In this document: positions 1-63,576 of the stretch, piece by piece
How positions within the stretch are numbered: position 1 is the stretch's first letter
How the letters are laid out: each line of letters begins with the position of its first letter
Virus record (IMG/VR): IMGVR_UViG_3300005529_000035
Span: 1 to 63,576 of that record
From: a virus
Direction: 5' to 3' (one strand)
DNA length: 63,576 nt
The notes under the pieces: generated by a model
Database searches by the model: none
Told to the model about the DNA's origin: nothing
What the model saw: only the letters and a program-made list of their open reading frames with translations
Made by a program: the position numbers and the translations under genes

Positions 1-239
1 ATGTGGACGCCGGGGCGGCCTGCGAGGAACAGGAGCATGCGGTCGAAGTCCTCGCGCTCGGGGCGGCTGGCGCCGACCTTGCGGAACGCGGTCCGGTCTG
101 TGTCTGTGAACTCGGCGATCACCCGGCCGCCGCGGCTCGTAATGTGGGCGGTGGTGATAGTCCGCTGGCGTGCGATACCTGCCCGGCCTTTGGATTTGCG
201 CAGGTAGAGGACGTACTCGGTGGCCGGCTTGTCGTCCAT
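1..239 (-). CDS. Large serine recombinase (integrase), N-terminal fragment cut by window edge
   Basis: Translating the minus strand from the ATG at 239 gives 79 residues beginning MDDKPATEYVLYLRKSKGRA. The YLRKSK stretch with Ser16 is the nucleophile region of serine recombinases. It is followed by GIARQR, a Gly-Gly turn and an EFTDTDRTAFRK segment typical of the catalytic domain of actinomycete phage and plasmid integrases. The reading frame stays open to the window edge, so the recombinase and zinc-ribbon domains lie outside. The start has a -10-like CATACT (minus strand, 246-251) six bases upstream and no Shine-Dalgarno, which suggests a leaderless message. It would catalyse site-specific integration and probably excision of this element. 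Confidence 0.85.
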   Translation of the reverse strand, partial: MDDKPATEYVLYLRKSKGRAGIARQRTITTAHITSRGGRVIAEFTDTDRTAFRKVGASRPEREDFDRMLLFLAGRPGVH

Positions 240-557
240 GCCGTAAGTATGGCACAACTACCATTAGCCGTAGCTATGCCGTATTTGAGCCACTGCTAGG
301 ATGCTGCCCGTGTGGACGGCGGCCCAGGTTCGGGCCACGCCCGTTATGCCGCTTCCGGTCACCCGCAAACCCCCAGGTCAGGGGTGCAGACGGCGCAACC
401 GGCACACACGGTCACATGTTAACAACGCACGGTAAACGCGCAAGGTCAGACGAGCGTCAAACCTTCGCCTAGAGCAAGCGCAGCCGTCCGCGCGGCAGTT
501 GCCCCGGGCCCGGGGCGAGGACGGGACTTAGGTACCTACTCCACAAGGAGAGCAAGA
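240..557. other. Non-coding region upstream of integrase, candidate attP region
   Basis: No convincing gene lies in these 318 bases. The segment sits between the integrase start and a divergent secreted-protein gene, which is where temperate actinophages with serine integrases usually keep attP. It holds an imperfect 30-bp dyad at 251-280, a GTTAAC palindrome near 419-424, a CCCCGGG/CCCGGGG hairpin near 501-514 and a TAGGTACCTA palindrome at 529-538 just before the secreted-protein leader. The exact crossover core cannot be picked without attL/attR sequences. Confidence 0.35.
251..280. promoter_or_regulatory. Imperfect 30-bp dyad at integrase promoter
   Basis: GGCA-c-A-a-CTAC, eight central bases, then GTAG-c-T-a-TGCC: two symmetric half-sites overlap or abut the integrase -10-like box. 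This could be an operator for the integrase or an arm of the attachment site. Symmetry is seen directly and function is inferred. Confidence 0.4.
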
Positions 558-1142
558 ATGCGCAACTTCCTGATCAAGGCCATCCCTCTTGCGGGTGTGC
601 TGTGCCTGACCGCGATTGGCTTCGCGGGCTCGGCGAGTGCCAAGGTCGTGCCTGCGGCGTCCTTCGGGTGCGACAACAACACCAGCTTCTTCTGCGGCTC
701 ACAGGAGTTCGCCGCACCGGCCGACCAGGTCTGGAACGTCTACCACGGCGGCCAGGGTGCCCGCGGCCAGAAGATCACCGAGTGGGCGGCGTCCGACGCG
801 GTGAACACCGACTTCTACGCCATTAACGAGAACGGGCTCAGCAGCGGCACTGGCGGTGGCAAGGACAAGACGTTTGAGTACGCCCCGAACGGCCATCGCT
901 CTGGCTGGTGCGTCTCGTTCCCGTCCACGGCCCAGTTCACCGGGGCGGTTCTGCGGCACTGCAACTCCAGCGTGTGGCAGACGTTCGAGCCCATCTACGT
1001 CGACGGCACCTTCGTGGCGTGGAAGAACCTTGCCAGCGGCTTCGTGGTCACCGACCCGGGCTACGCCAGCAACGGCACCCGGCAGCTGGTGCAGGAGGCG
1101 TACCTCGGCACCAAGAACCAGCAGGAGCAGTTCATCGGGTAA
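558..1142 (+). CDS. Secreted protein, beta-trefoil (ricin B-like) candidate
   Basis: The 194-residue product starts with a classic Sec signal peptide: MRNFLIKAI, a hydrophobic stretch, then ASA at residues 26-28 before the likely cleavage site. The mature ~166-residue part has four Cys (FGCDN, FFCGS, WCVSF, LRHCN), which could form two disulfides. It also shows repeated Q-x-W/F-like ends (VWQTF, QEQF) that recall a ricin-type carbohydrate-binding trefoil. An AAGGAG Shine-Dalgarno lies eight bases before the ATG. It stands alone on the plus strand next to the integrase and is followed by strong terminators. That is the usual position of a lysogenic-conversion (moron) gene. The fold is inferred and the secretion signal is clear. 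Confidence 0.7.
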   Translation: MRNFLIKAIPLAGVLCLTAIGFAGSASAKVVPAASFGCDNNTSFFCGSQEFAAPADQVWNVYHGGQGARGQKITEWAASDAVNTDFYAINENGLSSGTGGGKDKTFEYAPNGHRSGWCVSFPSTAQFTGAVLRHCNSSVWQTFEPIYVDGTFVAWKNLASGFVVTDPGYASNGTRQLVQEAYLGTKNQQEQFIG

Positions 1143-1153
1143 CCCGCTAGACG

Positions 1154-1180
1154 CGGTGCCCGGCCTCGGGGCGGGCACCG
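1154..1180 (+). terminator. Hairpin after secreted-protein gene
   Basis: CGGTGCCCG / CGGGCACCG, a nine-base-pair stem with a nine-base loop, lies 12 bases past the stop codon of the secreted protein. No U-tract follows, which is common in high-GC terminators. Confidence 0.55.
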
Positions 1181-1221
1181 TTGGGGCTGCCGGACCGGAA
1201 TGGGTTCCCTTCCGTAGCCCT

Positions 1222-1256
1222 GGACCCCCTCCAGTTGCGCTAGCTGGAGGGGGTCC
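1222..1256 (+). terminator. Strong terminator hairpin
   Basis: GGACCCCCTCCAG / CTGGAGGGGGTCC form a perfect 13-bp stem with a nine-base loop. It probably ends plus-strand transcription of the secreted-protein gene. Confidence 0.7.
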
Positions 1257-1278
1257 GCCATTTCCAGACACCCAAAAC

Positions 1279-1320
1279 GGGCCCCGCCTAGCGCGGGGGA
1301 AATGCCGCTAGACGGGGCCC
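1279..1320. terminator. Inverted repeat, terminator-like
   Basis: GGGCCCCG at 1279-1286 pairs with CGGGGCCC at 1313-1320. On the minus strand the stem is followed by GTTTTGG, so it can serve as a second terminator for the late operon. Confidence 0.5.
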
Positions 1321-1388
1321 AGGATCACCGATACCCCACCCCCGGGGTTTGATGATGTGGCCCCATCGTAGTGCCCGGAGACGCCAAA

Positions 1389-1424
1389 AACCGGCCCGCC
1401 CTCCCGAAGGAGAGCGGGCCGGTT
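1389..1424 (-). terminator. Intrinsic terminator of the late operon
   Basis: Read on the minus strand, AACCGGCCCGC / GCGGGCCGGTT forms an 11-bp stem that runs straight into a T-tract (GGTTTTTGG). It lies just after the stop of the holin gene and is the natural end of the late transcript. Confidence 0.8.
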
Positions 1425-1438
1425 GCGGCTCTGCGAGT

Positions 1439-1678
1439 CTACGTGCCGGAGTGCGGCGCTTCGAGTTTGCCGGCTTCCTTCACGATGTACGCGGCGAGGA
1501 ACCCGGCCACGACACCCACGACGGCACTGATGGCGTTAGCCGTGGCGGCGTCCTGGTGGAACCCGAGCTTCGTGACCGCCCAGGTGACACCGAAGCCGAG
1601 CACGTTGGTGAACACCTGGGTCAGCACCTTGACATTAGGCAGCCAGGTCACGGTGGGTTCGGGGTCAGCGTGAGCCAT
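1439..1678 (-). CDS. Holin (r1t-type)
   Basis: A 79-residue protein whose middle is hydrophobic with two short membrane segments (residues ~23-40 and ~47-67) around a small turn. The order VLTQVFTNVLGFGVTWAVTK, then a short polar turn, then AISAVVGVVAGFLAAYIVKE fits the Phage_r1t_holin family of actinophages. A GGAGG Shine-Dalgarno precedes the ATG. It is the last gene of the late operon, directly after the endolysin, which supports the role of forming the membrane lesion for lysis. Confidence 0.75.
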   Translation of the reverse strand: MAHADPEPTVTWLPNVKVLTQVFTNVLGFGVTWAVTKLGFHQDAATANAISAVVGVVAGFLAAYIVKEAGKLEAPHSGT

Positions 1679-1687
1679 GACGCCTCC

Positions 1688-2470
1688 TCATGAGCCGTGC
1701 ACCTTCAGCGTGCTTCCCTTGGCCATCGGCGCAGTGTGCGCGGCGGCCATCTCGTCGATGTACTCAGCGGTGCCCTGGTCGAACCGGCCCTGCGCGACAG
1801 CCGTCAGGCGCAGGATCGTGGACGCGTCGGTGTTCGTCTTCTCGGCGATGTCAGCGAGCGATTCGGTGCCTGAGGCGACGTGATCCACGGCTGCCACGGT
1901 GTCCCCTTGTCCCGCCCGGATGGCCTTGGCGCGGGCGATGATCTCGGGCCGCTGTGACGACCGCACATGCTTCGGCGGCAGGTCGGGGCACGTGTGACCA
2001 CCCCATGCGCCGCCGCCCATGTAGTGCACGCCGAGGCCGCGCTCAGACGGCGAGTTGGCCTCCTGCAGCGGGAAGCCTGCGAACGCGCTCAGGCATTCCA
2101 GGATCTGCGCCCCGGCGGTCAGCTGAGCATCGGTCATCGGGTTGTTCGGGTTGCCGTTGTCGGCGAACTCGCAGCTGTACCACGTGCGGTTGCCCGCCAC
2201 CTGTGCCCACGAGTACAGGCCGAGGCCGACGCCGATGAACTGGTGGATGTGCCCGGTCTCATCGACGCCGAAGAAGGCGCTCGCCTGGAACGACGGGGTG
2301 TTGAATGCCTTGATCGCGCTGGCGAGGGTGCCGACCATGGTGTGCTGGACGAGGCCGTTCATGGCACCGCTGCCGGAGCCATGGTTCGGGCAGGGCCACG
2401 GGTCGTTGTAAGAGATGCTGGCTGGCCCGCGGAGCCGGCCGTCAGAGCCGACTGTGAGCTTGCCGGTCAC
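1688..2470 (-). CDS. Endolysin, N-acetylmuramoyl-L-alanine amidase
   Basis: The reading frame is open further upstream, but the GTG at 2470 overlaps the stop of the preceding gene (GTGA) and gives a 260-residue protein beginning VTGKLTVGSDG. The Amidase_2/PGRP pattern is visible: QHTM (His43), YSCEFAD near residue 100, and a GGHTCPD motif whose His159 and Cys161 should complete the zinc site. Residues ~200-230 (GTESLADIAEKTNTDASTIL) resemble a LysM peptidoglycan-binding repeat. It would cut the amide bond between muramic acid and the stem peptide. Its position beside the holin supports the call. Confidence 0.85.
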   Translation of the reverse strand: MTGKLTVGSDGRLRGPASISYNDPWPCPNHGSGSGAMNGLVQHTMVGTLASAIKAFNTPSFQASAFFGVDETGHIHQFIGVGLGLYSWAQVAGNRTWYSCEFADNGNPNNPMTDAQLTAGAQILECLSAFAGFPLQEANSPSERGLGVHYMGGGAWGGHTCPDLPPKHVRSSQRPEIIARAKAIRAGQGDTVAAVDHVASGTESLADIAEKTNTDASTILRLTAVAQGRFDQGTAEYIDEMAAAHTAPMAKGSTLKVHGS

Positions 2471-2631
2471 GACCGGCGCACCCACACTGCGGTCGGCGCC
2501 GCCCAGTACAGCACGAGCAGCACGCCGATGGCGCCGATGAGGATGGCCACGGCATGAGCGACAGTCAGGCCGCCCACCCACAGCACAACAGCAACGACGA
2601 CCAGTGCAAGACCTATGAGCGCTGCGATCAT
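2467..2631 (-). CDS. Small two-TM membrane protein of lysis cassette
   Basis: Fifty-four residues, beginning MIAALIGLALVVVAVVLWVG, almost entirely hydrophobic with two membrane segments separated by a GGLTVAHA turn and a short RRS tail. The ATG overlaps the stop of the DUF1003 gene (ATGA) and its own stop overlaps the endolysin GTG, so the three are translationally coupled. It may be a second holin, an antiholin or a spanin-like accessory. Sequence alone does not decide. Confidence 0.7.
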   Translation of the reverse strand: MIAALIGLALVVVAVVLWVGGLTVAHAVAILIGAIGVLLVLYWAAPTAVWVRRS

Positions 2632-3119
2632 GGAGTGCCTCCTTCTCTGCGTGCCGCCTTCGGTTTCGGCTGCGCCCTGGCCTTCGGGGCGACGCGCTCG
2701 GCGTCGGCCTTCAGCGCCCCGTTGGCTACGACGAGCCGGTGGATCTCTGCGGTGAGCGCATGCACCAGGGACGTGAGCTCCCGGTTGCCCTTGATCTCGG
2801 CCAGCGCGGTTTCGTTGGTCTGGTAGTCATGCTCGGCTTTGATCCGGTCGTGCTCGGACTGCCGGTTCTGGGACAGCAGGATCAGTGGTGCGGCGTAGGT
2901 GGCCTGTGCGGAGAACGCCAGGTTCAGCAGGATGAACGGGTAGGGATCCCAGCGGAAGGCGACGACGGCGGCGTTGATGGCGACCCACAGAATGATCACG
3001 GCGGTCATCCAGGCGATGAACTTCAGCGACCCAAAGAAACATACGAATCTGTCCACCGCCCGGTCGGTCCGTGACTGGTCGTCGTGGAGGGCCTGGTTGG
3101 CGGGGTGCCTGTGCCTCAT
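2628..3119 (-). CDS. DUF1003 family membrane protein
   Basis: 163 residues with the DUF1003 hallmark order: FFGSLKFIAWMT, a first membrane segment, AFRWDPYPFILLNLAFSAQA, then APLILLSQNRQSEHDR and a DYQTN-ALAEI tail. Two transmembrane segments are followed by a charged, Lys/Ala-rich C-terminus. The family is widespread in bacteria without a settled function. Its place in the lysis cassette suggests a membrane role during lysis. Confidence 0.85.
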   Translation of the reverse strand: MRHRHPANQALHDDQSRTDRAVDRFVCFFGSLKFIAWMTAVIILWVAINAAVVAFRWDPYPFILLNLAFSAQATYAAPLILLSQNRQSEHDRIKAEHDYQTNETALAEIKGNRELTSLVHALTAEIHRLVVANGALKADAERVAPKARAQPKPKAARREGGTP

Positions 3120-3125
3120 GGCCAG

Positions 3126-3575
3126 TTAGCCGGTCCCCTTGATGCGGTAGAGCCGGGCGCAGTTGCGCGGAGCCTCGGCCTTGTCAACGAGGGCCAGGAA
3201 GCCCTGCACGGCCTTGCGCTGCTTGCGGATCTGCGCCTTCGGGGTTCCTGGCGCTGGCTTCGACAGCATGGCCAGCTCGTGCCAGATCAGGTCCTGCTTG
3301 GCGCGGGTCTGGTTCCCGGCCTGGCAGGCCGTGACGTTCGTGGCGTGCAGCTGGTTGAGCGTCACGGCGTTGTCGTGGACCTTGACCGCGAACACGGTCA
3401 CCACGATGCTCAGCGCCACGTCGAGGAGCACCGAGACGATGGTGAGCCACACGATGTGGCGGGTGCGGCGCCCATAGGCGTTGACGGCTTTGAGTTCGTC
3501 CCGCATGCCCGTCAGCGCGCCCGTGAGGCCCTTGGCCGTCTCCAGTGCCTCACGGTCCGGGGTGGGCACGGTCAT
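3126..3575 (-). CDS. Single-TM phage protein
   Basis: 149 residues: a polar N-terminus, one strong membrane helix at ~42-64 (IVWLTIVSVLLDVALSIVVT), then a soluble domain with Cys84 and Cys138 that could pair on the outside of the membrane. No family is recognised. It lies between the tail genes and the lysis genes, overlapping the upstream small gene by ATGA, so it is probably an accessory lysis or superinfection protein. Confidence 0.6.
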   Translation of the reverse strand: MTVPTPDREALETAKGLTGALTGMRDELKAVNAYGRRTRHIVWLTIVSVLLDVALSIVVTVFAVKVHDNAVTLNQLHATNVTACQAGNQTRAKQDLIWHELAMLSKPAPGTPKAQIRKQRKAVQGFLALVDKAEAPRNCARLYRIKGTG

Positions 3576-3724
3576 TGCGGTACCAGCCTTTCCTCGGACT
3601 CCGGGGGATGCTGTGGCGGGCGCGTCAGGATCGCGGACAGCGCTTCAACGTTCGCGGCGAGACGGTCCAGCAGCGCGTCGAGGTCGGCCGTGACCTTGCG
3701 GACCTCAGAGTCCCGGGTTGCCAC
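3572..3724 (-). CDS. Small helical protein
   Basis: Fifty residues starting VATRDSEVRKVTADLDALLD, a probable single amphipathic or coiled-coil helix with a Pro-rich tail. GGAGG stands five bases before the GTG, and the stop overlaps the ATG of the next gene. No recognised family. Confidence 0.6.
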   Translation of the reverse strand: MATRDSEVRKVTADLDALLDRLAANVEALSAILTRPPQHPPESEERLVPQ

Positions 3725-3948
3725 CGGACCTCCCTGCTGGTTCCTCAGGTGTCAGGCTGGCGAGACGGCCTAACAGGTAGGACACCTGGGCGGCCTGGGC
3801 GATGGCGGTGGCGGCGAGCTCGCGGGCTTCTTCGTCGCTCATGCTGCCTCCGTGGGTCAGCGCCATGGCCGCGATCGACGCGGCGTCGGGGAGGCCCGCG
3901 GCACGGGCACGGGCGCGGGCTGCCATCAGCCGCGCCTCGTCCGAAACC

Positions 3949-4440
<492 letters not shown>

Positions 4441-4555
4441 CGCTCACTCCCTCGCCTGGTTGTCCCCGCCTGCTGCGGGCTGGCCCGGAAGTTCCCGGCC
4501 GGATTGGTGATCGCCGGCGTGGCGTGTGCGCTGTCATGGTGGCGTGCTGGTGCTG

Positions 4556-7500
4556 TCAGGCGAAATGGGTGATGATCAGCGCAAACCCTGGGCCGCCAGC
4601 CCCCCCGGCACCAGAGGTAACAGCACCCCCAGAGCCCGGGTAGAACGCCGCCCCGCCACCGCCTCCCCCACCGCCGATAAAGGCTGTTGCCCCGGACTGG
4701 GCCGTGGCACCGGCCGTGTTGACACTGGCACCCCCGCCTCCCCCACCGCTCGGCGTGCCCTTGACCGTGGGCGCCGTCCCGGTACCCGGGGAGGCTCCGC
4801 CCGCGACCCCGGCCGACCCCGTGTTCGCATTCGAGCCACTGGACGAATACTGGCCCAGGCCGCCATTCTCGGTGGCCGCGGTGGTGGCCCCGCCCCCGCC
4901 CCCGCCACCGCCACCGCCACCTCCGATGCCGCCGGCGCCCCCGGCGGCGGCACCAGTGCCGCCAGTTCCGCCCTGGCCGCCGCCGTACGGCGTGTTAACG
5001 CTGGTGTTCAGGCCTGGTGACGCGCCTCCTGATGCGGTTCCGCCATTGCCCGGATTGCCGCCAGAAGCGGTCAGGTAAGCCCCGAAAGTAGTGGCCCCCC
5101 CGGTGGTGCCCGCGTTACCGCTCGTGGCAGTCGTCCCGCTGACCGCCGCCCCGGCAGAGTTGCCCCCTGTGCCGACCGTGCCCGTTACCGAACTGGGCAG
5201 GTCCGCAGCGACGAAAGAGCGGAAGTTCATGACCCCGCCGTTGCCGCCACTGCCGCCGCCCGCGTTGCCGGTGATCTCAACGGCCCCTGAGCCGCCCTGC
5301 CCGCCGCCGCCGCAGATGAGCACGTCCACGGTGGCCGCGCCGCCGGGCTTGGTCCAGGTGTAGGACCCGGTTGCGGTGACCCACTGCACAGACGGCGCCG
5401 ACGCGCCCGGCTGGGCCCAGCCACCGGCCACGTAGACCCACAGGGGGTTGACGGTGGCGTCCGTCTGGACGTACTGCGACCCGGTAGCGGCGGCCAGGGT
5501 GGGCGTGCCGGTGCCGTAGTAAGAGACCCGCTGCGCCGTGGTGCTGGCCGCGTAAGCGATCATCACGCCCGGCTGTGCGTGGACCTCGTTGACCCCGAGA
5601 TTCGACCCGCCGGCGAACCAGATGTCGGCAACAGTGTGACCGCCGTAGACGTTGTCCTCGGTGACGATGTTCCCGGCGCACGTGGAGGTGGAGACGCCCA
5701 GGAACGCCAGCCCGTACTGCTGGGCGGCCACACCGGATTCAGCGGTGGTGTCGCTGACGAACGAGTTCCCCGAGAACGTGGTGTTCTGGCAGATGGCCTG
5801 CACTTCGCCGATGGTGGAGGCGGTGTTGTTATATACCCAGGTGCCGCCGTGGAACGAGTTCCCGGAGACCACCGAGTTATTGCCGTACATGTAAAGGCAT
5901 GTGGAGCCCTGGTGGCGTACCACGTTATTTGAGATGACGTGATAGTTGCCGTGGGCGATGGTGATCCCGGCGTCCTGGCCGTCGTGGATATAGTTGCCGG
6001 TGACCTGGGATTCCCACCCGTAGATGGAGCACTGGTCGGACCAGTTCGCGAAGAACTCGCAGTCGGTGACCCGCACATGCCATGAGGCGTAGTTGAAGTT
6101 CATGGCGTAGTTGGGCCGGACGGTCAGCACCTCGTAGAGCGTGCCGGAGGGCGGGGTGACGTTGTTGCCCGCGTAGTCGGTCCAGTGCGTGACCGTGATC
6201 GTGGTCGCAGTGTTCGACTGGATCTGGCCAACGATCATGGCGTAGATCGTGTAAGCGGTTGAGACTGCGGGCGCGGATACGGGCTGCCAGGTGGTCAGCG
6301 ACCGCCACGGCGAGATCGCCAGCGTGATCCCGTCCGCGCAGACATCCTCGACCATCGCCCACGCGGCTGAGGTGCGGATGATGTCACCGCGGCCGACGAG
6401 GCCGTATGAGGAGGTGCTGGTGAAATGCGCGGCTGAGTCGATGAGCTGCAGCTGCTGGGAGGTGGTGATGGTGCCCGTCGTGCGGGTGGGCATGACCCGG
6501 ACGTTGTCGAACTGCGGCAGCGCGGGTGAGGTGGGGAAGCTGGCGCCAGTGTCGGTCAGGACCGTGGACGAGTAAGTGACCGTGCCGCCGGAGTGGGTGG
6601 GCGTCCCGGCCTGGGCGGTGGTCGCGGCGGGAATCAGCCACCACGAGCCGTTGAAGTAGCAGTGGTCGATCTCGACGTCGTCGATCATGGAGGCGTACGG
6701 GTCGCCGCCGGCGAAGGTGCCTGAGTTGCCGTTGATGCCGTTGACGTAGGACTCGAACTCGCAGTACGACAGGCGGATCCGCCGCGCGCCATTGGTGAGC
6801 GTGATGAATGTCCCGTTCGGCCGCCCGGTCTGCGAGTTGCCGGTGAACTTGCAGTGAGTGAACTTGACCCCTGATGACTGGTTAAGGTTCACGCCGGCGT
6901 GGCCGCTGTCGGCGCCGGGGCCAGGGTCGGGGTTGCGGAACGTCACGTGGTCGAACTCGAGGCCCTGGACGTGGCTGCCGGAATGGGAGACCAGGTTCGC
7001 GGCGAGGAACAGGCCGTCGATGACCAGGTTCGTGACCCGGAATCCTGACCCTGGTGAGGACGCTGAGGTGGCGATGAGCGCGGCCATCGACCCGGACGGC
7101 TGGATGACGGTGCCTGCCTGGCCGCGCAGTTCGACGTTGGTGCCGCCCGGGGTGATTCCGGACCCGGAGACGGTGATGGTGGTGCCGGGCAGCAGCACCA
7201 CGCCGCCGGAGGGTGCGGCGGCGATGGCCCGGTTGACTGACGCAGTGGCGTCGGTGTCGCCTGCCTGGGCGTAGTCGCCGCTGTAGAGGGCCAGTTTCCC
7301 GGCCGTGACGAACGCGCCAAGGACACCAGCGGTCAGCGCCTGGTAGACGGTGAACCCCGCCGTGTGGGCGACGGGGGTTGTGGACTCCGCGCCCCGGGTG
7401 ACCGTCCACGTCGTCCCGGACACGTTGGTGACGATCATGATCTCGGTGGGGTGGGCGCGGTCCACGATACGGAACTGGCTGACCCCCGTGGCGGCGGCGG

Positions 7501-7618
7501 GGAAGCCCGTGGAACTGGCCACCGACCACGTTTCGGACGTGCCGCCTGCGGGCGCGGTCGTGCCGCCTGAGGTGACGGTTGTGGTCGGGCCGTTGCTGGC
7601 GAAGATGTCCTGAGCCAC
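4556..7618 (-). CDS. Right-handed beta-helix tail fibre/spike with Gly-rich C-terminus
   Basis: 1020 residues. Residues ~120-160 carry the pectate-lyase-like entry motif (YAQAGDTDATASVNRAIAAA, GGVVLLPGTT). Residues ~165-310 and ~510-680 show repeating Asn/Asp-Gly turns (VTNLVIDGLF, LSYCEFES, DGQDAGITIAHGN, VVSGNSFHGG) typical of PbH1 coils. The last ~250 residues are Gly/Ala-rich with long poly-Gly runs, like the C-terminal domains of actinophage minor tail proteins. It probably binds or degrades a surface glycan during adsorption. It is followed by a small CBM-like gene product and shares the cassette with two other fibre proteins. Confidence 0.8.
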   Translation of the reverse strand: MAQDIFASNGPTTTVTSGGTTAPAGGTSETWSVASSTGFPAAATGVSQFRIVDRAHPTEIMIVTNVSGTTWTVTRGAESTTPVAHTAGFTVYQALTAGVLGAFVTAGKLALYSGDYAQAGDTDATASVNRAIAAAPSGGVVLLPGTTITVSGSGITPGGTNVELRGQAGTVIQPSGSMAALIATSASSPGSGFRVTNLVIDGLFLAANLVSHSGSHVQGLEFDHVTFRNPDPGPGADSGHAGVNLNQSSGVKFTHCKFTGNSQTGRPNGTFITLTNGARRIRLSYCEFESYVNGINGNSGTFAGGDPYASMIDDVEIDHCYFNGSWWLIPAATTAQAGTPTHSGGTVTYSSTVLTDTGASFPTSPALPQFDNVRVMPTRTTGTITTSQQLQLIDSAAHFTSTSSYGLVGRGDIIRTSAAWAMVEDVCADGITLAISPWRSLTTWQPVSAPAVSTAYTIYAMIVGQIQSNTATTITVTHWTDYAGNNVTPPSGTLYEVLTVRPNYAMNFNYASWHVRVTDCEFFANWSDQCSIYGWESQVTGNYIHDGQDAGITIAHGNYHVISNNVVRHQGSTCLYMYGNNSVVSGNSFHGGTWVYNNTASTIGEVQAICQNTTFSGNSFVSDTTAESGVAAQQYGLAFLGVSTSTCAGNIVTEDNVYGGHTVADIWFAGGSNLGVNEVHAQPGVMIAYAASTTAQRVSYYGTGTPTLAAATGSQYVQTDATVNPLWVYVAGGWAQPGASAPSVQWVTATGSYTWTKPGGAATVDVLICGGGGQGGSGAVEITGNAGGGSGGNGGVMNFRSFVAADLPSSVTGTVGTGGNSAGAAVSGTTATSGNAGTTGGATTFGAYLTASGGNPGNGGTASGGASPGLNTSVNTPYGGGQGGTGGTGAAAGGAGGIGGGGGGGGGGGGATTAATENGGLGQYSSSGSNANTGSAGVAGGASPGTGTAPTVKGTPSGGGGGGASVNTAGATAQSGATAFIGGGGGGGGAAFYPGSGGAVTSGAGGAGGPGFALIITHFA

Positions 7619-7667
7619 CAGCGCTCCCCTCGGGTCGTGGTCGCGTAATAGCAGTCGAGGAAAGGGG

Positions 7668-7880
7668 CTAGATGCGGACGGGCGCGAAGGCGCTGCTGGT
7701 GCCGCTGGCAGTGCCGTCAGTTCCGCCTGTGAACGTGTCGGCGGTCACCCAGTCCACGCCCGTGCCCGGGGTCTGCCCGGTGTTCGCCGTGGTGCAGACG
7801 TAGAAGGTGCCGCCGTAGGTGACCGAGTCGTCCACCCCGTAGGCCGTGCCGCTGTCCCAGGTGCCGCGCCAGTTCGCCAC
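7668..7880 (-). CDS. Small carbohydrate-binding-like tail protein
   Basis: Seventy residues, with WDSGTAYGVDDSVTYGGTFY followed by CTTANTGQTPGTGVDW. This is the pattern of a chitin-binding CBM5/12-like fold (W...Y..D.V.Y.G..Y.C...N.G..P). Its end (SSAFAPVRI) resembles the end of the following tail protein (SSFAPMQI). It is probably a tail-tip module that contacts the cell surface. Confidence 0.65.
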   Translation of the reverse strand: MANWRGTWDSGTAYGVDDSVTYGGTFYVCTTANTGQTPGTGVDWVTADTFTGGTDGTASGTSSAFAPVRI

Positions 7881-7890
7881 GGGCCCTCCC

Positions 7891-9384
7891 TCAGATCTGC
7901 ATCGGGGCGAATGATGACGCAGGGGCCGCCCAGGTGCCGTCAGCGCGCAGGAACTGGGCGGTGCTGCCAGTCGGCGTGGCGATCGCGGTCCCCTGGATTT
8001 TCGCCACCGTGGGCGCCGCGGACGTGCCGCCGAGGTCCCCGGCGACAGCTGCGCCGTTCAGGTTCGCCAGCGCTGCTGCTGCGGTGGCAGCCCCGGTGCC
8101 GCCATGCGTGGTCGTCAGGACCCCGCTGTTCTCGATGGACAGGGTGCTGCCGGACTGAGCCAGCCCAGCACCCGCCGTGACTGTCCCCGCGCCTGAGAAC
8201 TGCGTGAACGTGATGGGGTCGGTGCCGAGAGTGACGAAGCCGCTGTTGGTGCACACCCAGCCCGTGAGCGCGTTGGATGTCCCGGCCTGGGCGAACGTGA
8301 ACGCGGACTGCACCTCGTTGCCCGCGTCCATGTCGGCGGCCCGGTCCAGTATCCACGGCGTCGACACCGACCCGTGATCGGTCACGGTGAAGATGCCGTT
8401 GTTCGGCGCGTTCCCGCTGGTCTCGTCTTTCACCAGCACCCGGTCACCGTTGGAGACGCTGACACCGTCAATGGTGAGCGCGCCGTTCCCGGTTTCGGTC
8501 AGCGTGCTCGAGGTCGCGCCGTAAGTGGCCAGTGCACCCGTGGTGGCCACACGCACCGTGCCCTTGACCTGCAGGCCCGTAGCCACGGCGTCCACGTAGG
8601 ACTTGGTGGCCACGTCCAGGGCGTTGACCGGCGCCTGCGCCTGGACTTCCCCGGTGAAGGTCTTGGCTCCGCCGATGGTCTGGCTGCTGCTCAGGTCGAC
8701 GAAGTTCTGGGTGCCCGAGCCTGTGCCCCCGGCCGTGACCGGCAGCGGTGAGGGCTGCGTGGCGATGCTGGTGAGCCCCAGGCTGGCCCGCGCGGTGGCA
8801 GTGTTGGTGAGGTCGGACAGGTTGGCGGCTATCTGCGCGGCGCCAGCCTCAGCGGTTTCCGCCCGCGCGATCTCCGATGTGAGGGCCGAGGCGGCAGCCA
8901 CGTTGGCCCCGGCCAGCGTCGACCACGACCCGTTCCCCGACCCGTCCGAGGTCAGCAGGTCACCGGCTGCCGCGCCGCCGGGGATCCGCAGCGGTGGTGA
9001 GCCGTTCAGCACCAGCGTGCCCGCGAGCGCACCGCCAGCGCCCAGGCTGCCCGCTGAGGACGCGGGCTGGATGTCGGACAGGTACTGGACATCGCCGTCA
9101 GTGAACGGCAGCAGGATCGCGTATGCGGCCGGGGCGCCCGGGAACTGCGGGTTCACGAGCCACGCCCACGTGTCCGGGTTCAGGTCCGCGTTGTCAGTCG
9201 CCAGGAGGGTGGCGAAGTTCACGCCCGTGGTGAGGTCGACCACGACCGGCGTCTGGGTGACGATCAGGTTCTCCGGCGCTGCCAGCAGGATGGAGACCGG
9301 CGTGAAGGTGACCGAGCCCTGCCGGATGGGGTAGCCGTCGCCGCCGGTGTAGTTCAGGACGAGGGTCACGTAATTCAGGCTCAC
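7891..9384 (-). CDS. Tail fibre protein, paralogue of the next upstream fibre
   Basis: The open frame reaches 9798, but the protein-like sequence begins at GTG 9384 (VSLNYVTLVLNYTGGDGYPI) with GGGGGTGGG upstream, giving 497 residues. Residues 1-155 match the N-terminus of the 9405-11591 product (TDNADLNP-WAWLV, GTLVLNGSPPLRIP, GDLLTSDGSG), so a tail-attachment module has been duplicated. The middle has SQTIGGAKTF and a DVATKSYVDA segment found in many phage fibres. The end has FLRADGTWAAP followed by SSFAPMQI. It is a receptor-binding or fibre component. Confidence 0.75.
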   Translation of the reverse strand: MSLNYVTLVLNYTGGDGYPIRQGSVTFTPVSILLAAPENLIVTQTPVVVDLTTGVNFATLLATDNADLNPDTWAWLVNPQFPGAPAAYAILLPFTDGDVQYLSDIQPASSAGSLGAGGALAGTLVLNGSPPLRIPGGAAAGDLLTSDGSGNGSWSTLAGANVAAASALTSEIARAETAEAGAAQIAANLSDLTNTATARASLGLTSIATQPSPLPVTAGGTGSGTQNFVDLSSSQTIGGAKTFTGEVQAQAPVNALDVATKSYVDAVATGLQVKGTVRVATTGALATYGATSSTLTETGNGALTIDGVSVSNGDRVLVKDETSGNAPNNGIFTVTDHGSVSTPWILDRAADMDAGNEVQSAFTFAQAGTSNALTGWVCTNSGFVTLGTDPITFTQFSGAGTVTAGAGLAQSGSTLSIENSGVLTTTHGGTGAATAAAALANLNGAAVAGDLGGTSAAPTVAKIQGTAIATPTGSTAQFLRADGTWAAPASSFAPMQI

Positions 9385-9404
9385 CGGATCCCACCCCCGG
9401 GCAT

Positions 9405-11591
9405 CTAGATGGCCTGCACACTCATCACGACCGGGCCACCGAGGGTGCCGGTGGGCGTGGTCGAGGTGGATCCCAGCGCCAGGATGGTGATCGCGTTGGA
9501 AGCACCCGCGCCGAGCAGGTCGAAGTTGTAGCTGTTCCCGGACGTCAGGCCGCTGACCACAAAGCGCAGGCTGAGCACCAGGTGCTGCGCGGTGCTGGAG
9601 ATCTCCGTCGTGTAGACGTGGCCGAGGACCGGGGTCACGGTGCCGTGGGCGGCCAGGGCGAAGGAGACGTTCGTGCTGGCCGTGGTCATCGAGATCACGA
9701 ACGTCGCGGTCACCAGGACGCTGCCCGACGACGGCGCAGTGAAGGCGCCTGTGTTCACGTTGGCCGAGGAGAACGCGCTCAGCGTTGACGTGCTGCACGT
9801 CAGCGACGTCTGCGATCCCGGCGCGTACTCAACTGGCGTGCGCAGCAGTTGCCCGGAGACTGTGCCGCCGCCTACGGCCGGGTTAGCCCAGGTGCCGTCA
9901 GCGCGCAGGAAGTTCGTGGTCCCGCCGGACGGCTGCGGTATCTGCGGGATCGCCGCGTTCGCTGAGTCGATCAGCGGGGCGATGAGGCTTGCCGCGGTCC
10001 CGTAGACCGTGTTGTTCAGCCACAATCCCCCGGAGGGGATTCCGGAATGGGCCGTGGTCTTCAGCAGCGCTGTGATGCTCGAGCCGTTGGCGTTGCAGTG
10101 GTTGCCGCAGAAGATGAGCTCAGCCGGCGCGGAGACGGTGACTGACACCAGGCTGGCCGCCGTGGAGGTGGACGTGGCCAGGAAGTGGTTGTCCTGGAAC
10201 GAGCCCTTGTCGTTGCCGAGTTGGACGCAGACGGTGTTCCCGGCCTGGTCGAAGTAGTTCCCCGTGATGGTGAAGTCCCCGGCCTGTGAGCCGGTCTGCA
10301 GGTGGAACCCGCCGGACGGCATGCCGGTGTAAGTGAAGTGGTCGTTAACGACCTGGAACCCGCCGCCGCCGGCCGTGGGACCGAGGGTGACCTGCTTGGT
10401 GCAGGAATGCCAGAGGTTGTTCGACATCCGCAGGTCGGTGACCCCGGCGCCGTCCGCGTACAGCCCCTGGTAGGACGCGGAGATCACCGAGTGGTGCAGG
10501 CCGAACCCGACCCCGTTGCCGGACGATGACGAGGACAGCTTGATCGCGGTCCCGGTGCTGCCCGGCCGGTCGAAGTCGCCGAGGAAAGCGTTGGTCACGT
10601 GCACGTCGGCGGTGTCGGTGACCAGCAGCCCGATGCAGTTAGCCGCGTACGTGGACCCCGAGCCGCCGACCAGGCCGGACAGGCACAGGCCCTCGAGGGT
10701 GGTGCCGTTCGGGTTGGTGGTGGGCGCGGACGCGGTGCCGATCGCCACCAGCGGTGTCGCGCTGCCGGTGGGGAACGACGACGACGGGCAGATGTAGCCG
10801 CCAGTGAACGTGTCGGGAAAGACCTGCCGGTTGCCCTGGCCGGTCATGACCACGTTCACGCCCGGCAGGATGGTGACCGTGGAGTCCACGGCGCACTTCT
10901 GCGTGATCACCAGCGGTCCCATGGCGAACCCGCCGCTGATCGCGGAGATGGCCGAGTTGATGGCGGCCTGGTCGCCGCTGGTGCCGGTGATCGTCCCGAA
11001 CGCTTCCGGCCGTGCACCCCACGGCGGCAGCCACTTGCCCGCCGATGAACTCGTGGCCACGATGACGTTGCCGTCCGCGGCGGTCCCGGTGACGGTGACC
11101 CCGCCGACCGCAGAGCCCGCAGGCTGCCAGGTTGCGTGGCCGCTGGCGTCCGAGGTCAGCACGTCGCCGTTGGTGGCGCCGACCGGGATGATCAGCGGCG
11201 GACTGCCGTCGAGGACCAGCGTCCCGTTCAGCGTCCCGCCCGCCGCTATCGCGGGCAGCGACGTCGGCGGCTGCAGGTCCGACAGCTGCTGAGTGGCACC
11301 TGCGGCGAAGTTGAGGAGCAGTTGCTGAGCCGGGGGTGCTCCCGGGAACTTGGGTGCGACCAGCCACGCCCACGAGCCGGGGTTAAGGTCGGCGTTGTCG
11401 GTGGCTACGAGGCTGACCGAAGGCTGCGGGTTCTTCGACAGGTCAACGATGACGGGTGACTGGGTGATCACCAGGTCATCGGCTGCCGCCAGCAGGGTCG
11501 CGACCGGCGTGAACGTGACAGTGCCCCGGGAGACTGCCGCGCCTGTGCCATCTACGTAGTTGCAGACGAGGGTCACGAAGTTCAGCGCCAC
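9405..11591 (-). CDS. Tail fibre with pectate-lyase-like beta-helix
   Basis: 728 residues. The N-terminal ~155 residues are the duplicated attachment module (MALNFVTLVCNYVDGTG..., TDNADLNPGSWAWLV). Residues ~190-560 hold a beta-helix with Asn/Gly-rich coils (TLEGLCLSGLVGG, DLRMSNNLWHSC, FTITGNYFDQAGN, LIFCGNHCNANG). The rest (FLRADGTWANP, then a C-terminal beta-rich domain) resembles the fibre tip. It would bind or depolymerise a host polysaccharide. Confidence 0.75.
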   Translation of the reverse strand: MALNFVTLVCNYVDGTGAAVSRGTVTFTPVATLLAAADDLVITQSPVIVDLSKNPQPSVSLVATDNADLNPGSWAWLVAPKFPGAPPAQQLLLNFAAGATQQLSDLQPPTSLPAIAAGGTLNGTLVLDGSPPLIIPVGATNGDVLTSDASGHATWQPAGSAVGGVTVTGTAADGNVIVATSSSAGKWLPPWGARPEAFGTITGTSGDQAAINSAISAISGGFAMGPLVITQKCAVDSTVTILPGVNVVMTGQGNRQVFPDTFTGGYICPSSSFPTGSATPLVAIGTASAPTTNPNGTTLEGLCLSGLVGGSGSTYAANCIGLLVTDTADVHVTNAFLGDFDRPGSTGTAIKLSSSSSGNGVGFGLHHSVISASYQGLYADGAGVTDLRMSNNLWHSCTKQVTLGPTAGGGGFQVVNDHFTYTGMPSGGFHLQTGSQAGDFTITGNYFDQAGNTVCVQLGNDKGSFQDNHFLATSTSTAASLVSVTVSAPAELIFCGNHCNANGSSITALLKTTAHSGIPSGGLWLNNTVYGTAASLIAPLIDSANAAIPQIPQPSGGTTNFLRADGTWANPAVGGGTVSGQLLRTPVEYAPGSQTSLTCSTSTLSAFSSANVNTGAFTAPSSGSVLVTATFVISMTTASTNVSFALAAHGTVTPVLGHVYTTEISSTAQHLVLSLRFVVSGLTSGNSYNFDLLGAGASNAITILALGSTSTTPTGTLGGPVVMSVQAI

Positions 11592-11601
11592 GGGCCCTCC
11601 C

Positions 11602-12663
11602 TCACGATCCGGGGACGATCAGGGATAGGAGGGACGAAAAGTCCGATCTGGCGCTCTGCATGGGCGTTATCTGTGCTACTTGGTCATCATCTGAGTAGGA
11701 ATAACTCCCCACGACAAATTCGATCAGCCCAGTAACCTGCTCGCCTCCGAAGGGCGCATCGGTCACCAGCAAACGGGCCACGGTCCCGGCGCTTTCGCAG
11801 CCCAGGTCCACGGGGCTGCCGCCCGTGGTCAGGTACTGGCCGAACCTGACCGTGAACGGCCCGGCGAATGCGGCGCGCTGGTAGCGGGCCAGGATGTCCG
11901 TCCCCACCGCTGCGGCAGAGCCCGAGGACAGGACGCCCGCGTTGGAGATGTCGGAGTAGACCTCGGTCGGGCCGTGCCGGTTGATGTCGTCCTGGTCGAA
12001 CGCATCCGTCACGCCGTAAGTGGTGTTGCCCATGCCGTCATCACTGGCGGTGTACTTCAGCCACACGGTCGTGATGTCGCTGGAGATCGTCCGGGTCACT
12101 GGGACGGTGGACACCAGGAGCCGGTTCACGGTAGACGGGATGGCTGTGACGTGCAGCACGTTCCAGCGGTCGATCTGCCAGACCTGCGCGCTCGGCGTCG
12201 CCAGCATATTCAGATGGTCTGTAACTGTCTGTGACGCTGAATCTGGCTGCTGTGACAGCCAGCCTGAGGCGATGCCTGGATTTACCCACTGGAGGCCGCG
12301 GCTTATGGCTTCATCAACCGGATCGTTGAGATCCCAACTCGTGTAATAAGCCGCAAATTGCGAGCCGAAGGTGCCAGCGCCATGTGCCTGCAGTTGCTGG
12401 CCGTCAACCGCCATCACGGGTTCATTGAGTTGCCCGTACCAAACGCATGAGCCGCCACGGAAGATCTTTATGATCCGGCCCGGGTCGGTGGCTGGAGTCC
12501 TGAATGAGGGGGACACCTGCAGAACGCAGGACATCTGGTCCGCGCCACCGGGACAGGTGTAGCTGTACTGCAATTGGGCGACGTGCCCAATTGAGCCAAG
12601 CCAGCGGGGGTCTGACCCGTCTGGCCGGTATGTGCAAATCTGGCTGGCCGCTCTACGGATCAC
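11602..12663 (-). CDS. Minor tail protein (tail-hub/baseplate-like)
   Basis: 353 residues starting at GTG 12663. The order of short beta-rich segments (YSYTCPGGADQMSCVLQ, GRIIKIFRGGSCVWYGQL, then a central domain and a C-terminal FVVGSYSYSDDD region) fits siphoviral tail-hub proteins of actinophages. These follow the distal tail protein in gene order. Its base composition is a little less GC-rich near the 3' end. It is separated from the upstream tail genes by an inserted homing endonuclease. Confidence 0.65.
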   Translation of the reverse strand: MIRRAASQICTYRPDGSDPRWLGSIGHVAQLQYSYTCPGGADQMSCVLQVSPSFRTPATDPGRIIKIFRGGSCVWYGQLNEPVMAVDGQQLQAHGAGTFGSQFAAYYTSWDLNDPVDEAISRGLQWVNPGIASGWLSQQPDSASQTVTDHLNMLATPSAQVWQIDRWNVLHVTAIPSTVNRLLVSTVPVTRTISSDITTVWLKYTASDDGMGNTTYGVTDAFDQDDINRHGPTEVYSDISNAGVLSSGSAAAVGTDILARYQRAAFAGPFTVRFGQYLTTGGSPVDLGCESAGTVARLLVTDAPFGGEQVTGLIEFVVGSYSYSDDDQVAQITPMQSARSDFSSLLSLIVPGS

Positions 12664-12685
12664 AGCGCCGCGCCTCCGTATCGGC

Positions 12686-12760
12686 TAAAATCGAACGGAG
12701 ACACGAAGCGGGCCCGGCAAGTTGTGTCAGCAACTCGTGAGTCCGGGCCCTGACGCAAGA
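12686..12760 (+). ncRNA. Promoter and pseudoknot leader RNA of HNH gene (element A)
   Basis: A -10 TAAAAT (12686-12691) is followed by TCGA and then a 5' leader built almost entirely of structure. GGGCCCGG (12710-12717) pairs with CCGGGCCC (12743-12750). Inside it AGTTG (12720-12724) pairs with CAACT (12731-12735). The exposed loop bases GTCA (12726-12729) can pair with TGAC (12751-12754) just outside the stem, making a pseudoknot. CGCAAG / CTTGCG (12754-12759 / 12767-12772) then places the ATG in a seven-base loop. The architecture matches elements B, C and E in this window. Confidence 0.65.
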
Positions 12761-13510
12761 ATGGAGCTTGCGCCTGTGAATGAGTCTGTCACGCCCTCGG
12801 CCACTGATGAGCGCTGGCGTCCCGTAGTCGGCTTTGAGGGCTTCTACGAGGTCAGTGAGTTCGGGCGCGTCCAGTCGCTGCCGCGCAAGACAGCTACAGG
12901 CATCCGTGGCGGCCAGATCCTCAAGCCGTGGCTCACCACCACTGGATATCTGGCCGTAACGCTATGCAAGCACAACGTGAGATACCGCCGCACTATCCAC
13001 CGGCTCGTCGGTGAGGCATTCATCGGGCCGCTGCCGCCTGGCATGCACACGCGCCATGGACAAAATGGCTCAGGTGATCCGGGCCTTGCGAACATCTGCT
13101 ACGGCACTGCGGCCGAGAACGAGGCTGACAAGGTGCGCGACGGAACCAGCAATCGTGGCGAGCGGAATGGCTGCGCGCGACTGACGCGCGCCCTCGTTGA
13201 GGAGATCCGGTCACGGTATGCGGCTGGCGAGAGCGGAGGTTTGCTCGCTCTCGAGTATGGCCTGAGTTCGTCGCATGTCGGAGAACTTGCTCAGGCGGCC
13301 TGGGGGTTTGAGCCAGTGGTCCGTGTGGCGCAGGGCCACATGCGCGGTGAGCGTCAGCCGAACGCGAAACTGACTGAGGAGATCGTCAGGGAGTGCCGCC
13401 GGCGCCGCTCTGAGGGTGCCACGTATGCCGCGCTAGCGCGGAGTTTCGGTGTGACCAAGGCCGTGATGCGCGAGGCCGTGATCGGCATCACCTGGAAGCA
13501 CGTGGCCTAG
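12761..13510 (+). CDS. HNH homing endonuclease with NUMOD4 motif
   Basis: 249 residues from the ATG at 12761. WRPVVGFEGFYEVSEFGRVQ is a NUMOD4 motif. HNH_3 elements follow (RRTIHRLVGEAFIG, MHTRHGQNGSGDPGLANI). The C-terminus holds two helix-turn-helix-like repeats, the second ending ITWKHVA, as in the HNH product ending at 46465. The gene lies opposite to the tail genes, and its stop overlaps the stop of the next minus-strand gene by four bases, the mark of a free-standing homing insertion. The target is probably in a tail gene of related phages. Confidence 0.85.
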   Translation: MELAPVNESVTPSATDERWRPVVGFEGFYEVSEFGRVQSLPRKTATGIRGGQILKPWLTTTGYLAVTLCKHNVRYRRTIHRLVGEAFIGPLPPGMHTRHGQNGSGDPGLANICYGTAAENEADKVRDGTSNRGERNGCARLTRALVEEIRSRYAAGESGGLLALEYGLSSSHVGELAQAAWGFEPVVRVAQGHMRGERQPNAKLTEEIVRECRRRRSEGATYAALARSFGVTKAVMREAVIGITWKHVA

Positions 13511-13731
13511 CTCATGAAGCCGTTGTCGATCAGGCGGTCCACCAGCAGGTTGAACTGAGCGGTCACCTGAGGGAGGGTGCTGGTGGTGTCACTGACCCCG
13601 GCCATCTGCGACAGGCCAGACAGGAAGGCGGCGTTGCTGAGTGCCATGCTGGACACGGTTGCCGCGAGGTCGTCGATGCGCTTCTCGTGGGCCTGGAGCT
13701 TCGCGTGCAGTGTGGCATTGCTGACCGCCAT
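13507..13731 (-). CDS. Small coiled-coil tail protein
   Basis: Seventy-four residues from ATG 13731 (MAVSNATLHAKLQAHEKRID). The N-terminal half is a heptad coil (LHAKLQAHEKRIDDLAATVS). It sits between two tail proteins and is probably a small structural or trimerisation component. The frame is open further upstream but without protein-like sequence. Confidence 0.55.
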   Translation of the reverse strand: MAVSNATLHAKLQAHEKRIDDLAATVSSMALSNAAFLSGLSQMAGVSDTTSTLPQVTAQFNLLVDRLIDNGFMS

Positions 13732-13742
13732 TGCTGCCCCCT

Positions 13743-15590
13743 TTATGCCAGTCTGTCCACGAACCATCTGGGGTAATAGTTCGCCCCGATCGCCGGGGCA
13801 CCTTCCACCGCGTAGGCGAACAGCACGCAGTCGGTGCCGCCGTCTACCGTGAGCGGGCCACCGGACACGAACGCCGAGTCCAGCACCGACACGGCCTGCG
13901 TACGGTCAGTGGCCGAGCCGAGCACCCGCCCAAGATCCCGGTCCGGCGTCGGCTCATCCAGGTAATAGGTCACGTAGGACGTGGACGCCTCGTTGATGAT
14001 CACCGTCTGGCCCTGGGTGTCGAGCAGGAGAACGTCCAGGAACCGGTCTGAGGAGTTCGTGTCGGTGATGCCCAGCGTGAAGTAGGCGTCGGTGTTGTCG
14101 GCGGCGATGTCCTTGCCCGGCAGCGTGAGCTCGCCGATGACCGCGATCCCGTTGACGATGTCCGTGCTCGGCGTGAACGTACGGCTCACGGACTGTGTGG
14201 ACGACGGCCCGCTGGTGTACTCGTACTGGTGCAGCGTGATCGTCAAGGTTCTCGGTGACCCCGACGACGCCCACGAGTTCGCCACCGCCACGACCGTGTA
14301 GGTGCCGGAGAACCGGGCGTTCTGGCCGCTGACCTGGCTGGTCACCGCGTACTCGCGGCCATCCGGCGGGTCGGTGACGCTCGTGGTGGACACGAACGGG
14401 GTCAGGTTCAGCGGCGAGTCCGGGCCCGGCCGGTGCGCGACCAGGGTCTTGAACGCGGTCGCCCCGGACTGCTGGAACGTCAGGTTCAGCGGCGCGTGCG
14501 ACGTGCCGACCACGCTGTGCAGCGTGTACAGCGACCCGCGCGCCGATGCCGCAGCACCCGTGGTGACGGGCTGTGCGGTCAGGTCGTCCAGGAAGACGTT
14601 CAGCCAGAACCCGGAGTAGTGCGACACCTTGATGTCGCATGCCACGACCGCGGCGAGATTGAACGAGCCGATCGACCCGGGCAGTGCTGCGGTGACCTGG
14701 TTCCAGGTAGGGGTCAGGTCCAGGCGCCCCACCGTGGACGACACGGTGGTGCCGAACGACACCGCACGCCCGGCCGAGTCCTTCAGCGTGAACGTGACCG
14801 TAGGGGTGACCGGCCCCGAGCCCCAGTAGTCCCACGCCTGCTCTGAGGAGAACCCGATCCACATCTGCAGCGACGTCAGCCCGGTCAGGTTCTTGCTCGA
14901 GAACGTGGCGTGGTAGGTGATGACCTCGCCGTTCTGGCCGTTGAAGGTGGTCGGGTCGTCGAACCCGTTCCAGTACGCCGAGTGGGAGCCGGTGATGTGA
15001 ACGGTGGACGCTGTCCAGCCGGTTCCGCTGACGGTCTCGAAGTCGGTCAGCGTCACCGGGGACGCCGGAGGCGGCGGGATCCCGCCGCCGGTCACCGGGG
15101 AATCGAACGCGAGCCGCTGCGGTGCGTCGCTTCTGCCGTAGGGCAGCGCCTGGAACGAGATGGTGACCTGGGAGACCAGGGACCGGTCGTGCCGCACCGA
15201 GTAGGACACCACGGTCGGCAGGGCCCGGAAGCAGTCGAAGACGAGCGGCAGGCCGCTGTCGCTGGTCCAGGTCAGCGTCCACGTCTGGGCGTCGATGGTC
15301 TGCAGCAGCGTTTCCCGCGCCGCGGTGAGTGTGGCCTGGTCGGCGAGGTCGTCGCCCGTGGCCGGGACGGTGATCACGATGGGCAGCGTCATCGTCCGGT
15401 TCGACGCCCGGCGCCCAAATGGGCGCTCACCATCAAGTATTAATTCGCCTACTATGTCCGTTACCGGCTGCGGCGCACTGAAGTCGTAGCCGGGGGCAAG
15501 CTGGAAGATCGCCCCGGTGCACTGCGGCAGCGTGGACGGCTGGCCGAAACCGAGCAGCTCGATGGCGGAGGCGATCAGGAGCGAGGCCAC
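13743..15590 (-). CDS. Distal tail (Dit-like) protein with extra domain
   Basis: 615 residues from GTG 15590. The N-terminal ~200 residues have the Dit-type layout of siphophage tail tips (beta-strands, RASNRTMTLPIVITV, LVFDCFRALPTVV, VTISFQALPYG). A Pro-rich linker follows (GGGIPPPPASPVTL), then a beta-sandwich ~residues 190-330 that resembles a carbohydrate-binding module (TDFETVSGTGWTAS, SAYWNGFDD). It directly follows the tape measure, the normal place for the first tail-tip protein. Confidence 0.7.
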   Translation of the reverse strand: MASLLIASAIELLGFGQPSTLPQCTGAIFQLAPGYDFSAPQPVTDIVGELILDGERPFGRRASNRTMTLPIVITVPATGDDLADQATLTAARETLLQTIDAQTWTLTWTSDSGLPLVFDCFRALPTVVSYSVRHDRSLVSQVTISFQALPYGRSDAPQRLAFDSPVTGGGIPPPPASPVTLTDFETVSGTGWTASTVHITGSHSAYWNGFDDPTTFNGQNGEVITYHATFSSKNLTGLTSLQMWIGFSSEQAWDYWGSGPVTPTVTFTLKDSAGRAVSFGTTVSSTVGRLDLTPTWNQVTAALPGSIGSFNLAAVVACDIKVSHYSGFWLNVFLDDLTAQPVTTGAAASARGSLYTLHSVVGTSHAPLNLTFQQSGATAFKTLVAHRPGPDSPLNLTPFVSTTSVTDPPDGREYAVTSQVSGQNARFSGTYTVVAVANSWASSGSPRTLTITLHQYEYTSGPSSTQSVSRTFTPSTDIVNGIAVIGELTLPGKDIAADNTDAYFTLGITDTNSSDRFLDVLLLDTQGQTVIINEASTSYVTYYLDEPTPDRDLGRVLGSATDRTQAVSVLDSAFVSGGPLTVDGGTDCVLFAYAVEGAPAIGANYYPRWFVDRLA

Positions 15591-15608
15591 TGGCTCACCC
15601 CCGCCACG

Positions 15609-18600
15609 TCATCTCGCGCTGAATGCCGACCGCGCGTAGGCGGAACGGCTCACACCGTTGAGCGCGCGGCCGAGGTGACCGCCGGTCTCCGCCGGGTTGG
15701 TCTTCAGCAGCGACACGATCTGCGACAGGTAATACTCGGTGCCGCTGCCGATCGTGGACCCCGCACCCGGCACCGCGGGCAGCCCGGAAACCGGCGTACC
15801 CGGCAGGCCGACGCCAGCCGACGAGGTAGCGAAGTTTGACCCGAACCCCTGGCCGCCTGGCGAGACGAACCCCGGCGCCGAGGGCAGCGACACGAGCTGC
15901 CCGCTCGAGCCCGTGCCGCCGAGACCGCCGCTGCCGCCTCCGCTGATGTCAGCGCCGCCGTAAGCGGCCGGAGGGCCCGGCAGAACCCCGGTGAACGTTC
16001 CCGCTGGCGTGGGCGCCGTCGAGGTGTCCGCAGCGCTCGTGTCATCCGCAGCCGTGGTGTCCGTCCCCGCGCCGCCGTACTTGGTGTCGTCCGGCTCACC
16101 GGTCAGCGACCGCAGCAGCTTGATCTCGGACTCAAGCGTGTCCTCGGACGCGGTCTGCTTCTTGCGGTAGGCGGAGATCGTCTTCTCCTGCTTGGAGATC
16201 TCGGCCTTCAGCGACGCCCGCTTGCCGGCGGACAGGCCCGGGTGCTGCAGCAGGTACAGTTCCTCGCGGTTCACCGGGGCCCGCATCGACTTCAGCTTCG
16301 CCGCGACCGTCTTCTTTAGCTTCCCCAGCTTCGTCACGTCGGCGGCGAGCCTGGCGAGCATGGCCTTCTTCGACTGGGTGGGGATCTTCGGCGCGGGACC
16401 GCCCTTGGGCTTCACGTCGGAGGCGATGAGCTTCTTCAGCAGCGCGATCTTCTTGGTGAGACCGTCTTCCTTCTTGGACTGCGCGTCGCGGTAGTCCTTG
16501 ACGACCTTTTCCTGCTTGGTGATCTGCGCCTCAACGGCCTGGCGGTGTGACTTGGGCCAGCCGGGGTGGTCGAGCAGTTCCAGTTCCTCGCGGCTGATGG
16601 GCCTGCGCAGGACCGCGATGTGCGCCGTGGACGCCTTCTGCAGTTTCGCCAGTTCGTCCTGCGCGGCCTGCAGCGCCTTAGAGTCCCTGGCGTACTGGCC
16701 ACTGCCGGTCCTGGGGTGGACGGCCTTGGGCGGCTTGCCGGTGCCCGCCGCGTACCCGGGCAGCCCTGGCATAGCGTGCATGAGCGACTCGGCGTGCGGC
16801 AGCACCGTCTCGCCGCCGTGCATGCGCACGAGCTCGGGACCTTCCTCGCCGACCCACGCCCAGCCCGGCGCCGCGCCTTGGCTGCCGCGGGCATACCAGC
16901 CGTACTTCTGCTCGTGGGCCCAGGCACCGGATGGCGATCCGTACCGGCCGGCGATGTAACCGAGTCCCCACCTGATCTGCGTTGCCGGGTTCGTGCGCCA
17001 GTCCGGGCCAGCAGATGCCATCTTGGCGGCTGGAAGGGACTGGGGGATGCCGTAAGCGCCGGAGGTGGGATTGGTGGCATTCCAGCGCCACCCGGACTCA
17101 CGGGTCCACAGTTCGTTCAGCGCCGTCCAGTTCGCGCCGGTCCACCCGCGGGCCGCAGCCATGGCCTTGCCGAGCGTGACCGCCGCGCCCGACGACACGG
17201 CACCGCCGATCTGGCCTGTCAGGCCGCTGACCCAGTTCAGCACCGACGTGCCGCCGATCTTCAGGCCCGACAGGAGACTGTGCATGATGGCCTTGCCTTC
17301 GGGGACCAGCAGCTTGCTGTCCACGCCGATCGGGCCCTTGAGGCTCTTGATCACGCTGCCGATCTTGGATATCCAGCCAGCCACCGCATGCCAGGCGTCT
17401 TTCATGCCCGACCACAGCCCGGAGATCACATTGTGGCCAGCGCTGACCAGCCAGTGCCCGGCACCGGAGAATGTGTCCTTGATGTCACCAGGCAGGACAC
17501 CGATATGGCCCATGAGGGTGTGGATACCGCTGACGGCCCGGCTGACGGTGTTCTGCCAGATGGCGTTCCACGCCGCTGCGGCGTCATGCCGTGCCCCGGT
17601 CAGCGTGGACGCGATGTCTCCCCGCAGCCCGTCGAACTGGGACGCCGCGCCGTGACGCAGGCTGCTCACGGTGGACGCGACGTCGTGACGCATGTCATCG
17701 AACCGGGAGGCGGCGGTGTGACGGATATCAGCAGCAGCCGAGGCCACGTCGTGACGCATTCCGTCGAACTGGGACGCCACGCCGTGACGCGCGTCTCCAA
17801 CGGCGCCGACCAGGGTGCTCCAGCCCTTGGATGCGGCGTGCGGCAGGGACTGGGTGAGCCAGTTTTCGACCGGATCCTGAACGTACCGCAGCCAGCCGTT
17901 ATTCACTGTGGCCCAGCCTTTAGCCAGTCCCGCAGCGGCCGAGTCGTTCAGGTGCGGCAGCGTCTTGGCGAAGAAGGTAGTCACCGACATGACGAAGTCC
18001 TGGAACGGCTTGAACAGGATCGCCTTCGACTCGAAGCCGCCAAAAATCTGCGGCATGGCGTTGCTTGAGCCGAGCAGCGGCGAGCCGCTCTGCTGCAGGG
18101 CTCCGCTGAGACGCCCAGCACCGGTCCCGGCAGGCGCGAGGTGATCACCAGCGGCCTTGATGACCGCCCCGAGGGCTATGCCCCAGCCGATGGGGCTGAG
18201 GATCCCTGGGCTGAGCCCGGCCCTTGCCAGCAGCCCGCGGAGGCCCGTGGCGCCTGCTGCCCCCCCGGCGGCAGCCTCACCCCCGCCTGCTGCGCCCGCA
18301 GTCCCGGCGGCGCCCCCTTCTGCGCCTGCGCCCGCCATTGTGTCCGCGGCCCGCTGCATCGCCGCGGAGGCCTCGACCATGGTGTCAGCGGCCTTCTGCA
18401 TGCCCGTCGCAGCGCCGAACTTGCTGCCCAGATCGATCTTGCCGCCGGTCAGCAGTTTCAGCAGCGCCGCAGCGCCCTGGCCGGCCCAGTTGATCGCTAC
18501 GGAGATGATCTTGCGGCCGGTACTGAACTTCGAGATCAGCAGCAGCGACGCCGCCACATCGGTGACCGGGGCGACGATGGACTTGGGCAGCCGCGCGAGC

Positions 18601-19775
18601 AGGCCGAAGAAATCGGACAGCACCTTCAGTTCGGTGATGCCGCCAGCGCCAAGACCGCCGCCAATGTTGACCAGCGCCTTGCCGAAGTTGGCCAGGAACT
18701 GCCCGACCACGGGCCCGTTGATGTGCAGCCAGGCCAGGAACTGCTGAACCTCAGTGCGGGACCGGTCCGACTGTGCCCATGACAGGAACGAGCGGCCCAT
18801 TTCGGAGATGCCACGGTCGACGTCGTCGATCAGTGGCTTGAACTGGGGCAACAGGATGATGAAGCCGTTCAGGAAGTTGAGGACGCCGCCGCCAGCCGCT
18901 CCCACCACCTGGGAGCCTTCACCCGCGATGAACTTGGCGAACGTGCGGAACTCGCCTGAGTTAACCAGGGCGCGGAAACTGTACCCGAGTCCGCCGACAA
19001 CGGTGCTGACGTCCTTGATGACCGGCTGCAGGAAGTGCATTGAGTCGGTGATCGCGCCGAGCCACGGCTTCACGGACAGGGCGATAACCGGGGTGACGGA
19101 CTTCCGCAGGTCATCCCACTTCTGTGACAGGTCACCAATCTGCTTCGACAGGGCAACCTGTGCGGGAGACATGCCCGCATACGCCTTGGCGATGGCCAGT
19201 TGCTCGGCCTTGTACGCCGTGGCCTTCTTGGTGCCCGCTTCGATGGCGGCGTTGTAGGCGGTCTGCGCCTTCTCCACGGCCTTCGCGGCAGTGGATGCCT
19301 GGCCCAGGACGCCTTTGGCGGTCAGCCCGTAGGCCGCGAGGGCGCCACCGCCAGCGGTGAACGCACCGCCGAGCGCCGCTGCCGCGCCGGTTGCCACGCC
19401 GAGCAGGCTGATCGCCGGGGGCAGGGCAGCGACAATGCCGGTGGCCAGCAGCGGCACCCCGCCAAGACCCTTGCTGATCTTCGAGCCGAGGGTCTCGAAC
19501 TTCTTCGAGGTCCGGTCGATGTCCGATTCAGCGGTCTTGGTGTTGACCTTGAGGGTCGCGGTACTGGTCGTGTGGCCGAACTTGTCGGCCTTGGCCTGGG
19601 CCTTGTCAATGTCCAGGATCGCCGGCCTGGGGTCGGCCTCCAGTTTCGCCTTGTACGGGTCCTTGGCGAACTTCTCCGCGTCGGCCTTGGCCTGCTTCAG
19701 GTCGCGGCTGAACTGATCCTTGGAGACCGTGAGCCGGGCGGCGATCTCGCCAGCGTCAAAGGAGATGGCCGCCAC
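15609..19775 (-). CDS. Tape measure protein with lytic transglycosylase domain
   Basis: 1388 residues. The N-terminus is a long coil (AGEIAARLTVSKDQFSRDLK...), followed by hydrophobic segments at ~105-150 (LLATGIVAALPPAISLLGVA), a repetitive DMRHDVAS/AADIRHTAAS stretch near residues 670-740, and a lysozyme-like domain at ~870-960 with NELWTRESGWRW (Glu ~893), SGAYGIPQSLP and GLGYIAGRYG. A GEEGPELVRMHGGETVLPH motif follows, then coils and a low-complexity Gly/Ala/Thr tail. It sets tail length and should locally open peptidoglycan during DNA entry. Confidence 0.9.
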   Translation of the reverse strand: MAAISFDAGEIAARLTVSKDQFSRDLKQAKADAEKFAKDPYKAKLEADPRPAILDIDKAQAKADKFGHTTSTATLKVNTKTAESDIDRTSKKFETLGSKISKGLGGVPLLATGIVAALPPAISLLGVATGAAAALGGAFTAGGGALAAYGLTAKGVLGQASTAAKAVEKAQTAYNAAIEAGTKKATAYKAEQLAIAKAYAGMSPAQVALSKQIGDLSQKWDDLRKSVTPVIALSVKPWLGAITDSMHFLQPVIKDVSTVVGGLGYSFRALVNSGEFRTFAKFIAGEGSQVVGAAGGGVLNFLNGFIILLPQFKPLIDDVDRGISEMGRSFLSWAQSDRSRTEVQQFLAWLHINGPVVGQFLANFGKALVNIGGGLGAGGITELKVLSDFFGLLARLPKSIVAPVTDVAASLLLISKFSTGRKIISVAINWAGQGAAALLKLLTGGKIDLGSKFGAATGMQKAADTMVEASAAMQRAADTMAGAGAEGGAAGTAGAAGGGEAAAGGAAGATGLRGLLARAGLSPGILSPIGWGIALGAVIKAAGDHLAPAGTGAGRLSGALQQSGSPLLGSSNAMPQIFGGFESKAILFKPFQDFVMSVTTFFAKTLPHLNDSAAAGLAKGWATVNNGWLRYVQDPVENWLTQSLPHAASKGWSTLVGAVGDARHGVASQFDGMRHDVASAAADIRHTAASRFDDMRHDVASTVSSLRHGAASQFDGLRGDIASTLTGARHDAAAAWNAIWQNTVSRAVSGIHTLMGHIGVLPGDIKDTFSGAGHWLVSAGHNVISGLWSGMKDAWHAVAGWISKIGSVIKSLKGPIGVDSKLLVPEGKAIMHSLLSGLKIGGTSVLNWVSGLTGQIGGAVSSGAAVTLGKAMAAARGWTGANWTALNELWTRESGWRWNATNPTSGAYGIPQSLPAAKMASAGPDWRTNPATQIRWGLGYIAGRYGSPSGAWAHEQKYGWYARGSQGAAPGWAWVGEEGPELVRMHGGETVLPHAESLMHAMPGLPGYAAGTGKPPKAVHPRTGSGQYARDSKALQAAQDELAKLQKASTAHIAVLRRPISREELELLDHPGWPKSHRQAVEAQITKQEKVVKDYRDAQSKKEDGLTKKIALLKKLIASDVKPKGGPAPKIPTQSKKAMLARLAADVTKLGKLKKTVAAKLKSMRAPVNREELYLLQHPGLSAGKRASLKAEISKQEKTISAYRKKQTASEDTLESEIKLLRSLTGEPDDTKYGGAGTDTTAADDTSAADTSTAPTPAGTFTGVLPGPPAAYGGADISGGGSGGLGGTGSSGQLVSLPSAPGFVSPGGQGFGSNFATSSAGVGLPGTPVSGLPAVPGAGSTIGSGTEYYLSQIVSLLKTNPAETGGHLGRALNGVSRSAYARSAFSAR

Positions 19776-19814
19776 CTCCCGCCGTGCGGCGCGGTGGAGT
19801 GCGATGATTACCGG

Positions 19815-20045
19815 GTGAGCATTCGTATTGACGGACCGTCACTGGGCCCCGTGCACACCACGGTCTGGTCGTCAGGCAGCCGCGGGCACTCGCGGCCGTG
19901 GGCGCTCCTGCTGGTGCTCCCCGTCGCAGCCCTGGCGTGGAACGCGCTCACTTATACGTGGGTGGACGTCACGCTCGCCATCCTGGCCGTGCTCGGCGTC
20001 TTCGGCTGGCTCAGCGAGAGGGTGCAGCGGAAGCCTGCCCCATAG
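19815..20045 (+). CDS. Small plus-strand membrane protein inside late operon
   Basis: Seventy-six residues from GTG 19815. Residues ~28-45 (ALLLVLPVAALAWNALTY) and ~49-63 (VDVTLAILAVLGVFGWL) are two membrane helices. It is transcribed against the tail genes between the tape measure and the chaperones and overlaps the 3' end of the chaperone frame by 35 bases. It may be a moron expressed independently of the late operon, for example for superinfection exclusion. A rival view is that it is non-coding, but the two clean helices argue for a gene. Confidence 0.5.
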   Translation: MSIRIDGPSLGPVHTTVWSSGSRGHSRPWALLLVLPVAALAWNALTYTWVDVTLAILAVLGVFGWLSERVQRKPAP

Positions 20046-20283
20046 CCGCCTCGAGTTCGCCTCGCATCGCGTCCACGTCGATGACCATGGGCCGTTCCGG
20101 CAGATTCGCCACCTCTGGCGCGGGCTCGGCAGGCCCGAACCCGAACTCCGGGTCAGGCACCGACGCGTCGATCTGGATCACACCCTCGGCGGCCAGGCCC
20201 TCGAGGTGCAGGCGCTTGACCGGCCACGGCAGGTCATCCCACTCGTCTGGCGCGTAGTTCAGGTAACGCCTCACGGCATGCAA
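20011..20283 (-). CDS. Tail assembly chaperone, downstream frame (expressed by -1 frameshift)
   Basis: Ninety residues can be read from a TTG at 20283, but this frame stays open back past 20355 and has no good ribosome site. It lies in the -1 frame relative to the upstream chaperone and includes YLNYAPDEWDDLPWPVKRLH. It follows a slippery heptamer and stem. By analogy with lambda G/GT it should be made as the C-terminal part of a ~235-residue fusion that helps load tail subunits on the tape measure. Confidence 0.7.
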   Translation of the reverse strand: MHAVRRYLNYAPDEWDDLPWPVKRLHLEGLAAEGVIQIDASVPDPEFGFGPAEPAPEVANLPERPMVIDVDAMRGELEAAMGQASAAPSR

Positions 20284-20287
20284 AATG

Positions 20288-20355
20288 AGCCGGCGGCTGG
20301 CAGCGGCGGGGTTCAGCCCGCCGCTGTCCCACCGCCGGCTTCTGCTTCCGGGTTT
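20288..20355 (-). promoter_or_regulatory. Programmed -1 frameshift signal in tail chaperone
   Basis: On the minus strand the heptamer A-AAC-CCG (20355-20349) is in the correct phase (X-XXY-YYZ) for the zero frame. After an eight-base spacer comes a two-tier stem: AGCCGGCGG (20340-20332) pairs with CCGCCGGCT (20296-20288), and inside it AGCGGCGGG (20325-20317) pairs with CCCGCCGCT (20310-20302). A -1 slip leads into the open downstream frame with no stop. Confidence 0.7.
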
Positions 20356-20717
20356 ATCTCATCCCGCAGCCACTTGTAGAACGCGTTCCGCACCCGCGGA
20401 GGGAGTTTCAGCAGTTCCGCCACGCTCGGCTTGCCTGAGCACAGGTCCGCGTACGCCGCGGCTTCGTCGGCGGCGTAGGAGACCAGCGCCTCAGACTGGC
20501 CTGCCTTCTCGATCGCGGCGAGACGGTCGTCGAGGGTGGCGTCGTCGTCCAGATCCGGGGACGCCTGGACGATTTTGCGCTGCTGGATGACTTGCTGGAT
20601 CCCGAACAGCCGGATCTGCTCGTCGGACGGTTCTTTGATGGTGCCTTTGCCCGCCCTGAAGTGCGTGAAGTCGTAGTCCAGTGGCTCGACCACGCTGGCG
20701 GCGTCGAATTGTGCCAT
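20313..20717 (-). CDS. Tail assembly chaperone, upstream frame
   Basis: 134 residues, acidic and helical, ending ...EINPEAEAGGGTAAG. It lies between the major tail protein and the tape measure, the conserved position of lambda gpG-type chaperones. PSVAELLKLPPRVRNAFYKW matches the helical core seen in actinophage versions. It is expressed alone and as the N-terminal part of the frameshift fusion. Confidence 0.8.
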   Translation of the reverse strand: MAQFDAASVVEPLDYDFTHFRAGKGTIKEPSDEQIRLFGIQQVIQQRKIVQASPDLDDDATLDDRLAAIEKAGQSEALVSYAADEAAAYADLCSGKPSVAELLKLPPRVRNAFYKWLRDEINPEAEAGGGTAAG

Positions 20718-20783
20718 GCGGCATCCCTGATGTTGTCCCGCGCTGGGCAGTCAGTGAGGGTGCGCGGGGTTCCCTCTGACGGG

Positions 20784-20915
20784 CTACGCGTGCGCCACGC
20801 CCGTGCACTTCTGCTCCCATGGCCACCGTTCGCAGCGCGGGCAGCGGCCCATGGTGGTGGTCTGGCCAGTGGTAGCGGGCGGCACTGCGGTCATGTCGCC
20901 GGGTATGGCGGTCAT
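20784..20915 (-). CDS. Small zinc-ribbon-like protein
   Basis: Forty-three residues (MTAIPGDMTAVPP...) with a CPRC and a later Cys in WEQKCTG. It lies between the major tail protein and the chaperone. It could be a real small zinc protein or a leftover. The frame is uninterrupted and the codon use fits the neighbours. Confidence 0.45.
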   Translation of the reverse strand: MTAIPGDMTAVPPATTGQTTTMGRCPRCERWPWEQKCTGVAHA

Positions 20916-20927
20916 CGGTCAGGCCCC

Positions 20928-21530
20928 TTAGCTCGTCGCCACGGCTGTGAGGTCCACCCAGACGATGGACGTGAACAGGCACACCGCGTTGAACGTGGTC
21001 GGGTACAGCCGCTGGGCGGCGGCGCGGCGGTACGACGTCGCCACCGTGCCCGCAGACATCACCGCCGGGATGGACAGCACCCGGGCGAAGCCCAGCTGGT
21101 TCTTGCCCACCACCGCGAGCGCCATCTGCGTGAACTGCGTCGACAGCGACAGCACCGACTTGCCCGGCTGCCCCGCACCGGCCGCAGTGACTGCGATCGT
21201 GCCCGCGTTGCCGTACGCCAGGTTGATGTTCGCCAGCGTCTCCTCGGACAGGTCCAGCGACACCTGCATCGTCGCCGAGTCCACCAGCGTCTGCACCGGG
21301 GTGGGCTGCTCCTCGATGCGGATGTCCACCGTGGACGGGTTGAAGTTCAGCGACACGCCCTGGTCGGTGGCGCCCACGTAGGACCAGCCGCCGCCGGTAT
21401 ACGCCGACCCGACACCGAGGCTGGCATCAGCAGGCAGCGACGTGCCGACCGTGGCCGTGAACAGGAGCGCTTCGCCGACGACCACATTGCCCGGCGTGGG
21501 CGACACTGGCGACCAGGTGAGAGACGGCAT
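20928..21530 (-). CDS. Major tail protein
   Basis: 200 residues, beta-rich, with the order VVVGEALLFTATV, VSLNFNPSTVDIRIEEQPTP, VSLDLSEETLANI and a C-terminal FNAVCLFTSIVWVDLTAVAT. Its size, beta content and position directly upstream of the tail chaperones fit the tube subunit of siphophages. Confidence 0.75.
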   Translation of the reverse strand: MPSLTWSPVSPTPGNVVVGEALLFTATVGTSLPADASLGVGSAYTGGGWSYVGATDQGVSLNFNPSTVDIRIEEQPTPVQTLVDSATMQVSLDLSEETLANINLAYGNAGTIAVTAAGAGQPGKSVLSLSTQFTQMALAVVGKNQLGFARVLSIPAVMSAGTVATSYRRAAAQRLYPTTFNAVCLFTSIVWVDLTAVATS

Positions 21531-21531
21531 A

Positions 21532-21846
21532 TCAGTGCTCCTTCAGGCTGATCCCGGCGAGCCATGCGGCCTCTCGGGCACGTGCGACGGTTTCGGGACC
21601 GAACTCGGCCGGCTCGGTGGTGATCACCACGTCGTCGACGGTCAGCGACCCGGCTGGAGGCTGCACGGACAGGACCACGGGCTTGTCCGGGACCGGGAAC
21701 AGCGGATTCGCCGGTGCCGCTGGTGCCGTCTGGCGCACCTCCGGGCCGGTGGCGGCCTCGGGCTGGCTGATCTCAGCGCCTGCGTTGCTGCCGATCTGCG
21801 GCGCTGGAGGGGTCTGGGTCTCGGGTGCTTCTTCGCTGCGGGCCAT
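21532..21846 (-). CDS. Hypothetical Pro/Ala-rich virion-associated protein
   Basis: 104 residues from ATG 21846 (MARSEEAPETQTPPAPQI). A Pro/Glu/Ala-rich first half is followed by a small beta-alpha domain (DVVITTEPAEFGPETVARAR). It overlaps the previous stop and lies just before the major tail protein gene. The role is unknown. Confidence 0.6.
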   Translation of the reverse strand: MARSEEAPETQTPPAPQIGSNAGAEISQPEAATGPEVRQTAPAAPANPLFPVPDKPVVLSVQPPAGSLTVDDVVITTEPAEFGPETVARAREAAWLAGISLKEH

Positions 21847-22217
21847 CAGGACGCCTGATCCATCTCGTAGAGGGTGACGGTGACGTTGGTGTTGGTGCCG
21901 GACAGGTCGAAGTACGTGAACCCGGTCCCGTCCAGCGACGTGAAGTCGGACGGGGTCCACGGGCCGAACAGGTAGTTCGTGGATGCCGACAGGGCCACCG
22001 TCTTGGCGGTGACCGTCTGGCCTTCGACCTTGCGGCCGAAGTTCTGCACGAGGTTCCCGGCGCCGCCCGAATCGACGTAGATGGCGATGAACATGCGCCC
22101 GTTGTTGAGGAACTTGATGCCGGTGTTCGATCCCACGGTCTGCACGCCAGCAGTGGGCAGCACGATGCCCGTGGTGCCGGGCAGCGAGACCGGGCCGGTG
22201 AGTGCCAGGTAAGTCAC
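21846..22217 (-). CDS. Structural protein, beta-rich
   Basis: 123 residues with repeating beta segments (GTTGIVLPTAG, GRMFIAIYVDSGG, NLVQNFGRKVEG, FTYFDLSGTNTNVTVTLYEM). This is a typical small virion protein of the head-tail or tail region. No specific family is recognised. Confidence 0.55.
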   Translation of the reverse strand: MTYLALTGPVSLPGTTGIVLPTAGVQTVGSNTGIKFLNNGRMFIAIYVDSGGAGNLVQNFGRKVEGQTVTAKTVALSASTNYLFGPWTPSDFTSLDGTGFTYFDLSGTNTNVTVTLYEMDQAS

Positions 22218-22252
22218 GGCTAACCGCCTTCCGTATGGTCTGGGTCAGGCGG

Positions 22253-22729
22253 TCAGGTCTGGTCGGGCACGCGCTTGAGGAAGTCTCCGGTGACGCCGAG
22301 GGTGACGCTGGTGCCCGTCACGACGTAGATGGCGGCGCGGAACAGGTTGCCCGCGAACGCGTTGACGACCGTGCTGTACTTCCCGACCACTGGAGTGGTC
22401 CCGGCGGTGAACAGCGCCTGATAGCCGGGGATCGTGGTCGAGGACGGGTAGCCCGCGGCGGCCAGCGTGGTGGCCGAGTCCGGGTACCACGTGGTGCCGC
22501 CGTCCGGCGAGTTCTGCAGCAGCACCGCCACCAGGCCCGTGGTGGTCCACGTGCCTGCCTGTGCGGTCAGGTTGATCCGCAGGATGGCCTTGTCGAAGTC
22601 CGACCCGGCGAAGGTGTGCGTGCCCGTGGTCAGCCCGGCGCTGCAGACAGTGCCGGAGTCGATCAGGGTCATGGTGTCGGTTTCCCAGCCCAAAATTCGG
22701 CCCTCCAGGTGAAAGAGGGCGTAGGCCAC
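22253..22729 (-). CDS. Structural protein, beta-rich
   Basis: 158 residues (MAYALFHLEGRILGWETDTM), predominantly beta with Gly/Thr loops (TAQAGTWTTTGLVAVLLQNS, FAGNLFRAAIYVVTGTSVTL). It may share a fold with the next gene product, since both carry a repeated T-Gly-T pattern and a short C-terminal strand. It probably belongs to the neck or tail. Confidence 0.55.
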   Translation of the reverse strand: MAYALFHLEGRILGWETDTMTLIDSGTVCSAGLTTGTHTFAGSDFDKAILRINLTAQAGTWTTTGLVAVLLQNSPDGGTTWYPDSATTLAAAGYPSSTTIPGYQALFTAGTTPVVGKYSTVVNAFAGNLFRAAIYVVTGTSVTLGVTGDFLKRVPDQT

Positions 22730-22753
22730 CCTCGGGAATGGTTCTGCGTGAAG

Positions 22754-23170
22754 TCAGCGGGTGCCCGCGTAAGCGAGGTACGTGCAGGTGAGCTCGAACC
22801 TGAGCCCGTCATCAGGGCCTGGTGCGAGCGGCGTCGGCGCGGAGCCGAGACGGTGGACGTGGATGAGCACCGTGCCGTCCGTGAGCGTCACCGGGAACGG
22901 CGCCGAGAAGATGAGCGAGTCCAGGGCGTAGGCCAGCCGTTCCGCCTCGCCAGGATCGTCCTGAGGGCCGCGGACCCGTGCCTGGAACGCCGACGCGTCG
23001 GCGGCGCCCTCGATGATGTAACCGGGTCCGGGGACGGCGGTGAGGGTGACGAGCCGGTCGGGTTCCTCGAGGACGTACGGGCCGGGGACGAGCGGTGCGC
23101 CGCGTTCCTGGTCGGTGTCCCAGCCCAGGCCCGTCAGCCAGGAGATCAGCGACGTCGTGGGGACGGCCAT
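22754..23170 (-). CDS. Tail terminator / minor capsid-like protein
   Basis: 138 residues: MAVPTTSLISWLTGLGWDTD, then PYVLEEPDRLVTLTAVPGPG, ASAFQARVRGPQDDPGEAER and FELTCTYLAYAG. This alpha-beta layout and its length match tail terminator (gpU-like) or DUF3168-type proteins, placed after the HK97 gp10-like gene and before the tail tube. Confidence 0.7.
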   Translation of the reverse strand: MAVPTTSLISWLTGLGWDTDQERGAPLVPGPYVLEEPDRLVTLTAVPGPGYIIEGAADASAFQARVRGPQDDPGEAERLAYALDSLIFSAPFPVTLTDGTVLIHVHRLGSAPTPLAPGPDDGLRFELTCTYLAYAGTR

Positions 23171-23183
23171 CGCTCACCGCCCT

Positions 23184-23672
23184 TTAGGTGCGGTGACGGA
23201 TGACGTTCAGCCCGGACGCGGTGCGCTCACCGTGGTAATGCCCGGACAGGGCGTCGCGGGCCTTGTCCTTGGCCTTCAGTTCTTCCTTCGACAGCCTGCC
23301 GACCAGCGGCGGCCGGTCGTAGATGGTCTCGCCGTCGTCGGTGACCACCGGGTGGCCACTGCCCCGCAGGTCGCCGAACTCAACCGGCGCCAGGCGGGCG
23401 ACCTCGCCGGACAGGTGCTCCGCCGCGGAGATCATGGCATGCTGGCCGCCGTCGTCGAGCACCTTGTCCGCGTACTCCTGCAGGTAGCGGTCGCGGTTGT
23501 CCATCAGCGGCTGGGTCAGGTACATCGCCTGCCCGCCACGCGGATGCTTCAGGTCCAGGCCCTGGTGCTGGAAATGTGCATAGACCTGATTTACGGACAC
23601 AACGGCTTCAAGGTCACCCGAGCCGACCTTGTGCAGAAGCTCGTCGATCCGCGAGCCGAAGTCACCAGCCAT
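23184..23672 (-). CDS. HK97 gp10-like head-tail connector
   Basis: 162 residues from ATG 23672; the longer open frame upstream is Arg-rich shadow sequence. VNQVYAHFQHQGLDLKHPRG and the helix AMISAAEHLSGEVARLAPVE followed by GDLRGSGHPVV are the pattern of HK97-gp10/neck proteins. Its N-terminus overlaps the upstream connector gene. Confidence 0.7.
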   Translation of the reverse strand: MAGDFGSRIDELLHKVGSGDLEAVVSVNQVYAHFQHQGLDLKHPRGGQAMYLTQPLMDNRDRYLQEYADKVLDDGGQHAMISAAEHLSGEVARLAPVEFGDLRGSGHPVVTDDGETIYDRPPLVGRLSKEELKAKDKARDALSGHYHGERTASGLNVIRHRT

Positions 23673-24183
23673 CGGGCCAGAACGCGCCGGACAGCGACGA
23701 CCCGGCCGCACCCGCAGGCTCGACCACACCCCGCGGCGACTGCGTGACACCCGAATCCTCGCCCGTGAACACCCGCGGCACCGTGTTGATCGCCTTCCCC
23801 GCATCATCCGGGGCCACGTCCGGCACCCCCGGATCTGCTGAGATCGTCCCCGACGCCAGCGCCGTCAGCGTCGCCATCGCATCCTGGTAAGCCAGCAGCA
23901 CCGGGTCCAGCGGCGACGCGAACGCCTTGTTCTTCCGGTAGATCATCGTCGCGTAGTACACCGCGACCGGGACCGTCACCGAGAAGATCAGGTCCGGCAC
24001 CGGCACCGGCCCGGAGGCGTCGTCGGCGAAAACCTCACCCGCGTACGACGACACCTTCGCCGACGCCCGCACGATCGCCGAGGTCAGCTGGTCGTCGGTC
24101 AGCTGGGCGCACGTTCCGGTGCCTTCATCAGTGCCGTCCACGGCCTCACGGACGTCGGCAGGGGTGCAGTACGTGACGGACAC
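23662..24183 (-). CDS. Head-tail connector (gp6-like)
   Basis: 173 residues. The start MSVTYCTPADVREAVDG and the helical segment LTDDQLTSAIVRASAKVSSY, then the VAVYYATMIYRKNKA helix, follow the gp6/DUF1320-like adaptor pattern. Its position between the capsid genes and the gp10-like gene agrees. Confidence 0.7.
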   Translation of the reverse strand: MSVTYCTPADVREAVDGTDEGTGTCAQLTDDQLTSAIVRASAKVSSYAGEVFADDASGPVPVPDLIFSVTVPVAVYYATMIYRKNKAFASPLDPVLLAYQDAMATLTALASGTISADPGVPDVAPDDAGKAINTVPRVFTGEDSGVTQSPRGVVEPAGAAGSSLSGAFWPDGW

Positions 24184-24202
24184 CGCGACCCCCTCGCGTC
24201 AG

Positions 24203-24487
24203 CTAGTTGCTGCTATTCGAGGTGAGCTCGTATGTCCCTGCATTCGAGACGGTGTACGAGCCCGGGTGGCCGCCACTGATGGTCGGCGATGTGGTCGTGG
24301 TCGTCGAGCCGTAAGTGATCACATACGGAGTCACCGGATACGTCGGCAGCGGCGTGAAGTGGTAGTGGAAGCAGCGGCAGCCACCGCAATGATGCACGGC
24401 CTGCTGGGCAAGCTGCTCGCGCAGTTCCCCTACCGCCCTGGTCAGCTCGGCGACCTCATCGCGCAGGCGCCGCTTCTCGCTGTCCAT
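24203..24487 (-). CDS. Small coiled-coil protein with Cys/His cluster
   Basis: Ninety-four residues: an N-terminal coil (DEVAELTRAVGELREQLAQQ), a compact HHCGGCRCFHYHF metal-binding-like cluster, and a Ser/Thr-rich tail. It is a virion or assembly protein with no recognised family. The His/Cys cluster could bind a metal or form disulfides. Confidence 0.5.
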   Translation of the reverse strand: MDSEKRRLRDEVAELTRAVGELREQLAQQAVHHCGGCRCFHYHFTPLPTYPVTPYVITYGSTTTTTSPTISGGHPGSYTVSNAGTYELTSNSSN

Positions 24488-24499
24488 GTCGGCAGCCTC

Positions 24500-24874
24500 C
24501 TACTTCTTGCTGTCGTCCGGCTTGGGATCCGGCTTCGGGTTCGGCTGCGGGTCGTTCGCCTCCGGCGCGTTCGACGCACCCGACTCGATCAGCCGTGAGG
24601 CACCAGCCGGGTCGGGCAGCGCGTCAGGCGGAGGCGCCGGCGGGTGGCCGAACAGGTCACGCGCCGTGATGCGCGGGTCCTCGCCGTCCTTCACCTTTGA
24701 CGCGGCACGGATCACCGGCACCTTGTGGCGGGACATGAACCGGTCAGCCTCGGCCTTGTCGAGTTCGACCGTCTCGCCGGCGTGGACGAGGTAGGCGACG
24801 CGTTCCTTCTTGCCGTCCGTGGCCTCCTGGACGCGCTCGCAGGACAGGTTGGTCAGCGCTACGTAGAGCGTCAT
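24500..24874 (-). CDS. Hypothetical head-region protein
   Basis: 124 residues with an N-terminal beta domain ([40 protein letters not shown]) and a long Pro/Asp/Lys tail ([16 protein letters not shown]). It overlaps the HNH stop by ATGA. Proteins of this design often follow major capsid genes in actinophages. The function is unknown. Confidence 0.55.
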
Positions 24875-25464
24875 TTGTTCTCCTCAGAGGGCATCGTCTG
24901 GCGCAGGCGTTCAAGTTCGGCACGCAGCCGGGCGTTCTCGGCCAGCAGTTCGCCGTAGGCTGCGTGCGTCATCATCTTGCGCCGGTTGCGCTGCTGCGCC
25001 GGCCTGGTGGCCCACCGGCAGTTCTCCGGGGAGTACGGGCCATCGTTGTCTATCCGGTCGAGCGTGTGATCAGCGCTCGGCTTGGGCCACATGTCGGCGA
25101 TGAAGTTCGCCAGGCCGTCAGGCCCCTGCCACCTGTCACAGACCGTGATCCCACGGCCACCGTAGTTGCCATAGCTCGGGCTGGTCGGCTTGGTGCAGCG
25201 GGCGATCATCGAGTACCAGGAATTCGCTGCGGGGTGTTTCCTGAGCCCGTGGAAGGTGCCGACCAGGCAGCCGCATGACTGGGAGGTTCCCTGCCTGAGG
25301 CTGAAGGCGGCTACCCGCTTCTCCGTGCCGCAGTCGCACCGGCAGAGGATCTTGTCTGTGCAGATGCGTGCGGGTTCCAGGGTCAGCCAGCGGTCGTGAC
25401 GCTCGCCTGCCGGCATGTACGGCGGCCGGGCAGTTCCCGGGGAGCCGAAAAGCGTATCCTGCAT
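24871..25464 (-). CDS. HNH homing endonuclease
   Basis: 197 residues. A zinc-ribbon-like start ([15 protein letters not shown]) is followed by [28 protein letters not shown], then [18 protein letters not shown], the phage HNH signature, and a coiled C-terminus. It is inserted between the major capsid gene and the next head gene, in the operon direction, with its own promoter-like box and structured leader (element E). Capsid genes are common homing targets. Confidence 0.9.
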
Positions 25465-25556
25465 AGGTGGTGCACCGCCTGAATCGGTGTGTCCACGACC
25501 CCCGTCCCTGTTACTCGCCAGTGCAGGTGACGGGGGTCCTTACATCGAACAGTCTA
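25465..25556 (-). ncRNA. Promoter and pseudoknot leader RNA of HNH gene (element E)
   Basis: Minus strand: -10 TAGACT (25556-25551), GTTCGA, then GACCCCCGTC (25538-25529) pairs with GACGGGGGTC (25506-25497), with CCTG / CAGG inside. The loop GCACTG (25524-25519) can pair with CGGTGC (25477-25472) just before the start codon, one G-U included, giving a pseudoknot. CACCG / CGGTG forms an alternative local hairpin, so two folds compete. Confidence 0.65.
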
Positions 25557-25609
25557 GCGGAATACCGCCTGGCACTCGCGGATATCGCGCCGTCCGGTCT
25601 GCCCGATTC

Positions 25610-26521
25610 TTACAGCCCTGACAGCAATACGATGCTTAGGGGCTGGTCGAGCCCTATGGCCGATGCGCGCTGAGTGTCCGATCTGAACGTCTTGCGCGGC
25701 TCATCCCGGTATAGGGGACCGGCTGTAAAGGGAACTTCGTCGGCGATGAACCCGGCTCGCTGGCGCTGCATCACGATGGCGTTCCCGGACGGGATCTGCC
25801 GCGACACCAGCGTGTCGAGACCCATGATCTTGTTGGGCAGAACCCCGGTGTACTGAAGGTTCTCGCTGGCGATATCACCGATGTAAGGCGCCGCGAACGC
25901 GCTTGACTGGATCAGCGTGTTCTTGGTGCCATGCGACACGATCAGGGTGTCCGCCTCGAAGCCCAGGTACTGAGTCACACCCAGCGGCGACGTGATTGAG
26001 GCGTTCTCCACCAGGTAGATCGCGTTGGCGATGTCGGCCCTGATCGTCGCGTTGGACGAGGCCCACGCGTTGCTCACCGCGAGGGTCTGGATAGATGAGT
26101 TCGCGATGACAGCGCTGAAGAAGGCCTGGTTCCACGAGTACACCATCGTGTTCTTGACCTGCATGAGCTGCCGGGTCACCGGGTCCACGACCTGGCGGCG
26201 CCGCATCTCATCGGACACCATGATCGCCATGGCGCGCTCGTGCGCCAGGACCACCCTCGGGATGCCGACCGAGGTGGGCACGACCGGGACCTCACCGAAC
26301 TCGGCGCGGATCTCCGGCAGCGAGTCGGCATACAGCGGCGTTGATTCCTCGTACCGCACGGCGCCGGACTGGGTCATGCCAGCGTTGCGCAGCACCGCGT
26401 CCACGATGAACTCGTTCTTCGTGATGTCGAGGATGTACTGCGGGATGGTCAGCGGATCCTTGAGCAGCGAGTCGACTGTGATCCGCGGGCCGTCGAGGCT
26501 GCTGTAAGCCGGAGTAGGCAC
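25610..26521 (-). CDS. Major capsid protein
   Basis: 303 residues. Features in order: a short N-arm (DGPRITVDSLLKDPLTIPQY), an E-loop-like region (GAVRYEESTPLYADSLPEIR), GIPRVVLAHERAMAIMVSDE, a long backbone helix (AIYLVENAS), and C-terminal GNAIVMQRQRAGFIADEVPF, then RKTFRSDTQRASAIGLDQP. This is the HK97-fold layout found in actinophage capsids. The product lacks a long delta domain because a separate protease/scaffold gene lies upstream. It assembles the icosahedral shell. Confidence 0.85.
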   Translation of the reverse strand: MPTPAYSSLDGPRITVDSLLKDPLTIPQYILDITKNEFIVDAVLRNAGMTQSGAVRYEESTPLYADSLPEIRAEFGEVPVVPTSVGIPRVVLAHERAMAIMVSDEMRRRQVVDPVTRQLMQVKNTMVYSWNQAFFSAVIANSSIQTLAVSNAWASSNATIRADIANAIYLVENASITSPLGVTQYLGFEADTLIVSHGTKNTLIQSSAFAAPYIGDIASENLQYTGVLPNKIMGLDTLVSRQIPSGNAIVMQRQRAGFIADEVPFTAGPLYRDEPRKTFRSDTQRASAIGLDQPLSIVLLSGL

Positions 26522-26554
26522 GGTGTTATCTCCTTCGTTTCCTGTGTCCGGCTA

Positions 26555-27007
26555 TCAGCCGAAGATCCTGGCCCTGGCCACGGTGGAACCGGAGGCGACA
26601 CCACCGGGCTGCGTGCAGCGGCCGATGATGTAGGCCGGGTGGGTGTCGGAGCCGTCGACCCATGGGGTGACCTGGCCCGACGCGGCTGTCTTGAGCAGCT
26701 GCCCGAACGTGGCCGAGGCGGCGTAGGTCACGAGCATGTCGCAGCCGTGGGCGACCGAGACGTAGTCGCTGACGTACGAGATGTCGAGCAGCGGGGCACC
26801 GCCGGCGAGCGAGTCGGTGCTGCTGGACTGGTCGGGGACCGGTGCCGCGTTCGTCGTCGCGACGCCGAGGACGTTGATCGCGTTCGCGCCGGCGGGTGAC
26901 ACGGTGGTCGCGCTGGAACCGTCAGCGATGACCAGCTGGCCGGCGGTCACGGCAGCGCTGACCTGGTAGCTGTCGGGACCGAGCTTGTAGTGCTGAGAGC
27001 CTGCCAT
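26555..27007 (-). CDS. Capsid decoration / head fibre-like protein (DUF2190-like)
   Basis: 150 residues, Ala/Gly/Val-rich beta protein: VSAAVTAGQLVIADGSSATT, NAINVLGVATTNA, DYVSVAHGCDMLVTYAASA and GQVTPWVDGSDTHPAYIIGR. The spacing of short strands fits DUF2190/gpD-type cement proteins. It lies directly between the protease and the major capsid gene. Confidence 0.7.
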   Translation of the reverse strand: MAGSQHYKLGPDSYQVSAAVTAGQLVIADGSSATTVSPAGANAINVLGVATTNAAPVPDQSSSTDSLAGGAPLLDISYVSDYVSVAHGCDMLVTYAASATFGQLLKTAASGQVTPWVDGSDTHPAYIIGRCTQPGGVASGSTVARARIFG

Positions 27008-27043
27008 CAGTCGTTCACTTCCTTACGTGGTGGTGGCGGGCAG

Positions 27044-28261
27044 TCAGCGCACGCCGGTCATGGACTTGAGCGCGGCGATGGTGGAGTCGCGCTCCTCAGC
27101 GCGGGCCTGCTCGTCGGCTTCGGACAGGTCACGCCCGGTCGCCGACCCGGCCTCCACTGAGAGGTCGAGCATCTTCGCGGTGCGCGCGAACTCGGTCAGC
27201 ACGTCGCGGACGACCTTCCCGGCGTCGACCGTGTCCCCGTTCGACAGTTCGACGGTGCGGTCGGCGCCCTCAAGCAGCGAGCGGGCCAGGTCGGTGATCC
27301 TCGGGGGCACGCCGTGGACGCGGGCGAGGGTGTCGCGCTCCTTCTCGTAGGAGGCGGCGTCGAGCTGGCGCTGCATGACGCGCACCTGCTCGGCGGTCTC
27401 GTCGGCGCGGGCGTTGGCGAGGTCGATCGCGGCCTGCTGCTCAGCGGTCAGCGCCGCGCCGGCCAGTTCGCCGTCCGGCACTTCCTCGGCCTTGGCGCTG
27501 TCCTCGTCGTCGTCGAGGCTGGCGAGCAGGTCGTCGAGCTCGGCGTCGGTCAGTTCCCCGTCGCCGTCGTCCTCCGCCTTCTTGTCGTCCTTGTCCGCCG
27601 CGGCGGGGGCGATCAGGGCGTCAAACTCGTCATCAGGCAGGTCGAGCAGCTTCGCCAGCCGCGCTTCCTGAGCCTCCGTGAAACCCATACCCGTCTCCTT
27701 CTGGTCAGGGGCGTACTGGTGATCTGTCAGGTCGATGACTTCGCCGCCGCCGTTCGCGGCCTCCACGGCTTCCCAGCCGCGCATGCCGGTGATGCGGGGG
27801 TCGAGGGTGCCGAGGACGTGCTGCAGGGCGCGGGAGAAGAACTTGCCGTCCGCCCGCTGGTACTGCTCCACGATCCGCGCCGACACGCCGAGCTGCGGGT
27901 TCTGCCGCAGGAGGGCGTCGCCTTCTTTGGTGGCGGCGACGATGACGTCCAGGCCGTCGTCGGTGAGTTCCAGGGCGGCGATCTCGCCGCGGAACCGTTC
28001 CGGGTCGTTGCTGTGGGAGTTGTCCCCGGGCGCGATCTGGAACGGGACCTGGTCGTAGGCGCGGGACCGGAACGCGTTCGCGAGGTCGGCGAGGTATTCG
28101 CGGGTGAACGCGATCTTGCGGCCCTTGTAGTCGATCTCGCCGACCGGGAGGAGTTGCTTGCGCCAGATGCGCTTGCCGCGGGGGCTGGCGTTGCCGCGGT
28201 CGTAGGGCGTGAGCAGCGCGGTCACCCGGCTCACCTCCGGCTGTGGCATTTGGGCGGTCAC
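27044..28261 (-). CDS. Head maturation protease fused to scaffold
   Basis: 405 residues. The N-terminal ~165 residues (RKIAFTREYLADLANAFRSR, PGDNSHSNDPERFRGEIAAL, GVSARIVEQYQRADGKFFSR, ALQHVLGTLDPRITGM) look like the Mu gpI-type capsid protease. The C-terminal part is acidic and coiled (KKAEDDGDGELTDAELDDLL...), as expected for a scaffold. It directly precedes decoration and capsid genes. The catalytic residues cannot be assigned with certainty from the sequence. Confidence 0.75.
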   Translation of the reverse strand: MTAQMPQPEVSRVTALLTPYDRGNASPRGKRIWRKQLLPVGEIDYKGRKIAFTREYLADLANAFRSRAYDQVPFQIAPGDNSHSNDPERFRGEIAALELTDDGLDVIVAATKEGDALLRQNPQLGVSARIVEQYQRADGKFFSRALQHVLGTLDPRITGMRGWEAVEAANGGGEVIDLTDHQYAPDQKETGMGFTEAQEARLAKLLDLPDDEFDALIAPAAADKDDKKAEDDGDGELTDAELDDLLASLDDDEDSAKAEEVPDGELAGAALTAEQQAAIDLANARADETAEQVRVMQRQLDAASYEKERDTLARVHGVPPRITDLARSLLEGADRTVELSNGDTVDAGKVVRDVLTEFARTAKMLDLSVEAGSATGRDLSEADEQARAEERDSTIAALKSMTGVR

Positions 28262-28278
28262 CGCCGAGGCGTCGCGAT

Positions 28279-28284
28279 TACAAT
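28279..28284 (+). promoter_or_regulatory. -10 box of leaderless gene
   Basis: TACAAT followed by seven bases and then ATG, with no Shine-Dalgarno: a leaderless promoter for the 28292 gene, opposite to the late operon. Confidence 0.6.
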
Positions 28285-28291
28285 GGGAAGC

Positions 28292-28501
28292 ATGGGAACT
28301 ACCGAGAGTGGCCGCTTAGACCGCCCCGGCCTCATCGAGACCGTCGACAGTTACCAGCAGGCCGATGCGCGGCGGCAGTTCTGGGCGGCGGCCGTAGTCA
28401 AAGCGGGGTTACAGGACCGCTACGGCGTGTTCGTCAGGTCAGTGCGGCTGTCAGAACGGCACCGCGCGTTCGGCATCTTCGTGGACGCGCACACTGCCTA
28501 G
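28292..28501 (+). CDS. Small leaderless plus-strand protein within head genes
   Basis: Sixty-nine residues (MGTTESGRLDRPGLIETVDS...), soluble and charged, with a compact alpha-beta look (RRQFWAAAVVKAGLQDRYGV, RHRAFGIFVDAHTA). It lies antisense to the late operon between the protease/scaffold and the next head gene and ends on a four-base overlap with that convergent gene. Its own TACAAT box suggests expression in the prophage state. No family is recognised. Confidence 0.55.
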   Translation: MGTTESGRLDRPGLIETVDSYQQADARRQFWAAAVVKAGLQDRYGVFVRSVRLSERHRAFGIFVDAHTA

Positions 28502-28956
28502 GCCGCCTTAGCCCTGGCGTGCTTCGCGGCGGCGCGCTTGGCCAGCGCCTTCGCCTGCGCGGGCTTCATGCCCCGCCTGACGAGCTTCTTGTAGATCGTG
28601 GCTGCCACGGGTGAGGGCTTGGAGCCGCCCATCGTGGTGATACGCGGGCCGTCCATCGAGGACGCGACCGGCGTTGTGCCCGCGAGGTCGAGGGCCAGTT
28701 GCTCGCCGTCGCTGGTGTTCTGCATCGCCCACGTGCCCTTGACGCCTTTGGCGTTCGTCGCCTTGAGTTCGCGGGCCCGCTTGCGGATCAGGGCCTTGAG
28801 AGCCGGGCGCTTGGATGCTGGCGCGCGGCCCACCGACCGGATGGCCTTCTTCAGGTAGTCCACGTTCGGAACCGGGAAGCTGCCGTCCGGAAGCGCCTGC
28901 TTCTTCGCGGCGAGCTTCTTGCGGCCAGCGGCACGCTGAACCGGGGGTGTCTTCAC
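28498..28956 (-). CDS. Head-region basic protein
   Basis: 152 residues, rich in Lys/Arg/Ala. DGSFPVPNVDYLKKAIRSVG followed by RALKALIRKRARELKATNAK-type helices are a conserved element of actinophage head-maturation or capsid-associated proteins. The C-terminus has KKLVRRGMKPAQAKALAKRA. It probably binds DNA or the internal capsid surface. Confidence 0.6.
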   Translation of the reverse strand: MKTPPVQRAAGRKKLAAKKQALPDGSFPVPNVDYLKKAIRSVGRAPASKRPALKALIRKRARELKATNAKGVKGTWAMQNTSDGEQLALDLAGTTPVASSMDGPRITTMGGSKPSPVAATIYKKLVRRGMKPAQAKALAKRAAAKHARAKAA

Positions 28957-30023
28957 GCAGCCTCCAGACGGTCACCACGCCACGCAAACCCCGGCGGGGC
29001 CATCGGCATCATCCGGTGGGCAGCGGCACGCTGCGTGCCGTCCATGGCGTTGATCACAGCCGCGATCTCAGCGCCGGACGAATGCCGGTGCAGCGGCTCG
29101 CAGTGGTCGGCGAACTGGCCGCCAGCGGTCTTGCCAGCCGGCACACGGTAAGCCAGCTCAACCGCCGCCGTGTCGTTGCTGAGCAGCAGTTTCTTCGCCC
29201 GTGAGTCCAGCGTGGCGGCCCGCATCCGCAGCGTCGTGGCACGTGACCGCAGCGAGGCGATGCGCTGGACCACGGTCTTCTTCGCCGCGGTCTTCTTGGC
29301 CGTAGCCACCTTGTGCTTCGTGGGCAGGTTCTTCTTCGTGGCCGTCTTGCCCGCTGCTGCCGCTGCGGCCTTCTTCGCCGACGCAGCCGAGGCGGTGTGC
29401 TGCTTGGCGAGGGCGCGCGCCTGGGCGTCGAGGTCACGGGCCTGTGCCCGCAGCCCGGCTGCCTTCTGCCGCAGCGACCGTGCCTGTGCCTGCTTGCCTG
29501 CCATGCCGCCAGGCTTGACCGGGCCGGGCTTCATGAGCCCCGGCTTCTGGCCCGGCCGGGCAGCGTGACTGCCCGCCGCGTGCCCGGCCGGGGTCTTCTT
29601 GCCCTTCGCGGGCTTGGGCTGCGACTGGGTAGTGCCTGAGCCCTTCGGGGCGAACTGGCCGCCTGCCGGGCCTGACGCCACATGCGGGTGCAGGGCAGAG
29701 TTGAAGGTGCCCAATTCCACCGCCTCCGCGTCGTTAGCGTGGCTGTGGGCGGCTGCCTTGGCGGCTTCCCAGGCGGCGACAGCTTTAGCGGCTGCGGCGC
29801 GGACCTCGGGTGAGACCTTCCCGCCACCCCTGGCCCACCGCTTCACGGCGGCAATCGCCAGCTGGATGGCGTTCGACTCGCTGTGCCCGTTACGCATCAG
29901 GGCGCGAGCGATGTTCTCAATGTAGGGATCGAGCATGAGGCCGTGGATCCTGAACAAGCCCGGACCGCCCGGCTTGCCAAGCGGGTGGGGCACGGTGGAC
30001 AGGGCCGGTGTCTTGGCGCTCAC
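28953..30023 (-). CDS. Large Ala/Lys-rich head protein
   Basis: 356 residues. Residues ~25-90 form a helical domain (MLDPYIENIARALMRNGHSE, AIQLAIAAVKRWARGGGKVS). A VELGTFNSALHPHVASGPAG / GQFAPKG motif near residue 105 is partly repeated as VPAGKTAGGQFADH near residue 305. The centre is a long Lys/Ala/Arg-rich repeat region. It lies between the MuF-like gene and the capsid assembly genes. A minor head or DNA-condensing protein is likely, but no exact family is recognised. Confidence 0.6.
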   Translation of the reverse strand: MSAKTPALSTVPHPLGKPGGPGLFRIHGLMLDPYIENIARALMRNGHSESNAIQLAIAAVKRWARGGGKVSPEVRAAAAKAVAAWEAAKAAAHSHANDAEAVELGTFNSALHPHVASGPAGGQFAPKGSGTTQSQPKPAKGKKTPAGHAAGSHAARPGQKPGLMKPGPVKPGGMAGKQAQARSLRQKAAGLRAQARDLDAQARALAKQHTASAASAKKAAAAAAGKTATKKNLPTKHKVATAKKTAAKKTVVQRIASLRSRATTLRMRAATLDSRAKKLLLSNDTAAVELAYRVPAGKTAGGQFADHCEPLHRHSSGAEIAAVINAMDGTQRAAAHRMMPMAPPGFAWRGDRLEAA

Positions 30024-30030
30024 TGTCCCC

Positions 30031-30678
30031 CTACGGAATCAGCGGAGCGCCTTCAAACGGCGCCGAAGGGAAACAGCGGCACATAGGGTGCGTGGCTCCC
30101 GGATACCCGATAAGCGGCGGCCTGTCTGCCCTGAAATTCTTGTGATCGGCTGCGTAGCATTCGGCCGTGGTCCGCGAGTCCTTAACCGCGTTCCAGCCCA
30201 GCAGGTTCCCGTGCACCGACGCCGCCGAGTCGACCGCCGTAGCGGCCTGCACCCGCCGGTCCGACGCCTCCGCGTGCTGGGCGAAGTACCGCTGCTCGGC
30301 CCGCAGCGCGTCCTGCAGCGCCGCCATGACCGGCTCGCCCTTCGAGCGGGCCGTGTTCACGTCACGCTGCACACGCCTGCACGCGGCCAGGAAGAACGCA
30401 CCAGACCGCATCACATTCAGGCTGGCCACGTAACGTCCGGCCGGGCCAAGCGGCTCAGGGGCCGTGTGGCCGCGTCCCAGCACCATCGCAGCGACGGCCT
30501 GGAGCGTGGACCCGGCGATCCCCGCGGCCTTCAGCGACGAACGGAGCGCTGCCACGATCGCTGCGGCGGTGACAGCGGTGGCCAGGACCGCCGTGATCTC
30601 AGCGGCCAGGCGCTGGTCGGAGCGGGATGGCGGCGGCTGCTCGGGCTGCTGGAGGGCCTGCGCCCGTGACACAGCCAT
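30031..30678 (-). CDS. MuF-like head morphogenesis protein
   Basis: 215 residues. An Ala-rich helical N-terminus leads to the conserved C-terminal pattern GNLLGWNAVKDSRTTAECYA, ADHKNFRADRPPL, HPMCRCFP. This matches the phage Mu F-like domain (D..T...C...H...F......HP.CRC), with Cys/His probably binding a metal. It follows the portal gene, as in other siphophages. Confidence 0.8.
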   Translation of the reverse strand: MAVSRAQALQQPEQPPPSRSDQRLAAEITAVLATAVTAAAIVAALRSSLKAAGIAGSTLQAVAAMVLGRGHTAPEPLGPAGRYVASLNVMRSGAFFLAACRRVQRDVNTARSKGEPVMAALQDALRAEQRYFAQHAEASDRRVQAATAVDSAASVHGNLLGWNAVKDSRTTAECYAADHKNFRADRPPLIGYPGATHPMCRCFPSAPFEGAPLIP

Positions 30679-30681
30679 GAG

Positions 30682-32208
30682 CTACTTGCCGCCTCCCGTG
30701 GGCGCGCTGGTGTTACCTGTCGGCGCGGGCGAGTACGGCGCGTTCAGGTCTTCGGGCTTGGCCTGCCCAGCCGCGGCCTTCACCGCCGCCTGGGCGACCT
30801 TCGTCGCCGCGCTCACACCGCCCGCCAGCTTGCCGATCGCACCTGCCTGCGCTGGTGCCATCCCCGGCGGCGGCATCGCCGCAGCCTGGGCTTCGCGGTC
30901 CTTGGCGCCCTGCTCCACGATCTGCGCCACGGCGTCCTCGTCGAGGTTCAGCACCGACGCGAGACGTTCGGTGATGAGGTCGAGGATGCCGTCCGGGATC
31001 CGCAGCGACGGGGCCACGGCCAGCGCCTGGAACAAGGTCACCAGCGACGCCTCGGAGTCGTCGGTCAGCGGCCCCGACGTCAGCTTCGGGTAGGCCGCGC
31101 CCTTGCCGTAATTCAATGTGATCAAGGGCGCGATCACATGGTGGGTGAACGATTCGGTCATCTCGGTGCTGATGGCCTGGCGGGACTTCAGGAAGAAGCT
31201 GGACTGGTCCTGCGACAGCGCCAGCGACCCGCGGCCGAGCGACGCCAGCGAGGACAGGCCCACGAATCCGGCCAGCACGCTCGAGGTCTGCCACGTCTCC
31301 AGGAACGTCAGCGCCTGGTTGAACTGGTCCGCACCCTTGCCCGAGGACTCGAGGATCTCGAACTTCTTGGACCCGTCTGGCGGGCGCTCGAAGGCGACGA
31401 TGCCGGACTGCCGCAGTGAGGCGATGTCGTCGGCGTGGGCGTTGGCCTGCTTCTGGTTCTGCCCGTAGACGACGACCTTGGGCAGGGACTGGTTCTCGAG
31501 GTACTGATACCAGAGAAAAAGGAGCTTTAGCTTAGTTCGGTAACACCAGTACGAAAGCTCCAATTCGGACGTACCGGTGAGGGGAGCCCTGTGCTTGCCG
31601 TGGATGTAGACATACGACTTCACCTTCGGTATGTCCACGTAGCCTGGGATCTGCTGCTTGGTGATCTGCGGGCCGAATTGCCAGACTTGCTGCCTGAAAC
31701 CGTCCTCGGCGCCCGTCTTGGGGTCGCGCTTCAGTTCGCACGTCGCGGGCGGCCGAAAGGCGAGCTTGTCATAGACGACCTTGCCCTGGTCGTTTATCTC
31801 CCAGCATTTTTCAAAGAATGCTTTTTTGTAGATCTGCGCCGCTGTCATCTGGCTGATAATCACACCGAACGGGATCTTCATCCCACCGCTGGTGGACGGT
31901 TCCATCAGCACCGAGCGGGCGAACTCGGCCTCACCGGAGTCACCCTTGGCGGGCGTGATGGTGTAGTCCGCCTGGCGCAGCGGCAGCGTGAGCACCGACT
32001 CCAGCGACGCGGCGGTGCCGTCACGCTGGAGCATGACAGTCATGTCCCTAGACGTGATTTCGCCGTAGTCGAGAACGTCCGTTCCGCCCGCATATGCGAA
32101 GATGCGCTCGTGCAGGTCGAACTGCGTGCCCAGTTCGCCCTTGAGGAGTTCGTTGCGGGTCTTGGGCTTCAGGTCGGGCAGGCGGATGACCTCGGCCGGC
32201 TCGGCCAT
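30682..32208 (-). CDS. Portal protein
   Basis: The ATG at 32208 sits four bases after GGAGG; a GTG at 32211 is too close to it. 508 residues with ASLESVLTLPLRQADYTITP, SYVYIHGKHRAPLTGTSELE, a YWCYRTKLKLLFLWYQYLEN stem-like helix and a GRGSLALSQDQSSFFLKSRQ segment. This is the DUF935-like portal layout. It forms the dodecameric DNA gate of the capsid. The C-terminus is Ala/Pro/Gly-rich and probably disordered. Confidence 0.85.
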   Translation of the reverse strand: MAEPAEVIRLPDLKPKTRNELLKGELGTQFDLHERIFAYAGGTDVLDYGEITSRDMTVMLQRDGTAASLESVLTLPLRQADYTITPAKGDSGEAEFARSVLMEPSTSGGMKIPFGVIISQMTAAQIYKKAFFEKCWEINDQGKVVYDKLAFRPPATCELKRDPKTGAEDGFRQQVWQFGPQITKQQIPGYVDIPKVKSYVYIHGKHRAPLTGTSELELSYWCYRTKLKLLFLWYQYLENQSLPKVVVYGQNQKQANAHADDIASLRQSGIVAFERPPDGSKKFEILESSGKGADQFNQALTFLETWQTSSVLAGFVGLSSLASLGRGSLALSQDQSSFFLKSRQAISTEMTESFTHHVIAPLITLNYGKGAAYPKLTSGPLTDDSEASLVTLFQALAVAPSLRIPDGILDLITERLASVLNLDEDAVAQIVEQGAKDREAQAAAMPPPGMAPAQAGAIGKLAGGVSAATKVAQAAVKAAAGQAKPEDLNAPYSPAPTGNTSAPTGGGK

Positions 32209-32221
32209 CACGCCTCCCGGG

Positions 32222-32458
32222 CTAATTGCTTACTGCCACTTTCATTCCGGGGATGCCCCGGAGCGTGTTCGGCGGCGTGGTGTCGTCCACTGCTCCCGGA
32301 TCGGCAAGGCGGATGGACCCGTCAGCGAGCATGCGCTGGGTGAAGGGGTTGTCCGGGTTCAGCGGCGCGGTCTTGCCTGCGGGCCAGGGCCAGGAGGCGC
32401 CCATGTTGCGGAGGCTCAGGTTGTCAGCCAGCGCGGTGTAGAGCAGCGGAGCGCCCAT
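32222..32458 (-). CDS. Small protein between terminase and portal
   Basis: Seventy-eight residues from ATG 32458 (MGAPLLYTALADNLSLRNMG), preceded by CGGGCAGGTGAGC, a leader repeated exactly at the 35364 start. The product is small and Pro/Asp-rich (DPGAVDDTTPPNTLRGIPGM). It is probably a minor head or packaging component of unknown function. Confidence 0.55.
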   Translation of the reverse strand: MGAPLLYTALADNLSLRNMGASWPWPAGKTAPLNPDNPFTQRMLADGSIRLADPGAVDDTTPPNTLRGIPGMKVAVSN

Positions 32459-32528
32459 GCTCACCTGCCCGCATTTGCACCGGTCTGGCGAGTGTAACCC
32501 CGGGTTCTGGCGTAAGAACGATCTTGGT
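32459..32528. other. Short gap, no feature seen
   Basis: Only the CGGGCAGGTGAGC leader of the downstream gene is evident in these 70 bases, plus the end of the terminase. No promoter or hairpin stands out. Confidence 0.4.
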
Positions 32529-34187
32529 TCAGGCCCACGACCTGACGTTCTGGCGGTGCGGGCGCGGGTCCTCATCCACCGGGGCGAACGACTCCGCATC
32601 CCACTCGTCGCTGCCATCCCACTGCTCACCGTTCACCAGACGGCGCCGGAACGGCACACCAGGCGCGGTAGCCCGGCTGATCTCCCGCTGCACCTGCCAC
32701 GGCCTCGCCGATGGTGCATGCGGCATGGACGTGACCGAGAACGCCTGGATCGCCGCGTCACCGTCGTCCGTGGACCGGCCAAGCCGCTCACGGATCGAGT
32801 CCTTCGACTCCACCGCGATCTTCCCGCCGGACTGCACCGACCACCCTGGTGCTGCGAGGTCGCCCAGGAGCATCTCGTCGTCGGGCAGGCACACCTGAGG
32901 GTCACGGGACGGGTCGAGCAGTTCCCGCAGGTTCCACCACGCCCACGACCGCGTGTTGACGAACTGGAACTCGCCAGACGCGTCGCGGATCTTCGTTCCC
33001 GCCGAAGCGTTGAACGGCTGGCACTCGCGGCCCATCTCACGCAGCCGGTCATACACCCCGGCGCCGATGCCGATCACGTCGACCACGGCGGTCAGCGGCT
33101 CGTCACAGCCATCCTGCGCGGCGACGACGCGGCCGGTGGTCTGCATGGTGTCTTCCTTGACCGACCGCCGCAGTTCGGTCAGGACCGGGCCGTGGCGGAT
33201 CGCCAGGACGGTGCGGTCCTCGCCGGTGCGGGCCACGTCCACGCCCACCGTCTTCGGCCACGCACCTGTGTAGCGGCCGGTGCGGTCCCACTCATACCAC
33301 CGCTCAACCGCGGCCTCAGCCCACGACAGCGGGATAACGGAGTCTTCGTCGCCGGCGTGGAACTCGCCCAGGACACGGTTAACGTAGATGGCGGACGCTT
33401 CGCCCCACTGGCGGGCGCGCTGTGCCGCCCAGTCCTGCGAGATCCGCCCGGCGGCTATGGCCTCGGCGAGGGTGACGTGGCGTGGTGACCAGTCCTCGTA
33501 GCCGGGACGGCGCTGCTGGATGTCATAGAACCGGCCCGCAGGGGCGCCAGGCGTGCTCAGGGCGAGCGCGAGCGCCTCACCCGTGCCGGAGAAGGCACCT
33601 TCGCAGGCGTCGAAGGTGCCTGCGGGGATGGCTTTCGACTCGTCGTAGATGAACAGCAGCGAGTCAGCGTGCGCGCCCTCGATGAGGGCCGGGTTAGTGC
33701 ACGCTGCGGCGAACGCGTTGCCGTGGTTCAGCCGCATGTTCAGGTTCAGCAGTTCAGCCCGGGTGAACGGCTGGTCACGGACCTTGTCCCAGTGCAGCCG
33801 CCCGGCCCACTTGTGGACCTCGGGCCACAGGTACTGGATCAGCTGCCGCCACGCACCTGCGGTCGTGACCGCTTTCCAGTCCGCGCCTGCCGCGTCACGG
33901 GTCAGGGCGAACCACAGCAGCGTCACCGCGGCGATCGTGGACTTCCCCAGGCCGTGCGGGCCGCGTACCGCCATCCGCTTGGCCGAGGGCAGTTCGCCGA
34001 TGATGTCCTGCTGGTAAGTGGTCAGCCCTTCGCCGCGCCAGTCAATGCAATCAGCGGCGAAGGCTAGCGGGTCGTTGTAGTAGCGGGCTACGCCCTTGTG
34101 GATCAGGGCGGCGCGGCGCTGCAGGTCCCGCAGGTACCGCAGGCGTTCAGGAGACGCCTGGACGATCAGCTGTTTCGGCTGCGGCAA
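32529..34187 (-). CDS. Terminase large subunit
   Basis: 552 residues. Walker A VRGPHGLGKS (~75-83), Walker B SLLFIYDESK (~176-185), and an RNase H-like nuclease with VGVDVARTGEDRT (Asp ~317) and AVVDVIGIGAGV. The C-terminus carries DGDAAIQAFSVTSMP. It powers and cuts DNA during packaging. Its 5' end overlaps the small subunit by about 40 bases. Confidence 0.9.
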   Translation of the reverse strand: MPQPKQLIVQASPERLRYLRDLQRRAALIHKGVARYYNDPLAFAADCIDWRGEGLTTYQQDIIGELPSAKRMAVRGPHGLGKSTIAAVTLLWFALTRDAAGADWKAVTTAGAWRQLIQYLWPEVHKWAGRLHWDKVRDQPFTRAELLNLNMRLNHGNAFAAACTNPALIEGAHADSLLFIYDESKAIPAGTFDACEGAFSGTGEALALALSTPGAPAGRFYDIQQRRPGYEDWSPRHVTLAEAIAAGRISQDWAAQRARQWGEASAIYVNRVLGEFHAGDEDSVIPLSWAEAAVERWYEWDRTGRYTGAWPKTVGVDVARTGEDRTVLAIRHGPVLTELRRSVKEDTMQTTGRVVAAQDGCDEPLTAVVDVIGIGAGVYDRLREMGRECQPFNASAGTKIRDASGEFQFVNTRSWAWWNLRELLDPSRDPQVCLPDDEMLLGDLAAPGWSVQSGGKIAVESKDSIRERLGRSTDDGDAAIQAFSVTSMPHAPSARPWQVQREISRATAPGVPFRRRLVNGEQWDGSDEWDAESFAPVDEDPRPHRQNVRSWA

Positions 34188-34743
34188 GCTGGCCCTCCAG
34201 CCGCGCGATCTCAGCCTCGATCACGTCGGACGTGATGACCTCAACGCGGGTCTGCACGGGTGCGTCGTAGCCGAGCATGCGGGCCCGGCGTTCCATCAGC
34301 GACCGGATCCGGTCGATGGCGTTCAGCGCCGGGCCGGTGTCGAGGACGTCCTGCCAGATGCGGACCGGCTTGCCATGCTCGTCACGGACGATCTGGCCGT
34401 CCTCGTCGCGCTCGATGCCGACGCACCGGGCGACGACCCGGCCGCCGGAGATGGCGAGGTTCTCGGCTTCGAGCACTTCCCAGGCGATGGTGATCAGCCG
34501 GTCGATGCGCTCGAGGTCGAGGCGTTTGGCTTCGGCGACGTCTTCGGTGGCCACGGACTGGAATGCGCGGCCGATGGCGTCGTGGACGGCGCCGGGTGAG
34601 CCGAAGCCGAGCTCGTTGGCGATCCGCTGCAGGGTCCAGCCCTTGGCGCGCAGTGCCGCGGCGTCAGCGTCGCGCTGCGCGGTTTTGATGGTGCGCGCGA
34701 AACGACCGCCGCCGTCGCGGCTGCGGTCGTTTCGCTGCGCCAT
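34147..34743 (-). CDS. Terminase small subunit
   Basis: 198 residues from ATG 34743 (MAQRNDRSRDGGGRFARTIK). A helix-turn-helix (AALRAKGWTLQRIANELGFG, then GAVHDAIGRAF) should recognise the packaging site. A central coil (KRLDLERIDRLITIAWEVLE) would mediate ring assembly. It sits directly before TerL in the late operon. Confidence 0.8.
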   Translation of the reverse strand: MAQRNDRSRDGGGRFARTIKTAQRDADAAALRAKGWTLQRIANELGFGSPGAVHDAIGRAFQSVATEDVAEAKRLDLERIDRLITIAWEVLEAENLAISGGRVVARCVGIERDEDGQIVRDEHGKPVRIWQDVLDTGPALNAIDRIRSLMERRARMLGYDAPVQTRVEVITSDVIEAEIARLEGQLAAAETADRPGVS

Positions 34744-34762
34744 GTTTTCGTCAGGTGTGCGG

Positions 34763-35116
34763 TCAGGCAGACGGCGCGGCCGGGGGCGGCACCTCGGCAC
34801 CCGCGGCGGTCACACCCGACGTGGCGGATGCCAGGTCGTTCAGGGCGCTGTTCACGCCGCTGAAGTCCAGCGACGGGTTGGCCTGCTGCAGCTGCGCGAT
34901 CTCGGCCTGGACGTTCTGCACGCCGGAGTTGATGGCCTGGACGTCGGTCTCGATGTTCGCAGCGGTCTGGTCGAGCTGGGACTGGTCAGACATGACGGTG
35001 TCCACCTTTCGGTGCAGTACGGACAGGGATTCCCGGATGGCGGTGAGTTCGCACAGGATGGCGCTGGGCGGGTCGGGGTGGTGGTGATGCCAGGTGAAGC
35101 CCTCGGCCGCGCTCAT
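34763..35116 (-). CDS. Small coiled-coil protein
   Basis: 117 residues, with a His-rich N-terminus (FTWHHHHPDPP) and heptad repeats (LTAIRESLSVLHRKVDTVMS, IETDVQAINSGVQNVQAEIA). The ATG overlaps the stop of the 35364 gene. It may be a virion protein at the head of the late operon. No family is recognised. Confidence 0.55.
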   Translation of the reverse strand: MSAAEGFTWHHHHPDPPSAILCELTAIRESLSVLHRKVDTVMSDQSQLDQTAANIETDVQAINSGVQNVQAEIAQLQQANPSLDFSGVNSALNDLASATSGVTAAGAEVPPPAAPSA

Positions 35117-35364
35117 GCGGCCACCGGCCTTGACGCAGCCTTGCGCCGCGGGTCCACGCCCGAGGTGCGCAGCCCGTTCTCGCGGACGGTCTTCTCCGCA
35201 GCGGCCACATCGTCAGGGTGGTAGAGCGGGTGGCCGCGTTCGGACAGGCCGCGGGCCTTGAGGTGGCCACGTGACACCCAGCAGCGGATCGTACCGGGAC
35301 TGCGGCGGGCCAGCGTAGCGGCCTGGCTGGTGGTGACAAGGCCGTCTCCCCGGGTGATGAGCAT
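35113..35364 (-). CDS. MerR-like / excisionase-type DNA-binding protein
   Basis: Eighty-three residues from ATG 35364, preceded by the same CGGGCAGGTGAGC leader as the 32458 gene. VTTSQAATLARRSPGTIRCW and VSRGHLKARGLSERGHPLYH form a winged helix-turn-helix as in Xis or MerR-type proteins. It could regulate the late promoter or act as recombination directionality factor. Confidence 0.7.
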   Translation of the reverse strand: MLITRGDGLVTTSQAATLARRSPGTIRCWVSRGHLKARGLSERGHPLYHPDDVAAAEKTVRENGLRTSGVDPRRKAASRPVAA

Positions 35365-35466
35365 GCTCACCTGCCCGGAAAAACCACAATGACCCGGAAC
35401 CGTGTGGCTCCAGGTCATGGATGTGCTCGCGGGGTTAGTGTTGCATACCCTGATCTGCGCGTCCAG

Positions 35467-36351
35467 TCACGCCGCTGGTGAATTTCCGCGGACCCGGTCG
35501 ATGTCCTCGCTGCTCACCGTCGCGGCGTAGAGCCTGGTCCAGGCGTGGTATTCCTGGTCGGTCAGCAGCCTGCCGCAGGCGCGGCATTCCGCGGCGTACT
35601 CGCTGCCCTGCTGGCGGACCAGCATCAGCATGTCGCACGCGGGGTCCGGGCATGGCACGTCGAGGCGCTCGGTCATGCGGGTCTCACCGAGCACCGAGCG
35701 GGACCGGTAGCGCAAGGCCAGGATCTCGTCGCCGGCGTCCGCGCCGGACAGGTCGACGGTCACGTCCGCATACCCCCCGGCGCGGTTGGTGCGCCCGTAG
35801 GCGCCTTCGGGGATGCGGGACAGGTCATGCAAAGGGTAACTGCGGGCCATCGGGTCGGCGGGCAGGGCGAGCAGGTGGTCCAGGTTGACGGCGAGGGTGC
35901 GGCAGAACCCGTCGACCATCCGGCCGTGATCGGGGCGGCGGCGCTGTTCCTGCGTGTCGGGCAGCACCAGCCCGGCGGCGAACCGCACCCGCTCATCCCA
36001 CGACGCGAGGATGTCGAGGTGCTCGCGGAGCAGGGCGTCAATGTCGGCGCGCAGCGGCAGCGGCGCGGTGCGGGACATGGTGACCCGCTCGCTGGCCTGC
36101 CCCTTGTTCCCGAGCTCGCAGTGCAGCCGCACCCACAGTTCCGGGATGTCGCCGAGGGACCGGTACACCTGCAGCTGGCACTTGGAGCAGAACGTTTCCC
36201 GGGTGAGTGCCGGGATGATGACGCGCTCCCCGTCGTCGCCGATGATGACCGTGGACCCTGAGCACCAGGTGTCGCGGGCGCAGGGATGCTGTGCGGCGTC
36301 CCGCTCGCCGTGGTCGGAGTGATTCCGGTAGGAGCGGTCGGGACGGGGCAC
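35467..36351 (-). CDS. Zinc-binding phage protein
   Basis: 294 residues from GTG 36351, with GGAGG four to five bases upstream (an upstream GTG abuts the SD). CARDTWCSGSTV and FCSKCQLQVY form a possible first zinc cluster. CPDPACDMLMLV and CRACGRLL form a classic second ribbon. The centre is helical (DALLREHLDILASWDERVRF). The layout recurs in actinophages, and no function is established. Confidence 0.6.
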   Translation of the reverse strand: MPRPDRSYRNHSDHGERDAAQHPCARDTWCSGSTVIIGDDGERVIIPALTRETFCSKCQLQVYRSLGDIPELWVRLHCELGNKGQASERVTMSRTAPLPLRADIDALLREHLDILASWDERVRFAAGLVLPDTQEQRRRPDHGRMVDGFCRTLAVNLDHLLALPADPMARSYPLHDLSRIPEGAYGRTNRAGGYADVTVDLSGADAGDEILALRYRSRSVLGETRMTERLDVPCPDPACDMLMLVRQQGSEYAAECRACGRLLTDQEYHAWTRLYAATVSSEDIDRVRGNSPAA

Positions 36352-36419
36352 AGTCACCTCCGGGCGGCTGGGTGTTGCAGGCCATGGTAGCCACGGAGAG
36401 TAATGGAGGCGTTACAGCC

Positions 36420-36509
36420 TCAGCTGCGGAACATGCCGCGCAGGAAGAAGACCAGGGCACCGAGCAGGAGCAGTCCCGCGAAGCAGGGAGCGGCAATGGA
36501 CCAGGCCAT
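36420..36509 (-). CDS. Tiny single-TM peptide
   Basis: Twenty-nine residues (MAWSIAAPCFAGLLLLGALV...FLRGMFRS), one membrane helix plus a basic tail. It lies in line with the membrane-protein genes downstream. Probably real, but too short for family assignment. Confidence 0.4.
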   Translation of the reverse strand: MAWSIAAPCFAGLLLLGALVFFLRGMFRS

Positions 36510-36527
36510 GAGGCTGAAGCCTAGAGG

Positions 36528-36806
36528 TCAGTTCTGCCGCCAGTTTTCCGGGCGCGGGTAGTTGCGGACGGACTCAAACCCCCGCCGCCATACGGAGCAG
36601 GTGAGGATCCAGAACGTGATGGCGACGTCCTGTGCGATCAGGGCGACGCCCACGATGCGGAGAATCAGCCCTGGGCCCGTGATGAGGAAGAAGAGGCCAG
36701 CAGCAGCCGGGCACGCTCCAGTGAGGATCCCGGCCTTCTCGCGGGAGTTCAGCTTTCGCCAGCCTCCGGCAATGCGCCGCGGGAGTCGCACGGTCACGGC
36801 AGTCAC
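36528..36806 (-). CDS. Two-TM membrane protein
   Basis: Ninety-two residues with two hydrophobic segments (~28-45 and ~48-68: AGLFFLITGPGLILRIVGVA, DVAITFWILTCSVW) and charged ends. It follows the DUF2637 gene and probably belongs with the transfer-like block. Function unknown. Confidence 0.55.
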   Translation of the reverse strand: MTAVTVRLPRRIAGGWRKLNSREKAGILTGACPAAAGLFFLITGPGLILRIVGVALIAQDVAITFWILTCSVWRRGFESVRNYPRPENWRQN

Positions 36807-36811
36807 ATTCC

Positions 36812-37816
36812 TTATCCTCCCGCAGCGTGGATTGGCGTGGGCGTCTCTCTCTTGATGCGGGTCACGGTGGACTCGGAGACCCCTGCCTTCTTGGCCACCT
36901 CGTCAAGCGGCATGCGCGGCGTGGCCTCCAGGATGGCCTTCACCTTCGCGCGTTTGCGGGCGGTCGCGCTGACGGTCTTGCGAGGCGTCTTCTGACGGGC
37001 CTTCTGACCGTCATTCTGCGCCTGGTCCTGACGGTCGATCTGACGGCGCTCGCGGCGCACGCTGACGGCCAGCTTGTCGCCTTCGGTGACGGCCCTGGTG
37101 ACCATGTCCCTGACGGCCTGTTCCCACCCTCCGGTGACGCGTGCCCTGACGGCCTGCGTGGCGGCGCTGGTGACGGCGTCGCCGAGGCGGCCGGTGCTGA
37201 TGGCTGAGCGCAGGAGTGACGGTGCCTTGCGGCGCCACTGCCAGCGGCCGTAGTGGGCGCGGGCGAGGTCGCGGGCGAACAGCCGGGCCTCTTCCAGTTC
37301 GACCGCCACCGGGTAGGAGGTGACGTTACGCAGCACCATCCGCTTGCGCATGCCCGGCGTCCGCCACGGCGAGAGCAGCCAGCGGGCCCGCGGGATGCGC
37401 ACGGTCTCTCCGTCTCGCCGCTTCGCCAGTTTGCGCCATCGGGTCAGCTCGAGGAACACGATCCACAGCGCCGGCATGACGACGTGCAGGGCGCGGCCAA
37501 GCCAGTCATGGGCGGCAGCGCCGTGGGCGTTGACGTAGATGGTGAACGCCGCCAGCACCCAAGCCAGGGCGCGGGGCACGAGATCGGAGCGGTGGGCGTC
37601 GATGGCTTTGCGGGCTTCGACGATGAGGGCCAGGATCCCGACGTCGATGCCGAGTGGGTAGAGCACTGACCAGCCGGGCAGGCCGTGCTCGTGCGCCAGC
37701 TTGGCGATCGTCTGGAACGACACGGCGAAGCCGATGCCTGCCACGCCGAGCAGGAGCGGGTTGTCTGCGACGACAGCGCGTGCGTGCTTGCTCATGGAGG
37801 GCATCTTGACCGCCAT
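36812..37816 (-). CDS. DUF2637 (SpdB-like) membrane protein with C-terminal HTH
   Basis: 334 residues from ATG 37816. Residues ~20-120 contain four membrane helices (LLLGVAGIGFAVSFQTIAKL, LGIDVGILALIVEA, ALAWVLAAFTIYVNAHGA, HVVMPALWIVFLELTRW). This is the DUF2637/SpdB arrangement of actinomycete plasmids, where it helps intramycelial spread. The long cytosolic tail ends in a helix-turn-helix (MPLDEVAKKAGVSESTVTRI). It is next to the TraB-like ATPase, strengthening a DNA-transfer role. Confidence 0.8.
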   Translation of the reverse strand: MAVKMPSMSKHARAVVADNPLLLGVAGIGFAVSFQTIAKLAHEHGLPGWSVLYPLGIDVGILALIVEARKAIDAHRSDLVPRALAWVLAAFTIYVNAHGAAAHDWLGRALHVVMPALWIVFLELTRWRKLAKRRDGETVRIPRARWLLSPWRTPGMRKRMVLRNVTSYPVAVELEEARLFARDLARAHYGRWQWRRKAPSLLRSAISTGRLGDAVTSAATQAVRARVTGGWEQAVRDMVTRAVTEGDKLAVSVRRERRQIDRQDQAQNDGQKARQKTPRKTVSATARKRAKVKAILEATPRMPLDEVAKKAGVSESTVTRIKRETPTPIHAAGG

Positions 37817-37880
37817 CGGTGATCCTTTCCGGGATTTCCGGCTCAACTCGTGGTCAGCGTGACGTGCGGGCCAAACGGGA

Positions 37881-38333
37881 CTACCGCGTCCTGCTCAGGC
37901 GCCGCCAGGCCGCCCACAGCGGCACCAGGGCAGCGCCGAAGAACACGAGCATCAGCCACACGTGAGGGGCTGCGGCACCCGTGACAGCCAGCATGGCGCC
38001 GAGAGCGATGAGGATCGCGGTCCACGCACGCCGCGCGCCCGGGTCGCTGCCCCGCATCTTCCAGATGAACCGCAGCCGCCTGCGGGCCTGGGCGCCTGCC
38101 AGCATGACCGCCGCCCACGAGGTCATGGGCAGGCCCTCGCGGCGCAGGATGCCGCAGGCGATCAGGACGGTGCCCGGGATCGTGAGGAAAGGCAGCCACG
38201 GCCACGTGTGACCCTGGGTCAGGCCCACAAGGCCGGTGAGGACACCAGCGACGGTCAGGAGCGGTCCTGCGATGAAGGACGCCACCACGATGCCGTCTGG
38301 CAGTTCGTGGCGGGCGGGGTGGGTGGTGGTCAT
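37881..38333 (-). CDS. Four-TM membrane protein
   Basis: 150 residues with four hydrophobic helices (GIVVASFIAGPLLTVAGVLT, FLTIPGTVLIACGIL, WTAILIALGAMLAVTGAA, WLMLVFFGAALVPLWAAW) and a basic loop. It resembles accessory membrane proteins in SpdB-type spread modules. No specific family is recognised. Confidence 0.6.
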   Translation of the reverse strand: MTTTHPARHELPDGIVVASFIAGPLLTVAGVLTGLVGLTQGHTWPWLPFLTIPGTVLIACGILRREGLPMTSWAAVMLAGAQARRRLRFIWKMRGSDPGARRAWTAILIALGAMLAVTGAAAPHVWLMLVFFGAALVPLWAAWRRLSRTR

Positions 38334-38343
38334 GGGGGTCTCC

Positions 38344-39021
38344 TCAGGCGTGGGGAACGAAGGCGTGGAAGGTCAGCAGGCCGGTGGCCAGCAGGAACAC
38401 CGGGGCGGCGATCACACGCTCAGGCAGAGTTCCGGTCGTGAATGCCGCAGGCTCCGGCAGCAGGTGATAGCGGCGCTTGGAGAACGGGAAGCCCAGCATG
38501 CAGCCCGAGTCCGTGAGCATGTCAGCGGCCACATGAGCTGAGCAGCCGAGCAGCACGGCGAGCGGTATCAGTGCCAGGCCGTAGCCGCGCCATATCACCA
38601 GGGCGGAGACTCCGATGGCCACGAGGTCGGCGGCGTGGCTGCGCAGGATCTTCAGCGCTTCGAGCATCCCGGAGACGCTGAAGGTGATGATGACCGCCAG
38701 GAACGCTTCTGCTGGCCAGGAGGGTAGGAAGCGGCAAGCGATCCATGCCAGCCCGGCGGTGACAGCGATGCCGAGGCAGGAGTGCGTCGCATGCCTGTGA
38801 CCGCCGGTTGCCTTGCCGACGATCCAGGCGACTCCCCGCGAGAACAGGCCCAGCGACCGCGAGACCGAGGAGCCGCAGTGGTCGATGTCAGGCCAGAGGG
38901 CCAGCGCCCCGGTGAAGGCGGCAAGCGTGATGACGCCGCCGGGTGGCGCGTGCATGACGAAGCCGCCGTAAGCCGCCCCTATGGCAGTGCCGGCCCAGGT
39001 GTGGGTCGCTCCGAGGCACAC
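38344..39021 (-). CDS. YdjM-type metal-dependent membrane hydrolase (DUF457)
   Basis: 225 residues from GTG 39021. MCLGATHTWAGTAIGAAYGG, LWPDIDHCGSSVSR, HRHATHS and AHVAADMLTDSGCMLGFPFS give the metal-binding His/Asp set of the YdjM/DUF457 family embedded among membrane helices. The family acts at the membrane and is often SOS- or phage-linked. Its promoter region overlaps the clt-like repeats. Confidence 0.8.
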   Translation of the reverse strand: MCLGATHTWAGTAIGAAYGGFVMHAPPGGVITLAAFTGALALWPDIDHCGSSVSRSLGLFSRGVAWIVGKATGGHRHATHSCLGIAVTAGLAWIACRFLPSWPAEAFLAVIITFSVSGMLEALKILRSHAADLVAIGVSALVIWRGYGLALIPLAVLLGCSAHVAADMLTDSGCMLGFPFSKRRYHLLPEPAAFTTGTLPERVIAAPVFLLATGLLTFHAFVPHA

Positions 39022-39105
39022 CGCTCAGCCCTCCGGGTGGAGGCCCGGCGCGGCCAGTGGCGGCCAGCTGCCCGCGCCGGGCGTCTGTGGGTGGATATGA
39101 CCCGG

Positions 39106-39243
39106 TTGGACTCTCCCCTCCTGGGAGTCCACGGGCCGCTCCCCTGAGTCCAGGCGGGAGTCCAAAATGGACTCCGGGCAGTCCAATCTGGTGTCCACTC
39201 GCGCGCGCGTGCGTAGGTGCCTACGGGCGGGCGGCCGAGTCCA
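39106..39243. repeat. Cluster of GAGTCCA repeats (clt/TRS-like)
   Basis: Six exact copies of GAGTCCA/TGGACTC (39107-39113, 39125-39131, 39146-39152, 39158-39164, 39168-39174, 39237-39243) and two one-mismatch copies (39179-39185, 39191-39197) sit in 137 bp immediately after the TraB-like gene. Two form a GGAGTCCA-AAA-TGGACTCC palindrome. TraB proteins of actinomycete plasmids bind 8-bp repeats (TRS) at the clt locus. This fits that pattern, but binding is inferred. Confidence 0.6.
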
Positions 39244-39248
39244 CGGGC

Positions 39249-41258
39249 TCACGGACGGCCTGCCGAGGCGAGCAGGCGGGAGTTCGCCTCACGGATGACC
39301 TCCAGCGCCGTCCAGACATCCTCGCCGGGAGCGGCCCGGTAGCGGCCCTTGCTGACGGCAGTCACCGAACCAGCGCTGACCAGCGCAGACAGTTGTGCCT
39401 GCACCCAGGAGCGGGACATCCCCGAGTCCTTCGCAAGATCACTAGGAGTGCGGCCATCCTCAGGTGCGGTCGTGACCAGCCGGGCGAAGGCGGCCTTGCG
39501 GCGCTCCATCTCGCTGGCGAGCTCGAAGTCCGTGGGGATCCGGGCCAGCGCCGACAGGGGAACGTCTGGCGTCTCCGCGATATCGGCCTCCACCTGTGCC
39601 GCCATCTCCACGGCGCTCTGGCTGGCGGGAGACGGCGCGGCGGGGGAGGGGGCAGCCGGAACCGGTGGCGGCGCTGGCGCCTGGTCCAGGCCCGCGCACT
39701 GCGGGGCGGCGGAACGGAACGCCTGCGGAAGCCGGTGCCAGCGCATGTCGTATGCCTCCTGATGATCATTCGCGTACAGCACCAGGGGAGTCCGCGACAG
39801 GGTGCTGTGGCGCCCGGCGATCTCCCGCACCAGTTCGTGTGGCATGTGCGGGCCGCGGGCAGCCTCGGACGCGGCCTCGGAACCAAGCTGGTAGTAGAAC
39901 GAGCCCTTGACGTTGAGCCGTGACGGGTTGAGCTTCGCCCAGTCGGACAGGGCGAACTGGCCGTGACGGTCGTCGTTGACGGCGAAGCAGATCCGGTGCT
40001 CGAGGTTGCCGCGGGTCTGCTCGGTGCGGACCGACTCACTTAGGGCCCCGTGCTGGGTGAGGACGATCACGTACACCGCGACACCGGAGCCCATGGACGC
40101 GATGGCGGCGAGCAGGTTGGCGCACTGGGTGTCGCCCCGGGCCATCGACGTGACCTCGTGGGTCTCGTCGATGATGATGAACAGCGCCGGGACTTCCCTG
40201 GTGGGGCGCAGCTGCTCGCTGCCGTCGTAGGCATAGGTGGCGCGCTGCTGGACTTCGGCGAGGGCAACGGTCAGCATGAGCCGGGCCTCGTCGATGGTGG
40301 TTGCCACCCAGTCGAGCGCGGCCATCCAGGGGCGGGTGGCCCGGCCGCCCTTCATGTCGATCAGCCACGGGCGGGCGTCGGCGCAGCCGGTGATGGTGGC
40401 CAGGAACGCGGACAGTTCGTTGGACTTGCCGCCGCGGGTGCGGCCGAGGATGAACCAGTTGACCAGCAGGCAGACCTTCACCCAGTCGCCGGATTCGGTC
40501 TTGCCGATCGGGGCGGGCTCGCTGATGGACGCCGGGGCGAGTGCCTGGTCCCATTCGATGTCGTCGCGCAGCGGGTTCTCCCGCCGCAGGTGGTAGACCA
40601 CGACCGAGGGATTGTCCGGGTCGACGTGGCCGCGGATCATGCCGTGCTTCACGTAGCCGCGCAGCGCGGCCTCGATCTGCGGGATGGCGTCCAGGAACTG
40701 CTGGCCGTGCTGCTTCCCGGCGTCCAGCTGCACCCGCAGGACTTCCACGTCGCGGCGGGGCTCGACGTCGATGACGCCGGAGCCTTCGCCGTGCCATGCG
40801 GGGCAGTGGTGCTGCCACCAGGCGTTCCACGACCGGACCAGGCGCACCGAGGACGAATGCAGGCGCTTGCGCTTGTGCAGCCACCACGGGATGCCCCAGG
40901 CCAGGGCCAGGACGCCCCCGGCGATCCATACTGGCTCGCTGAGCCCGTGGTAGGCGACGGCGGTCAGCCAGCCAGCACCGGCCAGCACGGAGCCGACCGC
41001 GTAGACCTGCTCGGCCGTGCGGTCCCACTTGTGCGGGGCGAAGAACCACACGCAGGCCAGGACCGCCGCGCCCGTGAGCAGGACAGGCAGCCTCCAGTGC
41101 TCAGCGAGCACGACCGCGGCAGCCAGGGTGGCCCCGGCGGGGACGGCCAGCAGCGGAACGGTGAGGTGACGGTGACGCCGTGCCCACAGCGGCACCAGCC
41201 ACGTCAGCCGTGGCCGGCCCGGCAGGGACGGCGGGTTGGGCGGTGTGCTCCTGGGCAT
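39249..41258 (-). CDS. FtsK/TraB-type DNA translocase
   Basis: 669 residues. Four N-terminal membrane helices (~33-126) are followed by a motor domain with Walker A ILGRTRGGKSN (~270-280), DMKGG near residue 301, Walker B ALFIIIDETHE (~358-368) and TQHG/TRGNLEHRICF. A Pro/Ala linker leads to a C-terminal winged helix (TPSDLAKDSGMSRSWVQAQL). This is the plan of FtsK-family TraB proteins, which pump double-stranded plasmid DNA between mycelia. The repeats right after the gene are candidate gamma-domain targets. Confidence 0.85.
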   Translation of the reverse strand: MPRSTPPNPPSLPGRPRLTWLVPLWARRHRHLTVPLLAVPAGATLAAAVVLAEHWRLPVLLTGAAVLACVWFFAPHKWDRTAEQVYAVGSVLAGAGWLTAVAYHGLSEPVWIAGGVLALAWGIPWWLHKRKRLHSSSVRLVRSWNAWWQHHCPAWHGEGSGVIDVEPRRDVEVLRVQLDAGKQHGQQFLDAIPQIEAALRGYVKHGMIRGHVDPDNPSVVVYHLRRENPLRDDIEWDQALAPASISEPAPIGKTESGDWVKVCLLVNWFILGRTRGGKSNELSAFLATITGCADARPWLIDMKGGRATRPWMAALDWVATTIDEARLMLTVALAEVQQRATYAYDGSEQLRPTREVPALFIIIDETHEVTSMARGDTQCANLLAAIASMGSGVAVYVIVLTQHGALSESVRTEQTRGNLEHRICFAVNDDRHGQFALSDWAKLNPSRLNVKGSFYYQLGSEAASEAARGPHMPHELVREIAGRHSTLSRTPLVLYANDHQEAYDMRWHRLPQAFRSAAPQCAGLDQAPAPPPVPAAPSPAAPSPASQSAVEMAAQVEADIAETPDVPLSALARIPTDFELASEMERRKAAFARLVTTAPEDGRTPSDLAKDSGMSRSWVQAQLSALVSAGSVTAVSKGRYRAAPGEDVWTALEVIREANSRLLASAGRP

Positions 41259-41273
41259 GGCGGGAACGTCCTC

Positions 41274-42155
41274 CTACTCGTGGTTGAGTTCGTCGTGGTG
41301 CGGGGCCTGCGTCGCCGAGCCGGCCAGTTCGCCGACGTTCATGGCGGACAGGGCGGCCAGGGCGGAGTCCGATTCCCCGGCCGAGGCAGCGGCGGCCTTG
41401 ACGTGAGCGCCGGCCGTGGTCAGCGGCTCCCAGATAGACGCCGGGTAGCCCTGGTCAGGCTCGGACAGCCGCTGGCCGAACTGGGTCACGACCGTGCCGA
41501 TGTAGTCCAGGGCCTCGGACAGCGTGTGGATGCCGCGGCGCTTGGACTGCAGGCCCCCGGCAAGGGACTGGCTGGTCAGCTGCTGGGCAGCGGTGAACAT
41601 GTCCGAGGACACCCCGGACGATCCGTTCGCTGTGGTTGTCATGGGTGTATGCGCCCTTCCGTTAGTTGAGGCTGTCGGTGCATGGCCGTTGGTCTGCTGC
41701 GGCCCGTGGCCGTTCGCGGATGCCGGCGGGGTCACGGTGGAAGATCCCGGGGCGGCGGCGGGAGGCTGCACCGTCCCGGGATCGCTAGTGGCACGCCGGT
41801 CCCGGACGCGCTGACGGACGGCGGAGCCGGTACGCCCGAGCCTGCGGACCGCGTGACCGGGCCACTGGGAGACGTGCGTGCCGTTGGCCCGGCGCGCGTC
41901 GGAGCGGGCCCACCTGCGCTGCTGGCGCTCCAGCCACGCAGCGGCCTTCGCCTGCGAGAAGTGATGCGCCCTGATCTGCCGGACGCTCTGGCCCGCGCTG
42001 GCCGCTGCCTGCTTCCCCTTGATGCGGGCGCTGCCAGCAGCGCGGCGGGCACCAGGCGTGCCGTTCGCAGCGACCTGCTTGAGGACATGGCCGCCATAGA
42101 CTGCCGTACCCGCCATGATCAGGACGCAGATGAGGATCGCCAGTGCAAGACTCAT
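41274..42155 (-). CDS. Membrane-anchored protein, transfer-like block
   Basis: 293 residues: one N-terminal membrane helix (MSLALAILICVLIMAGTAVY), a basic Arg/Ala region, a Pro/Thr/Gly linker (residues ~120-185), and a C-terminal helical domain (RRGIHTLSEALDYIGTVVTQ) ending NVGELAGSATQAPHHDELNH. The same ending is present in the 42623 product (SVGELASSPHQAPVHTELN). It is in line with TraB and overlaps none of its neighbours. Probably a transfer accessory protein. Confidence 0.6.
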   Translation of the reverse strand: MSLALAILICVLIMAGTAVYGGHVLKQVAANGTPGARRAAGSARIKGKQAAASAGQSVRQIRAHHFSQAKAAAWLERQQRRWARSDARRANGTHVSQWPGHAVRRLGRTGSAVRQRVRDRRATSDPGTVQPPAAAPGSSTVTPPASANGHGPQQTNGHAPTASTNGRAHTPMTTTANGSSGVSSDMFTAAQQLTSQSLAGGLQSKRRGIHTLSEALDYIGTVVTQFGQRLSEPDQGYPASIWEPLTTAGAHVKAAAASAGESDSALAALSAMNVGELAGSATQAPHHDELNHE

Positions 42156-42170
42156 TGGTGGCCGCCTTTC

Positions 42171-42626
42171 CTAGCCCGCCAGCCACGCGCTGACCGAAGC
42201 CGCGAGCGCCTGGCCGGGAATCGTCGTGGCCACGTACACCTGGTGGATGAAGCCCCCGGCGACCATGGCAAGCACGATGGGGACGACGATCGCCGTCAGC
42301 GCGGCACTCGGCGACGGGGCCCAGATCAGCGCGACCACGGTCCCGGCGAGCATGAACAGCGCCAGGATGACCACGGCGGCGTTGATCAGGCCCGCGTACT
42401 GGCCGCCGACCGTCGTGGTGGCCCAGCCCACGGCACGCGCCGCGACCGAGCCGAGGCCTGCGGCGGCGAGGACTGAGCCGCCGCAGTACATCAGGATGAT
42501 GTTCAGGCGCCCCAGCCACGGGTGGGTCATGGACGGCAGGTGGCTCATGTGCTTGGAGATCACCATGGCCACGGCGATCGTGATGATGCCGATCACCGAT
42601 GAGGCGATAGCGGCGATGATGGTCAT
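42171..42626 (-). CDS. Multi-TM membrane protein
   Basis: 151 residues with four to five hydrophobic helices (IASSVIGIITIAVAMVISKH, LNIILMYCGGSVLAAAG, AAVVILALFMLAGTVVALIW, AIVVPIVLAMVAGGFI). Size and helix number resemble pilin- or T4SS-like inner membrane subunits of actinomycete plasmids. It overlaps the upstream gene by ATGA. Confidence 0.6.
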   Translation of the reverse strand: MTIIAAIASSVIGIITIAVAMVISKHMSHLPSMTHPWLGRLNIILMYCGGSVLAAAGLGSVAARAVGWATTTVGGQYAGLINAAVVILALFMLAGTVVALIWAPSPSAALTAIVVPIVLAMVAGGFIHQVYVATTIPGQALAASVSAWLAG

Positions 42627-42979
42627 GGCCGGCCCCCGTTCAGCTCGGTGTGGACCGGGGCCTGATGAGGTGACGAGGCCAGTTCGCCAACGCTGGTGTT
42701 CAGCAGCCCGTCGAGTGCGGAGATCGCCTCAAGGCAGGTGCGCCCGGCTGAGCGGATAGCCTCGGCGGCCTGGTGCACGGGGTCGCTGATCTCCGGGCCA
42801 TATCCGGCGTCGATGAGGTCGTTGCCCATCACCGACACGGCGTTGCCGAGGAAGCCCACCCCATCGGCGAGCGCGTCAAGGATCTGGCGCTTCAGGTGGA
42901 TGTCACCGAGGCCAGATACGGCAATCACTGCGTCGGCAGCGTTGTCAAGCGGCTCGAAGACTGAGGGAAGGCGGGTCAT
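42623..42979 (-). CDS. Small protein sharing C-terminal motif with 41274 product
   Basis: 118 residues, all helical, with a core GDIHLKRQILDALADGVGFL, DPVHQAAEAIRSAGRTCLEA and the ending SVGELASSPHQAPVHTELNG. The C-terminus matches that of the larger 41274-42155 protein, so the two are a gene pair sharing a domain. Function unknown. Confidence 0.6.
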   Translation of the reverse strand: MTRLPSVFEPLDNAADAVIAVSGLGDIHLKRQILDALADGVGFLGNAVSVMGNDLIDAGYGPEISDPVHQAAEAIRSAGRTCLEAISALDGLLNTSVGELASSPHQAPVHTELNGGRP

Positions 42980-43401
42980 CAGGGCCTCCGTGATGGTTGC
43001 GCGTCGGTGATGACGCGGACGGTGACCGGCTCACCGGAGATTGCGTACGGGGCCTCAATGGCCATGTCGGCGTGAGCGGGCTCAAGCACCGGGGCGGCCG
43101 GGCGCAGCACCGTTGCCTGTGCCACGGCGTGCAGGGCCGCACGCTCGGCCGGTGCCGGCATGCCGGGACGCCAGGTTGACGAGGTGGCCATCAGGTACCC
43201 GAACCAGGCGGTTCCGGCGATCGCGGCAGCAGCAAGGACGCCAATGAGCAGGTGGACCACGCCAAGAGCGGGACCGCCGATCACGGCGCAGGCCACAGCC
43301 GCAGCCGCCACGGCCACGCCAGCGAGCCAGCGCAGCCCCCTACGGCGCGAGCCACCGGACGTGATCACGACCGTCTCCGGGCGCCTGAAGATGATGCTCA
43401 T
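42979..43401 (-). CDS. Two-TM membrane protein
   Basis: 140 residues: a basic start (FRRPETVVITSGGSRRRGLR), two membrane helices (~24-70: WLAGVAVAAAAVACAVIGGP, VHLLIGVLAAAAIAGTAWFG), then a soluble tail. One-base overlap with the downstream gene and ATGA-type overlap with WhiB upstream show tight operon structure. Confidence 0.6.
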   Translation of the reverse strand: MSIIFRRPETVVITSGGSRRRGLRWLAGVAVAAAAVACAVIGGPALGVVHLLIGVLAAAAIAGTAWFGYLMATSSTWRPGMPAPAERAALHAVAQATVLRPAAPVLEPAHADMAIEAPYAISGEPVTVRVITDAQPSRRP

Positions 43402-43694
43402 GCCGCAGCCTCCATCTGGCGCTCGGTACGGATGACCCGGCGCTCCTGCTCCGAGGTGGCACCCCAGACGCCCCAGTCGTCAGCGCGGGAGGTCCGCAGG
43501 GCGTACTCAAGGCATTCCTGCTGCACCGCGCAGCCCTCGCAGATCCGCTTGGCCGGGCCGGAGGGCTGGCCCTTCTCCGGGAAGAAGGCTTCGGGGTCAG
43601 TGTCCAGGCATGACGCCCAGTCCATCCACTCCAGGTCGCGGGCCTGCTCCAGGATCTTGAGCAGGCGCATCATCGGCTTGGCGCCCCCGCTCAT
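43398..43694 (-). CDS. WhiB-family transcription regulator
   Basis: Ninety-eight residues. Cys29, Cys52, Cys55 and Cys61 (WASCLDTDPEAFFP, ICEGCAVQQEC) are the Fe-S ligands, followed by the GVWGAT turn and a basic C-terminus (ERRVIRTERQ). The layout is a complete WhiB. Many actinophages carry one to control host or lysogeny genes. A second WhiB is at 61375-61749. Confidence 0.9.
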   Translation of the reverse strand: MSGGAKPMMRLLKILEQARDLEWMDWASCLDTDPEAFFPEKGQPSGPAKRICEGCAVQQECLEYALRTSRADDWGVWGATSEQERRVIRTERQMEAAA

Positions 43695-43903
43695 GCAGAC
43701 CGCCCTCCCTCAACAGCGATGAGGTGGCCACGGCCTGCCCCGGCGCTGCGGGCGAGTTCGATGAACTCGGCACGGCCGGACAGGCCGGTGGCCTCGGCGA
43801 TGCCCTGGTCGATGTAGCCCCAGCCGCGGACAAGGGAATCCAGGCGCTGCTCGACGGCAGCGAGGCGCTGCTCGTGGTCGCAGCAGGGCTGGGGCTTGCT
43901 CAT
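43691..43903 (-). CDS. Small coiled protein
   Basis: Seventy residues from ATG 43903 (MSKPQPCCDHEQRLAAVEQR). A CCDHE start and heptad-like coil, then TGLSGRAEFIELARSAGAGR. It overlaps both neighbours by four bases in a tight regulatory operon. Unrecognised. Confidence 0.55.
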   Translation of the reverse strand: MSKPQPCCDHEQRLAAVEQRLDSLVRGWGYIDQGIAEATGLSGRAEFIELARSAGAGRGHLIAVEGGRSA

Positions 43904-44157
43904 GACGCCACCGCCTCGGTCTCGCCGGACAGGACGTCGACTTCGGACCCGGCGTAGCGGTGATGGCCGCCGAGGGTGCGCTTGTAGCGGATCTTGCCGG
44001 CCTTTGCCCACCGGGTGAGGCTGCGCGGGCTGACCGCGAGCTTGCGGGCGGCAGGACCGGGAAGCAGCCAGATCTCGCCGTCTGGGCGGCTGGGAGAGGT
44101 GCTGTCCATCGTCCGGGTCGGTCCAATCGGCTCGGTTGACTGCTCTGACCGCTTCAC
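43900..44157 (-). CDS. BldC-like/MerR-type DNA-binding protein
   Basis: Eighty-five residues from ATG 44157; ATG 44109 is an alternative start. LLPGPAARKLAVSPRSLTRW, AKAGKIRYKRTLGGHHRYAG is the winged HTH of BldC or helix-turn-helix excisionases. It probably regulates the minus-strand block or serves as excisionase. Confidence 0.8.
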   Translation of the reverse strand: MKRSEQSTEPIGPTRTMDSTSPSRPDGEIWLLPGPAARKLAVSPRSLTRWAKAGKIRYKRTLGGHHRYAGSEVDVLSGETEAVAS

Positions 44158-44174
44158 GGTAACTCATTGCCGGA

Positions 44175-44192
44175 GAATATTCAAGAACATTC
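44175..44192. promoter_or_regulatory. Tandem GAAYATTC operator
   Basis: GAATATTC (44175-44182) and GAACATTC (44185-44192) lie ten base pairs apart, each near-palindromic, in the divergent promoter between the BldC-like gene and the 44309 gene. This spacing places both on one DNA face. It is a likely regulator site. Confidence 0.55.
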
Positions 44193-44202
44193 GTCAACCG
44201 TC

Positions 44203-44208
44203 TATGCT
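44203..44208 (+). promoter_or_regulatory. -10 box TATGCT
   Basis: TATGCT fits TANNNT in the divergent region, upstream of the hairpin at 44228-44260 and of the 44309 gene. Confidence 0.4.
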
Positions 44209-44227
44209 TGGACGTGCCAGGTTCCGT

Positions 44228-44260
44228 GTGCCCCGCTGCGGGCTGGACGCAGCGGGGCAC
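44228..44260 (+). terminator. 13-bp hairpin in leader (attenuator-like)
   Basis: GTGCCCCGCTGCG / CGCAGCGGGGCAC with a seven-base loop lies between the likely promoter and the start at 44309. It may attenuate or insulate transcription. Confidence 0.55.
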
Positions 44261-44308
44261 TCTGGAGAACAATTGGGGACGGACCTGGTTAGCGGAAGGA
44301 GTCCAGCA

Positions 44309-44500
44309 GTGAAGATCGAGTTCATGTGGAAGACCGGCGACTCGAACACCGGCAACTGCCCAGCGAGGTACCGGGCACCCGGCGGCTACGTCATCCAGGG
44401 CAAGCGCCTGGATGACGAGACCCGCGCCCAGCTGCGCGACCTCGGCACCGATGAGGACGCCGTGTTCGTGCCGGACGATGTCATCGACGGGCTGGCCTGA
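44309..44500 (+). CDS. Small protein preceding DUF6879 gene
   Basis: Sixty-three residues (VKIEFMWKTGDSNTGNCPAR...) with AAGGAG before the GTG. Short proteins with this GNCPARYRAPGGYVIQGKRL pattern commonly precede DUF6879/XRE pairs in actinomycetes. Function unknown, probably part of the same regulatory system. Confidence 0.7.
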   Translation: MKIEFMWKTGDSNTGNCPARYRAPGGYVIQGKRLDDETRAQLRDLGTDEDAVFVPDDVIDGLA

Positions 44501-45030
44501 TGGGCATCCCTATCGCTGAGGACGAGTTCGGCGACCTGCTCAAGTCGTTCGGGCGCACGGCGTTCCGGTTCGAGACCCGCGAGTCCTACGCCCTGGACTA
44601 CGAGGAAGCCGACTTCGATGACTTCCTCGCCGGCCACCCGACGCCGCCACCGGACCTGGACTGGTGGCGGCCGTGGCTGGAGCAGATCGCCCATCTCACA
44701 GCCGAAGGCCGGGAAGTGCAGCGCGTCCGCGTCCTGGCCGAGCCGCCGAGCGACTACCAGCGCTGGGAGATGTGGGGAGCGCGGTGGAACATCAGCGCCG
44801 GGGAGCGCGTCGGCTACCTGACGCGCCAGCGGGCCCGTGATCTCGGCCTGCCGGACGCTGACTGGTGGCTGCTTGATGATGAGCGCGTGATCACCATGGG
44901 ATTCGACGACGACGGGCGCATCACCGGCAAGATGCTTGTCATCGATCCTGCGGTGATCACCCGTTACCGTGCTTGGCGGGACCTGGCAGTCCGTAACGCC
45001 ACCCCGGCGGAAGTGACCGCCGCCGCCTGA
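44500..45030 (+). CDS. DUF6879 family protein
   Basis: 176 residues. DEFGDLLKSFGRTAFRFETR, LDWWRPWLEQIAHLTAEGRE, VQRVRVLAEPPSDYQRWEMW and DWWLLDDERVITMGFDDDGR are the conserved blocks of DUF6879, which pairs with DUF5753-XRE regulators in many actinomycetes. It starts on the stop of the previous gene. Confidence 0.85.
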   Translation: MGIPIAEDEFGDLLKSFGRTAFRFETRESYALDYEEADFDDFLAGHPTPPPDLDWWRPWLEQIAHLTAEGREVQRVRVLAEPPSDYQRWEMWGARWNISAGERVGYLTRQRARDLGLPDADWWLLDDERVITMGFDDDGRITGKMLVIDPAVITRYRAWRDLAVRNATPAEVTAAA

Positions 45031-45044
45031 CCCCGAGGACCCCG

Positions 45045-45905
45045 GTGCGACCGACTGGAGAATGGCTCAACCAGCCCGGCGGCCTTGCGGAGCGCCTCCT
45101 GCGCCTCCGCAAGGCCGCCGGGCTTACCGGCACTGTGCTCGCGGCTCAGCTTGGCTGGACGCCGTCCAAGGTGCCCAAGCTCGAGAACGGGCGCCAGATG
45201 CCGACCGAGGCCGACATCACGGCATGGGCTAACGCCACCGGGCAGCCGGACGCCATCCCGGAACTGCTGGGCATGCTTGCCGAGGCTCAGGTCGTGCACC
45301 GGCAGTACCGGCACCAGCTGCGCCGCGGGCTCGCGGGCATCCAGGAGGAACTGCAGGGGTTCGTGCGGGAGGCCAAGCGCATCCGCAACTTCGAGATCAT
45401 GTTCATCCCCGGGCTGCTGCAGACACCCGACTACGCCCGGTACCGGATGCTGGACGCGGTGCGCAATCACGGGTTCGCCGAAGAAGGCGTGGACGCCGCA
45501 GTGGCGGCGAAGATGCGCCGGCAGGAGATCCTTTACGAGAGCGACCGCGAGTTCGAGTTCGTCATCATGGAGGTCGCGCTCTGGGTACGCGTGTGCCCGG
45601 CTCCCGTGATGCTCGGCCAGCTGGACCGGCTCCAGACCGCCAGCGGGCTCAGCAACGTCACGCTCGGCATCATCCCGCTGGACGCCGAGCTCGACCTGGC
45701 CCCGGACGTCGGGTTCCTGATCGCCGATGACGTCGCCTACGTCGAGACTGCGGCATCGGAGGACATGCTGCGTGGCGAGGAAGCGGCCACTTACAGCCGC
45801 TTTGCTGACCGGCTGCGAGCCGAGTCTGTGACAGGCGATGAGGCTCGCGCTCTGATCACGTCCGCAGCACGCAGATTGCGCCAGGGCATGGGAGACGGGG
45901 AGTGA
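45045..45905 (+). CDS. XRE-family regulator with DUF5753 domain
   Basis: 286 residues from GTG 45045. HTH at ~17-65 (LLRLRKAAGLTGTVLAAQLG, then PSKVPKLENGRQMPTEADI). The rest is DUF5753 with FIPGLLQTPDYARYRMLDAV, RRQEILYESDREFEFVIMEV and DVAYVETAASEDMLRGEEAA. It is the partner of the DUF6879 gene. The same architecture regulates many actinobacterial pathways, often as a toxin-antitoxin-like or stress module. Confidence 0.9.
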   Translation: MRPTGEWLNQPGGLAERLLRLRKAAGLTGTVLAAQLGWTPSKVPKLENGRQMPTEADITAWANATGQPDAIPELLGMLAEAQVVHRQYRHQLRRGLAGIQEELQGFVREAKRIRNFEIMFIPGLLQTPDYARYRMLDAVRNHGFAEEGVDAAVAAKMRRQEILYESDREFEFVIMEVALWVRVCPAPVMLGQLDRLQTASGLSNVTLGIIPLDAELDLAPDVGFLIADDVAYVETAASEDMLRGEEAATYSRFADRLRAESVTGDEARALITSAARRLRQGMGDGE

Positions 45906-46465
45906 TCGACCCCGGAAAGCTGGGCTACTACGAGAGCCGGCCCGGCAGCGGCATCTGGTCCCACCCTGAGCGCGCCAACAGCAGGTACGAGCCCCGGGTC
46001 TGCGAGAACACCACCTGTGGCAAGGAGTTCATGGCAGAACGCCGACCGAAGCTGCCACCCCGGTTCTGTTCACAAACGTGCTGGGGCCAGTCCCGGCGCA
46101 AACCTGACGCGGGATACGGGCCGTTGCATGAGCGCGTTTTCAAGGCCCGCGGCCGAGCCAGGGAGCAAGCCTGTGTTGACTGCGGCGCGCAAGCCCGTCA
46201 CTGGAGCCAGAAGCACGGAACGACGGGGCAAGACCCCTATGACTATGAACCTCGATGCATCATGTGTCATTACGGAACGGACGGCTATGACTATGAGGCG
46301 CGATCACGAGGGGAAGCCCACGCGCACTCCAAACTCACCGAGGAGCAGGTGCGGGAGATCCGCGTGAGTACGGCCCCTCAGCTGGAGTTGGCCACGCTTT
46401 ACGGCGTCTGCCAAGCTTCGATCTCCCTCATCCGTCAGCGGAAAACGTGGAAGCACGTTGCGTGA
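45902..46465 (+). CDS. HNH-type homing endonuclease (zinc-containing)
   Basis: 187 residues from GTG 45902 overlapping the XRE stop (GTGA). A first zinc pair CENTTCGKEF and SQTCWG, a helical PLHERVFKARGRAREQACVD, a zinc pair CVDC and CIMC with H-W-S-Q-K-H, and a C-terminal HTH ending RQRKTWKHVA, as in the HNH product ending at 13510. This is a homing nuclease that has joined the operon rather than keeping its own structured leader. Confidence 0.75.
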   Translation: MIDPGKLGYYESRPGSGIWSHPERANSRYEPRVCENTTCGKEFMAERRPKLPPRFCSQTCWGQSRRKPDAGYGPLHERVFKARGRAREQACVDCGAQARHWSQKHGTTGQDPYDYEPRCIMCHYGTDGYDYEARSRGEAHAHSKLTEEQVREIRVSTAPQLELATLYGVCQASISLIRQRKTWKHVA

Positions 46466-46490
46466 CCTGGCCAAGGGGAACCGGAAGCGG

Positions 46491-46595
46491 ATGCGTGAGG
46501 TGGCGATCCTGGAGTTCCGGGACGGGCTGATCTCAAGCCTGCGGGAATACTGGTCGAGCGTCGTCGTGGGCGATCTAGCGCTGGCCCGCGAGTAG
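46491..46595 (+). pseudogene. C-terminal fragment resembling SnoaL-like domain
   Basis: Thirty-four residues (MREVAILEFRDGLISSLREY...) match the final strand and helix of SnoaL/NTF2-like proteins (FRDG.I...REYW). No N-terminal part is present, so a gene was lost or cut by the neighbouring HNH insertion. Its TAG forms the start of the next -10 box. Confidence 0.35.
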
Positions 46596-46598
46596 CCT
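46593..46598 (+). promoter_or_regulatory. -10 TAGCCT of leaderless gene
   Basis: TAGCCT, eight bases before ATG 46607. The TAG is also the stop codon of the fragment upstream. Confidence 0.5.
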
Positions 46599-46606
46599 GC
46601 CACCCG

Positions 46607-46858
46607 ATGAGCACCGATCTCTGGTACCGGCCAGTGCCGAAAGACCAGCCGCCAGCCGAGACGCTGCCTTACCCGCTCAAGCGGGCCATTGCGCGGCGCT
46701 ACTGGGACCACGACGGGACATTGTGCGGCGATGAGCTTGAGTTCACCGCAGCGGACGTTCCGTATCTGGAGGGACTCGCCGATGGTGGCGTTGAGGGTGC
46801 CCGGGAACTCATCGGCGCGATCCGTGAACACGGCGCGGTAATTCTCTGGATCAGGTGA
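46607..46858 (+). CDS. Small leaderless protein
   Basis: Eighty-three residues (MSTDLWYRPVPKDQPPAETL), helical core PYPLKRAIARRYWDHDGTLC, ending HGAVILWIR. Leaderless start behind TAGCCT. Similar short orphan proteins occur in actinomycete genomes. Function unknown. Confidence 0.65.
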   Translation: MSTDLWYRPVPKDQPPAETLPYPLKRAIARRYWDHDGTLCGDELEFTAADVPYLEGLADGGVEGARELIGAIREHGAVILWIR

Positions 46859-46913
46859 GCCCTGGACCTCGTGGTGGGGTGGCAGCGGCGGGGATCTGGT
46901 GGTGGAGCGGGAG

Positions 46914-46919
46914 TAGCCT
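46914..46919 (+). promoter_or_regulatory. -10 TAGCCT of leaderless gene
   Basis: TAGCCT with six bases before ATG 46926. Confidence 0.5.
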
Positions 46920-46925
46920 GCGGGC

Positions 46926-47156
46926 ATGACCTGGCCCCCGCGGATGCCCGAGGATGCGGTGCGCGCTCACATCGCAACCGACCCCGAAGCCCTCAGGCTC
47001 ATCAAGACCAAGCCGTACGTCATCCTGCAGCCTGCCGTGCTCACGGGCCATACGCTCGGCTCGATCAGGATCAGCAAGCGGGGCCTGATCCTGGCGAGGC
47101 AACTGCGGGACGGACAGGACGTGGGAGAGTGCGTGCTCGCTGACCCGCAGGAGTAG
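46926..47156 (+). CDS. Small leaderless protein
   Basis: Seventy-six residues (MTWPPRMPEDAVRAHIATDP). Compact alpha-beta layout: a helix with LIKTKPYVILQP, strands TGHTLGSIRISKRG, then a C-terminal helix. Leaderless, part of a run of three similar small genes with TAGCCT boxes. Unrecognised. Confidence 0.6.
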   Translation: MTWPPRMPEDAVRAHIATDPEALRLIKTKPYVILQPAVLTGHTLGSIRISKRGLILARQLRDGQDVGECVLADPQE

Positions 47157-47159
47157 CCT
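47154..47159 (+). promoter_or_regulatory. -10 TAGCCT overlapping stop
   Basis: TAGCCT, six bases before ATG 47166. The TAG is the stop of the 46926 gene. Confidence 0.5.
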
Positions 47160-47165
47160 GCGGCC

Positions 47166-47423
47166 ATGCGCGCTGAGTACGACGCCGATGCTGACGCCCT
47201 TTACCTGTATCTCACGGACGCCGAGGTGGCCCGGACGGTTGAGGTCGGCGCCAGCACGATGGTGGACCTGGACGCCAGCGGCAGCGTCGTCGGCATCGAG
47301 GTGCTCGACCCGGACCGGCTGTGGCCGCTGCCGGAGATCCTGAAGCGGTGGGAGATCGCACCGGACGATGCGCTGATGCTCATGACGTACTGCCCGTTCC
47401 GGTGCTCGGTGACCGTGGGCTAG
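47166..47423 (+). CDS. DUF2283 family protein
   Basis: Eighty-five residues: MRAEYDADADALYLYLTDAE, TMVDLDASGSVVGIEVLDPD. This is the small beta-alpha fold of DUF2283. Leaderless. Function of the family is unknown. Confidence 0.85.
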   Translation: MRAEYDADADALYLYLTDAEVARTVEVGASTMVDLDASGSVVGIEVLDPDRLWPLPEILKRWEIAPDDALMLMTYCPFRCSVTVG

Positions 47424-47528
47424 ACGCCCCCCGCGTAGGATCACCTCGGCGGGGTCACCCCCTGGACCGGGACTGCAGAAGGCTTCGATCACCTGGGGGT
47501 GGTCCCGCTGCCTGGTGCCCGGGGCGTC
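47423..47528 (+). terminator. Large hairpin between convergent genes
   Basis: GACGCCCC / GGGGCGTC closes ~100 bases. Inside, GGGGTCACCCCC (47451-47462) pairs with GGGGGTGGTCCC (47495-47506), 12 bp with two G-U that are only possible on the plus strand. It separates a plus gene from a convergent minus gene and is probably a terminator. Confidence 0.5.
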
Positions 47529-47563
47529 TGGTGGTGGGCGGTGCTGGTGATCAGGGCGCTGAT

Positions 47564-47854
47564 CTAGGCCCTGGGCAGCGAGGCAGGATGCGGCACGTAC
47601 CCGAGATGCGCCTGGCACTGGCAGCCGTCTACCGGGCCCCATGACGGGCACAGGTCGTCGTAGCCGGCGTGGTGGCCGCAGGGGAAGTTCGTCGGCCGGC
47701 TGAAGTCGGGCCACTCCTCCCGGTCGCACCCGCAGTCCGATGCGTGGAGGCGCTCAGCTCGCTTACCGCACTCGGCGCAGGCCAGGAACGGGTTCGCTGG
47801 CGTGATCGTCAGGTGAGTACGCGTGTGGGTGTGCGTCAGGGTGGTCACGGCCAT
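47564..47854 (-). CDS. Cys/His-rich zinc-binding protein
   Basis: Ninety-six residues, leaderless (TAGAAT six bases before the ATG). CAECG, then Cys-x-Cys (SDCGCD), CGHH and DGCQCQAH give at least two candidate zinc sites. Its promoter block is duplicated at 48396-48451 next to another small minus-strand zinc protein. Function unknown. Confidence 0.6.
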   Translation of the reverse strand: MAVTTLTHTHTRTHLTITPANPFLACAECGKRAERLHASDCGCDREEWPDFSRPTNFPCGHHAGYDDLCPSWGPVDGCQCQAHLGYVPHPASLPRA

Positions 47855-47856
47855 GG

Positions 47857-47912
47857 GCCAATTCTACCGTCACGGGCAGTAGCGGGAGCGGTGCGCACGG
47901 TATTATGTTCGA
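47857..47912. repeat. Divergent promoter block, copy 1
   Basis: A 56-bp block that recurs at 48396-48451 with 44 of 56 bases identical. It contains a minus -10 TAGAAT (47866-47861) and a plus -10 TATTAT (47901-47906) followed by GTTCGA. It drives a minus-strand small gene and structured element B. Confidence 0.65.
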
Positions 47913-48000
47913 TGGCGCCTAAAATGGCGCCGCTGGCTCGGTGCGGTGAACACCGGCCAGCGACTTGACCGCACCGATCACGGCTAAGGATCACGGTGAA
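47913..48000 (+). ncRNA. Orphan pseudoknot RNA (element B)
   Basis: After the TATTAT/GTTCGA promoter: GGCGCC-taaaat-GGCGCC hairpin (47914-47931), stem CGCTGGC (47931-47937) / GCCAGCG (47956-47962), whose loop TCGGTGCGGT (47938-47947) pairs perfectly with ACCGCACCGA (47968-47977). A ten-bp second stem over a seven-bp first stem is a strong H-type pseudoknot. No endonuclease gene follows. A competing CGGTG/CACCG hairpin exists. Confidence 0.65.
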
Positions 48001-48123
48001 GCCCAGTGGCAACGATACCCATTAAGCCCCCAGATGCGGGCTTGCACTCCCCGATACATCATCCTTACGCCTCGTAGCCGGCGATGCACGAAGCGCCGTG
48101 CGGTCTCACCAAGATCGCCTGCT
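48001..48123. other. Region after element B, no clear gene
   Basis: Only short, stop-interrupted frames are present. A 24-codon frame after GTG 48006 and a 23-codon frame after ATG 48084 are separated by a TAG. No homing endonuclease signature can be read. It is probably the remains of a lost ORF. Confidence 0.4.
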
Positions 48124-48393
48124 TCACCGGTCACGTCCTGCCGAAGGCGGCGTGACTGCCAGACCCTCCGACCACCACAGGCGCAGGCGGTGGAAGCGCT
48201 GCTGGCGGGTGGGGGCGGCGTACAGGATCTCAGTGACGACGGCGGGCTGCGGGGTCACCGTCATGGTCCCGAGCGCGGTCCCGCAGGCCGGGCAGACCGT
48301 GGGGACCGTGACTGGCCGGTCGTGGCCGGGCTCCAGTGGTACGGAGAACGTCAGCGAGCCGCCTGAGCGGTGGTCGCAGTCCTGGTCGCTCAC
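48124..48393 (-). CDS. Small zinc-ribbon protein
   Basis: Eighty-nine residues from GTG 48393, leaderless behind TAGAAT. Cys/His in MSDQDCDHRSGG and CPACGTALGTMT make a zinc ribbon. The rest is helical (RQQRFHRLRLWWSEGLAV). It shares the promoter block with the 47564 gene. Function unknown. Confidence 0.6.
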   Translation of the reverse strand: MSDQDCDHRSGGSLTFSVPLEPGHDRPVTVPTVCPACGTALGTMTVTPQPAVVTEILYAAPTRQQRFHRLRLWWSEGLAVTPPSAGRDR

Positions 48394-48395
48394 CA

Positions 48396-48451
48396 GCCAA
48401 TTCTACTGTGACGCGCAGTTACCGGAGCGCTCCAGGCGGTATTGTGTTCGA
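48396..48451. repeat. Divergent promoter block, copy 2
   Basis: Second copy of the 56-bp divergent block: minus -10 TAGAAT (48405-48400) and plus -10 TATTGT (48440-48445) with GTTCGA. The conserved middle includes CGGTATTRTGTTCGA. It serves the 48124 gene and the RNA-GIY-YIG element C. Confidence 0.65.
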
Positions 48452-48542
48452 CAGATAAATGAATGCGCCCCCAGCAGTGGCCTTGAACCCACCGCTGAGG
48501 GCTAGCCACACCGGCCACTGCTTAGGAAGACGGTGCAGCCTC
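48446..48542 (+). ncRNA. Pseudoknot leader RNA of GIY-YIG gene (element C)
   Basis: AGCAGTGGCC (48473-48482) pairs with GGCCACTGCT (48513-48522), a ten-bp stem. Its loop contains TGAGGGCT (48496-48503), which can pair with AGCCTCA (48537-48543) with one bulged G, covering the start codon of the endonuclease. CACCG (48490-48494) / CGGTG (48531-48535) is an alternative. The leader can therefore hide the ribosome start. Confidence 0.6.
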
Positions 48543-49085
48543 ATGGAGAGCGTACCCACCGATACGCCGACCGCTCTTTACCACCTCTACGGATCTGCCG
48601 ACCTCGTGCTCTATATCGGGGTGTCGGCCGAGCCCGAAGCGAGACTTCGGCAGCACGAATCCGACAAGCCTTGGTGGCCCGAGGTGATCCGCCACTCAAT
48701 CGAGTGGCACCCCAGCAGGGCGGCTGCGCTCACCGCAGAGGCTTCTGCGATCCACATTGAGCGACCCCTCTACAACCTGAACGGCGTGACGCCGCGGCTA
48801 CGGAGCCGCACGGCGGCGCCTGAGGTTCCCGTTTGGCCGGCCAGCGACCTCCACCAGATGGCAGGCCAACTCGGCGAGATCCTGAGCCGCCGCGATCTGT
48901 CCCATGCTCACGCAAGGCTGCGGGCACTGAACCTGCTGCTGCGAGGACGCGACGAACTGCCTCACGGCAACGAACTCGGAGTCCTCGCGGGATGGTGCGG
49001 CACCAGCATGAGGGAGGCGTACAGGGCGCTGGCGCTTGAGCGCGACGGGTGGCCCGATGGGTGGGAAGCCGACCGCGCTGGCTGA
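48543..49085 (+). CDS. GIY-YIG endonuclease
   Basis: 180 residues from ATG 48543. ALYHLYGSADLVLYIGVSAE is the GIY-YIG start, with LRQHESDKPWWPEV, then AALTAEASAIHIERPLYNLN as the catalytic Arg/Glu region. The C-terminal half is helical with HTH character (LGVLAGWCGTSMREAYRALA). It is driven by the promoter and pseudoknot of element C. Confidence 0.85.
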   Translation: MESVPTDTPTALYHLYGSADLVLYIGVSAEPEARLRQHESDKPWWPEVIRHSIEWHPSRAAALTAEASAIHIERPLYNLNGVTPRLRSRTAAPEVPVWPASDLHQMAGQLGEILSRRDLSHAHARLRALNLLLRGRDELPHGNELGVLAGWCGTSMREAYRALALERDGWPDGWEADRAG

Positions 49086-49170
49086 CCGTCGTCCATCATG
49101 GCAGTCGGTTATTCGGGCAGGAAACGGACAGGGTGGCATCGCGCAGCCCTGACTCGGAGAGGATGGGGGC

Positions 49171-49383
49171 ATGAACAGCCTCTGCGTATGCGACGCCTAC
49201 GGGATGTGCCCAGCGGGCTGCCCGCACTGTGACGTCTGCTCAGGGACCGCCGTGAGCGATGGCGACAGACCCGTGTTCCACTCTGGCGGTCTGATCACTG
49301 GGTCCGATGGCAGTGACAGCGTGCCGGTGGTGCTCATGCGTGGTGAGCACGTCTATGACGCTGACGGGAAGCGCTTGCTGTAG
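49171..49383 (+). CDS. Small Cys-rich protein
   Basis: Seventy residues. A compact Cys cluster (SLCVCDAYGMCPAGCPHCDVC) is followed by a small beta tail ending GEHVYDADGKRLL. Purine-rich SD GGAGAGGA. Function unknown; the Cys cluster suggests metal binding. Confidence 0.6.
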   Translation: MNSLCVCDAYGMCPAGCPHCDVCSGTAVSDGDRPVFHSGGLITGSDGSDSVPVVLMRGEHVYDADGKRLL

Positions 49384-49397
49384 CGCGGGATACAATG

Positions 49398-49403
49398 TAG
49401 TCT
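49398..49403 (+). promoter_or_regulatory. -10 TAGTCT of leaderless gene
   Basis: TAGTCT seven bases before ATG 49411. Confidence 0.45.
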
Positions 49404-49410
49404 CCGCTAC

Positions 49411-49629
49411 ATGACATTGACACCGCCGCAGCAGGCGTTCGAGTTCGCCCTCCAAAATTGGGCAGCCCAGCGCAAGGCCAACGAGGACACCCGCGACGAT
49501 CTCGTCATCGGCGCCATTGACGCCGGACTGTCCAAGCACCGGGTCCACGTCCTGACAGGCATCGCACGTACGACGATTGACGACATCCTGGGCAGAGCCC
49601 AGACCGGGACCAAGGAGCAGGACCGATGA
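49411..49629 (+). CDS. Small HTH protein
   Basis: Seventy-two residues: an N-terminal helical part (PQQAFEFALQNWAAQRKANE) and a helix-turn-helix (GAIDAGLSKHRVHVLTGIAR, TTIDDILGRA). Its last 96 bases are repeated downstream with 90% identity. Probably a DNA-binding regulator. Leaderless. Confidence 0.6.
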   Translation: MTLTPPQQAFEFALQNWAAQRKANEDTRDDLVIGAIDAGLSKHRVHVLTGIARTTIDDILGRAQTGTKEQDR

Positions 49630-49631
49630 GC
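49536..49631 (+). repeat. 96-bp direct repeat, copy 1
   Basis: Identical length and ~90% identical to 49828-49923 without gaps. It covers the C-terminal half of the 49411 HTH gene plus the leader of the next gene. Confidence 0.8.
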
Positions 49632-49856
49632 GAGACCATTGCGACCACGATGGTTGTGACGCTGCGCAGCGGCACGCAGATCCGGATCGGCGTGAAGGAG
49701 TTCACCGTCCAGTCGGCCTCCCTCAGCGCCGAACTGCGCGGGCTGAAGTGGGTGCCGGATGACAACCCGGCCGGGTCGTCGCTGCCGTGGCTTGACCTCA
49801 GTGAGGTTGCCGCAGTCCACGCCGAGCGCACCGGGTCCACGTCCTCACCGGGATAG
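49626..49856 (+). CDS. Hypothetical beta protein
   Basis: Seventy-six residues (MSETIATTMVVTLRSGTQIR). A beta-rich core (IRIGVKEFTVQSASLSAELR) is followed by PWLDLSEVAAVHAERTG. Its 3' end was formed by the junction with repeat copy 2 in another frame, so the native C-terminus may be lost. Confidence 0.55.
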   Translation: MSETIATTMVVTLRSGTQIRIGVKEFTVQSASLSAELRGLKWVPDDNPAGSSLPWLDLSEVAAVHAERTGSTSSPG

Positions 49857-49923
49857 CCCGTACCACCATTGACGACATCCTGGGCAGAGCCAAGACCGAG
49901 ACCAAGGAGCAAGACCGATGAGC
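49828..49923 (+). repeat. 96-bp direct repeat, copy 2 (HTH gene remnant)
   Basis: Read in the frame of copy 1 it still encodes HRVHVLTGIARTTIDDILGR and the end of the HTH protein with no stop, but no start. It is a remnant of a second HTH gene created by segmental duplication. It leaves a leader for the 49918 gene. Confidence 0.75.
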
Positions 49924-50103
49924 ACCACTATTCCCATGACCTCCGACGCAGAACCTCGCGAGAAGGGGGAATGCGATGCCGCGTTCGGGCCGCCCGGCAC
50001 CGTCCAGGCATGGTGCACGCTCCCCGCAGGCCACTCCGGCGACCATGAGGCTTACGGCACTGATGAATCCCGTGGTCCCGTCAAAACCTGGCCGCGCCAG
50101 TGA
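49918..50103 (+). CDS. Small Cys/His protein
   Basis: Sixty-one residues (MSTTIPMTSDAEPREKGECD), with CD-AFGPPGT, WCTLPAGHSGDHEA. This pattern (C..C....GHxGDH) occurs in small actinobacterial zinc-binding proteins. Function unknown. Confidence 0.55.
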   Translation: MSTTIPMTSDAEPREKGECDAAFGPPGTVQAWCTLPAGHSGDHEAYGTDESRGPVKTWPRQ

Positions 50104-50522
50104 ACGTCACCACCGAGGCAGTCGAGGCTATGCGCGGTGACCCGGAAGCCTGGGGTGAGCCGGTTACCAGCCCCGTGCGCAAACGGAAGTCGGAGCGCCG
50201 GCAGCGCGGCGCGATGGTTAGCGTTCGCTTCACTCCGGATGAACTGGCCGTCGTCCAGCGGCACGCCGCTACGGCTCGCATGCCAGTTTCGGGATACCTG
50301 CGCAATCTTGCATTAGCGGCGCCGCAGGTGCGCGCGTCAAGGTCCGCGCATGAACAGCCACCGATCCCCTTCCGCCCACCCGAGGACGACCGCGAGTGGC
50401 TCCTGGCCCACGCCGAGAAGACCGGCAAGCCAGTGAACGCCATCCTCCGCATTGCCCTCTCCGACTACAGAGCCAAGACCGACCCTGACGACATCCTGAA
50501 GAAGGCGAGTGAGCAGCAATGA
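50100..50522 (+). CDS. MobC/RHH-like DNA-binding protein
   Basis: 140 residues. RKSERRQRGAMVSVRFTPDE, LAVVQRHAATARMPVSGYLR is a ribbon-helix-helix of the plasmid mobilisation (MobC) type, followed by a second helical domain (PPEDDREWLLAHAEKTGKPV). It may bind a relaxase-like site or regulate its own operon. The start overlaps the previous stop. Confidence 0.65.
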   Translation: MNVTTEAVEAMRGDPEAWGEPVTSPVRKRKSERRQRGAMVSVRFTPDELAVVQRHAATARMPVSGYLRNLALAAPQVRASRSAHEQPPIPFRPPEDDREWLLAHAEKTGKPVNAILRIALSDYRAKTDPDDILKKASEQQ

Positions 50523-50824
50523 AGATCACCGTTACGACAACACCAGCCGAACTGATAGACCGCGGCTGCTGGGAAGTCGCCTGCGAAATGCTCGGCTTCA
50601 GCCCGTGGATCATCAACGAGGGCCAGATGGGCTCCGACTGCTCCGTGATCCTCTCCGAAGCCCAAGCGTGGAAGCTCGGGCTCGTGCCCTACCGGCCCGG
50701 CCTTGGGGCGGAGCTTGAGGCCAACCACCTCGACGGCGACCCCACGAACAATGACCCCGCCAACCTGGAACTACGGGAACGGGCCCCCTCCGGGTACCCG
50801 GAGACCAAGGAGCAGCAACAATGA
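50519..50824 (+). CDS. HNH-like protein
   Basis: 101 residues. The end ANHLDGDPTNNDPANLELRE is the signature of HNH_3-type nucleases (NH.DG..TNN...NLE). The N-terminal part (CWEVACEMLGFSPWIINEGQ) is not recognised. It overlaps the 50100 gene by four bases. Confidence 0.6.
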   Translation: MKITVTTTPAELIDRGCWEVACEMLGFSPWIINEGQMGSDCSVILSEAQAWKLGLVPYRPGLGAELEANHLDGDPTNNDPANLELRERAPSGYPETKEQQQ

Positions 50825-51231
50825 GCGGCCTGGCTGAGTTCCTGAAGGCACGGCTTAACGAGGACGAGGCGACGGCGCAGGCCAACATTGGCGATGGAGG
50901 ACTAGGCGACGACGACGCCTACGGGCCCGGCTGGCCGGACTACGCAACATACACCGCCGAGGACAGCGCATCGATCGCCAGCGCCGAAGCCTTCCTGGAC
51001 CGCTTCCGGCCACTGCGCCAACTCCGCGAGGTAGCTGCTAAGCGCCACATGCTCAATGACCTGGACCTGTCATATCCAGACGAGGAGTACCTGCTGCGGC
51101 TCCTGGCTTCGGCCTACAGCGACCACCCGGACTATGACCAGGCGTGGGCCCTTCCCCCGTCAAACACTGGGCAGCAGTGGGCTCCCACCGCCCGCGAGCA
51201 GGTAGACCGGGTGCTTCCCCGTTCAGAATGA
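50821..51231 (+). CDS. DUF6221 family protein
   Basis: 136 residues. SGLAEFLKARLNEDEATAQA, helical; then RHMLNDLDLSYPDEEYLLRL and SAYSDHPDYDQAW. This is the DUF6221 plan common in actinomycete phages and plasmids. Function unknown. Confidence 0.8.
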   Translation: MSGLAEFLKARLNEDEATAQANIGDGGLGDDDAYGPGWPDYATYTAEDSASIASAEAFLDRFRPLRQLREVAAKRHMLNDLDLSYPDEEYLLRLLASAYSDHPDYDQAWALPPSNTGQQWAPTAREQVDRVLPRSE

Positions 51232-51243
51232 AACTTGCACCGC

Positions 51244-51290
51244 CGTATTCAGCGGGTATTGCAAACACAATACCTACCGTCAGGTAATAC
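51244..51290. promoter_or_regulatory. Cluster of GTATT/AATAC half-sites
   Basis: GTATT at 51244-51248 and 51256-51260, AATAC at 51269-51273 and 51286-51290. The middle pair forms GGTATTG-caaaca-CAATACC (51255-51274). Regularly spaced inverted half-sites next to a promoter region suggest a repressor operator. Confidence 0.5.
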
Positions 51291-51350
51291 GCATCGCGCA
51301 TTTCCCGGGTGATACTGCGGATGGCGGCAGTAACCATTCCGGGAGGAAGC

Positions 51351-51437
51351 ATGCGCAAGTTCCTGTACAGCCCTCGCGTCCTGGGCATCACTGCCGCAGT
51401 CGCCGCGATCGTCGGCCTGGTCCACATGCACACCTAG
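51351..51437 (+). CDS. Tiny single-TM peptide
   Basis: Twenty-eight residues (MRKFLYSPRVLGITAAVAAI, VGLVHMHT) with one membrane helix, after GGGAGGA. The stop TAG is the first half of the next -10 box. Confidence 0.5.
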   Translation: MRKFLYSPRVLGITAAVAAIVGLVHMHT

Positions 51438-51440
51438 GCT
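51435..51440 (+). promoter_or_regulatory. -10 TAGGCT overlapping stop
   Basis: TAGGCT, six bases before GTG 51447. TAG is the stop of the previous peptide. Confidence 0.45.
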
Positions 51441-51446
51441 GATGCC

Positions 51447-51596
51447 GTGAAGAGTTTCTCTAACGGCAACGGCCCCGGCTGCGGCAACTCCCAGGGCGGT
51501 CCCGCATCCGGCCCCTACGTCCTCACGATCGACGGCATCACCCTCAACCAGCTTCCGGACATCTGGGCCGGGGCAACCTCTCGCGGGTCGCTCTAG
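51447..51596 (+). CDS. Small leaderless peptide
   Basis: Forty-nine residues (VKSFSNGNGPGCGNSQGGPA), with a Gly/Asn-rich start and PYVLTIDGITLNQLPDIWAG. The layout of a Gly-rich head and an amphipathic end recalls secreted or processed peptides, but no export signal is visible. Unrecognised. Confidence 0.4.
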   Translation: MKSFSNGNGPGCGNSQGGPASGPYVLTIDGITLNQLPDIWAGATSRGSL

Positions 51597-51623
51597 GCCC
51601 CACTGACCGGCGGCAAAGCGGCG

Positions 51624-51655
51624 CCCAGGGCAATCGTCTCCACGCCCTGGGCGTC
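51624..51655 (+). terminator. 10-bp hairpin
   Basis: CGCCCAGGGC (51624-51633) / GCCCTGGGCG (51646-51655), 12-base loop, following the 51447 gene. Likely terminator. Confidence 0.55.
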
Positions 51656-51747
51656 GTCCTGTGCCGGGGGGTTGACAGCGGCCACCAGGGCGTCACGCTG
51701 GGAACAGGTCCCGGGACGCTTTCCGTGGTCGGCTGGGAGCTGGGACT

Positions 51748-51789
51748 GCGGCGGCCAGGGTTTACCTGCCGGTTTTTCCTGGCCGCCGC
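51748..51789 (+). terminator. 12-bp hairpin before 51804 gene
   Basis: GCGGCGGCCAGG (51748-51759) / CCTGGCCGCCGC (51778-51789) with an 18-base loop. It lies immediately before the -10 of the next gene. A terminator or insulating structure. Confidence 0.5.
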
Positions 51790-51791
51790 TC

Positions 51792-51797
51792 TAAGCT
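51792..51797 (+). promoter_or_regulatory. -10 TAAGCT of leaderless gene
   Basis: TAAGCT six bases before ATG 51804. Confidence 0.45.
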
Positions 51798-51803
51798 TGG
51801 CCC

Positions 51804-51944
51804 ATGGCCACTGACCAGCCCGTCCTGTCCGTGCTCCCCGATGGGCGCGGGCTTCCCCTCGGCGCGGTTCTTCCCGGAGTGATCGACCGGGTCCTGCCTC
51901 CAGTGCAGACGGTGCCCGTGGCGGCGTTCAACAGCGCCATATAG
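51804..51944 (+). CDS. Small leaderless protein
   Basis: Forty-six residues (MATDQPVLSVLPDGRGLPLG), with VLPGVIDRVLPPVQTVPVAA. Pro/Val-rich, possibly extended. Unrecognised. Confidence 0.4.
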   Translation: MATDQPVLSVLPDGRGLPLGAVLPGVIDRVLPPVQTVPVAAFNSAI

Positions 51945-51947
51945 GAC

Positions 51948-52061
51948 ATGTCTCGCAAGCGCATCGACCCGCCCTTCTGGTGGCGGCCGTGGATCACGCC
52001 CTGGTCCGCGTGGATCGAGTGGCTGTCCCGGCCGAGGCCCGTCATCCCGCCGAAGCGCTAG
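51948..52061 (+). CDS. Tiny Trp-rich peptide
   Basis: Thirty-seven residues (MSRKRIDPPFWWRPWITPWS...WIEWLSRPRPVIPPKR). Strongly amphipathic, with six Trp and basic ends. It could act at the membrane. The TAG stop starts the -10 of the next gene. Confidence 0.4.
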   Translation: MSRKRIDPPFWWRPWITPWSAWIEWLSRPRPVIPPKR

Positions 52062-52064
52062 CCT
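52059..52064 (+). promoter_or_regulatory. -10 TAGCCT overlapping stop
   Basis: TAGCCT, seven bases before ATG 52072. TAG ends the 51948 peptide. Confidence 0.45.
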
Positions 52065-52071
52065 GAGCGCC

Positions 52072-52308
52072 ATGACCAGCACCGAGGAGAGACTGGGTAG
52101 CGAGAACCGCTACGAGGGCCGCTGGAGCCTGACATCGATAGTCGGCGAGGTGCCCGTGCCAGGTAGCGAGGTAATGGTGCCCGGCGGCAAGCCGATGCCC
52201 TTGCTGGCCCCGCTCTACAGCACGGTCGATATCACCCGATGCCGTTCCTGCGGCTCTATGGTTGCGGTGGGGTCAGAAGATTTGCACGAGAGCTTGCACC
52301 GACCCTGA
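52072..52308 (+). CDS. Small zinc-ribbon protein
   Basis: Seventy-eight residues. Beta-rich N-terminus (YEGRWSLTSIVGEVPVPGSE), then TRCRSCGSMVAVGSEDLHES as a half zinc ribbon with a His. Leaderless. Function unknown. Confidence 0.55.
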   Translation: MTSTEERLGSENRYEGRWSLTSIVGEVPVPGSEVMVPGGKPMPLLAPLYSTVDITRCRSCGSMVAVGSEDLHESLHRP

Positions 52309-52446
52309 CCCGATAGGCGTAATGGTCTGCCGCAAAACCGGCTCATAGGATTTCAGCCCCGTAGAGTCACGAACCACTTGCACTCCGCAACCTTCCGGCG
52401 TACTTTCCAAAGCGGACGTTTGCTCGCGGCAAAGCCAGCGTCAGGG
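52303..52446 (+). ncRNA. Structured leader before 52461 gene
   Basis: CCCTGAC (52303-52309) pairs with GTCAGGG (52440-52446) around a ~130-base interior that contains GCCG/CGGC (52329-52342) and TTTGC/GCAAA hairpins. The 3' arm abuts a GGGGAGG ribosome site. It may control translation of the 52461 gene. Supported only by pairing. Confidence 0.35.
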
Positions 52447-52460
52447 GAGGGAATGCGGCA

Positions 52461-52703
52461 ATGAATGACTCACTGCCCGGCTTACATGACTCGGTCGACG
52501 ACCTGTGCGACCTGCTCGAAGCCCACGGGGCCCGCTACTCGATCACACCAATATGCGACGGTGAACACGGCTACCGGGTGACAGCTGAACCCAGGCCACC
52601 TGACCCGAGGTTCGTGCCCATCGAGGCGGAATCGGCAAGGGAGATGCGCGTGCTCCTGGACGCACTCACGGAGCAGCGCCCCCGGTTACAGGAGCCGCAG
52701 TGA
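52461..52703 (+). CDS. Small acidic protein
   Basis: Eighty residues (MNDSLPGLHDSVDDLCDLLE), with ARYSITPICDGEHGYRVTAE and VPIEAESAREMRVLLDALTE. Two Cys. A compact alpha-beta protein. Its GTGA overlap with the next gene shows an operon. Unrecognised. Confidence 0.55.
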   Translation: MNDSLPGLHDSVDDLCDLLEAHGARYSITPICDGEHGYRVTAEPRPPDPRFVPIEAESAREMRVLLDALTEQRPRLQEPQ

Positions 52704-52879
52704 GCACGGGCGAGGTCATCATCGTGTCCTGCTTCGGCGCCATGACCGTGTCGGTGCTGATGCTGCGCTGGCAGAACCGCCGCGGCAGGCACGCCTGGGA
52801 CGACCGCAGGGGCCAGGAAGACTTCCCCTGGGACGAGGATCCTGCCATGTGGCCGAGGGTCAGGGCCGGGCCGCATTAG
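52700..52879 (+). CDS. Small single-TM protein
   Basis: Fifty-nine residues (VSTGEVIIVSCFGAMTVSVL...) with one membrane helix followed by a polar tail (RRGRHAWDDRRGQEDFPWDE). Ends at TAG 52879, just before the structured region. Confidence 0.5.
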   Translation: MSTGEVIIVSCFGAMTVSVLMLRWQNRRGRHAWDDRRGQEDFPWDEDPAMWPRVRAGPH

Positions 52880-52883
52880 AGCC

Positions 52884-53696
52884 GGGACGCGGTGCCGTGG
52901 CTTGGCCTCTGGCCTCTTCCCGGCTTCGGTGCCGCGTCCTGATGACGGGTGCGGGAAGTGCCGGGCACACCATTGCGGGCACTTCCCGCGCCCCCCAAGC
53001 GCGTGGCGGCAGGGTGACTGCCCTCCCTGTGGGCCCCCCAAGGTCACCCGCCGCCACGTCAGGTGTCCCGGTGGCGGGAGTACGCACCCATGCCAACGCA
53101 ACCGTTGAGCGGGTCGACTGGGAGAACCCGTCACCGGGACCATAGCGCCGCAGCGGCGCGAGGGGAACCGGACCTGGCCGGTCCTGCGTCACGCTCAGGG
53201 GCACACCGGCCACGTACCCCTCGCGCCGCTGCGGTTTTGCCTTACCGGTTTGGCACGCCCCGGCCTGCGGCTTTACCCCCGCCAGCAGGACCGAGAAGTT
53301 TGGGAACCGGTGCCTGGGCTGGGCGATCCGCCGAAAATAGGTAACGTCAAGGGCTTTAGAAAGCAAACGCCAGGGCATGGGCAGGCATAGTGTGTCTCGG
53401 GGCATGGCCCCCGCCCTGGGCTCTTTCCGGCTTGAGCCCGGGGCGGGGCAAGACGCCGTGGCGGCGGGCGGCTGACGGACCGCACTGGGACGCTTCTCTG
53501 GCAGGGAGGCTCTGTGACGGGACGGCCCTGCCCGCCGCCGCGGCCCCTTCCTATCTTCGGTGCGATCTTCCTGCGAGCCTGTCTCAATTCTGGAATGCTT
53601 GCACTGCGTCACCCTCCGCATACGCGGAGTTAGTCTCCCTGCCACGCACCAGCCGCCGCCCGCCGGATTAAGGGCGGCGCTAGGTGTGGCTGGTGT
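52884..53696 (+). ncRNA. Candidate large structured RNA (~810 nt)
   Basis: No convincing gene lies here, but at least seven long stems do: 52885-52897/52927-52939 (13 bp), 52947-52962/52978-52993 (16), 53002-53018/53043-53058 (16, one bulge), 53065-53073/53132-53140 (9), 53148-53165/53217-53234 (18, perfect), 53407-53423/53434-53449 (16), 53455-53469/53530-53544 (15). Smaller hairpins nest inside (53170-53184, 53264-53289, 53492-53510, 53614-53629, 53647-53695). The non-Watson-Crick positions in the long stems are G-U in plus-strand RNA (T93-G31, G94-T30, T50-G90, T17-G40, T59-G540 type) and would be A-C on the minus strand. Its size and nesting recall the ornate large RNAs known from phages (GOLLD, ROOL). 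Confidence 0.65.
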
Positions 53697-53718
53697 TGAC
53701 TGCGGGGCGGGGGAGACC

Positions 53719-53991
53719 ATGCGGCGATGGTTAGCGCGGCTGCGTACTGGCTGCCAGTGCGATGGCCTTGATGCCCGCGTCGAGCAGCGCGTCAGCGAAG
53801 CACTGGCCGTGGTGAGCGAGCTCCGCGAGCACGTCAAGCGCCTCACCGAGATCCGCGAGCAGGTCGACGCCAACACGGCGACCCTGGACAGCATGCGGCG
53901 CGGCGAGGCCATCATTGACCAGGCCATCAGGGAAAGCCGTGAGTCCCGGCCGTTCCCGCTGCGGGCCGTGCGGAAGGACGAAGCGGTCTAG
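53719..53991 (+). CDS. Small coiled-coil protein after large RNA
   Basis: Ninety residues from ATG 53719 with GGGGGAG upstream. MRRWLARLRTGCQCDGLDAR is followed by a long coil (SEALAVVSELREHVKRLTEI, REQVDANTATLDSMRRGEAI). It may associate with the structured RNA, but that is only positional. It ends on the stop of the minus-strand repressor (four-base overlap). Confidence 0.55.
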   Translation: MRRWLARLRTGCQCDGLDARVEQRVSEALAVVSELREHVKRLTEIREQVDANTATLDSMRRGEAIIDQAIRESRESRPFPLRAVRKDEAV

Positions 53992-54413
53992 CTCGCGTCC
54001 CGCTCGGCGCGCTCAGCCTCACGCTCAAGGGCGAGCCGTTCGCGGCCCTTTTCCAGCAGCCAGCGCTTCAGGGCCGGCGTCAAAAGCGGATCGGGATCCT
54101 CGGCCAGCCGCCGGAAGCCATCCGGGTCGCCGGGCTTCAGCAGGTCTTCCGGCCGCCACGCAGGCGCGGGCGGCGGCCCGTAACCGGCCGCCTCTACCAG
54201 TTCACCAGACCACTCATCCACCTCGGGGCAGTCCGCGCTGAGGCGCACGGCGAGTTGCCTGATGTTCCGGTAAGCGGGCGCGTGCTGGCCGGTTTCCCAG
54301 CGGCTGACCTGGGAGCGGCCGACGCCTGCCATGTGTGCGAGGTCTTCCTGGGACAGGCGTGCTCTGGCGCGGATCTCCCGGAGCAGCCAGCCGAGGCGCT
54401 GTGTGTCGGGCAC
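53988..54413 (-). CDS. XRE-family repressor (CI-like)
   Basis: 141 residues from GTG 54413, leaderless behind TAGCGT (54426-54421). HTH at ~11-53 (LLREIRARARLSQEDLAHMA, GVGRSQVSRWETG). The C-terminal part is helical and charged. Divergent to the 54589 gene across a repeat-rich region: the classical place of a lysogeny repressor. Confidence 0.75.
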   Translation of the reverse strand: MPDTQRLGWLLREIRARARLSQEDLAHMAGVGRSQVSRWETGQHAPAYRNIRQLAVRLSADCPEVDEWSGELVEAAGYGPPPAPAWRPEDLLKPGDPDGFRRLAEDPDPLLTPALKRWLLEKGRERLALEREAERAERDAS

Positions 54414-54420
54414 GTCACGG

Positions 54421-54426
54421 ACGCTA
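54421..54426 (-). promoter_or_regulatory. -10 TAGCGT of repressor gene
   Basis: Minus-strand TAGCGT seven bases before GTG 54413. Confidence 0.45.
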
Positions 54427-54588
54427 GCACGAGACAGCACAGAAGCGCACGGAGCCGGCATATGTGCGCCATGCGGCATGTCGTGCGGAAGAGCACGCAA
54501 CGGACAGCACAAGAGGTGGCCAGGAAGTAACCTTACTACGGACGTAAGTACGCTTGCGTCGTGCGGTGCTGTGCGGTAGTGTGCGGTC
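54427..54588. promoter_or_regulatory. Divergent operator with three 10-bp-spaced GTGCGGT repeats
   Basis: GTGCGGT occurs at 54561, 54571 and 54581, exactly one helical turn apart, directly before the 54589 start. A CTTAC/GTAAG dyad (54532-54548) and further GTGCGG copies (near 54483) lie on the repressor side. It is the likely switch region. Confidence 0.6.
54577..54582 (+). promoter_or_regulatory. -10 TAGTGT of leaderless Cro-like gene
   Basis: TAGTGT six bases before ATG 54589, embedded in the GTGCGGT repeats. Confidence 0.5.
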
Positions 54589-54840
54589 ATGATCGTTCAA
54601 GTGGGCACAGTGAGGCTTCGCGTCAGCGAGTTCCTTGCACGTGCGGTCATGGACGGCGCGCGCACAGACACGGCCATCGCTGAGCGAATCGGCGTCACCC
54701 GGCCAACCGTCACCCGCGCGCTAGATGGCGAGCCGATCAGCGGCGGTTTCGTAGCCGCTGTCCTGCTCGCCTTTCCCGACCGCGAGTTCGGGGATCTCTT
54801 TGAGGCGGTCAGGTCCAGCGCAGAAAGTTCGGCGGCATGA
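54589..54840 (+). CDS. Cro-like HTH regulator
   Basis: Eighty-three residues. HTH GARTDTAIAERIGVTRPTVT, RALDGEPISGGFVAAVLLAF. Leaderless. Divergent from the repressor; it would act as Cro or an early activator. Stop overlaps the next start. Confidence 0.75.
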   Translation: MIVQVGTVRLRVSEFLARAVMDGARTDTAIAERIGVTRPTVTRALDGEPISGGFVAAVLLAFPDREFGDLFEAVRSSAESSAA

Positions 54841-55322
54841 GCGGCGGCGCATCCAACCGGCGACTCCGGATCACGGCCGCAAGGCCCAGGGTCGAGTTCG
54901 GCATGGCTAGGGCTGGCGCAATCGCCCACCGGGTCAAGTCCATGAGCGCGCACTGGGACACGTCCAGGACGAAGGTCACCTACTCCGCGTTCTGGCAGTG
55001 CAACAACCTGGCGAACGACATGATCTTGCTCCCCGGCACCGATGGCCTGGAGGAGTGTCGGACCTGCAAGTACGCCCAGATGCCGGTCGTCTACCACTAC
55101 TTCGACGTTGTCCAGCGCCTCATCTACATCGGCTCTGCGGACAACTACGTCGCCCGGGAAATGACGCACCAGTGCCGCTCGCCGTGGTGGCTGGATGTGG
55201 CCAGCGTGCGGCTGACCCGCTACCCGAGCATCACCCACGCCCGCGTGGCTGAGCGAGTTGCCATCAGGACCGAGAACCCACTTCACAACGTGGTCGGCAA
55301 GGTTGCGGCGGTGGCGGCATGA
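54837..55322 (+). CDS. GIY-YIG nuclease-like protein
   Basis: 161 residues. MPVVYHYFDVVQRLIYIGSA and DNYVAREMTHQCRSPWWLDV, then ITHARVAERVAIRTENPLHN follow the GIY-YIG plan. The N-terminal ~60 residues form another domain with CNNLANDMILL and EECRTCKY (zinc-like). It has no structured leader, unlike the 48543 nuclease. Possibly a resident nuclease of the early operon. Confidence 0.65.
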   Translation: MSGGASNRRLRITAARPRVEFGMARAGAIAHRVKSMSAHWDTSRTKVTYSAFWQCNNLANDMILLPGTDGLEECRTCKYAQMPVVYHYFDVVQRLIYIGSADNYVAREMTHQCRSPWWLDVASVRLTRYPSITHARVAERVAIRTENPLHNVVGKVAAVAA

Positions 55323-55465
55323 GTGCCCGGCCGACCGACGAGGCCATCCGCAACCTCGCGCCCCTGCGGCGTGACGAAGCCCGGAGGCTCGGCCCGGTGA
55401 TCGCTGCCGCCGTGAACCGGCTGGACAAGCAGAAGGACGGCACCGAGGAGACGACGGCCGCCTGA
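55319..55465 (+). CDS. Small basic protein
   Basis: Forty-eight residues (MSARPTDEAIRNLAPLRRDE), helical, charged, overlapping the previous stop. Unrecognised. Confidence 0.5.
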   Translation: MSARPTDEAIRNLAPLRRDEARRLGPVIAAAVNRLDKQKDGTEETTAA

Positions 55466-55555
55466 CAAAAATCGGGCCCCCCGCCCTGCACGGCGAGGGG
55501 CACCCGGACACCGATGAGTCCGGGACCAGAGTACACGAAAGGGACACCGAGAGTC
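55466..55555 (+). terminator. Intergenic hairpins
   Basis: GCCCcccgccctgcacggcgaGGGGC-type pairing and CCGGAC / GTCCGG (about 55504-55522) lie between the 55319 gene and the next start. Likely attenuation or partial termination. No gene here. Confidence 0.35.
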
Positions 55556-55882
55556 ATGGACGCAGCCCACCCCGCGGTGATCACGCGGCAGCAGTACATC
55601 TTCGGCGACGCAAGCCTCACCGCCGAGTGCCAGCTTGTAGGGACCGAAACCGGCTGGCACGTCTGGTTCTCAGACGCGGGCGTCATTCACGCCACAACGC
55701 GCAAATGCCCTGGCGGTGGCAGCGGCACGACGCTGACCGCCGGGACGCCTGAGCAGATGCGCCGTGTCGTCGCCGAGACCGAGCACGAGTGGAAGTGCGC
55801 GGAGAAGCTGCAGCAGGCCCTGGCCGCTGCGTGGACCCGCTATGAGCTTGAGGTCAGCACCGGCCCGAAGGCGGCAGCGTGA
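55556..55882 (+). CDS. Hypothetical early protein
   Basis: 108 residues from ATG 55556 (MDAAHPAVITRQQYIFGDAS). Alpha-beta layout with CQLVGTETGWHVWFSDAGVI and TEHEWKCAEKLQQALAAAWT. Unrecognised; tightly coupled to the next gene. Confidence 0.55.
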   Translation: MDAAHPAVITRQQYIFGDASLTAECQLVGTETGWHVWFSDAGVIHATTRKCPGGGSGTTLTAGTPEQMRRVVAETEHEWKCAEKLQQALAAAWTRYELEVSTGPKAAA

Positions 55883-56109
55883 CTACCACTGCCCTCGCCC
55901 CGGCCGTCCTCACCGACGCCCAGCGCGCCACCCTTGCCGAGGTCTTCGAGGACGCGACCTATTACCGGCTGCCTGACGGTGACTGCACCGCATGCAGCGC
56001 CTCGCTCGAGCCTCCTTGCGCCGAGCACGAGGCAGACATGACGCGGGCCGTCCGGTACCGCATCCTCGCTGCCGACCTCGGCCTTGACCGCCCGGGAGGT
56101 GCGTCATGA
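55879..56109 (+). CDS. Small Cys-containing protein
   Basis: Seventy-six residues. FEDATYYRLPDGDCTACSAS, LEPPCAEHEADM form a Cys/His cluster. Family unknown, but small actinobacterial proteins with this DCTAC...C..H pattern are common. Start on the previous stop. Confidence 0.55.
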   Translation: MTTTALAPAVLTDAQRATLAEVFEDATYYRLPDGDCTACSASLEPPCAEHEADMTRAVRYRILAADLGLDRPGGAS

Positions 56110-56531
56110 CCGCCGAGACCACCACCAGCCCCAACGTCCGCATCCTGCCGAAGGAGCCCGACCCAGTGACCGAGTCCCCGTGGCCGATCGTCTCCGCCGA
56201 GGCCCGCGCCGCCTGGAATGCGCTGCAGCGGGAACTGGCCACCGGCTACGTGGACGACTCAGCGCTCCTGGGCCGCTGGTATGTCGACGCCTGGCAGCGC
56301 ACGTTCCAGTGCCCGGTCCCGGAGTGGGTCACGCGCACGGTGCCCGTGATCGCGCCGCCGGAACCTGACAGCGCTGAGCCCGCTCCCGTCGCTGCCGCTC
56401 CTGAGCCTGAGCCAGAGCCGCAGCCAGACGGCCCTGAGCCCGCGCCAGACGCCACGCAGGTGATCGACGTCGGCGAGGCGGAGGCCACGGTCGTGCCCCC
56501 GGTGCAGGACGGAGACGAGACCAATGGCTGA
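56106..56531 (+). CDS. Hypothetical protein with Pro/Glu tail
   Basis: 141 residues: a helical head (SAEARAAWNALQRELATGYV, DAWQRTFQCPVPEWVTRTVP) and a long Pro/Glu/Ala tail (PEPEPEPQPDGPEPAP...). Overlaps both neighbours. Function unknown. Confidence 0.55.
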   Translation: MTAETTTSPNVRILPKEPDPVTESPWPIVSAEARAAWNALQRELATGYVDDSALLGRWYVDAWQRTFQCPVPEWVTRTVPVIAPPEPDSAEPAPVAAAPEPEPEPQPDGPEPAPDATQVIDVGEAEATVVPPVQDGDETNG

Positions 56532-56937
56532 GGTCAGCGTGACGCTGCAGCGCATACCCGAGCTCAACGCGGCGCTGCTGCGCAAAACGCTTGAGCACAT
56601 TGAGGCGCACCCCGAGACGTGGAAGCAGGACTACTGGCGTTGCGAGAGCGGGCTGTGCTTCGCCGGAACGGCTTGCGACCTGGACGGCGGCGAGTGGGCG
56701 CTACCGGGCCAGGGCACGAACCCCGGATGGGCTGAACTGCTCGTCGCACGCGAAGGCGAGCCTGGCGACGAGACCTGGTGCGTTACCCCCAACCGGGTTC
56801 ACGCGCGGACCCGTGCCCAGCAGATCCTCGGGATCACCGAGGCTGAGGCTGAGACGCTGTTCGCCCCGGAAAACACCCTGGACGACCTGCGCGAGCACGT
56901 CGCTTTCCTCCTGCGGGAGGACGGTGAGCAGGCATGA
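56524..56937 (+). CDS. Hypothetical protein
   Basis: 137 residues. ALLRKTLEHIEAHPETWKQD, YWRCESGLCFAGTACDLDGG, ARTRAQQILGITEAEAETLF, then NTLDDLREHVAFLLREDG. This is a conserved small early protein of actinophages with two Cys. Function unknown. Confidence 0.6.
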   Translation: MAEVSVTLQRIPELNAALLRKTLEHIEAHPETWKQDYWRCESGLCFAGTACDLDGGEWALPGQGTNPGWAELLVAREGEPGDETWCVTPNRVHARTRAQQILGITEAEAETLFAPENTLDDLREHVAFLLREDGEQA

Positions 56938-57152
56938 GCATCCACGACGTCATCGCCCTCATCGGCGAGATCCTGGCAGCCATCGGGGGCATCGCATTCA
57001 TCCTCGCCCTCACCGTCGCGCTGGCGTTCCTGCGGCGCGGCTACCGGCTGTCGGTCACTCCGCCTGCTGCGGCCAGGCCAGTTGCCCCGCTCACGCTTAA
57101 CGGCGAGGTGCTGTCGTCGGCTCAGGTGCCGCAGGCCAGGAGGGGCATGTGA
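56934..57152 (+). CDS. Single-TM early protein
   Basis: Seventy-two residues with one membrane helix (IAFILALTVALAFLRRG-type near residues 18-35) and a Pro/Ala-rich tail. Tightly overlapping with neighbours. Function unknown. Confidence 0.55.
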   Translation: MSIHDVIALIGEILAAIGGIAFILALTVALAFLRRGYRLSVTPPAAARPVAPLTLNGEVLSSAQVPQARRGM

Positions 57153-57526
57153 TGACCGCCACCGTCACGCAGCTGGCAACGCGCCGCCGCAGGAGCACTC
57201 CGTGGCGCCCGGCGTCGCAGCGCAAAATCCTGCTCGCGTGGATGGCCGCCGAGGCAGCCGAGGGCCGGCCAGTTCCCGCATCGATCCGGGAAGACCTGCT
57301 GACCCTCTACGCGGACCCGTCCAAGCCTCCGGAGCAGACCAGGGAGAACTGGCGCGAGTACCTGGAGTGCGTCAAGCAGCAGGACGAGATCGCCCACGGC
57401 TCACTGACCGCATGGCAAGACCTGGACGACGAGATGGCACCTGACGGGCGCCACATGTCCGTGGAGGACATCGCCGCCATGAACGCAGCAACCGCCCTGG
57501 CCGACCTGGCCGGGCGCGATCACTAA
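57152..57526 (+). CDS. Hypothetical early protein
   Basis: 124 residues from ATG 57152 (GTG 57149 is an alternative). A basic start (QLATRRRRSTPWRPASQRKI) is followed by an acidic, helical body (LYADPSKPPEQTRENWREYL, SVEDIAAMNAATALADLAGR). Unrecognised; lies before the RecT-like gene. Confidence 0.55.
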   Translation: MTATVTQLATRRRRSTPWRPASQRKILLAWMAAEAAEGRPVPASIREDLLTLYADPSKPPEQTRENWREYLECVKQQDEIAHGSLTAWQDLDDEMAPDGRHMSVEDIAAMNAATALADLAGRDH

Positions 57527-57540
57527 CAGGGGAACTGAAG

Positions 57541-58554
57541 ATGACTGCAAGCACCGAAGTGGAGGTGCGGGCGCCGCAGGGGAGCGGCATGCTCGCCAAG
57601 ATCCGGTACGCGCAGACGCTGGCCGACTCGGGCCTGCTGCCCACCGCATACCGCAGGCAGCCCGCCAACGTCCTGTACGCCGTCGAGTACGGCGAGATGC
57701 TCGGCCTGGCACCGATGGCCGCCATCACCGGCATCCACATCATCGAGGGCAAGCCGAGCGCGAGCGCCGGGCTGATCTCGGGCCTGGTGCGCCGGGCCGG
57801 CCACAAGCTCCGCGTCCAGGGCGACGCCCAGCGCGCGACCTGCCAGATCGTCCGCTCCGACGACCCGGACTACACGTTCGAGGTCACGTTCACGATGGAC
57901 GACGCGAAGGCGGCCGGCCTGACCGGCAAGAGCGTCTGGAAGAACTACCCGGCCTCGATGCTGAAGGCGCGGGCCATCACTCAGTGCGCCCGCGACGCCT
58001 GCGAGGAAGCGCTGTACGGCCTGCACTACACGCCCGAGGAGCTGGGCGCGGAAGTAGACGCGGAGGGCGAGATCGTGGGCGAGGCGCAGCCTCAGGCCCC
58101 GGCAAGCCCCGACGACCCGTGGTATGTCCGGCCAGCGACAAGCGGCGGCACCGAGTGGGTTGAGCAGGCGCTCGCGCGGGCGCATGCCAAGGACCTCACC
58201 AAGGATGAGGCGGAGAAGTTCTGGAAGGCCGGGCTGACGAAGCAGCAGGCCCGGGAGATCTCAACGCAGGACGCCACGCGCATCGCCGAGGCGCTCAAGT
58301 GCCGGTTCGCGGAGTTCAAGGCTGCTGAGGCTGACGCCGAAGTGGTTGATGCCGAGGTCGTTGAGGGCCTGGACCCGGAGGACCCGTGGGCACCCAAGAT
58401 CGAGACCATCACCGACTGTGAGGATGCTGACGCCGCCAGGGCTGACGTGGAGACCGGTGTCAAGGCCGGGCACATCAGCGAGGAGCGGCGTGACGCCATC
58501 CTGTCGGCAATCGACGCCCGCGTGGCCTCGCTGAGCGAGCAGGCGGCAGCGTGA
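57541..58554 (+). CDS. RecT-like single-strand annealing protein
   Basis: 337 residues. MLAKIRYAQTLADSGLLPTA, QPANVLYAVEYGEMLGLAPM, GIHIIEGKPSASAGLISGLV, RRAGHKLRVQGD and KNYPASMLKARAITQCARDA followed by EALYGLHYTPEELG are the ordered core of RecT/Red-beta-like proteins in actinophages. The C-terminal part (~residues 200-337) is acidic and coiled, an expected SSB-interaction tail. It would anneal single strands during recombination. Confidence 0.8.
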   Translation: MTASTEVEVRAPQGSGMLAKIRYAQTLADSGLLPTAYRRQPANVLYAVEYGEMLGLAPMAAITGIHIIEGKPSASAGLISGLVRRAGHKLRVQGDAQRATCQIVRSDDPDYTFEVTFTMDDAKAAGLTGKSVWKNYPASMLKARAITQCARDACEEALYGLHYTPEELGAEVDAEGEIVGEAQPQAPASPDDPWYVRPATSGGTEWVEQALARAHAKDLTKDEAEKFWKAGLTKQQAREISTQDATRIAEALKCRFAEFKAAEADAEVVDAEVVEGLDPEDPWAPKIETITDCEDADAARADVETGVKAGHISEERRDAILSAIDARVASLSEQAAA

Positions 58555-58733
58555 TGCCCGCGTCCGCCTTCCGCTCCGCCTGGGCCGACCCGGAGCACGT
58601 CCGACTGTCGATGTTCCGCTCCTGGTGGGACGTAGCCATCGGCCACGTGGCCAGAGGCCCGCTGCCGCCCGCTGAGAACCCGTGGGACGCGGACCCTCAG
58701 ACGGCCCCCGGTGCGCCAGGGGGCCAGCAGTGA
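58554..58733 (+). CDS. Hypothetical small protein
   Basis: Fifty-nine residues from ATG 58554 (MPASAFRSAWADPEHVRLSM), with SWWDVAIGHVARGPLPPAEN. Overlaps the RecT stop. Unrecognised. Confidence 0.5.
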   Translation: MPASAFRSAWADPEHVRLSMFRSWWDVAIGHVARGPLPPAENPWDADPQTAPGAPGGQQ

Positions 58734-58882
58734 GCGGCCCGCGTGGCTATGCGCGGCAGGACGACTACGCCTGGGCGCGATGCGAGTGCGGGCACATTTG
58801 CTACGCCGATGAGACGCCCGGTGGCAGGTGCCGGTTCTGCTCATGTGGCAACCACCGCCCGGCCCAGGGCGGTGCGTCATGA
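58730..58882 (+). CDS. Small zinc-ribbon protein
   Basis: Fifty residues (VSGPRGYARQDDYAWARCEC). Cys pairs CECGHICY and CRFCSCGNH give a compact zinc ribbon. Tightly coupled. Confidence 0.6.
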   Translation: MSGPRGYARQDDYAWARCECGHICYADETPGGRCRFCSCGNHRPAQGGAS

Positions 58883-59097
58883 GCGGCCCCGGCGCCGTCT
58901 CCCGTCAGATCGGCGAACTGGCCACCGCAGTGCTCCAGTACGCCATCGCGGAGCGCCGCCCCGGGCCGACCAGTACCGCGGCCTTCAACGCAGCCCAGGG
59001 TGACGTGATCCGCGAGGCCCGGAAACTGACAGCGCTGGTCGACGGCCTGGAACCCGGTGCGATGCCCCCGGCGTGGCGTGACAGGCAGGCGTCATGA
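58879..59097 (+). CDS. Hypothetical helical protein
   Basis: Seventy-two residues (MSGPGAVSRQIGELATAVLQ), all helical (TSTAAFNAAQGDVIREARKL). Resembles small phage proteins of unknown role. Confidence 0.5.
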   Translation: MSGPGAVSRQIGELATAVLQYAIAERRPGPTSTAAFNAAQGDVIREARKLTALVDGLEPGAMPPAWRDRQAS

Positions 59098-59615
59098 GCC
59101 TCACCAGGCGCACTCCGTTGCGCGCCCGTGCGCGCATTGAGCGCAAGACGCCGCTCACCCGGCCTGCATGGATCCGCAAGCCACCAGGGGCCCACCGCAA
59201 GCCCAGGGCCGTCAGGGACACCGGGTTCTCCCAGGCCGTCAAGCTGGCCGTGCGGACCCGCGCCGGAGGAGGAGATCCCGACGCCGCCCGCTGCGAGGCG
59301 ACCGGCGTCTGGCTCGGCCGACACGGCGGGGAGGTCCAGCACCGCGTGGCCCGGCTCAGCGGAGGACGCGGGTCCAAGGCGCCCTGGTGGTTCCACACGC
59401 CCGCGAACGCCGCCCTGCTGTCCCGTGAAGCCCACCGGGCCGCTGAGGCCCGGGAGCGGGAGATGGGACCGGACGGCAAGGGGTTCTGGCTGCGGAGCAC
59501 GCAGGACGCCACGGCCGAGCCGGTCATGCTCCACGGACCGGACGGCGGCGCGACCGTCTACTTGGGCGCGGATGGTGGGTACTGGCTCATCCCGCCGGAG
59601 CGGGGTGCGGCATGA
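59094..59615 (+). CDS. HNH-like nuclease
   Basis: 173 residues: a basic N-terminus (RTPLRARARIERKTPLTRPA), then KLAVRTRAGGGDPDAARCEA, EVQHRVARLSGGRGSKAPWW and TPANAALLSREAHRAAEARE. This is the degenerate HNH of phage recombination nucleases. The histidine in QHR and the LLxxxxH helix are in place. It probably processes DNA in the early recombination module. Confidence 0.65.
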   Translation: MSLTRRTPLRARARIERKTPLTRPAWIRKPPGAHRKPRAVRDTGFSQAVKLAVRTRAGGGDPDAARCEATGVWLGRHGGEVQHRVARLSGGRGSKAPWWFHTPANAALLSREAHRAAEAREREMGPDGKGFWLRSTQDATAEPVMLHGPDGGATVYLGADGGYWLIPPERGAA

Positions 59616-59953
59616 AAGACGCCATGACCCTGGTCGTCGTCGTCGCCGGGCTCAGCGTGATCATCGCTGCCGCGCTCATCGCCCAGCGTCTCGAGGACCG
59701 GCGCATAGCCGCAGCAGAGGCAGAAGAGGCGCGCTCGTTCGACGCCGCATGCGAGGAACTGCACCAGGACGAGATGCGCAAAGCCCAGCAGCGTCACCCC
59801 GTCAGGCGCATGCCAGCGCGCCGCAGGGCTGTCCCGTGCGAGCCGCGCGGTGAGCCCCTGACCGCAGCCGAGGCCGAGGCCCTGGCCGCGCTGTGGTGGT
59901 CGGTCCGCAACGAGACCGCACGCAGGCCAGCCAAGGACGGCAGCGATGGCTAG
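59612..59953 (+). CDS. Single-TM early protein
   Basis: 113 residues with a membrane helix near the N-terminus (TLVVVVAGLSVIIAAALIAQ) and a helical, charged body (RLEDRRIAAAEAEEARSFDA). Overlaps its neighbours. Unrecognised. Confidence 0.55.
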   Translation: MKDAMTLVVVVAGLSVIIAAALIAQRLEDRRIAAAEAEEARSFDAACEELHQDEMRKAQQRHPVRRMPARRRAVPCEPRGEPLTAAEAEALAALWWSVRNETARRPAKDGSDG

Positions 59954-60263
59954 GAGCGGTACCAGACGCGCTGTCACCGGCCCGGCCCGTGACCTGCTCG
60001 CCGACGCAGAGCACCGCCTGGCCACGATCGCCGACCCGCTCCTGGCCATCAGGTCCCTCACACCCGAAGGCGCGTCGGTGCAGGCCCAGCTCGCCCTCGA
60101 CGACGTCCGCGAGGCCCTGGCGATCCGCAGGGGATCTAAGACGCCCCACGCCGAGGCGATGGCCCGCTACCGGGGCCGCAAGCGGCTGAAGGACGGCGAG
60201 GAACTGTGGCCGTCTGAGTGGGAGGCGCTGGAGCGCGCAGGGGAACTGGAGGGCACAGGGTGA
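59946..60263 (+). CDS. Hypothetical helical protein
   Basis: 105 residues (MARSGTRRAVTGPARDLLAD), helical, with PHAEAMARYRGRKRLKDGEE and WPSEWEALERAGELEGTG. Unrecognised, in the early operon. Confidence 0.5.
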   Translation: MARSGTRRAVTGPARDLLADAEHRLATIADPLLAIRSLTPEGASVQAQLALDDVREALAIRRGSKTPHAEAMARYRGRKRLKDGEELWPSEWEALERAGELEGTG

Positions 60264-60463
60264 GCACCGAACGGTGGGATTTCTCCTGGCAGCACATCGA
60301 GCGGGCGGCCTGCTCCCGCTGCGGCCAGCCTCCCGGTGAGCGCTGCCGCACCCCGGCGGGCAAGCTCTGCCCGCCTCACCGGGTGCGCAAGGACGACGCT
60401 GCGGCGCTGGGCTATTACGTCCCCGGCCGGGGCTCGCTGGTGCCACCGGAGCGTGACGGATGA
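60260..60463 (+). CDS. Small zinc-ribbon protein
   Basis: Sixty-seven residues from GTG 60260. Cys pairs CSRCGQPPGERCRT and KLCPPHRVRK form a zinc ribbon with a His. Common in actinophage early operons. Confidence 0.65.
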   Translation: MSTERWDFSWQHIERAACSRCGQPPGERCRTPAGKLCPPHRVRKDDAAALGYYVPGRGSLVPPERDG

Positions 60464-60690
60464 GCCAGCAGCCACGCAGGCGGCGCGTCACCATGCTCCG
60501 CGATGACCTGCCCCACCAGATCCGCCTGACCTTCGTCAACGGCAGCGGCAGCATCAGCGTCTCCTGCTGCTGCCGCAAGAACCCTGGCGGGTCATTCGCC
60601 TCCCTGGAGACCCGCACCAGATGGGAAGCGCCGGAAGCCATGACCGTCTGGCGCGCTCACGTTGACAGAGCGGAGGCCAGAGGTGCCTAG
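60460..60690 (+). CDS. Small Cys-containing protein
   Basis: Seventy-six residues. SISVSCCCRKNPGGSF and a helical, basic start. Unrecognised. Confidence 0.5.
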   Translation: MSQQPRRRRVTMLRDDLPHQIRLTFVNGSGSISVSCCCRKNPGGSFASLETRTRWEAPEAMTVWRAHVDRAEARGA

Positions 60691-61378
60691 CCGCCGTTTC
60701 ATCTCCACCCGCACTGCCGCGAGCGCCAACGGTGCCCCGGAAAGTCCTGGCTACGTCTACCGCGGCAAGGACCGGGAGCCAGCAGACCCGGTGGCGGCCT
60801 CGGACCGGTCCCGCCGTGACGCGGCCAAGCGCGCTGCCGGGCTGGTGCTGCGTGCCGCCCGTGAAGCTGCGGGGCTGAGCCAGCCTCAGGCGGCTCAGGC
60901 AGCCGGGTGCAGCGCGGGCTACATCTCGGCCGTCGAGAACGGCCACGACTGGCCCAGCAAGCGTCTCATCGCCGCTCTCGCTGCCGCTTACGGCGTGAGC
61001 CCCCAAGACCTGGCCGCTGCTGCCGAGTCCGCCCCCGTGGCTCTCAGCACGCCAGATGAGGCACGACCTGTCCCCCGGGCAGGACGTGCCACCCGCCCCG
61101 TCGCAGCGGTCCCGGACCCTTCCGCTGCGACGGGGCCCATGACTCCGGGGACCGCCGTGGAGGCTGCGGGGAACAGTCCTCCGCGAGCGGTCCCTGGTAC
61201 CAGCGCCGGGGCCGGTGACGGCGAGGGGGCGTCACCGGCCCTGCGGGGCGAGGCGTGGCGCAAGGCCGCGCAAGCCGAGTTGTCGTCTCAGCACGCCGCT
61301 CAGAGGCGGGGAAGGGTACGCAGGGCACCGAAGCCCATCACGGGGATCGTGAAGCCGCCACCGGACGGTGCGCGATGA
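60683..61378 (+). CDS. XRE-family regulator with long Ala/Pro tail
   Basis: 231 residues from GTG 60683. HTH at ~50-100 (AGLVLRAAREAAGLSQPQAA, GCSAGYISAVENGHDWPSKR). The C-terminal half is Pro/Ala/Gly-rich and basic (VRRAPKPITGIVKPPPDGAR). It could control the early operon or DNA-replication genes. Confidence 0.75.
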   Translation: MPSRRFISTRTAASANGAPESPGYVYRGKDREPADPVAASDRSRRDAAKRAAGLVLRAAREAAGLSQPQAAQAAGCSAGYISAVENGHDWPSKRLIAALAAAYGVSPQDLAAAAESAPVALSTPDEARPVPRAGRATRPVAAVPDPSAATGPMTPGTAVEAAGNSPPRAVPGTSAGAGDGEGASPALRGEAWRKAAQAELSSQHAAQRRGRVRRAPKPITGIVKPPPDGAR

Positions 61379-61749
61379 GTGAACGCACGCGGAAGGTGGT
61401 GATGCCCCATGAGCCCGTGGCCGGAAGCAGAGACCTCGATCGCGAGAGGGCCCATATAGCTCCGGTCCCGGAGGTGCATGGCACTCCGGGACCGGAACTT
61501 GGGCGCACGGACCTCTCCTGGTACCGCTTCGCAGCCTGCCGTGGCATGGACGCCGACCCGTTCTTCCCTCTCGACCGTGGCCTTACCCCCGAAGCCGCTG
61601 CTGCCTGCGGTGTCTGTGCAGTCACGCAGGAGTGCCTGGAGACCGGAGCCACGATGACCGGCACGTGGGGTGGCGTCGGGGAGAGTGCACGGCGTAACGC
61701 CAGGAAGAACGCGGCGAGGGGACGGCGAGCGGGGGCGGGAACGCGGTGA
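61375..61749 (+). CDS. WhiB-family transcription regulator (second copy)
   Basis: 124 residues from ATG 61375. Cys55, Cys78, Cys81 and Cys87 (AACRGMDADPFFPLDRG, ACGVCAVTQEC) with the TWGGVGE turn and a basic C-terminus (RRNARKNAARGRR) define a complete WhiB. A separate, diverged copy of the 43398 protein. Probably early-acting. Confidence 0.9.
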   Translation: MSERTRKVVMPHEPVAGSRDLDRERAHIAPVPEVHGTPGPELGRTDLSWYRFAACRGMDADPFFPLDRGLTPEAAAACGVCAVTQECLETGATMTGTWGGVGESARRNARKNAARGRRAGAGTR

Positions 61750-61752
61750 TAC

Positions 61753-62004
61753 TCAGGCGTCCAGCGACTCGCCCTCGTGGTCCTTGGCCCACTTGCGGTA
61801 GGCGGCCTCGTAGTCGCGGACCTGCTGCGGGCCTATCCTCATCTTCGCGGCGATCGTCGCCTGAGACTCGCCGCCCTGCTCGCGGGCCCGGATCATCGAC
61901 AGGCCGAGCAGTGCCCGCTGCCGGTCAACCATGGCCTTCGCCTGGGCGCGGACATCGTCAAACGCCTTACGCGCTTCGAGTACTTCTGTCATGGCGTCGC
62001 CCAC
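61753..62004 (-). CDS. HTH regulator upstream of replication gene
   Basis: Eighty-three residues from GTG 62004, leaderless behind CATAGT. A coil (MTEVLEARKAFDDVRAQAKA) followed by GESQATIAAKMRIGPQQVRD, a clear HTH. It lies next to the CATAACC repeats and likely controls the replication module. Confidence 0.6.
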   Translation of the reverse strand: MGDAMTEVLEARKAFDDVRAQAKAMVDRQRALLGLSMIRAREQGGESQATIAAKMRIGPQQVRDYEAAYRKWAKDHEGESLDA

Positions 62005-62096
62005 ACCTCCACTATGCCACGTCACCTGTAGTACACGACAGCACCCGTGGCCACCGCCAGCGACTCGCCGGACTGTGGGGCCGGGCACTGGACAAG

Positions 62097-62126
62097 CATA
62101 ACCCATAACCTGCTAGGGTCATAACC
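62097..62126. repeat. CATAACC iterons upstream of replication gene
   Basis: CATAACC at 62097-62103, 62104-62110 and 62120-62126, two directly abutting. A TATAGT -10 lies downstream. Possible iteron or operator site for the 61753 regulator or the replication protein. Confidence 0.5.
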
Positions 62127-62135
62127 TCAGCGGGT

Positions 62136-62141
62136 ATATAG
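62136..62141 (+). promoter_or_regulatory. -10 TATAGT of replication gene
   Basis: TATAGT after the CATAACC repeats; GGGAAGGGGGC serves as ribosome site for GTG 62184. Confidence 0.45.
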
Positions 62142-62183
62142 TTGCAGGGCAAGCGTTGATCACGGGAAGGGGGCTCGCCACTA

Positions 62184-63125
62184 GTGGCACGGATGCGCAC
62201 ACTCAAGCCCGAGGCGTTCACGTCAGAGACGCTCGCGGCCGTATCCGTGCATGCACGGTGGACCTTCGGGGGCCTCTGGTGTTACTGCGATGACGAGGGC
62301 CGCGGCCGGGCCAATGCCGGGCTCGTCAAGGCCGCCGTCTGGCCGCTCGACGAGGACATCACCGTCAAGCACGTCGAGCAGTTCCTGGACGAACTCGAGG
62401 CAGCGCGGCTGCTCTGCCGCTACGAGGTGGACGGCAAGGGCTATCTGCACGTCGTGAACTTCGGCGAGCACCAGCACCCGAACCGGCCCGTTGAAAGCAA
62501 GCTGCCGGCCTGCACACGGAGGACTCACGGAGGACTCAGTGAGCATGCAGTGAGTCCGCATACGGGGGGGCCTGAGAGCGGCGGTGATGCCGTCGCCGAG
62601 CGGCCGGAGCCCAGGTCAGACAGGAAAGCGGCCCAAACGACCCCCGTGACCGGCAAACATGCAGGTCAGATGCCACTCACTGAGGACTCACTGAGTGCTC
62701 ACGGAGCCCGCAAAGCAAAGTCGTCCAGTACCCCTCCTACTCCTGTAGGTACTACAGGAGTAGGAGATGGAGATGGAGAAGTAGATGGAGTCCAGCAGGC
62801 TACGCCTGCTGCCGCGAACGGATCGCGGCCCGACGCCCAGCTGACCATCACCCAGCGTTCCAAGCGCATCACCGACGCCTACGCCAAGGCTGAGCCGCTC
62901 TGCAAATGGCCAGCCGTCAACGGCGTGGTGATCCGGGCGCTAAAGACCGAGCGCTACTCAGACGACGAGATCCAGGCCGCGCTGCTGCGCATGGCCGGGG
63001 AGAACCGCTCGGTCACGGTCGACTCACTCCGTACCGAGCTCGGGGGGATGCCGCCACGCAACGGCGGCACCCCCGGCAAGAAAACCAACTACACCGATGA
63101 GGAGTATGCCAGTGGCTGGGGATGA
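62184..63125 (+). CDS. Phage replication initiator (O-like) protein
   Basis: 313 residues from GTG 62184. The N-terminal ~120 residues (MARMRTLKPEAFTSETLAAV, VHARWTFGGLWCYCDDEGRG, GLVKAAVWPLDEDITVKHVE, ...FGEHQHPNRPVESKLPAC) match the winged domain of actinophage replication proteins. Then a long disordered linker encoded by the repeat-rich 62521-62790 region, and a C-terminal helical domain (QRSKRITDAYAKAEPLCKWP). The gene contains a candidate origin in the linker. Confidence 0.8.
   Translation: MARMRTLKPEAFTSETLAAVSVHARWTFGGLWCYCDDEGRGRANAGLVKAAVWPLDEDITVKHVEQFLDELEAARLLCRYEVDGKGYLHVVNFGEHQHPNRPVESKLPACTRRTHGGLSEHAVSPHTGGPESGGDAVAERPEPRSDRKAAQTTPVTGKHAGQMPLTEDSLSAHGARKAKSSSTPPTPVGTTGVGDGDGEVDGVQQATPAAANGSRPDAQLTITQRSKRITDAYAKAEPLCKWPAVNGVVIRALKTERYSDDEIQAALLRMAGENRSVTVDSLRTELGGMPPRNGGTPGKKTNYTDEEYASGWG
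62521..62790 (+). repeat. Candidate origin of replication inside replication gene
   Basis: In the linker codons: GGACTCA at 62521, 62532 and 62684 and TGAGTCC at 62551, CACTCA/TGAGTG dyad (62674-62697), then a 33-bp perfect palindrome, CTCCTACTCCTGTAG (62734-62748)-GTA-CTACAGGAGTAGGAG (62752-62766), followed by GATGGA repeats. A lambdoid phage keeps its origin in the same place of gene O. Sequence pattern seen; origin function inferred. Confidence 0.6.
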
Positions 63126-63576
63126 TCTCCACGACAACCTGCTAGCCGAGATCCCGGACGCCAGGGCGGTTGAGTGCGACGGGCACGGCTGGCTGAGCAT
63201 CACCTGGGCAGACCGCACCACGGCCGCCAAGTGCCCACGGTGCGCAACCCGCGTACTGCGTCTCGCCATCGGCGAGTTCATCCCGAAGCGCTTCCGCGAA
63301 CCAGTGGAAGTAGACGAGCAGATCACCGAGTGGGCCATGCGCGGCCCCAAGGCCGAGGGCCTGTACCTCGCCGGCCAGGTCGGCACCGGCAAGACGCACG
63401 CTGCGTGGATGGCAGTTGCCGCATGGTGCCTCGCGGCGAACGTGGCCCCGCGCGGCGAGGACTTCAGGCACAGCCCGTACTCCGACCAGCGGACCCGGGT
63501 CAAGCCGACCGTGATCTTCGCCCGGATGACGGACCTGCTCGACAACTTCCGGCCCGGCCCCGACGACTCGGTACAG
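63106..63576 (+). CDS. DnaC-like helicase loader, N-terminal part cut by window edge
   Basis: 157 codons open to the window edge. A Cys pair (AKCPRCATRV, ~43-46) with Cys24 suggests a zinc site. The AAA+ Walker A is YLAGQVGTGKTHAAW (~90-98). ATG 63106 follows GATGAGGAGT and overlaps the end of the replication gene. It would load the helicase at the origin. Confidence 0.8.
   Translation, partial: MPVAGDDLHDNLLAEIPDARAVECDGHGWLSITWADRTTAAKCPRCATRVLRLAIGEFIPKRFREPVEVDEQITEWAMRGPKAEGLYLAGQVGTGKTHAAWMAVAAWCLAANVAPRGEDFRHSPYSDQRTRVKPTVIFARMTDLLDNFRPGPDDSVQ

Follow-up and report, generated by a model that had tools for sequence, protein, structure and literature searches.

Genomic setting and layout of the element

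The window (the whole analysed stretch of virus DNA, 63,576 bases long and identical with the record) has a GC content of 68%. Its structural genes are actinophage-like, with a portal protein 38% identical to that of Streptomyces phage Crosby, and its source is a soil actinobacterial phage. Its other proteins include an FtsK/SpoIIIE-like ATPase, a DUF2637 protein and a replication-initiation-like protein, and the set of window proteins that was scanned contained no integrase; the phage may therefore be maintained in a plasmid-like manner. The DUF2637 and FtsK/SpoIIIE-like genes adjoin the packaging genes at 36812-41258. An FtsK-like gene was also found in two relatives (L124 and L116), suggesting that plasmid-like functions occur in this phage group. 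Close to the record's left end, at 1081-1520, strong hairpins form a strand-symmetric run located mostly between ORFs.

The element studied here occupies a gap of about 820 bases without a gene (52880-53718), between a 59-aa ORF and an ORF whose ATG lies at 53719, and it sits between plus-strand ORFs all reading in one direction. The features of the locus are as follows:

52700..52879 (+): upstream small ORF of 59 aa, bounding the element; hexamer coding score +5
52883..52941 (+): hairpin 1; stem 52883-52897/52927-52941, 15 bp with three G-U pairs, enclosing a nested hairpin
52947..52993 (+): hairpin 2; stem 52947-52962/52978-52993, 16 bp with one G-U
53000..53060 (+): hairpin 3; ungapped stem 53002-53013/53047-53058, 12 bp with one A-C
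53065..53140 (+): hairpin 4; stem 53065-53078/53127-53140, 14 bp with one G-U, 48-nt nested loop
53148..53234 (+): hairpin 5; stem 53148-53165/53217-53234, perfect over 18 bp, 51-nt nested loop, followed by TTTT
53244..53311 (+): hairpin 6, imperfect, seen only in the RNA fold
53312..53408 (+): junction rich in A and lower in GC (53% in 53320-53379), its predicted structure weak
53409..53448 (+): hairpin 7; stem 53409-53423/53434-53448, 15 bp with one G-U
53450..53549 (+): hairpin 8; stem 53450-53471/53528-53549, 22 positions, 56-nt nested loop
53614..53629 (+): small hairpin, then TTAGTCTCC; a weakly similar block lies in a relative (L162 8811-8878, minus strand)
53647..53695 (+): terminal nested hairpin
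53719..53991 (+): downstream small ORF of 90 aa, its ATG after GGGGGAGACC; bounds the element
53988..54590 (-): helix-turn-helix (HTH) repressor-like gene, convergent with the element
54589..54840 (+): gene for a small HTH DNA-binding protein, divergent from the repressor-like gene

The original prediction of some 810 bases without a credible gene held: a hexamer model whose training set was related phages gave a negative coding score to every ORF lying mostly inside the gap, -69 in the case of a 355-aa ORF on the minus strand. This score is not a sharp test, since several small neighbouring ORFs were also slightly negative.

Fold strength and hairpin clustering

A strand-neutral stem search, in which G-T and A-C were penalised alike, found seven stems of 12-22 bp in the gap, including the perfect 18-bp stem of hairpin 5, which belongs to a 21-nt inverted repeat; the predicted minimum of seven stems was thus confirmed. 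In the RNA fold, hairpin 3 has 10 + 8 bp with a bulged A. The imperfections of the hairpin 8 stem are two G-U pairs, one A-C and one other mismatch.

RNAfold gave -497.9 kcal/mol for the plus strand (MFE z -8.4) and -457.2 kcal/mol for the minus strand (MFE z -6.1), with 20 shuffles in each case. The structure signal was strongest in the 5' half of the element, where 52881-53280 on the plus strand was the top 400-nt window across the 63.6 kb (z -5.0 vs. -3.1 on the minus strand). At the 160-nt scale other places in the genome outranked the element, so the signal comes from a cluster rather than from one extreme stem. In agreement with a cluster, 6 ungapped hairpins were counted in 840 nt of the element against a mean of about 0.8, a number reached by only 2 of about 2,790 other windows in related phages, and when strong-hairpin clusters were ranked over 1.42 Mb of related phage DNA, the element came first. 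In 0.4 Mb sampled from a Pseudonocardia chromosome, clusters of four or more strong hairpins were absent. Such clusters were used in place of an array score for weak hairpins, which failed to tell phage from host DNA and was dropped. Overall, the element is a real and exceptional noncoding hairpin cluster with a plus-strand bias.

Hairpin arrays in related phages and strand bias of stem mismatches

Hairpin arrays also occur elsewhere in the clade. A 263-aa ORF of one relative (L159:15976-16767, minus strand) contains about ten consecutive long hairpins that encode a proline/alanine/glycine-rich linker, and the fold z of L159 15902-16763 is -9.1. An array in a second relative (L149:17163-17942) likewise lies inside a low-complexity linker-coding ORF. 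In the window itself, the HTH gene at 60662-61378 holds four long hairpins in its linker-coding part (61060-61241); downstream of the linker, this ORF and those of L159 and L149 share a similar basic C-terminal segment. The fourth array, L111:2016-2337, fills the 322 nt that separate an HTH gene from a RusA-like gene, a gap consisting nearly entirely of short-loop hairpins. All four resemble the element in their consecutive long GC-rich stems, which exceed shuffled expectation where tested. However, their loops are mostly short (3-31 nt) and three of them fall within ORFs for proline/alanine/glycine-rich linkers, whereas the element has longer nested loops than the coding arrays and no open frame. 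Because the relatives' arrays occur inside linker-coding sequence, a row of hairpins does not by its presence alone identify a noncoding RNA in these phages.

The mismatches in the long stems had been predicted to read as G-U on the plus strand, as a mark of selection for a transcribed plus-strand RNA. The direction of this asymmetry stood, with 8 G-U against 2 A-C in the strand-neutral counts, but its strength did not, as these counts alone give a one-sided p of 0.055 and are suggestive of plus-strand selection rather than decisive. The stem-by-stem tally also changed: the first stem carries three G-U pairs instead of two, and the stems 53002-53013/53047-53058 and 53450-53471/53528-53549 carry one A-C each. 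The background was symmetric (G-U:A-C 623:603). When five hairpin arrays were pooled, with every array taken on the strand presumed to be transcribed, the count was 23:9 (p 0.010); the arrays had been picked for their hairpins and not for G-U content, and the pooled test was made after the first counts were known. Set against the symmetric background, the pooled ratio modestly favours constraint at the RNA level.

Comparison with known RNA families

The original prediction had pointed to GOLLD, ROOL, OLE and HEARO as RNAs of comparable size and complexity and proposed an Rfam search for membership. Two scans were run, the whole window at the gathering cut-off and 52300-54300 at E ≤ 10; none of the four covariance models matched in either, even at E ≤ 10 (GOLLD is RF01998 and ROOL is RF03087). 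Neither scan gave a match to the group I or group II intron models. ARAGORN found no tRNA genes in the window.

GOLLD is often longer than 800 nt, and both GOLLD and ROOL are often, though not necessarily, found near tRNA islands (PMC12286853). The element resembles them in being of similar size, phage-borne, extensively structured and of unknown function (PMC12286853). It differs from them as a row of mostly adjacent hairpins without an Rfam match, without a tRNA in the window and without known relatives. As a separate observation, a related phage (L144, G372:66000-85999) carries 35 tRNA genes in 20 kb, with hairpins between some of them.

Search for relatives and a possible link to the repressor

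Blastn searches of phages and plasmids returned nothing for the region, nor did Blastn with the junction at E ≤ 10. A DNA search of about 1,140 actinobacterial genomes (347 + 399 + 395) at 1e-6, run without a positive control, was also empty. Terminase baits led to 80 related IMG/VR loci, and about 20 of those contigs were retrieved in large part; 50 IMG/VR terminase relatives gave only short matches at chance level. With the neighbouring ORFs 52461, 53719 and 53988 as baits, no relatives were found. Covariance models R1, R2 and R3 (R3 being the 3' block) were each built from a single sequence. R1 had no match. The best non-self match of R2 was L162 (E 0.001), but R2 matched other paired hairpins too, and R3 placed L162 at only E 0.1, level with or below unrelated matches. 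Local alignment of the element with L162 gave p 0.0125-0.02, uncorrected for the several comparisons made, a suggestive likeness only; with this uncorrected p and the R3 result, homology with L162 is unproven. The element is an orphan, with no convincing relative in any collection searched.

Two relatives nevertheless have a structured block convergent to a repressor-like gene. In L162 (G388) it lies at 8533-9352 on the minus strand (z -4.7 vs. -2.8 on the other strand), and in L134 (G362) at 13440-14200 on the plus strand (z -6.5 vs. -0.7); the folded L134 interval takes in a 99-aa ORF (13521-13820), its between-ORF part being 13821-14148. In both, as in the window, the repressor-like gene is paired with a divergent second HTH gene. 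Among 11 other repressor loci, 3 had a convergent-strand z ≤ -4.3 compared with 12.5% of 56 random segments, so that the association of structured blocks with repressors was not significant in this sample. It is a doubtful proposition that the blocks of the window, L162 and L134 are diverged members of a new class of large structured RNA encoded in one clade of soil actinophages, with side-by-side long hairpins convergent to an immunity repressor and with the sequence turned over while the architecture was kept.

Interpretation of the element

The interpretation of the element as a candidate giant structured RNA is partly supported: it is large, noncoding, strongly structured and plus-biased, but the Rfam scans gave no support for membership in GOLLD, ROOL, OLE or HEARO. 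The best reading, to which we assign an even chance, is a putative structured RNA, an orphan multi-hairpin RNA of the early/immunity transcript. The strand-biased blocks of L162 and L134 count in its favour, with the caveat of the ORF inside the folded L134 interval. The stretch 52880-53718 would be transcribed on the plus strand as a piece of an early/immunity transcript running rightward, in a phage that may persist as a plasmid. About eight long hairpins would form side by side, several of them enclosing nested loops some 45-60 nt long, and with the less GC-rich junction mid-way. The working form would be RNA rather than DNA, presumably a stable structured RNA either released from, or embedded in, a polycistronic transcript beside the repressor gene. 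The hairpin row could protect and isolate a block of RNA running toward the convergent repressor gene and antisense to it, and this block might be a structured RNA with a regulatory or scaffolding role.

Alternatively, the hairpins might be cis-acting parts of a transcript between early genes, serving processing, stability, attenuation or termination and keeping read-through out of the downstream ORF and the convergent repressor, with no separate RNA fold. The position between plus-strand ORFs fits this, as do the hairpin rows of relatives both between genes (L111:2016-2337) and within them, and hairpin 5 with its TTTT was flagged as terminator-like. The nested loops of 45-60 nt are, however, unlike those of intrinsic terminators, a T run follows only one stem, and the 4 terminator-like sites in the region do not exceed the shuffled expectation (2.6); we regard this explanation as rather improbable. 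The plus-strand preference of the fold speaks against another possibility, a DNA-level element (a replication origin of a plasmid-like prophage or a recombination site) working through cruciforms or single-strand hairpins. Inverted repeats are plentiful, and the replication-initiation-like, FtsK/SpoIIIE-like and DUF2637 proteins, with no integrase among the proteins scanned, would suit such an element, but the region lacks iterons and the replication-initiation-like gene is 8 kb off. No parABS was found beside the element, and a scan of part of the window's proteins showed no ParA/ParB.

Prophages of the cluster A mycobacteriophages Alma, LadyBird and RedRock replicate from noncoding-RNA origins (PMC7157519), a precedent for an origin at this locus; those origins are likewise noncoding, a few hundred nt long and borne by phages with plasmid-like genes (PMC7157519). 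Yet the RNA origin published for Alma and the corresponding gap of RedRock reached a fold z of only -2.7 and had no long-stem arrays, which weakens the RNA-origin reading; the element, with its long-stem row in a window that encodes a replication-initiation-like protein, is unlike these two. A DNA-level role is judged quite unlikely. Template switching that perfects palindromes in unconstrained GC-rich DNA might also have left functionless arrays in spacers and disordered linkers, and the recurrence of arrays of unrelated sequence in relatives, at intergenic positions as well as in coding linkers of low complexity, agrees with such a mutational by-product. This origin predicts equal numbers of G-U and A-C, against the 23:9 in the pooled arrays, and compact phage genomes seldom retain 0.8 kb without use; we consider it likewise quite unlikely. 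The orphan multi-hairpin RNA stays the preferred reading.

Large structured phage RNAs are few and their function is unknown, and the element may be a new kind of them. If the arrays were mutational in origin, they would call for caution in RNA discovery in GC-rich phages. If the structured RNA reading is true, the element would represent a further class, from actinophages, located beside a repressor and built unlike GOLLD and ROOL, and would offer a test case for a role of such RNAs in the lysis-lysogeny decision.
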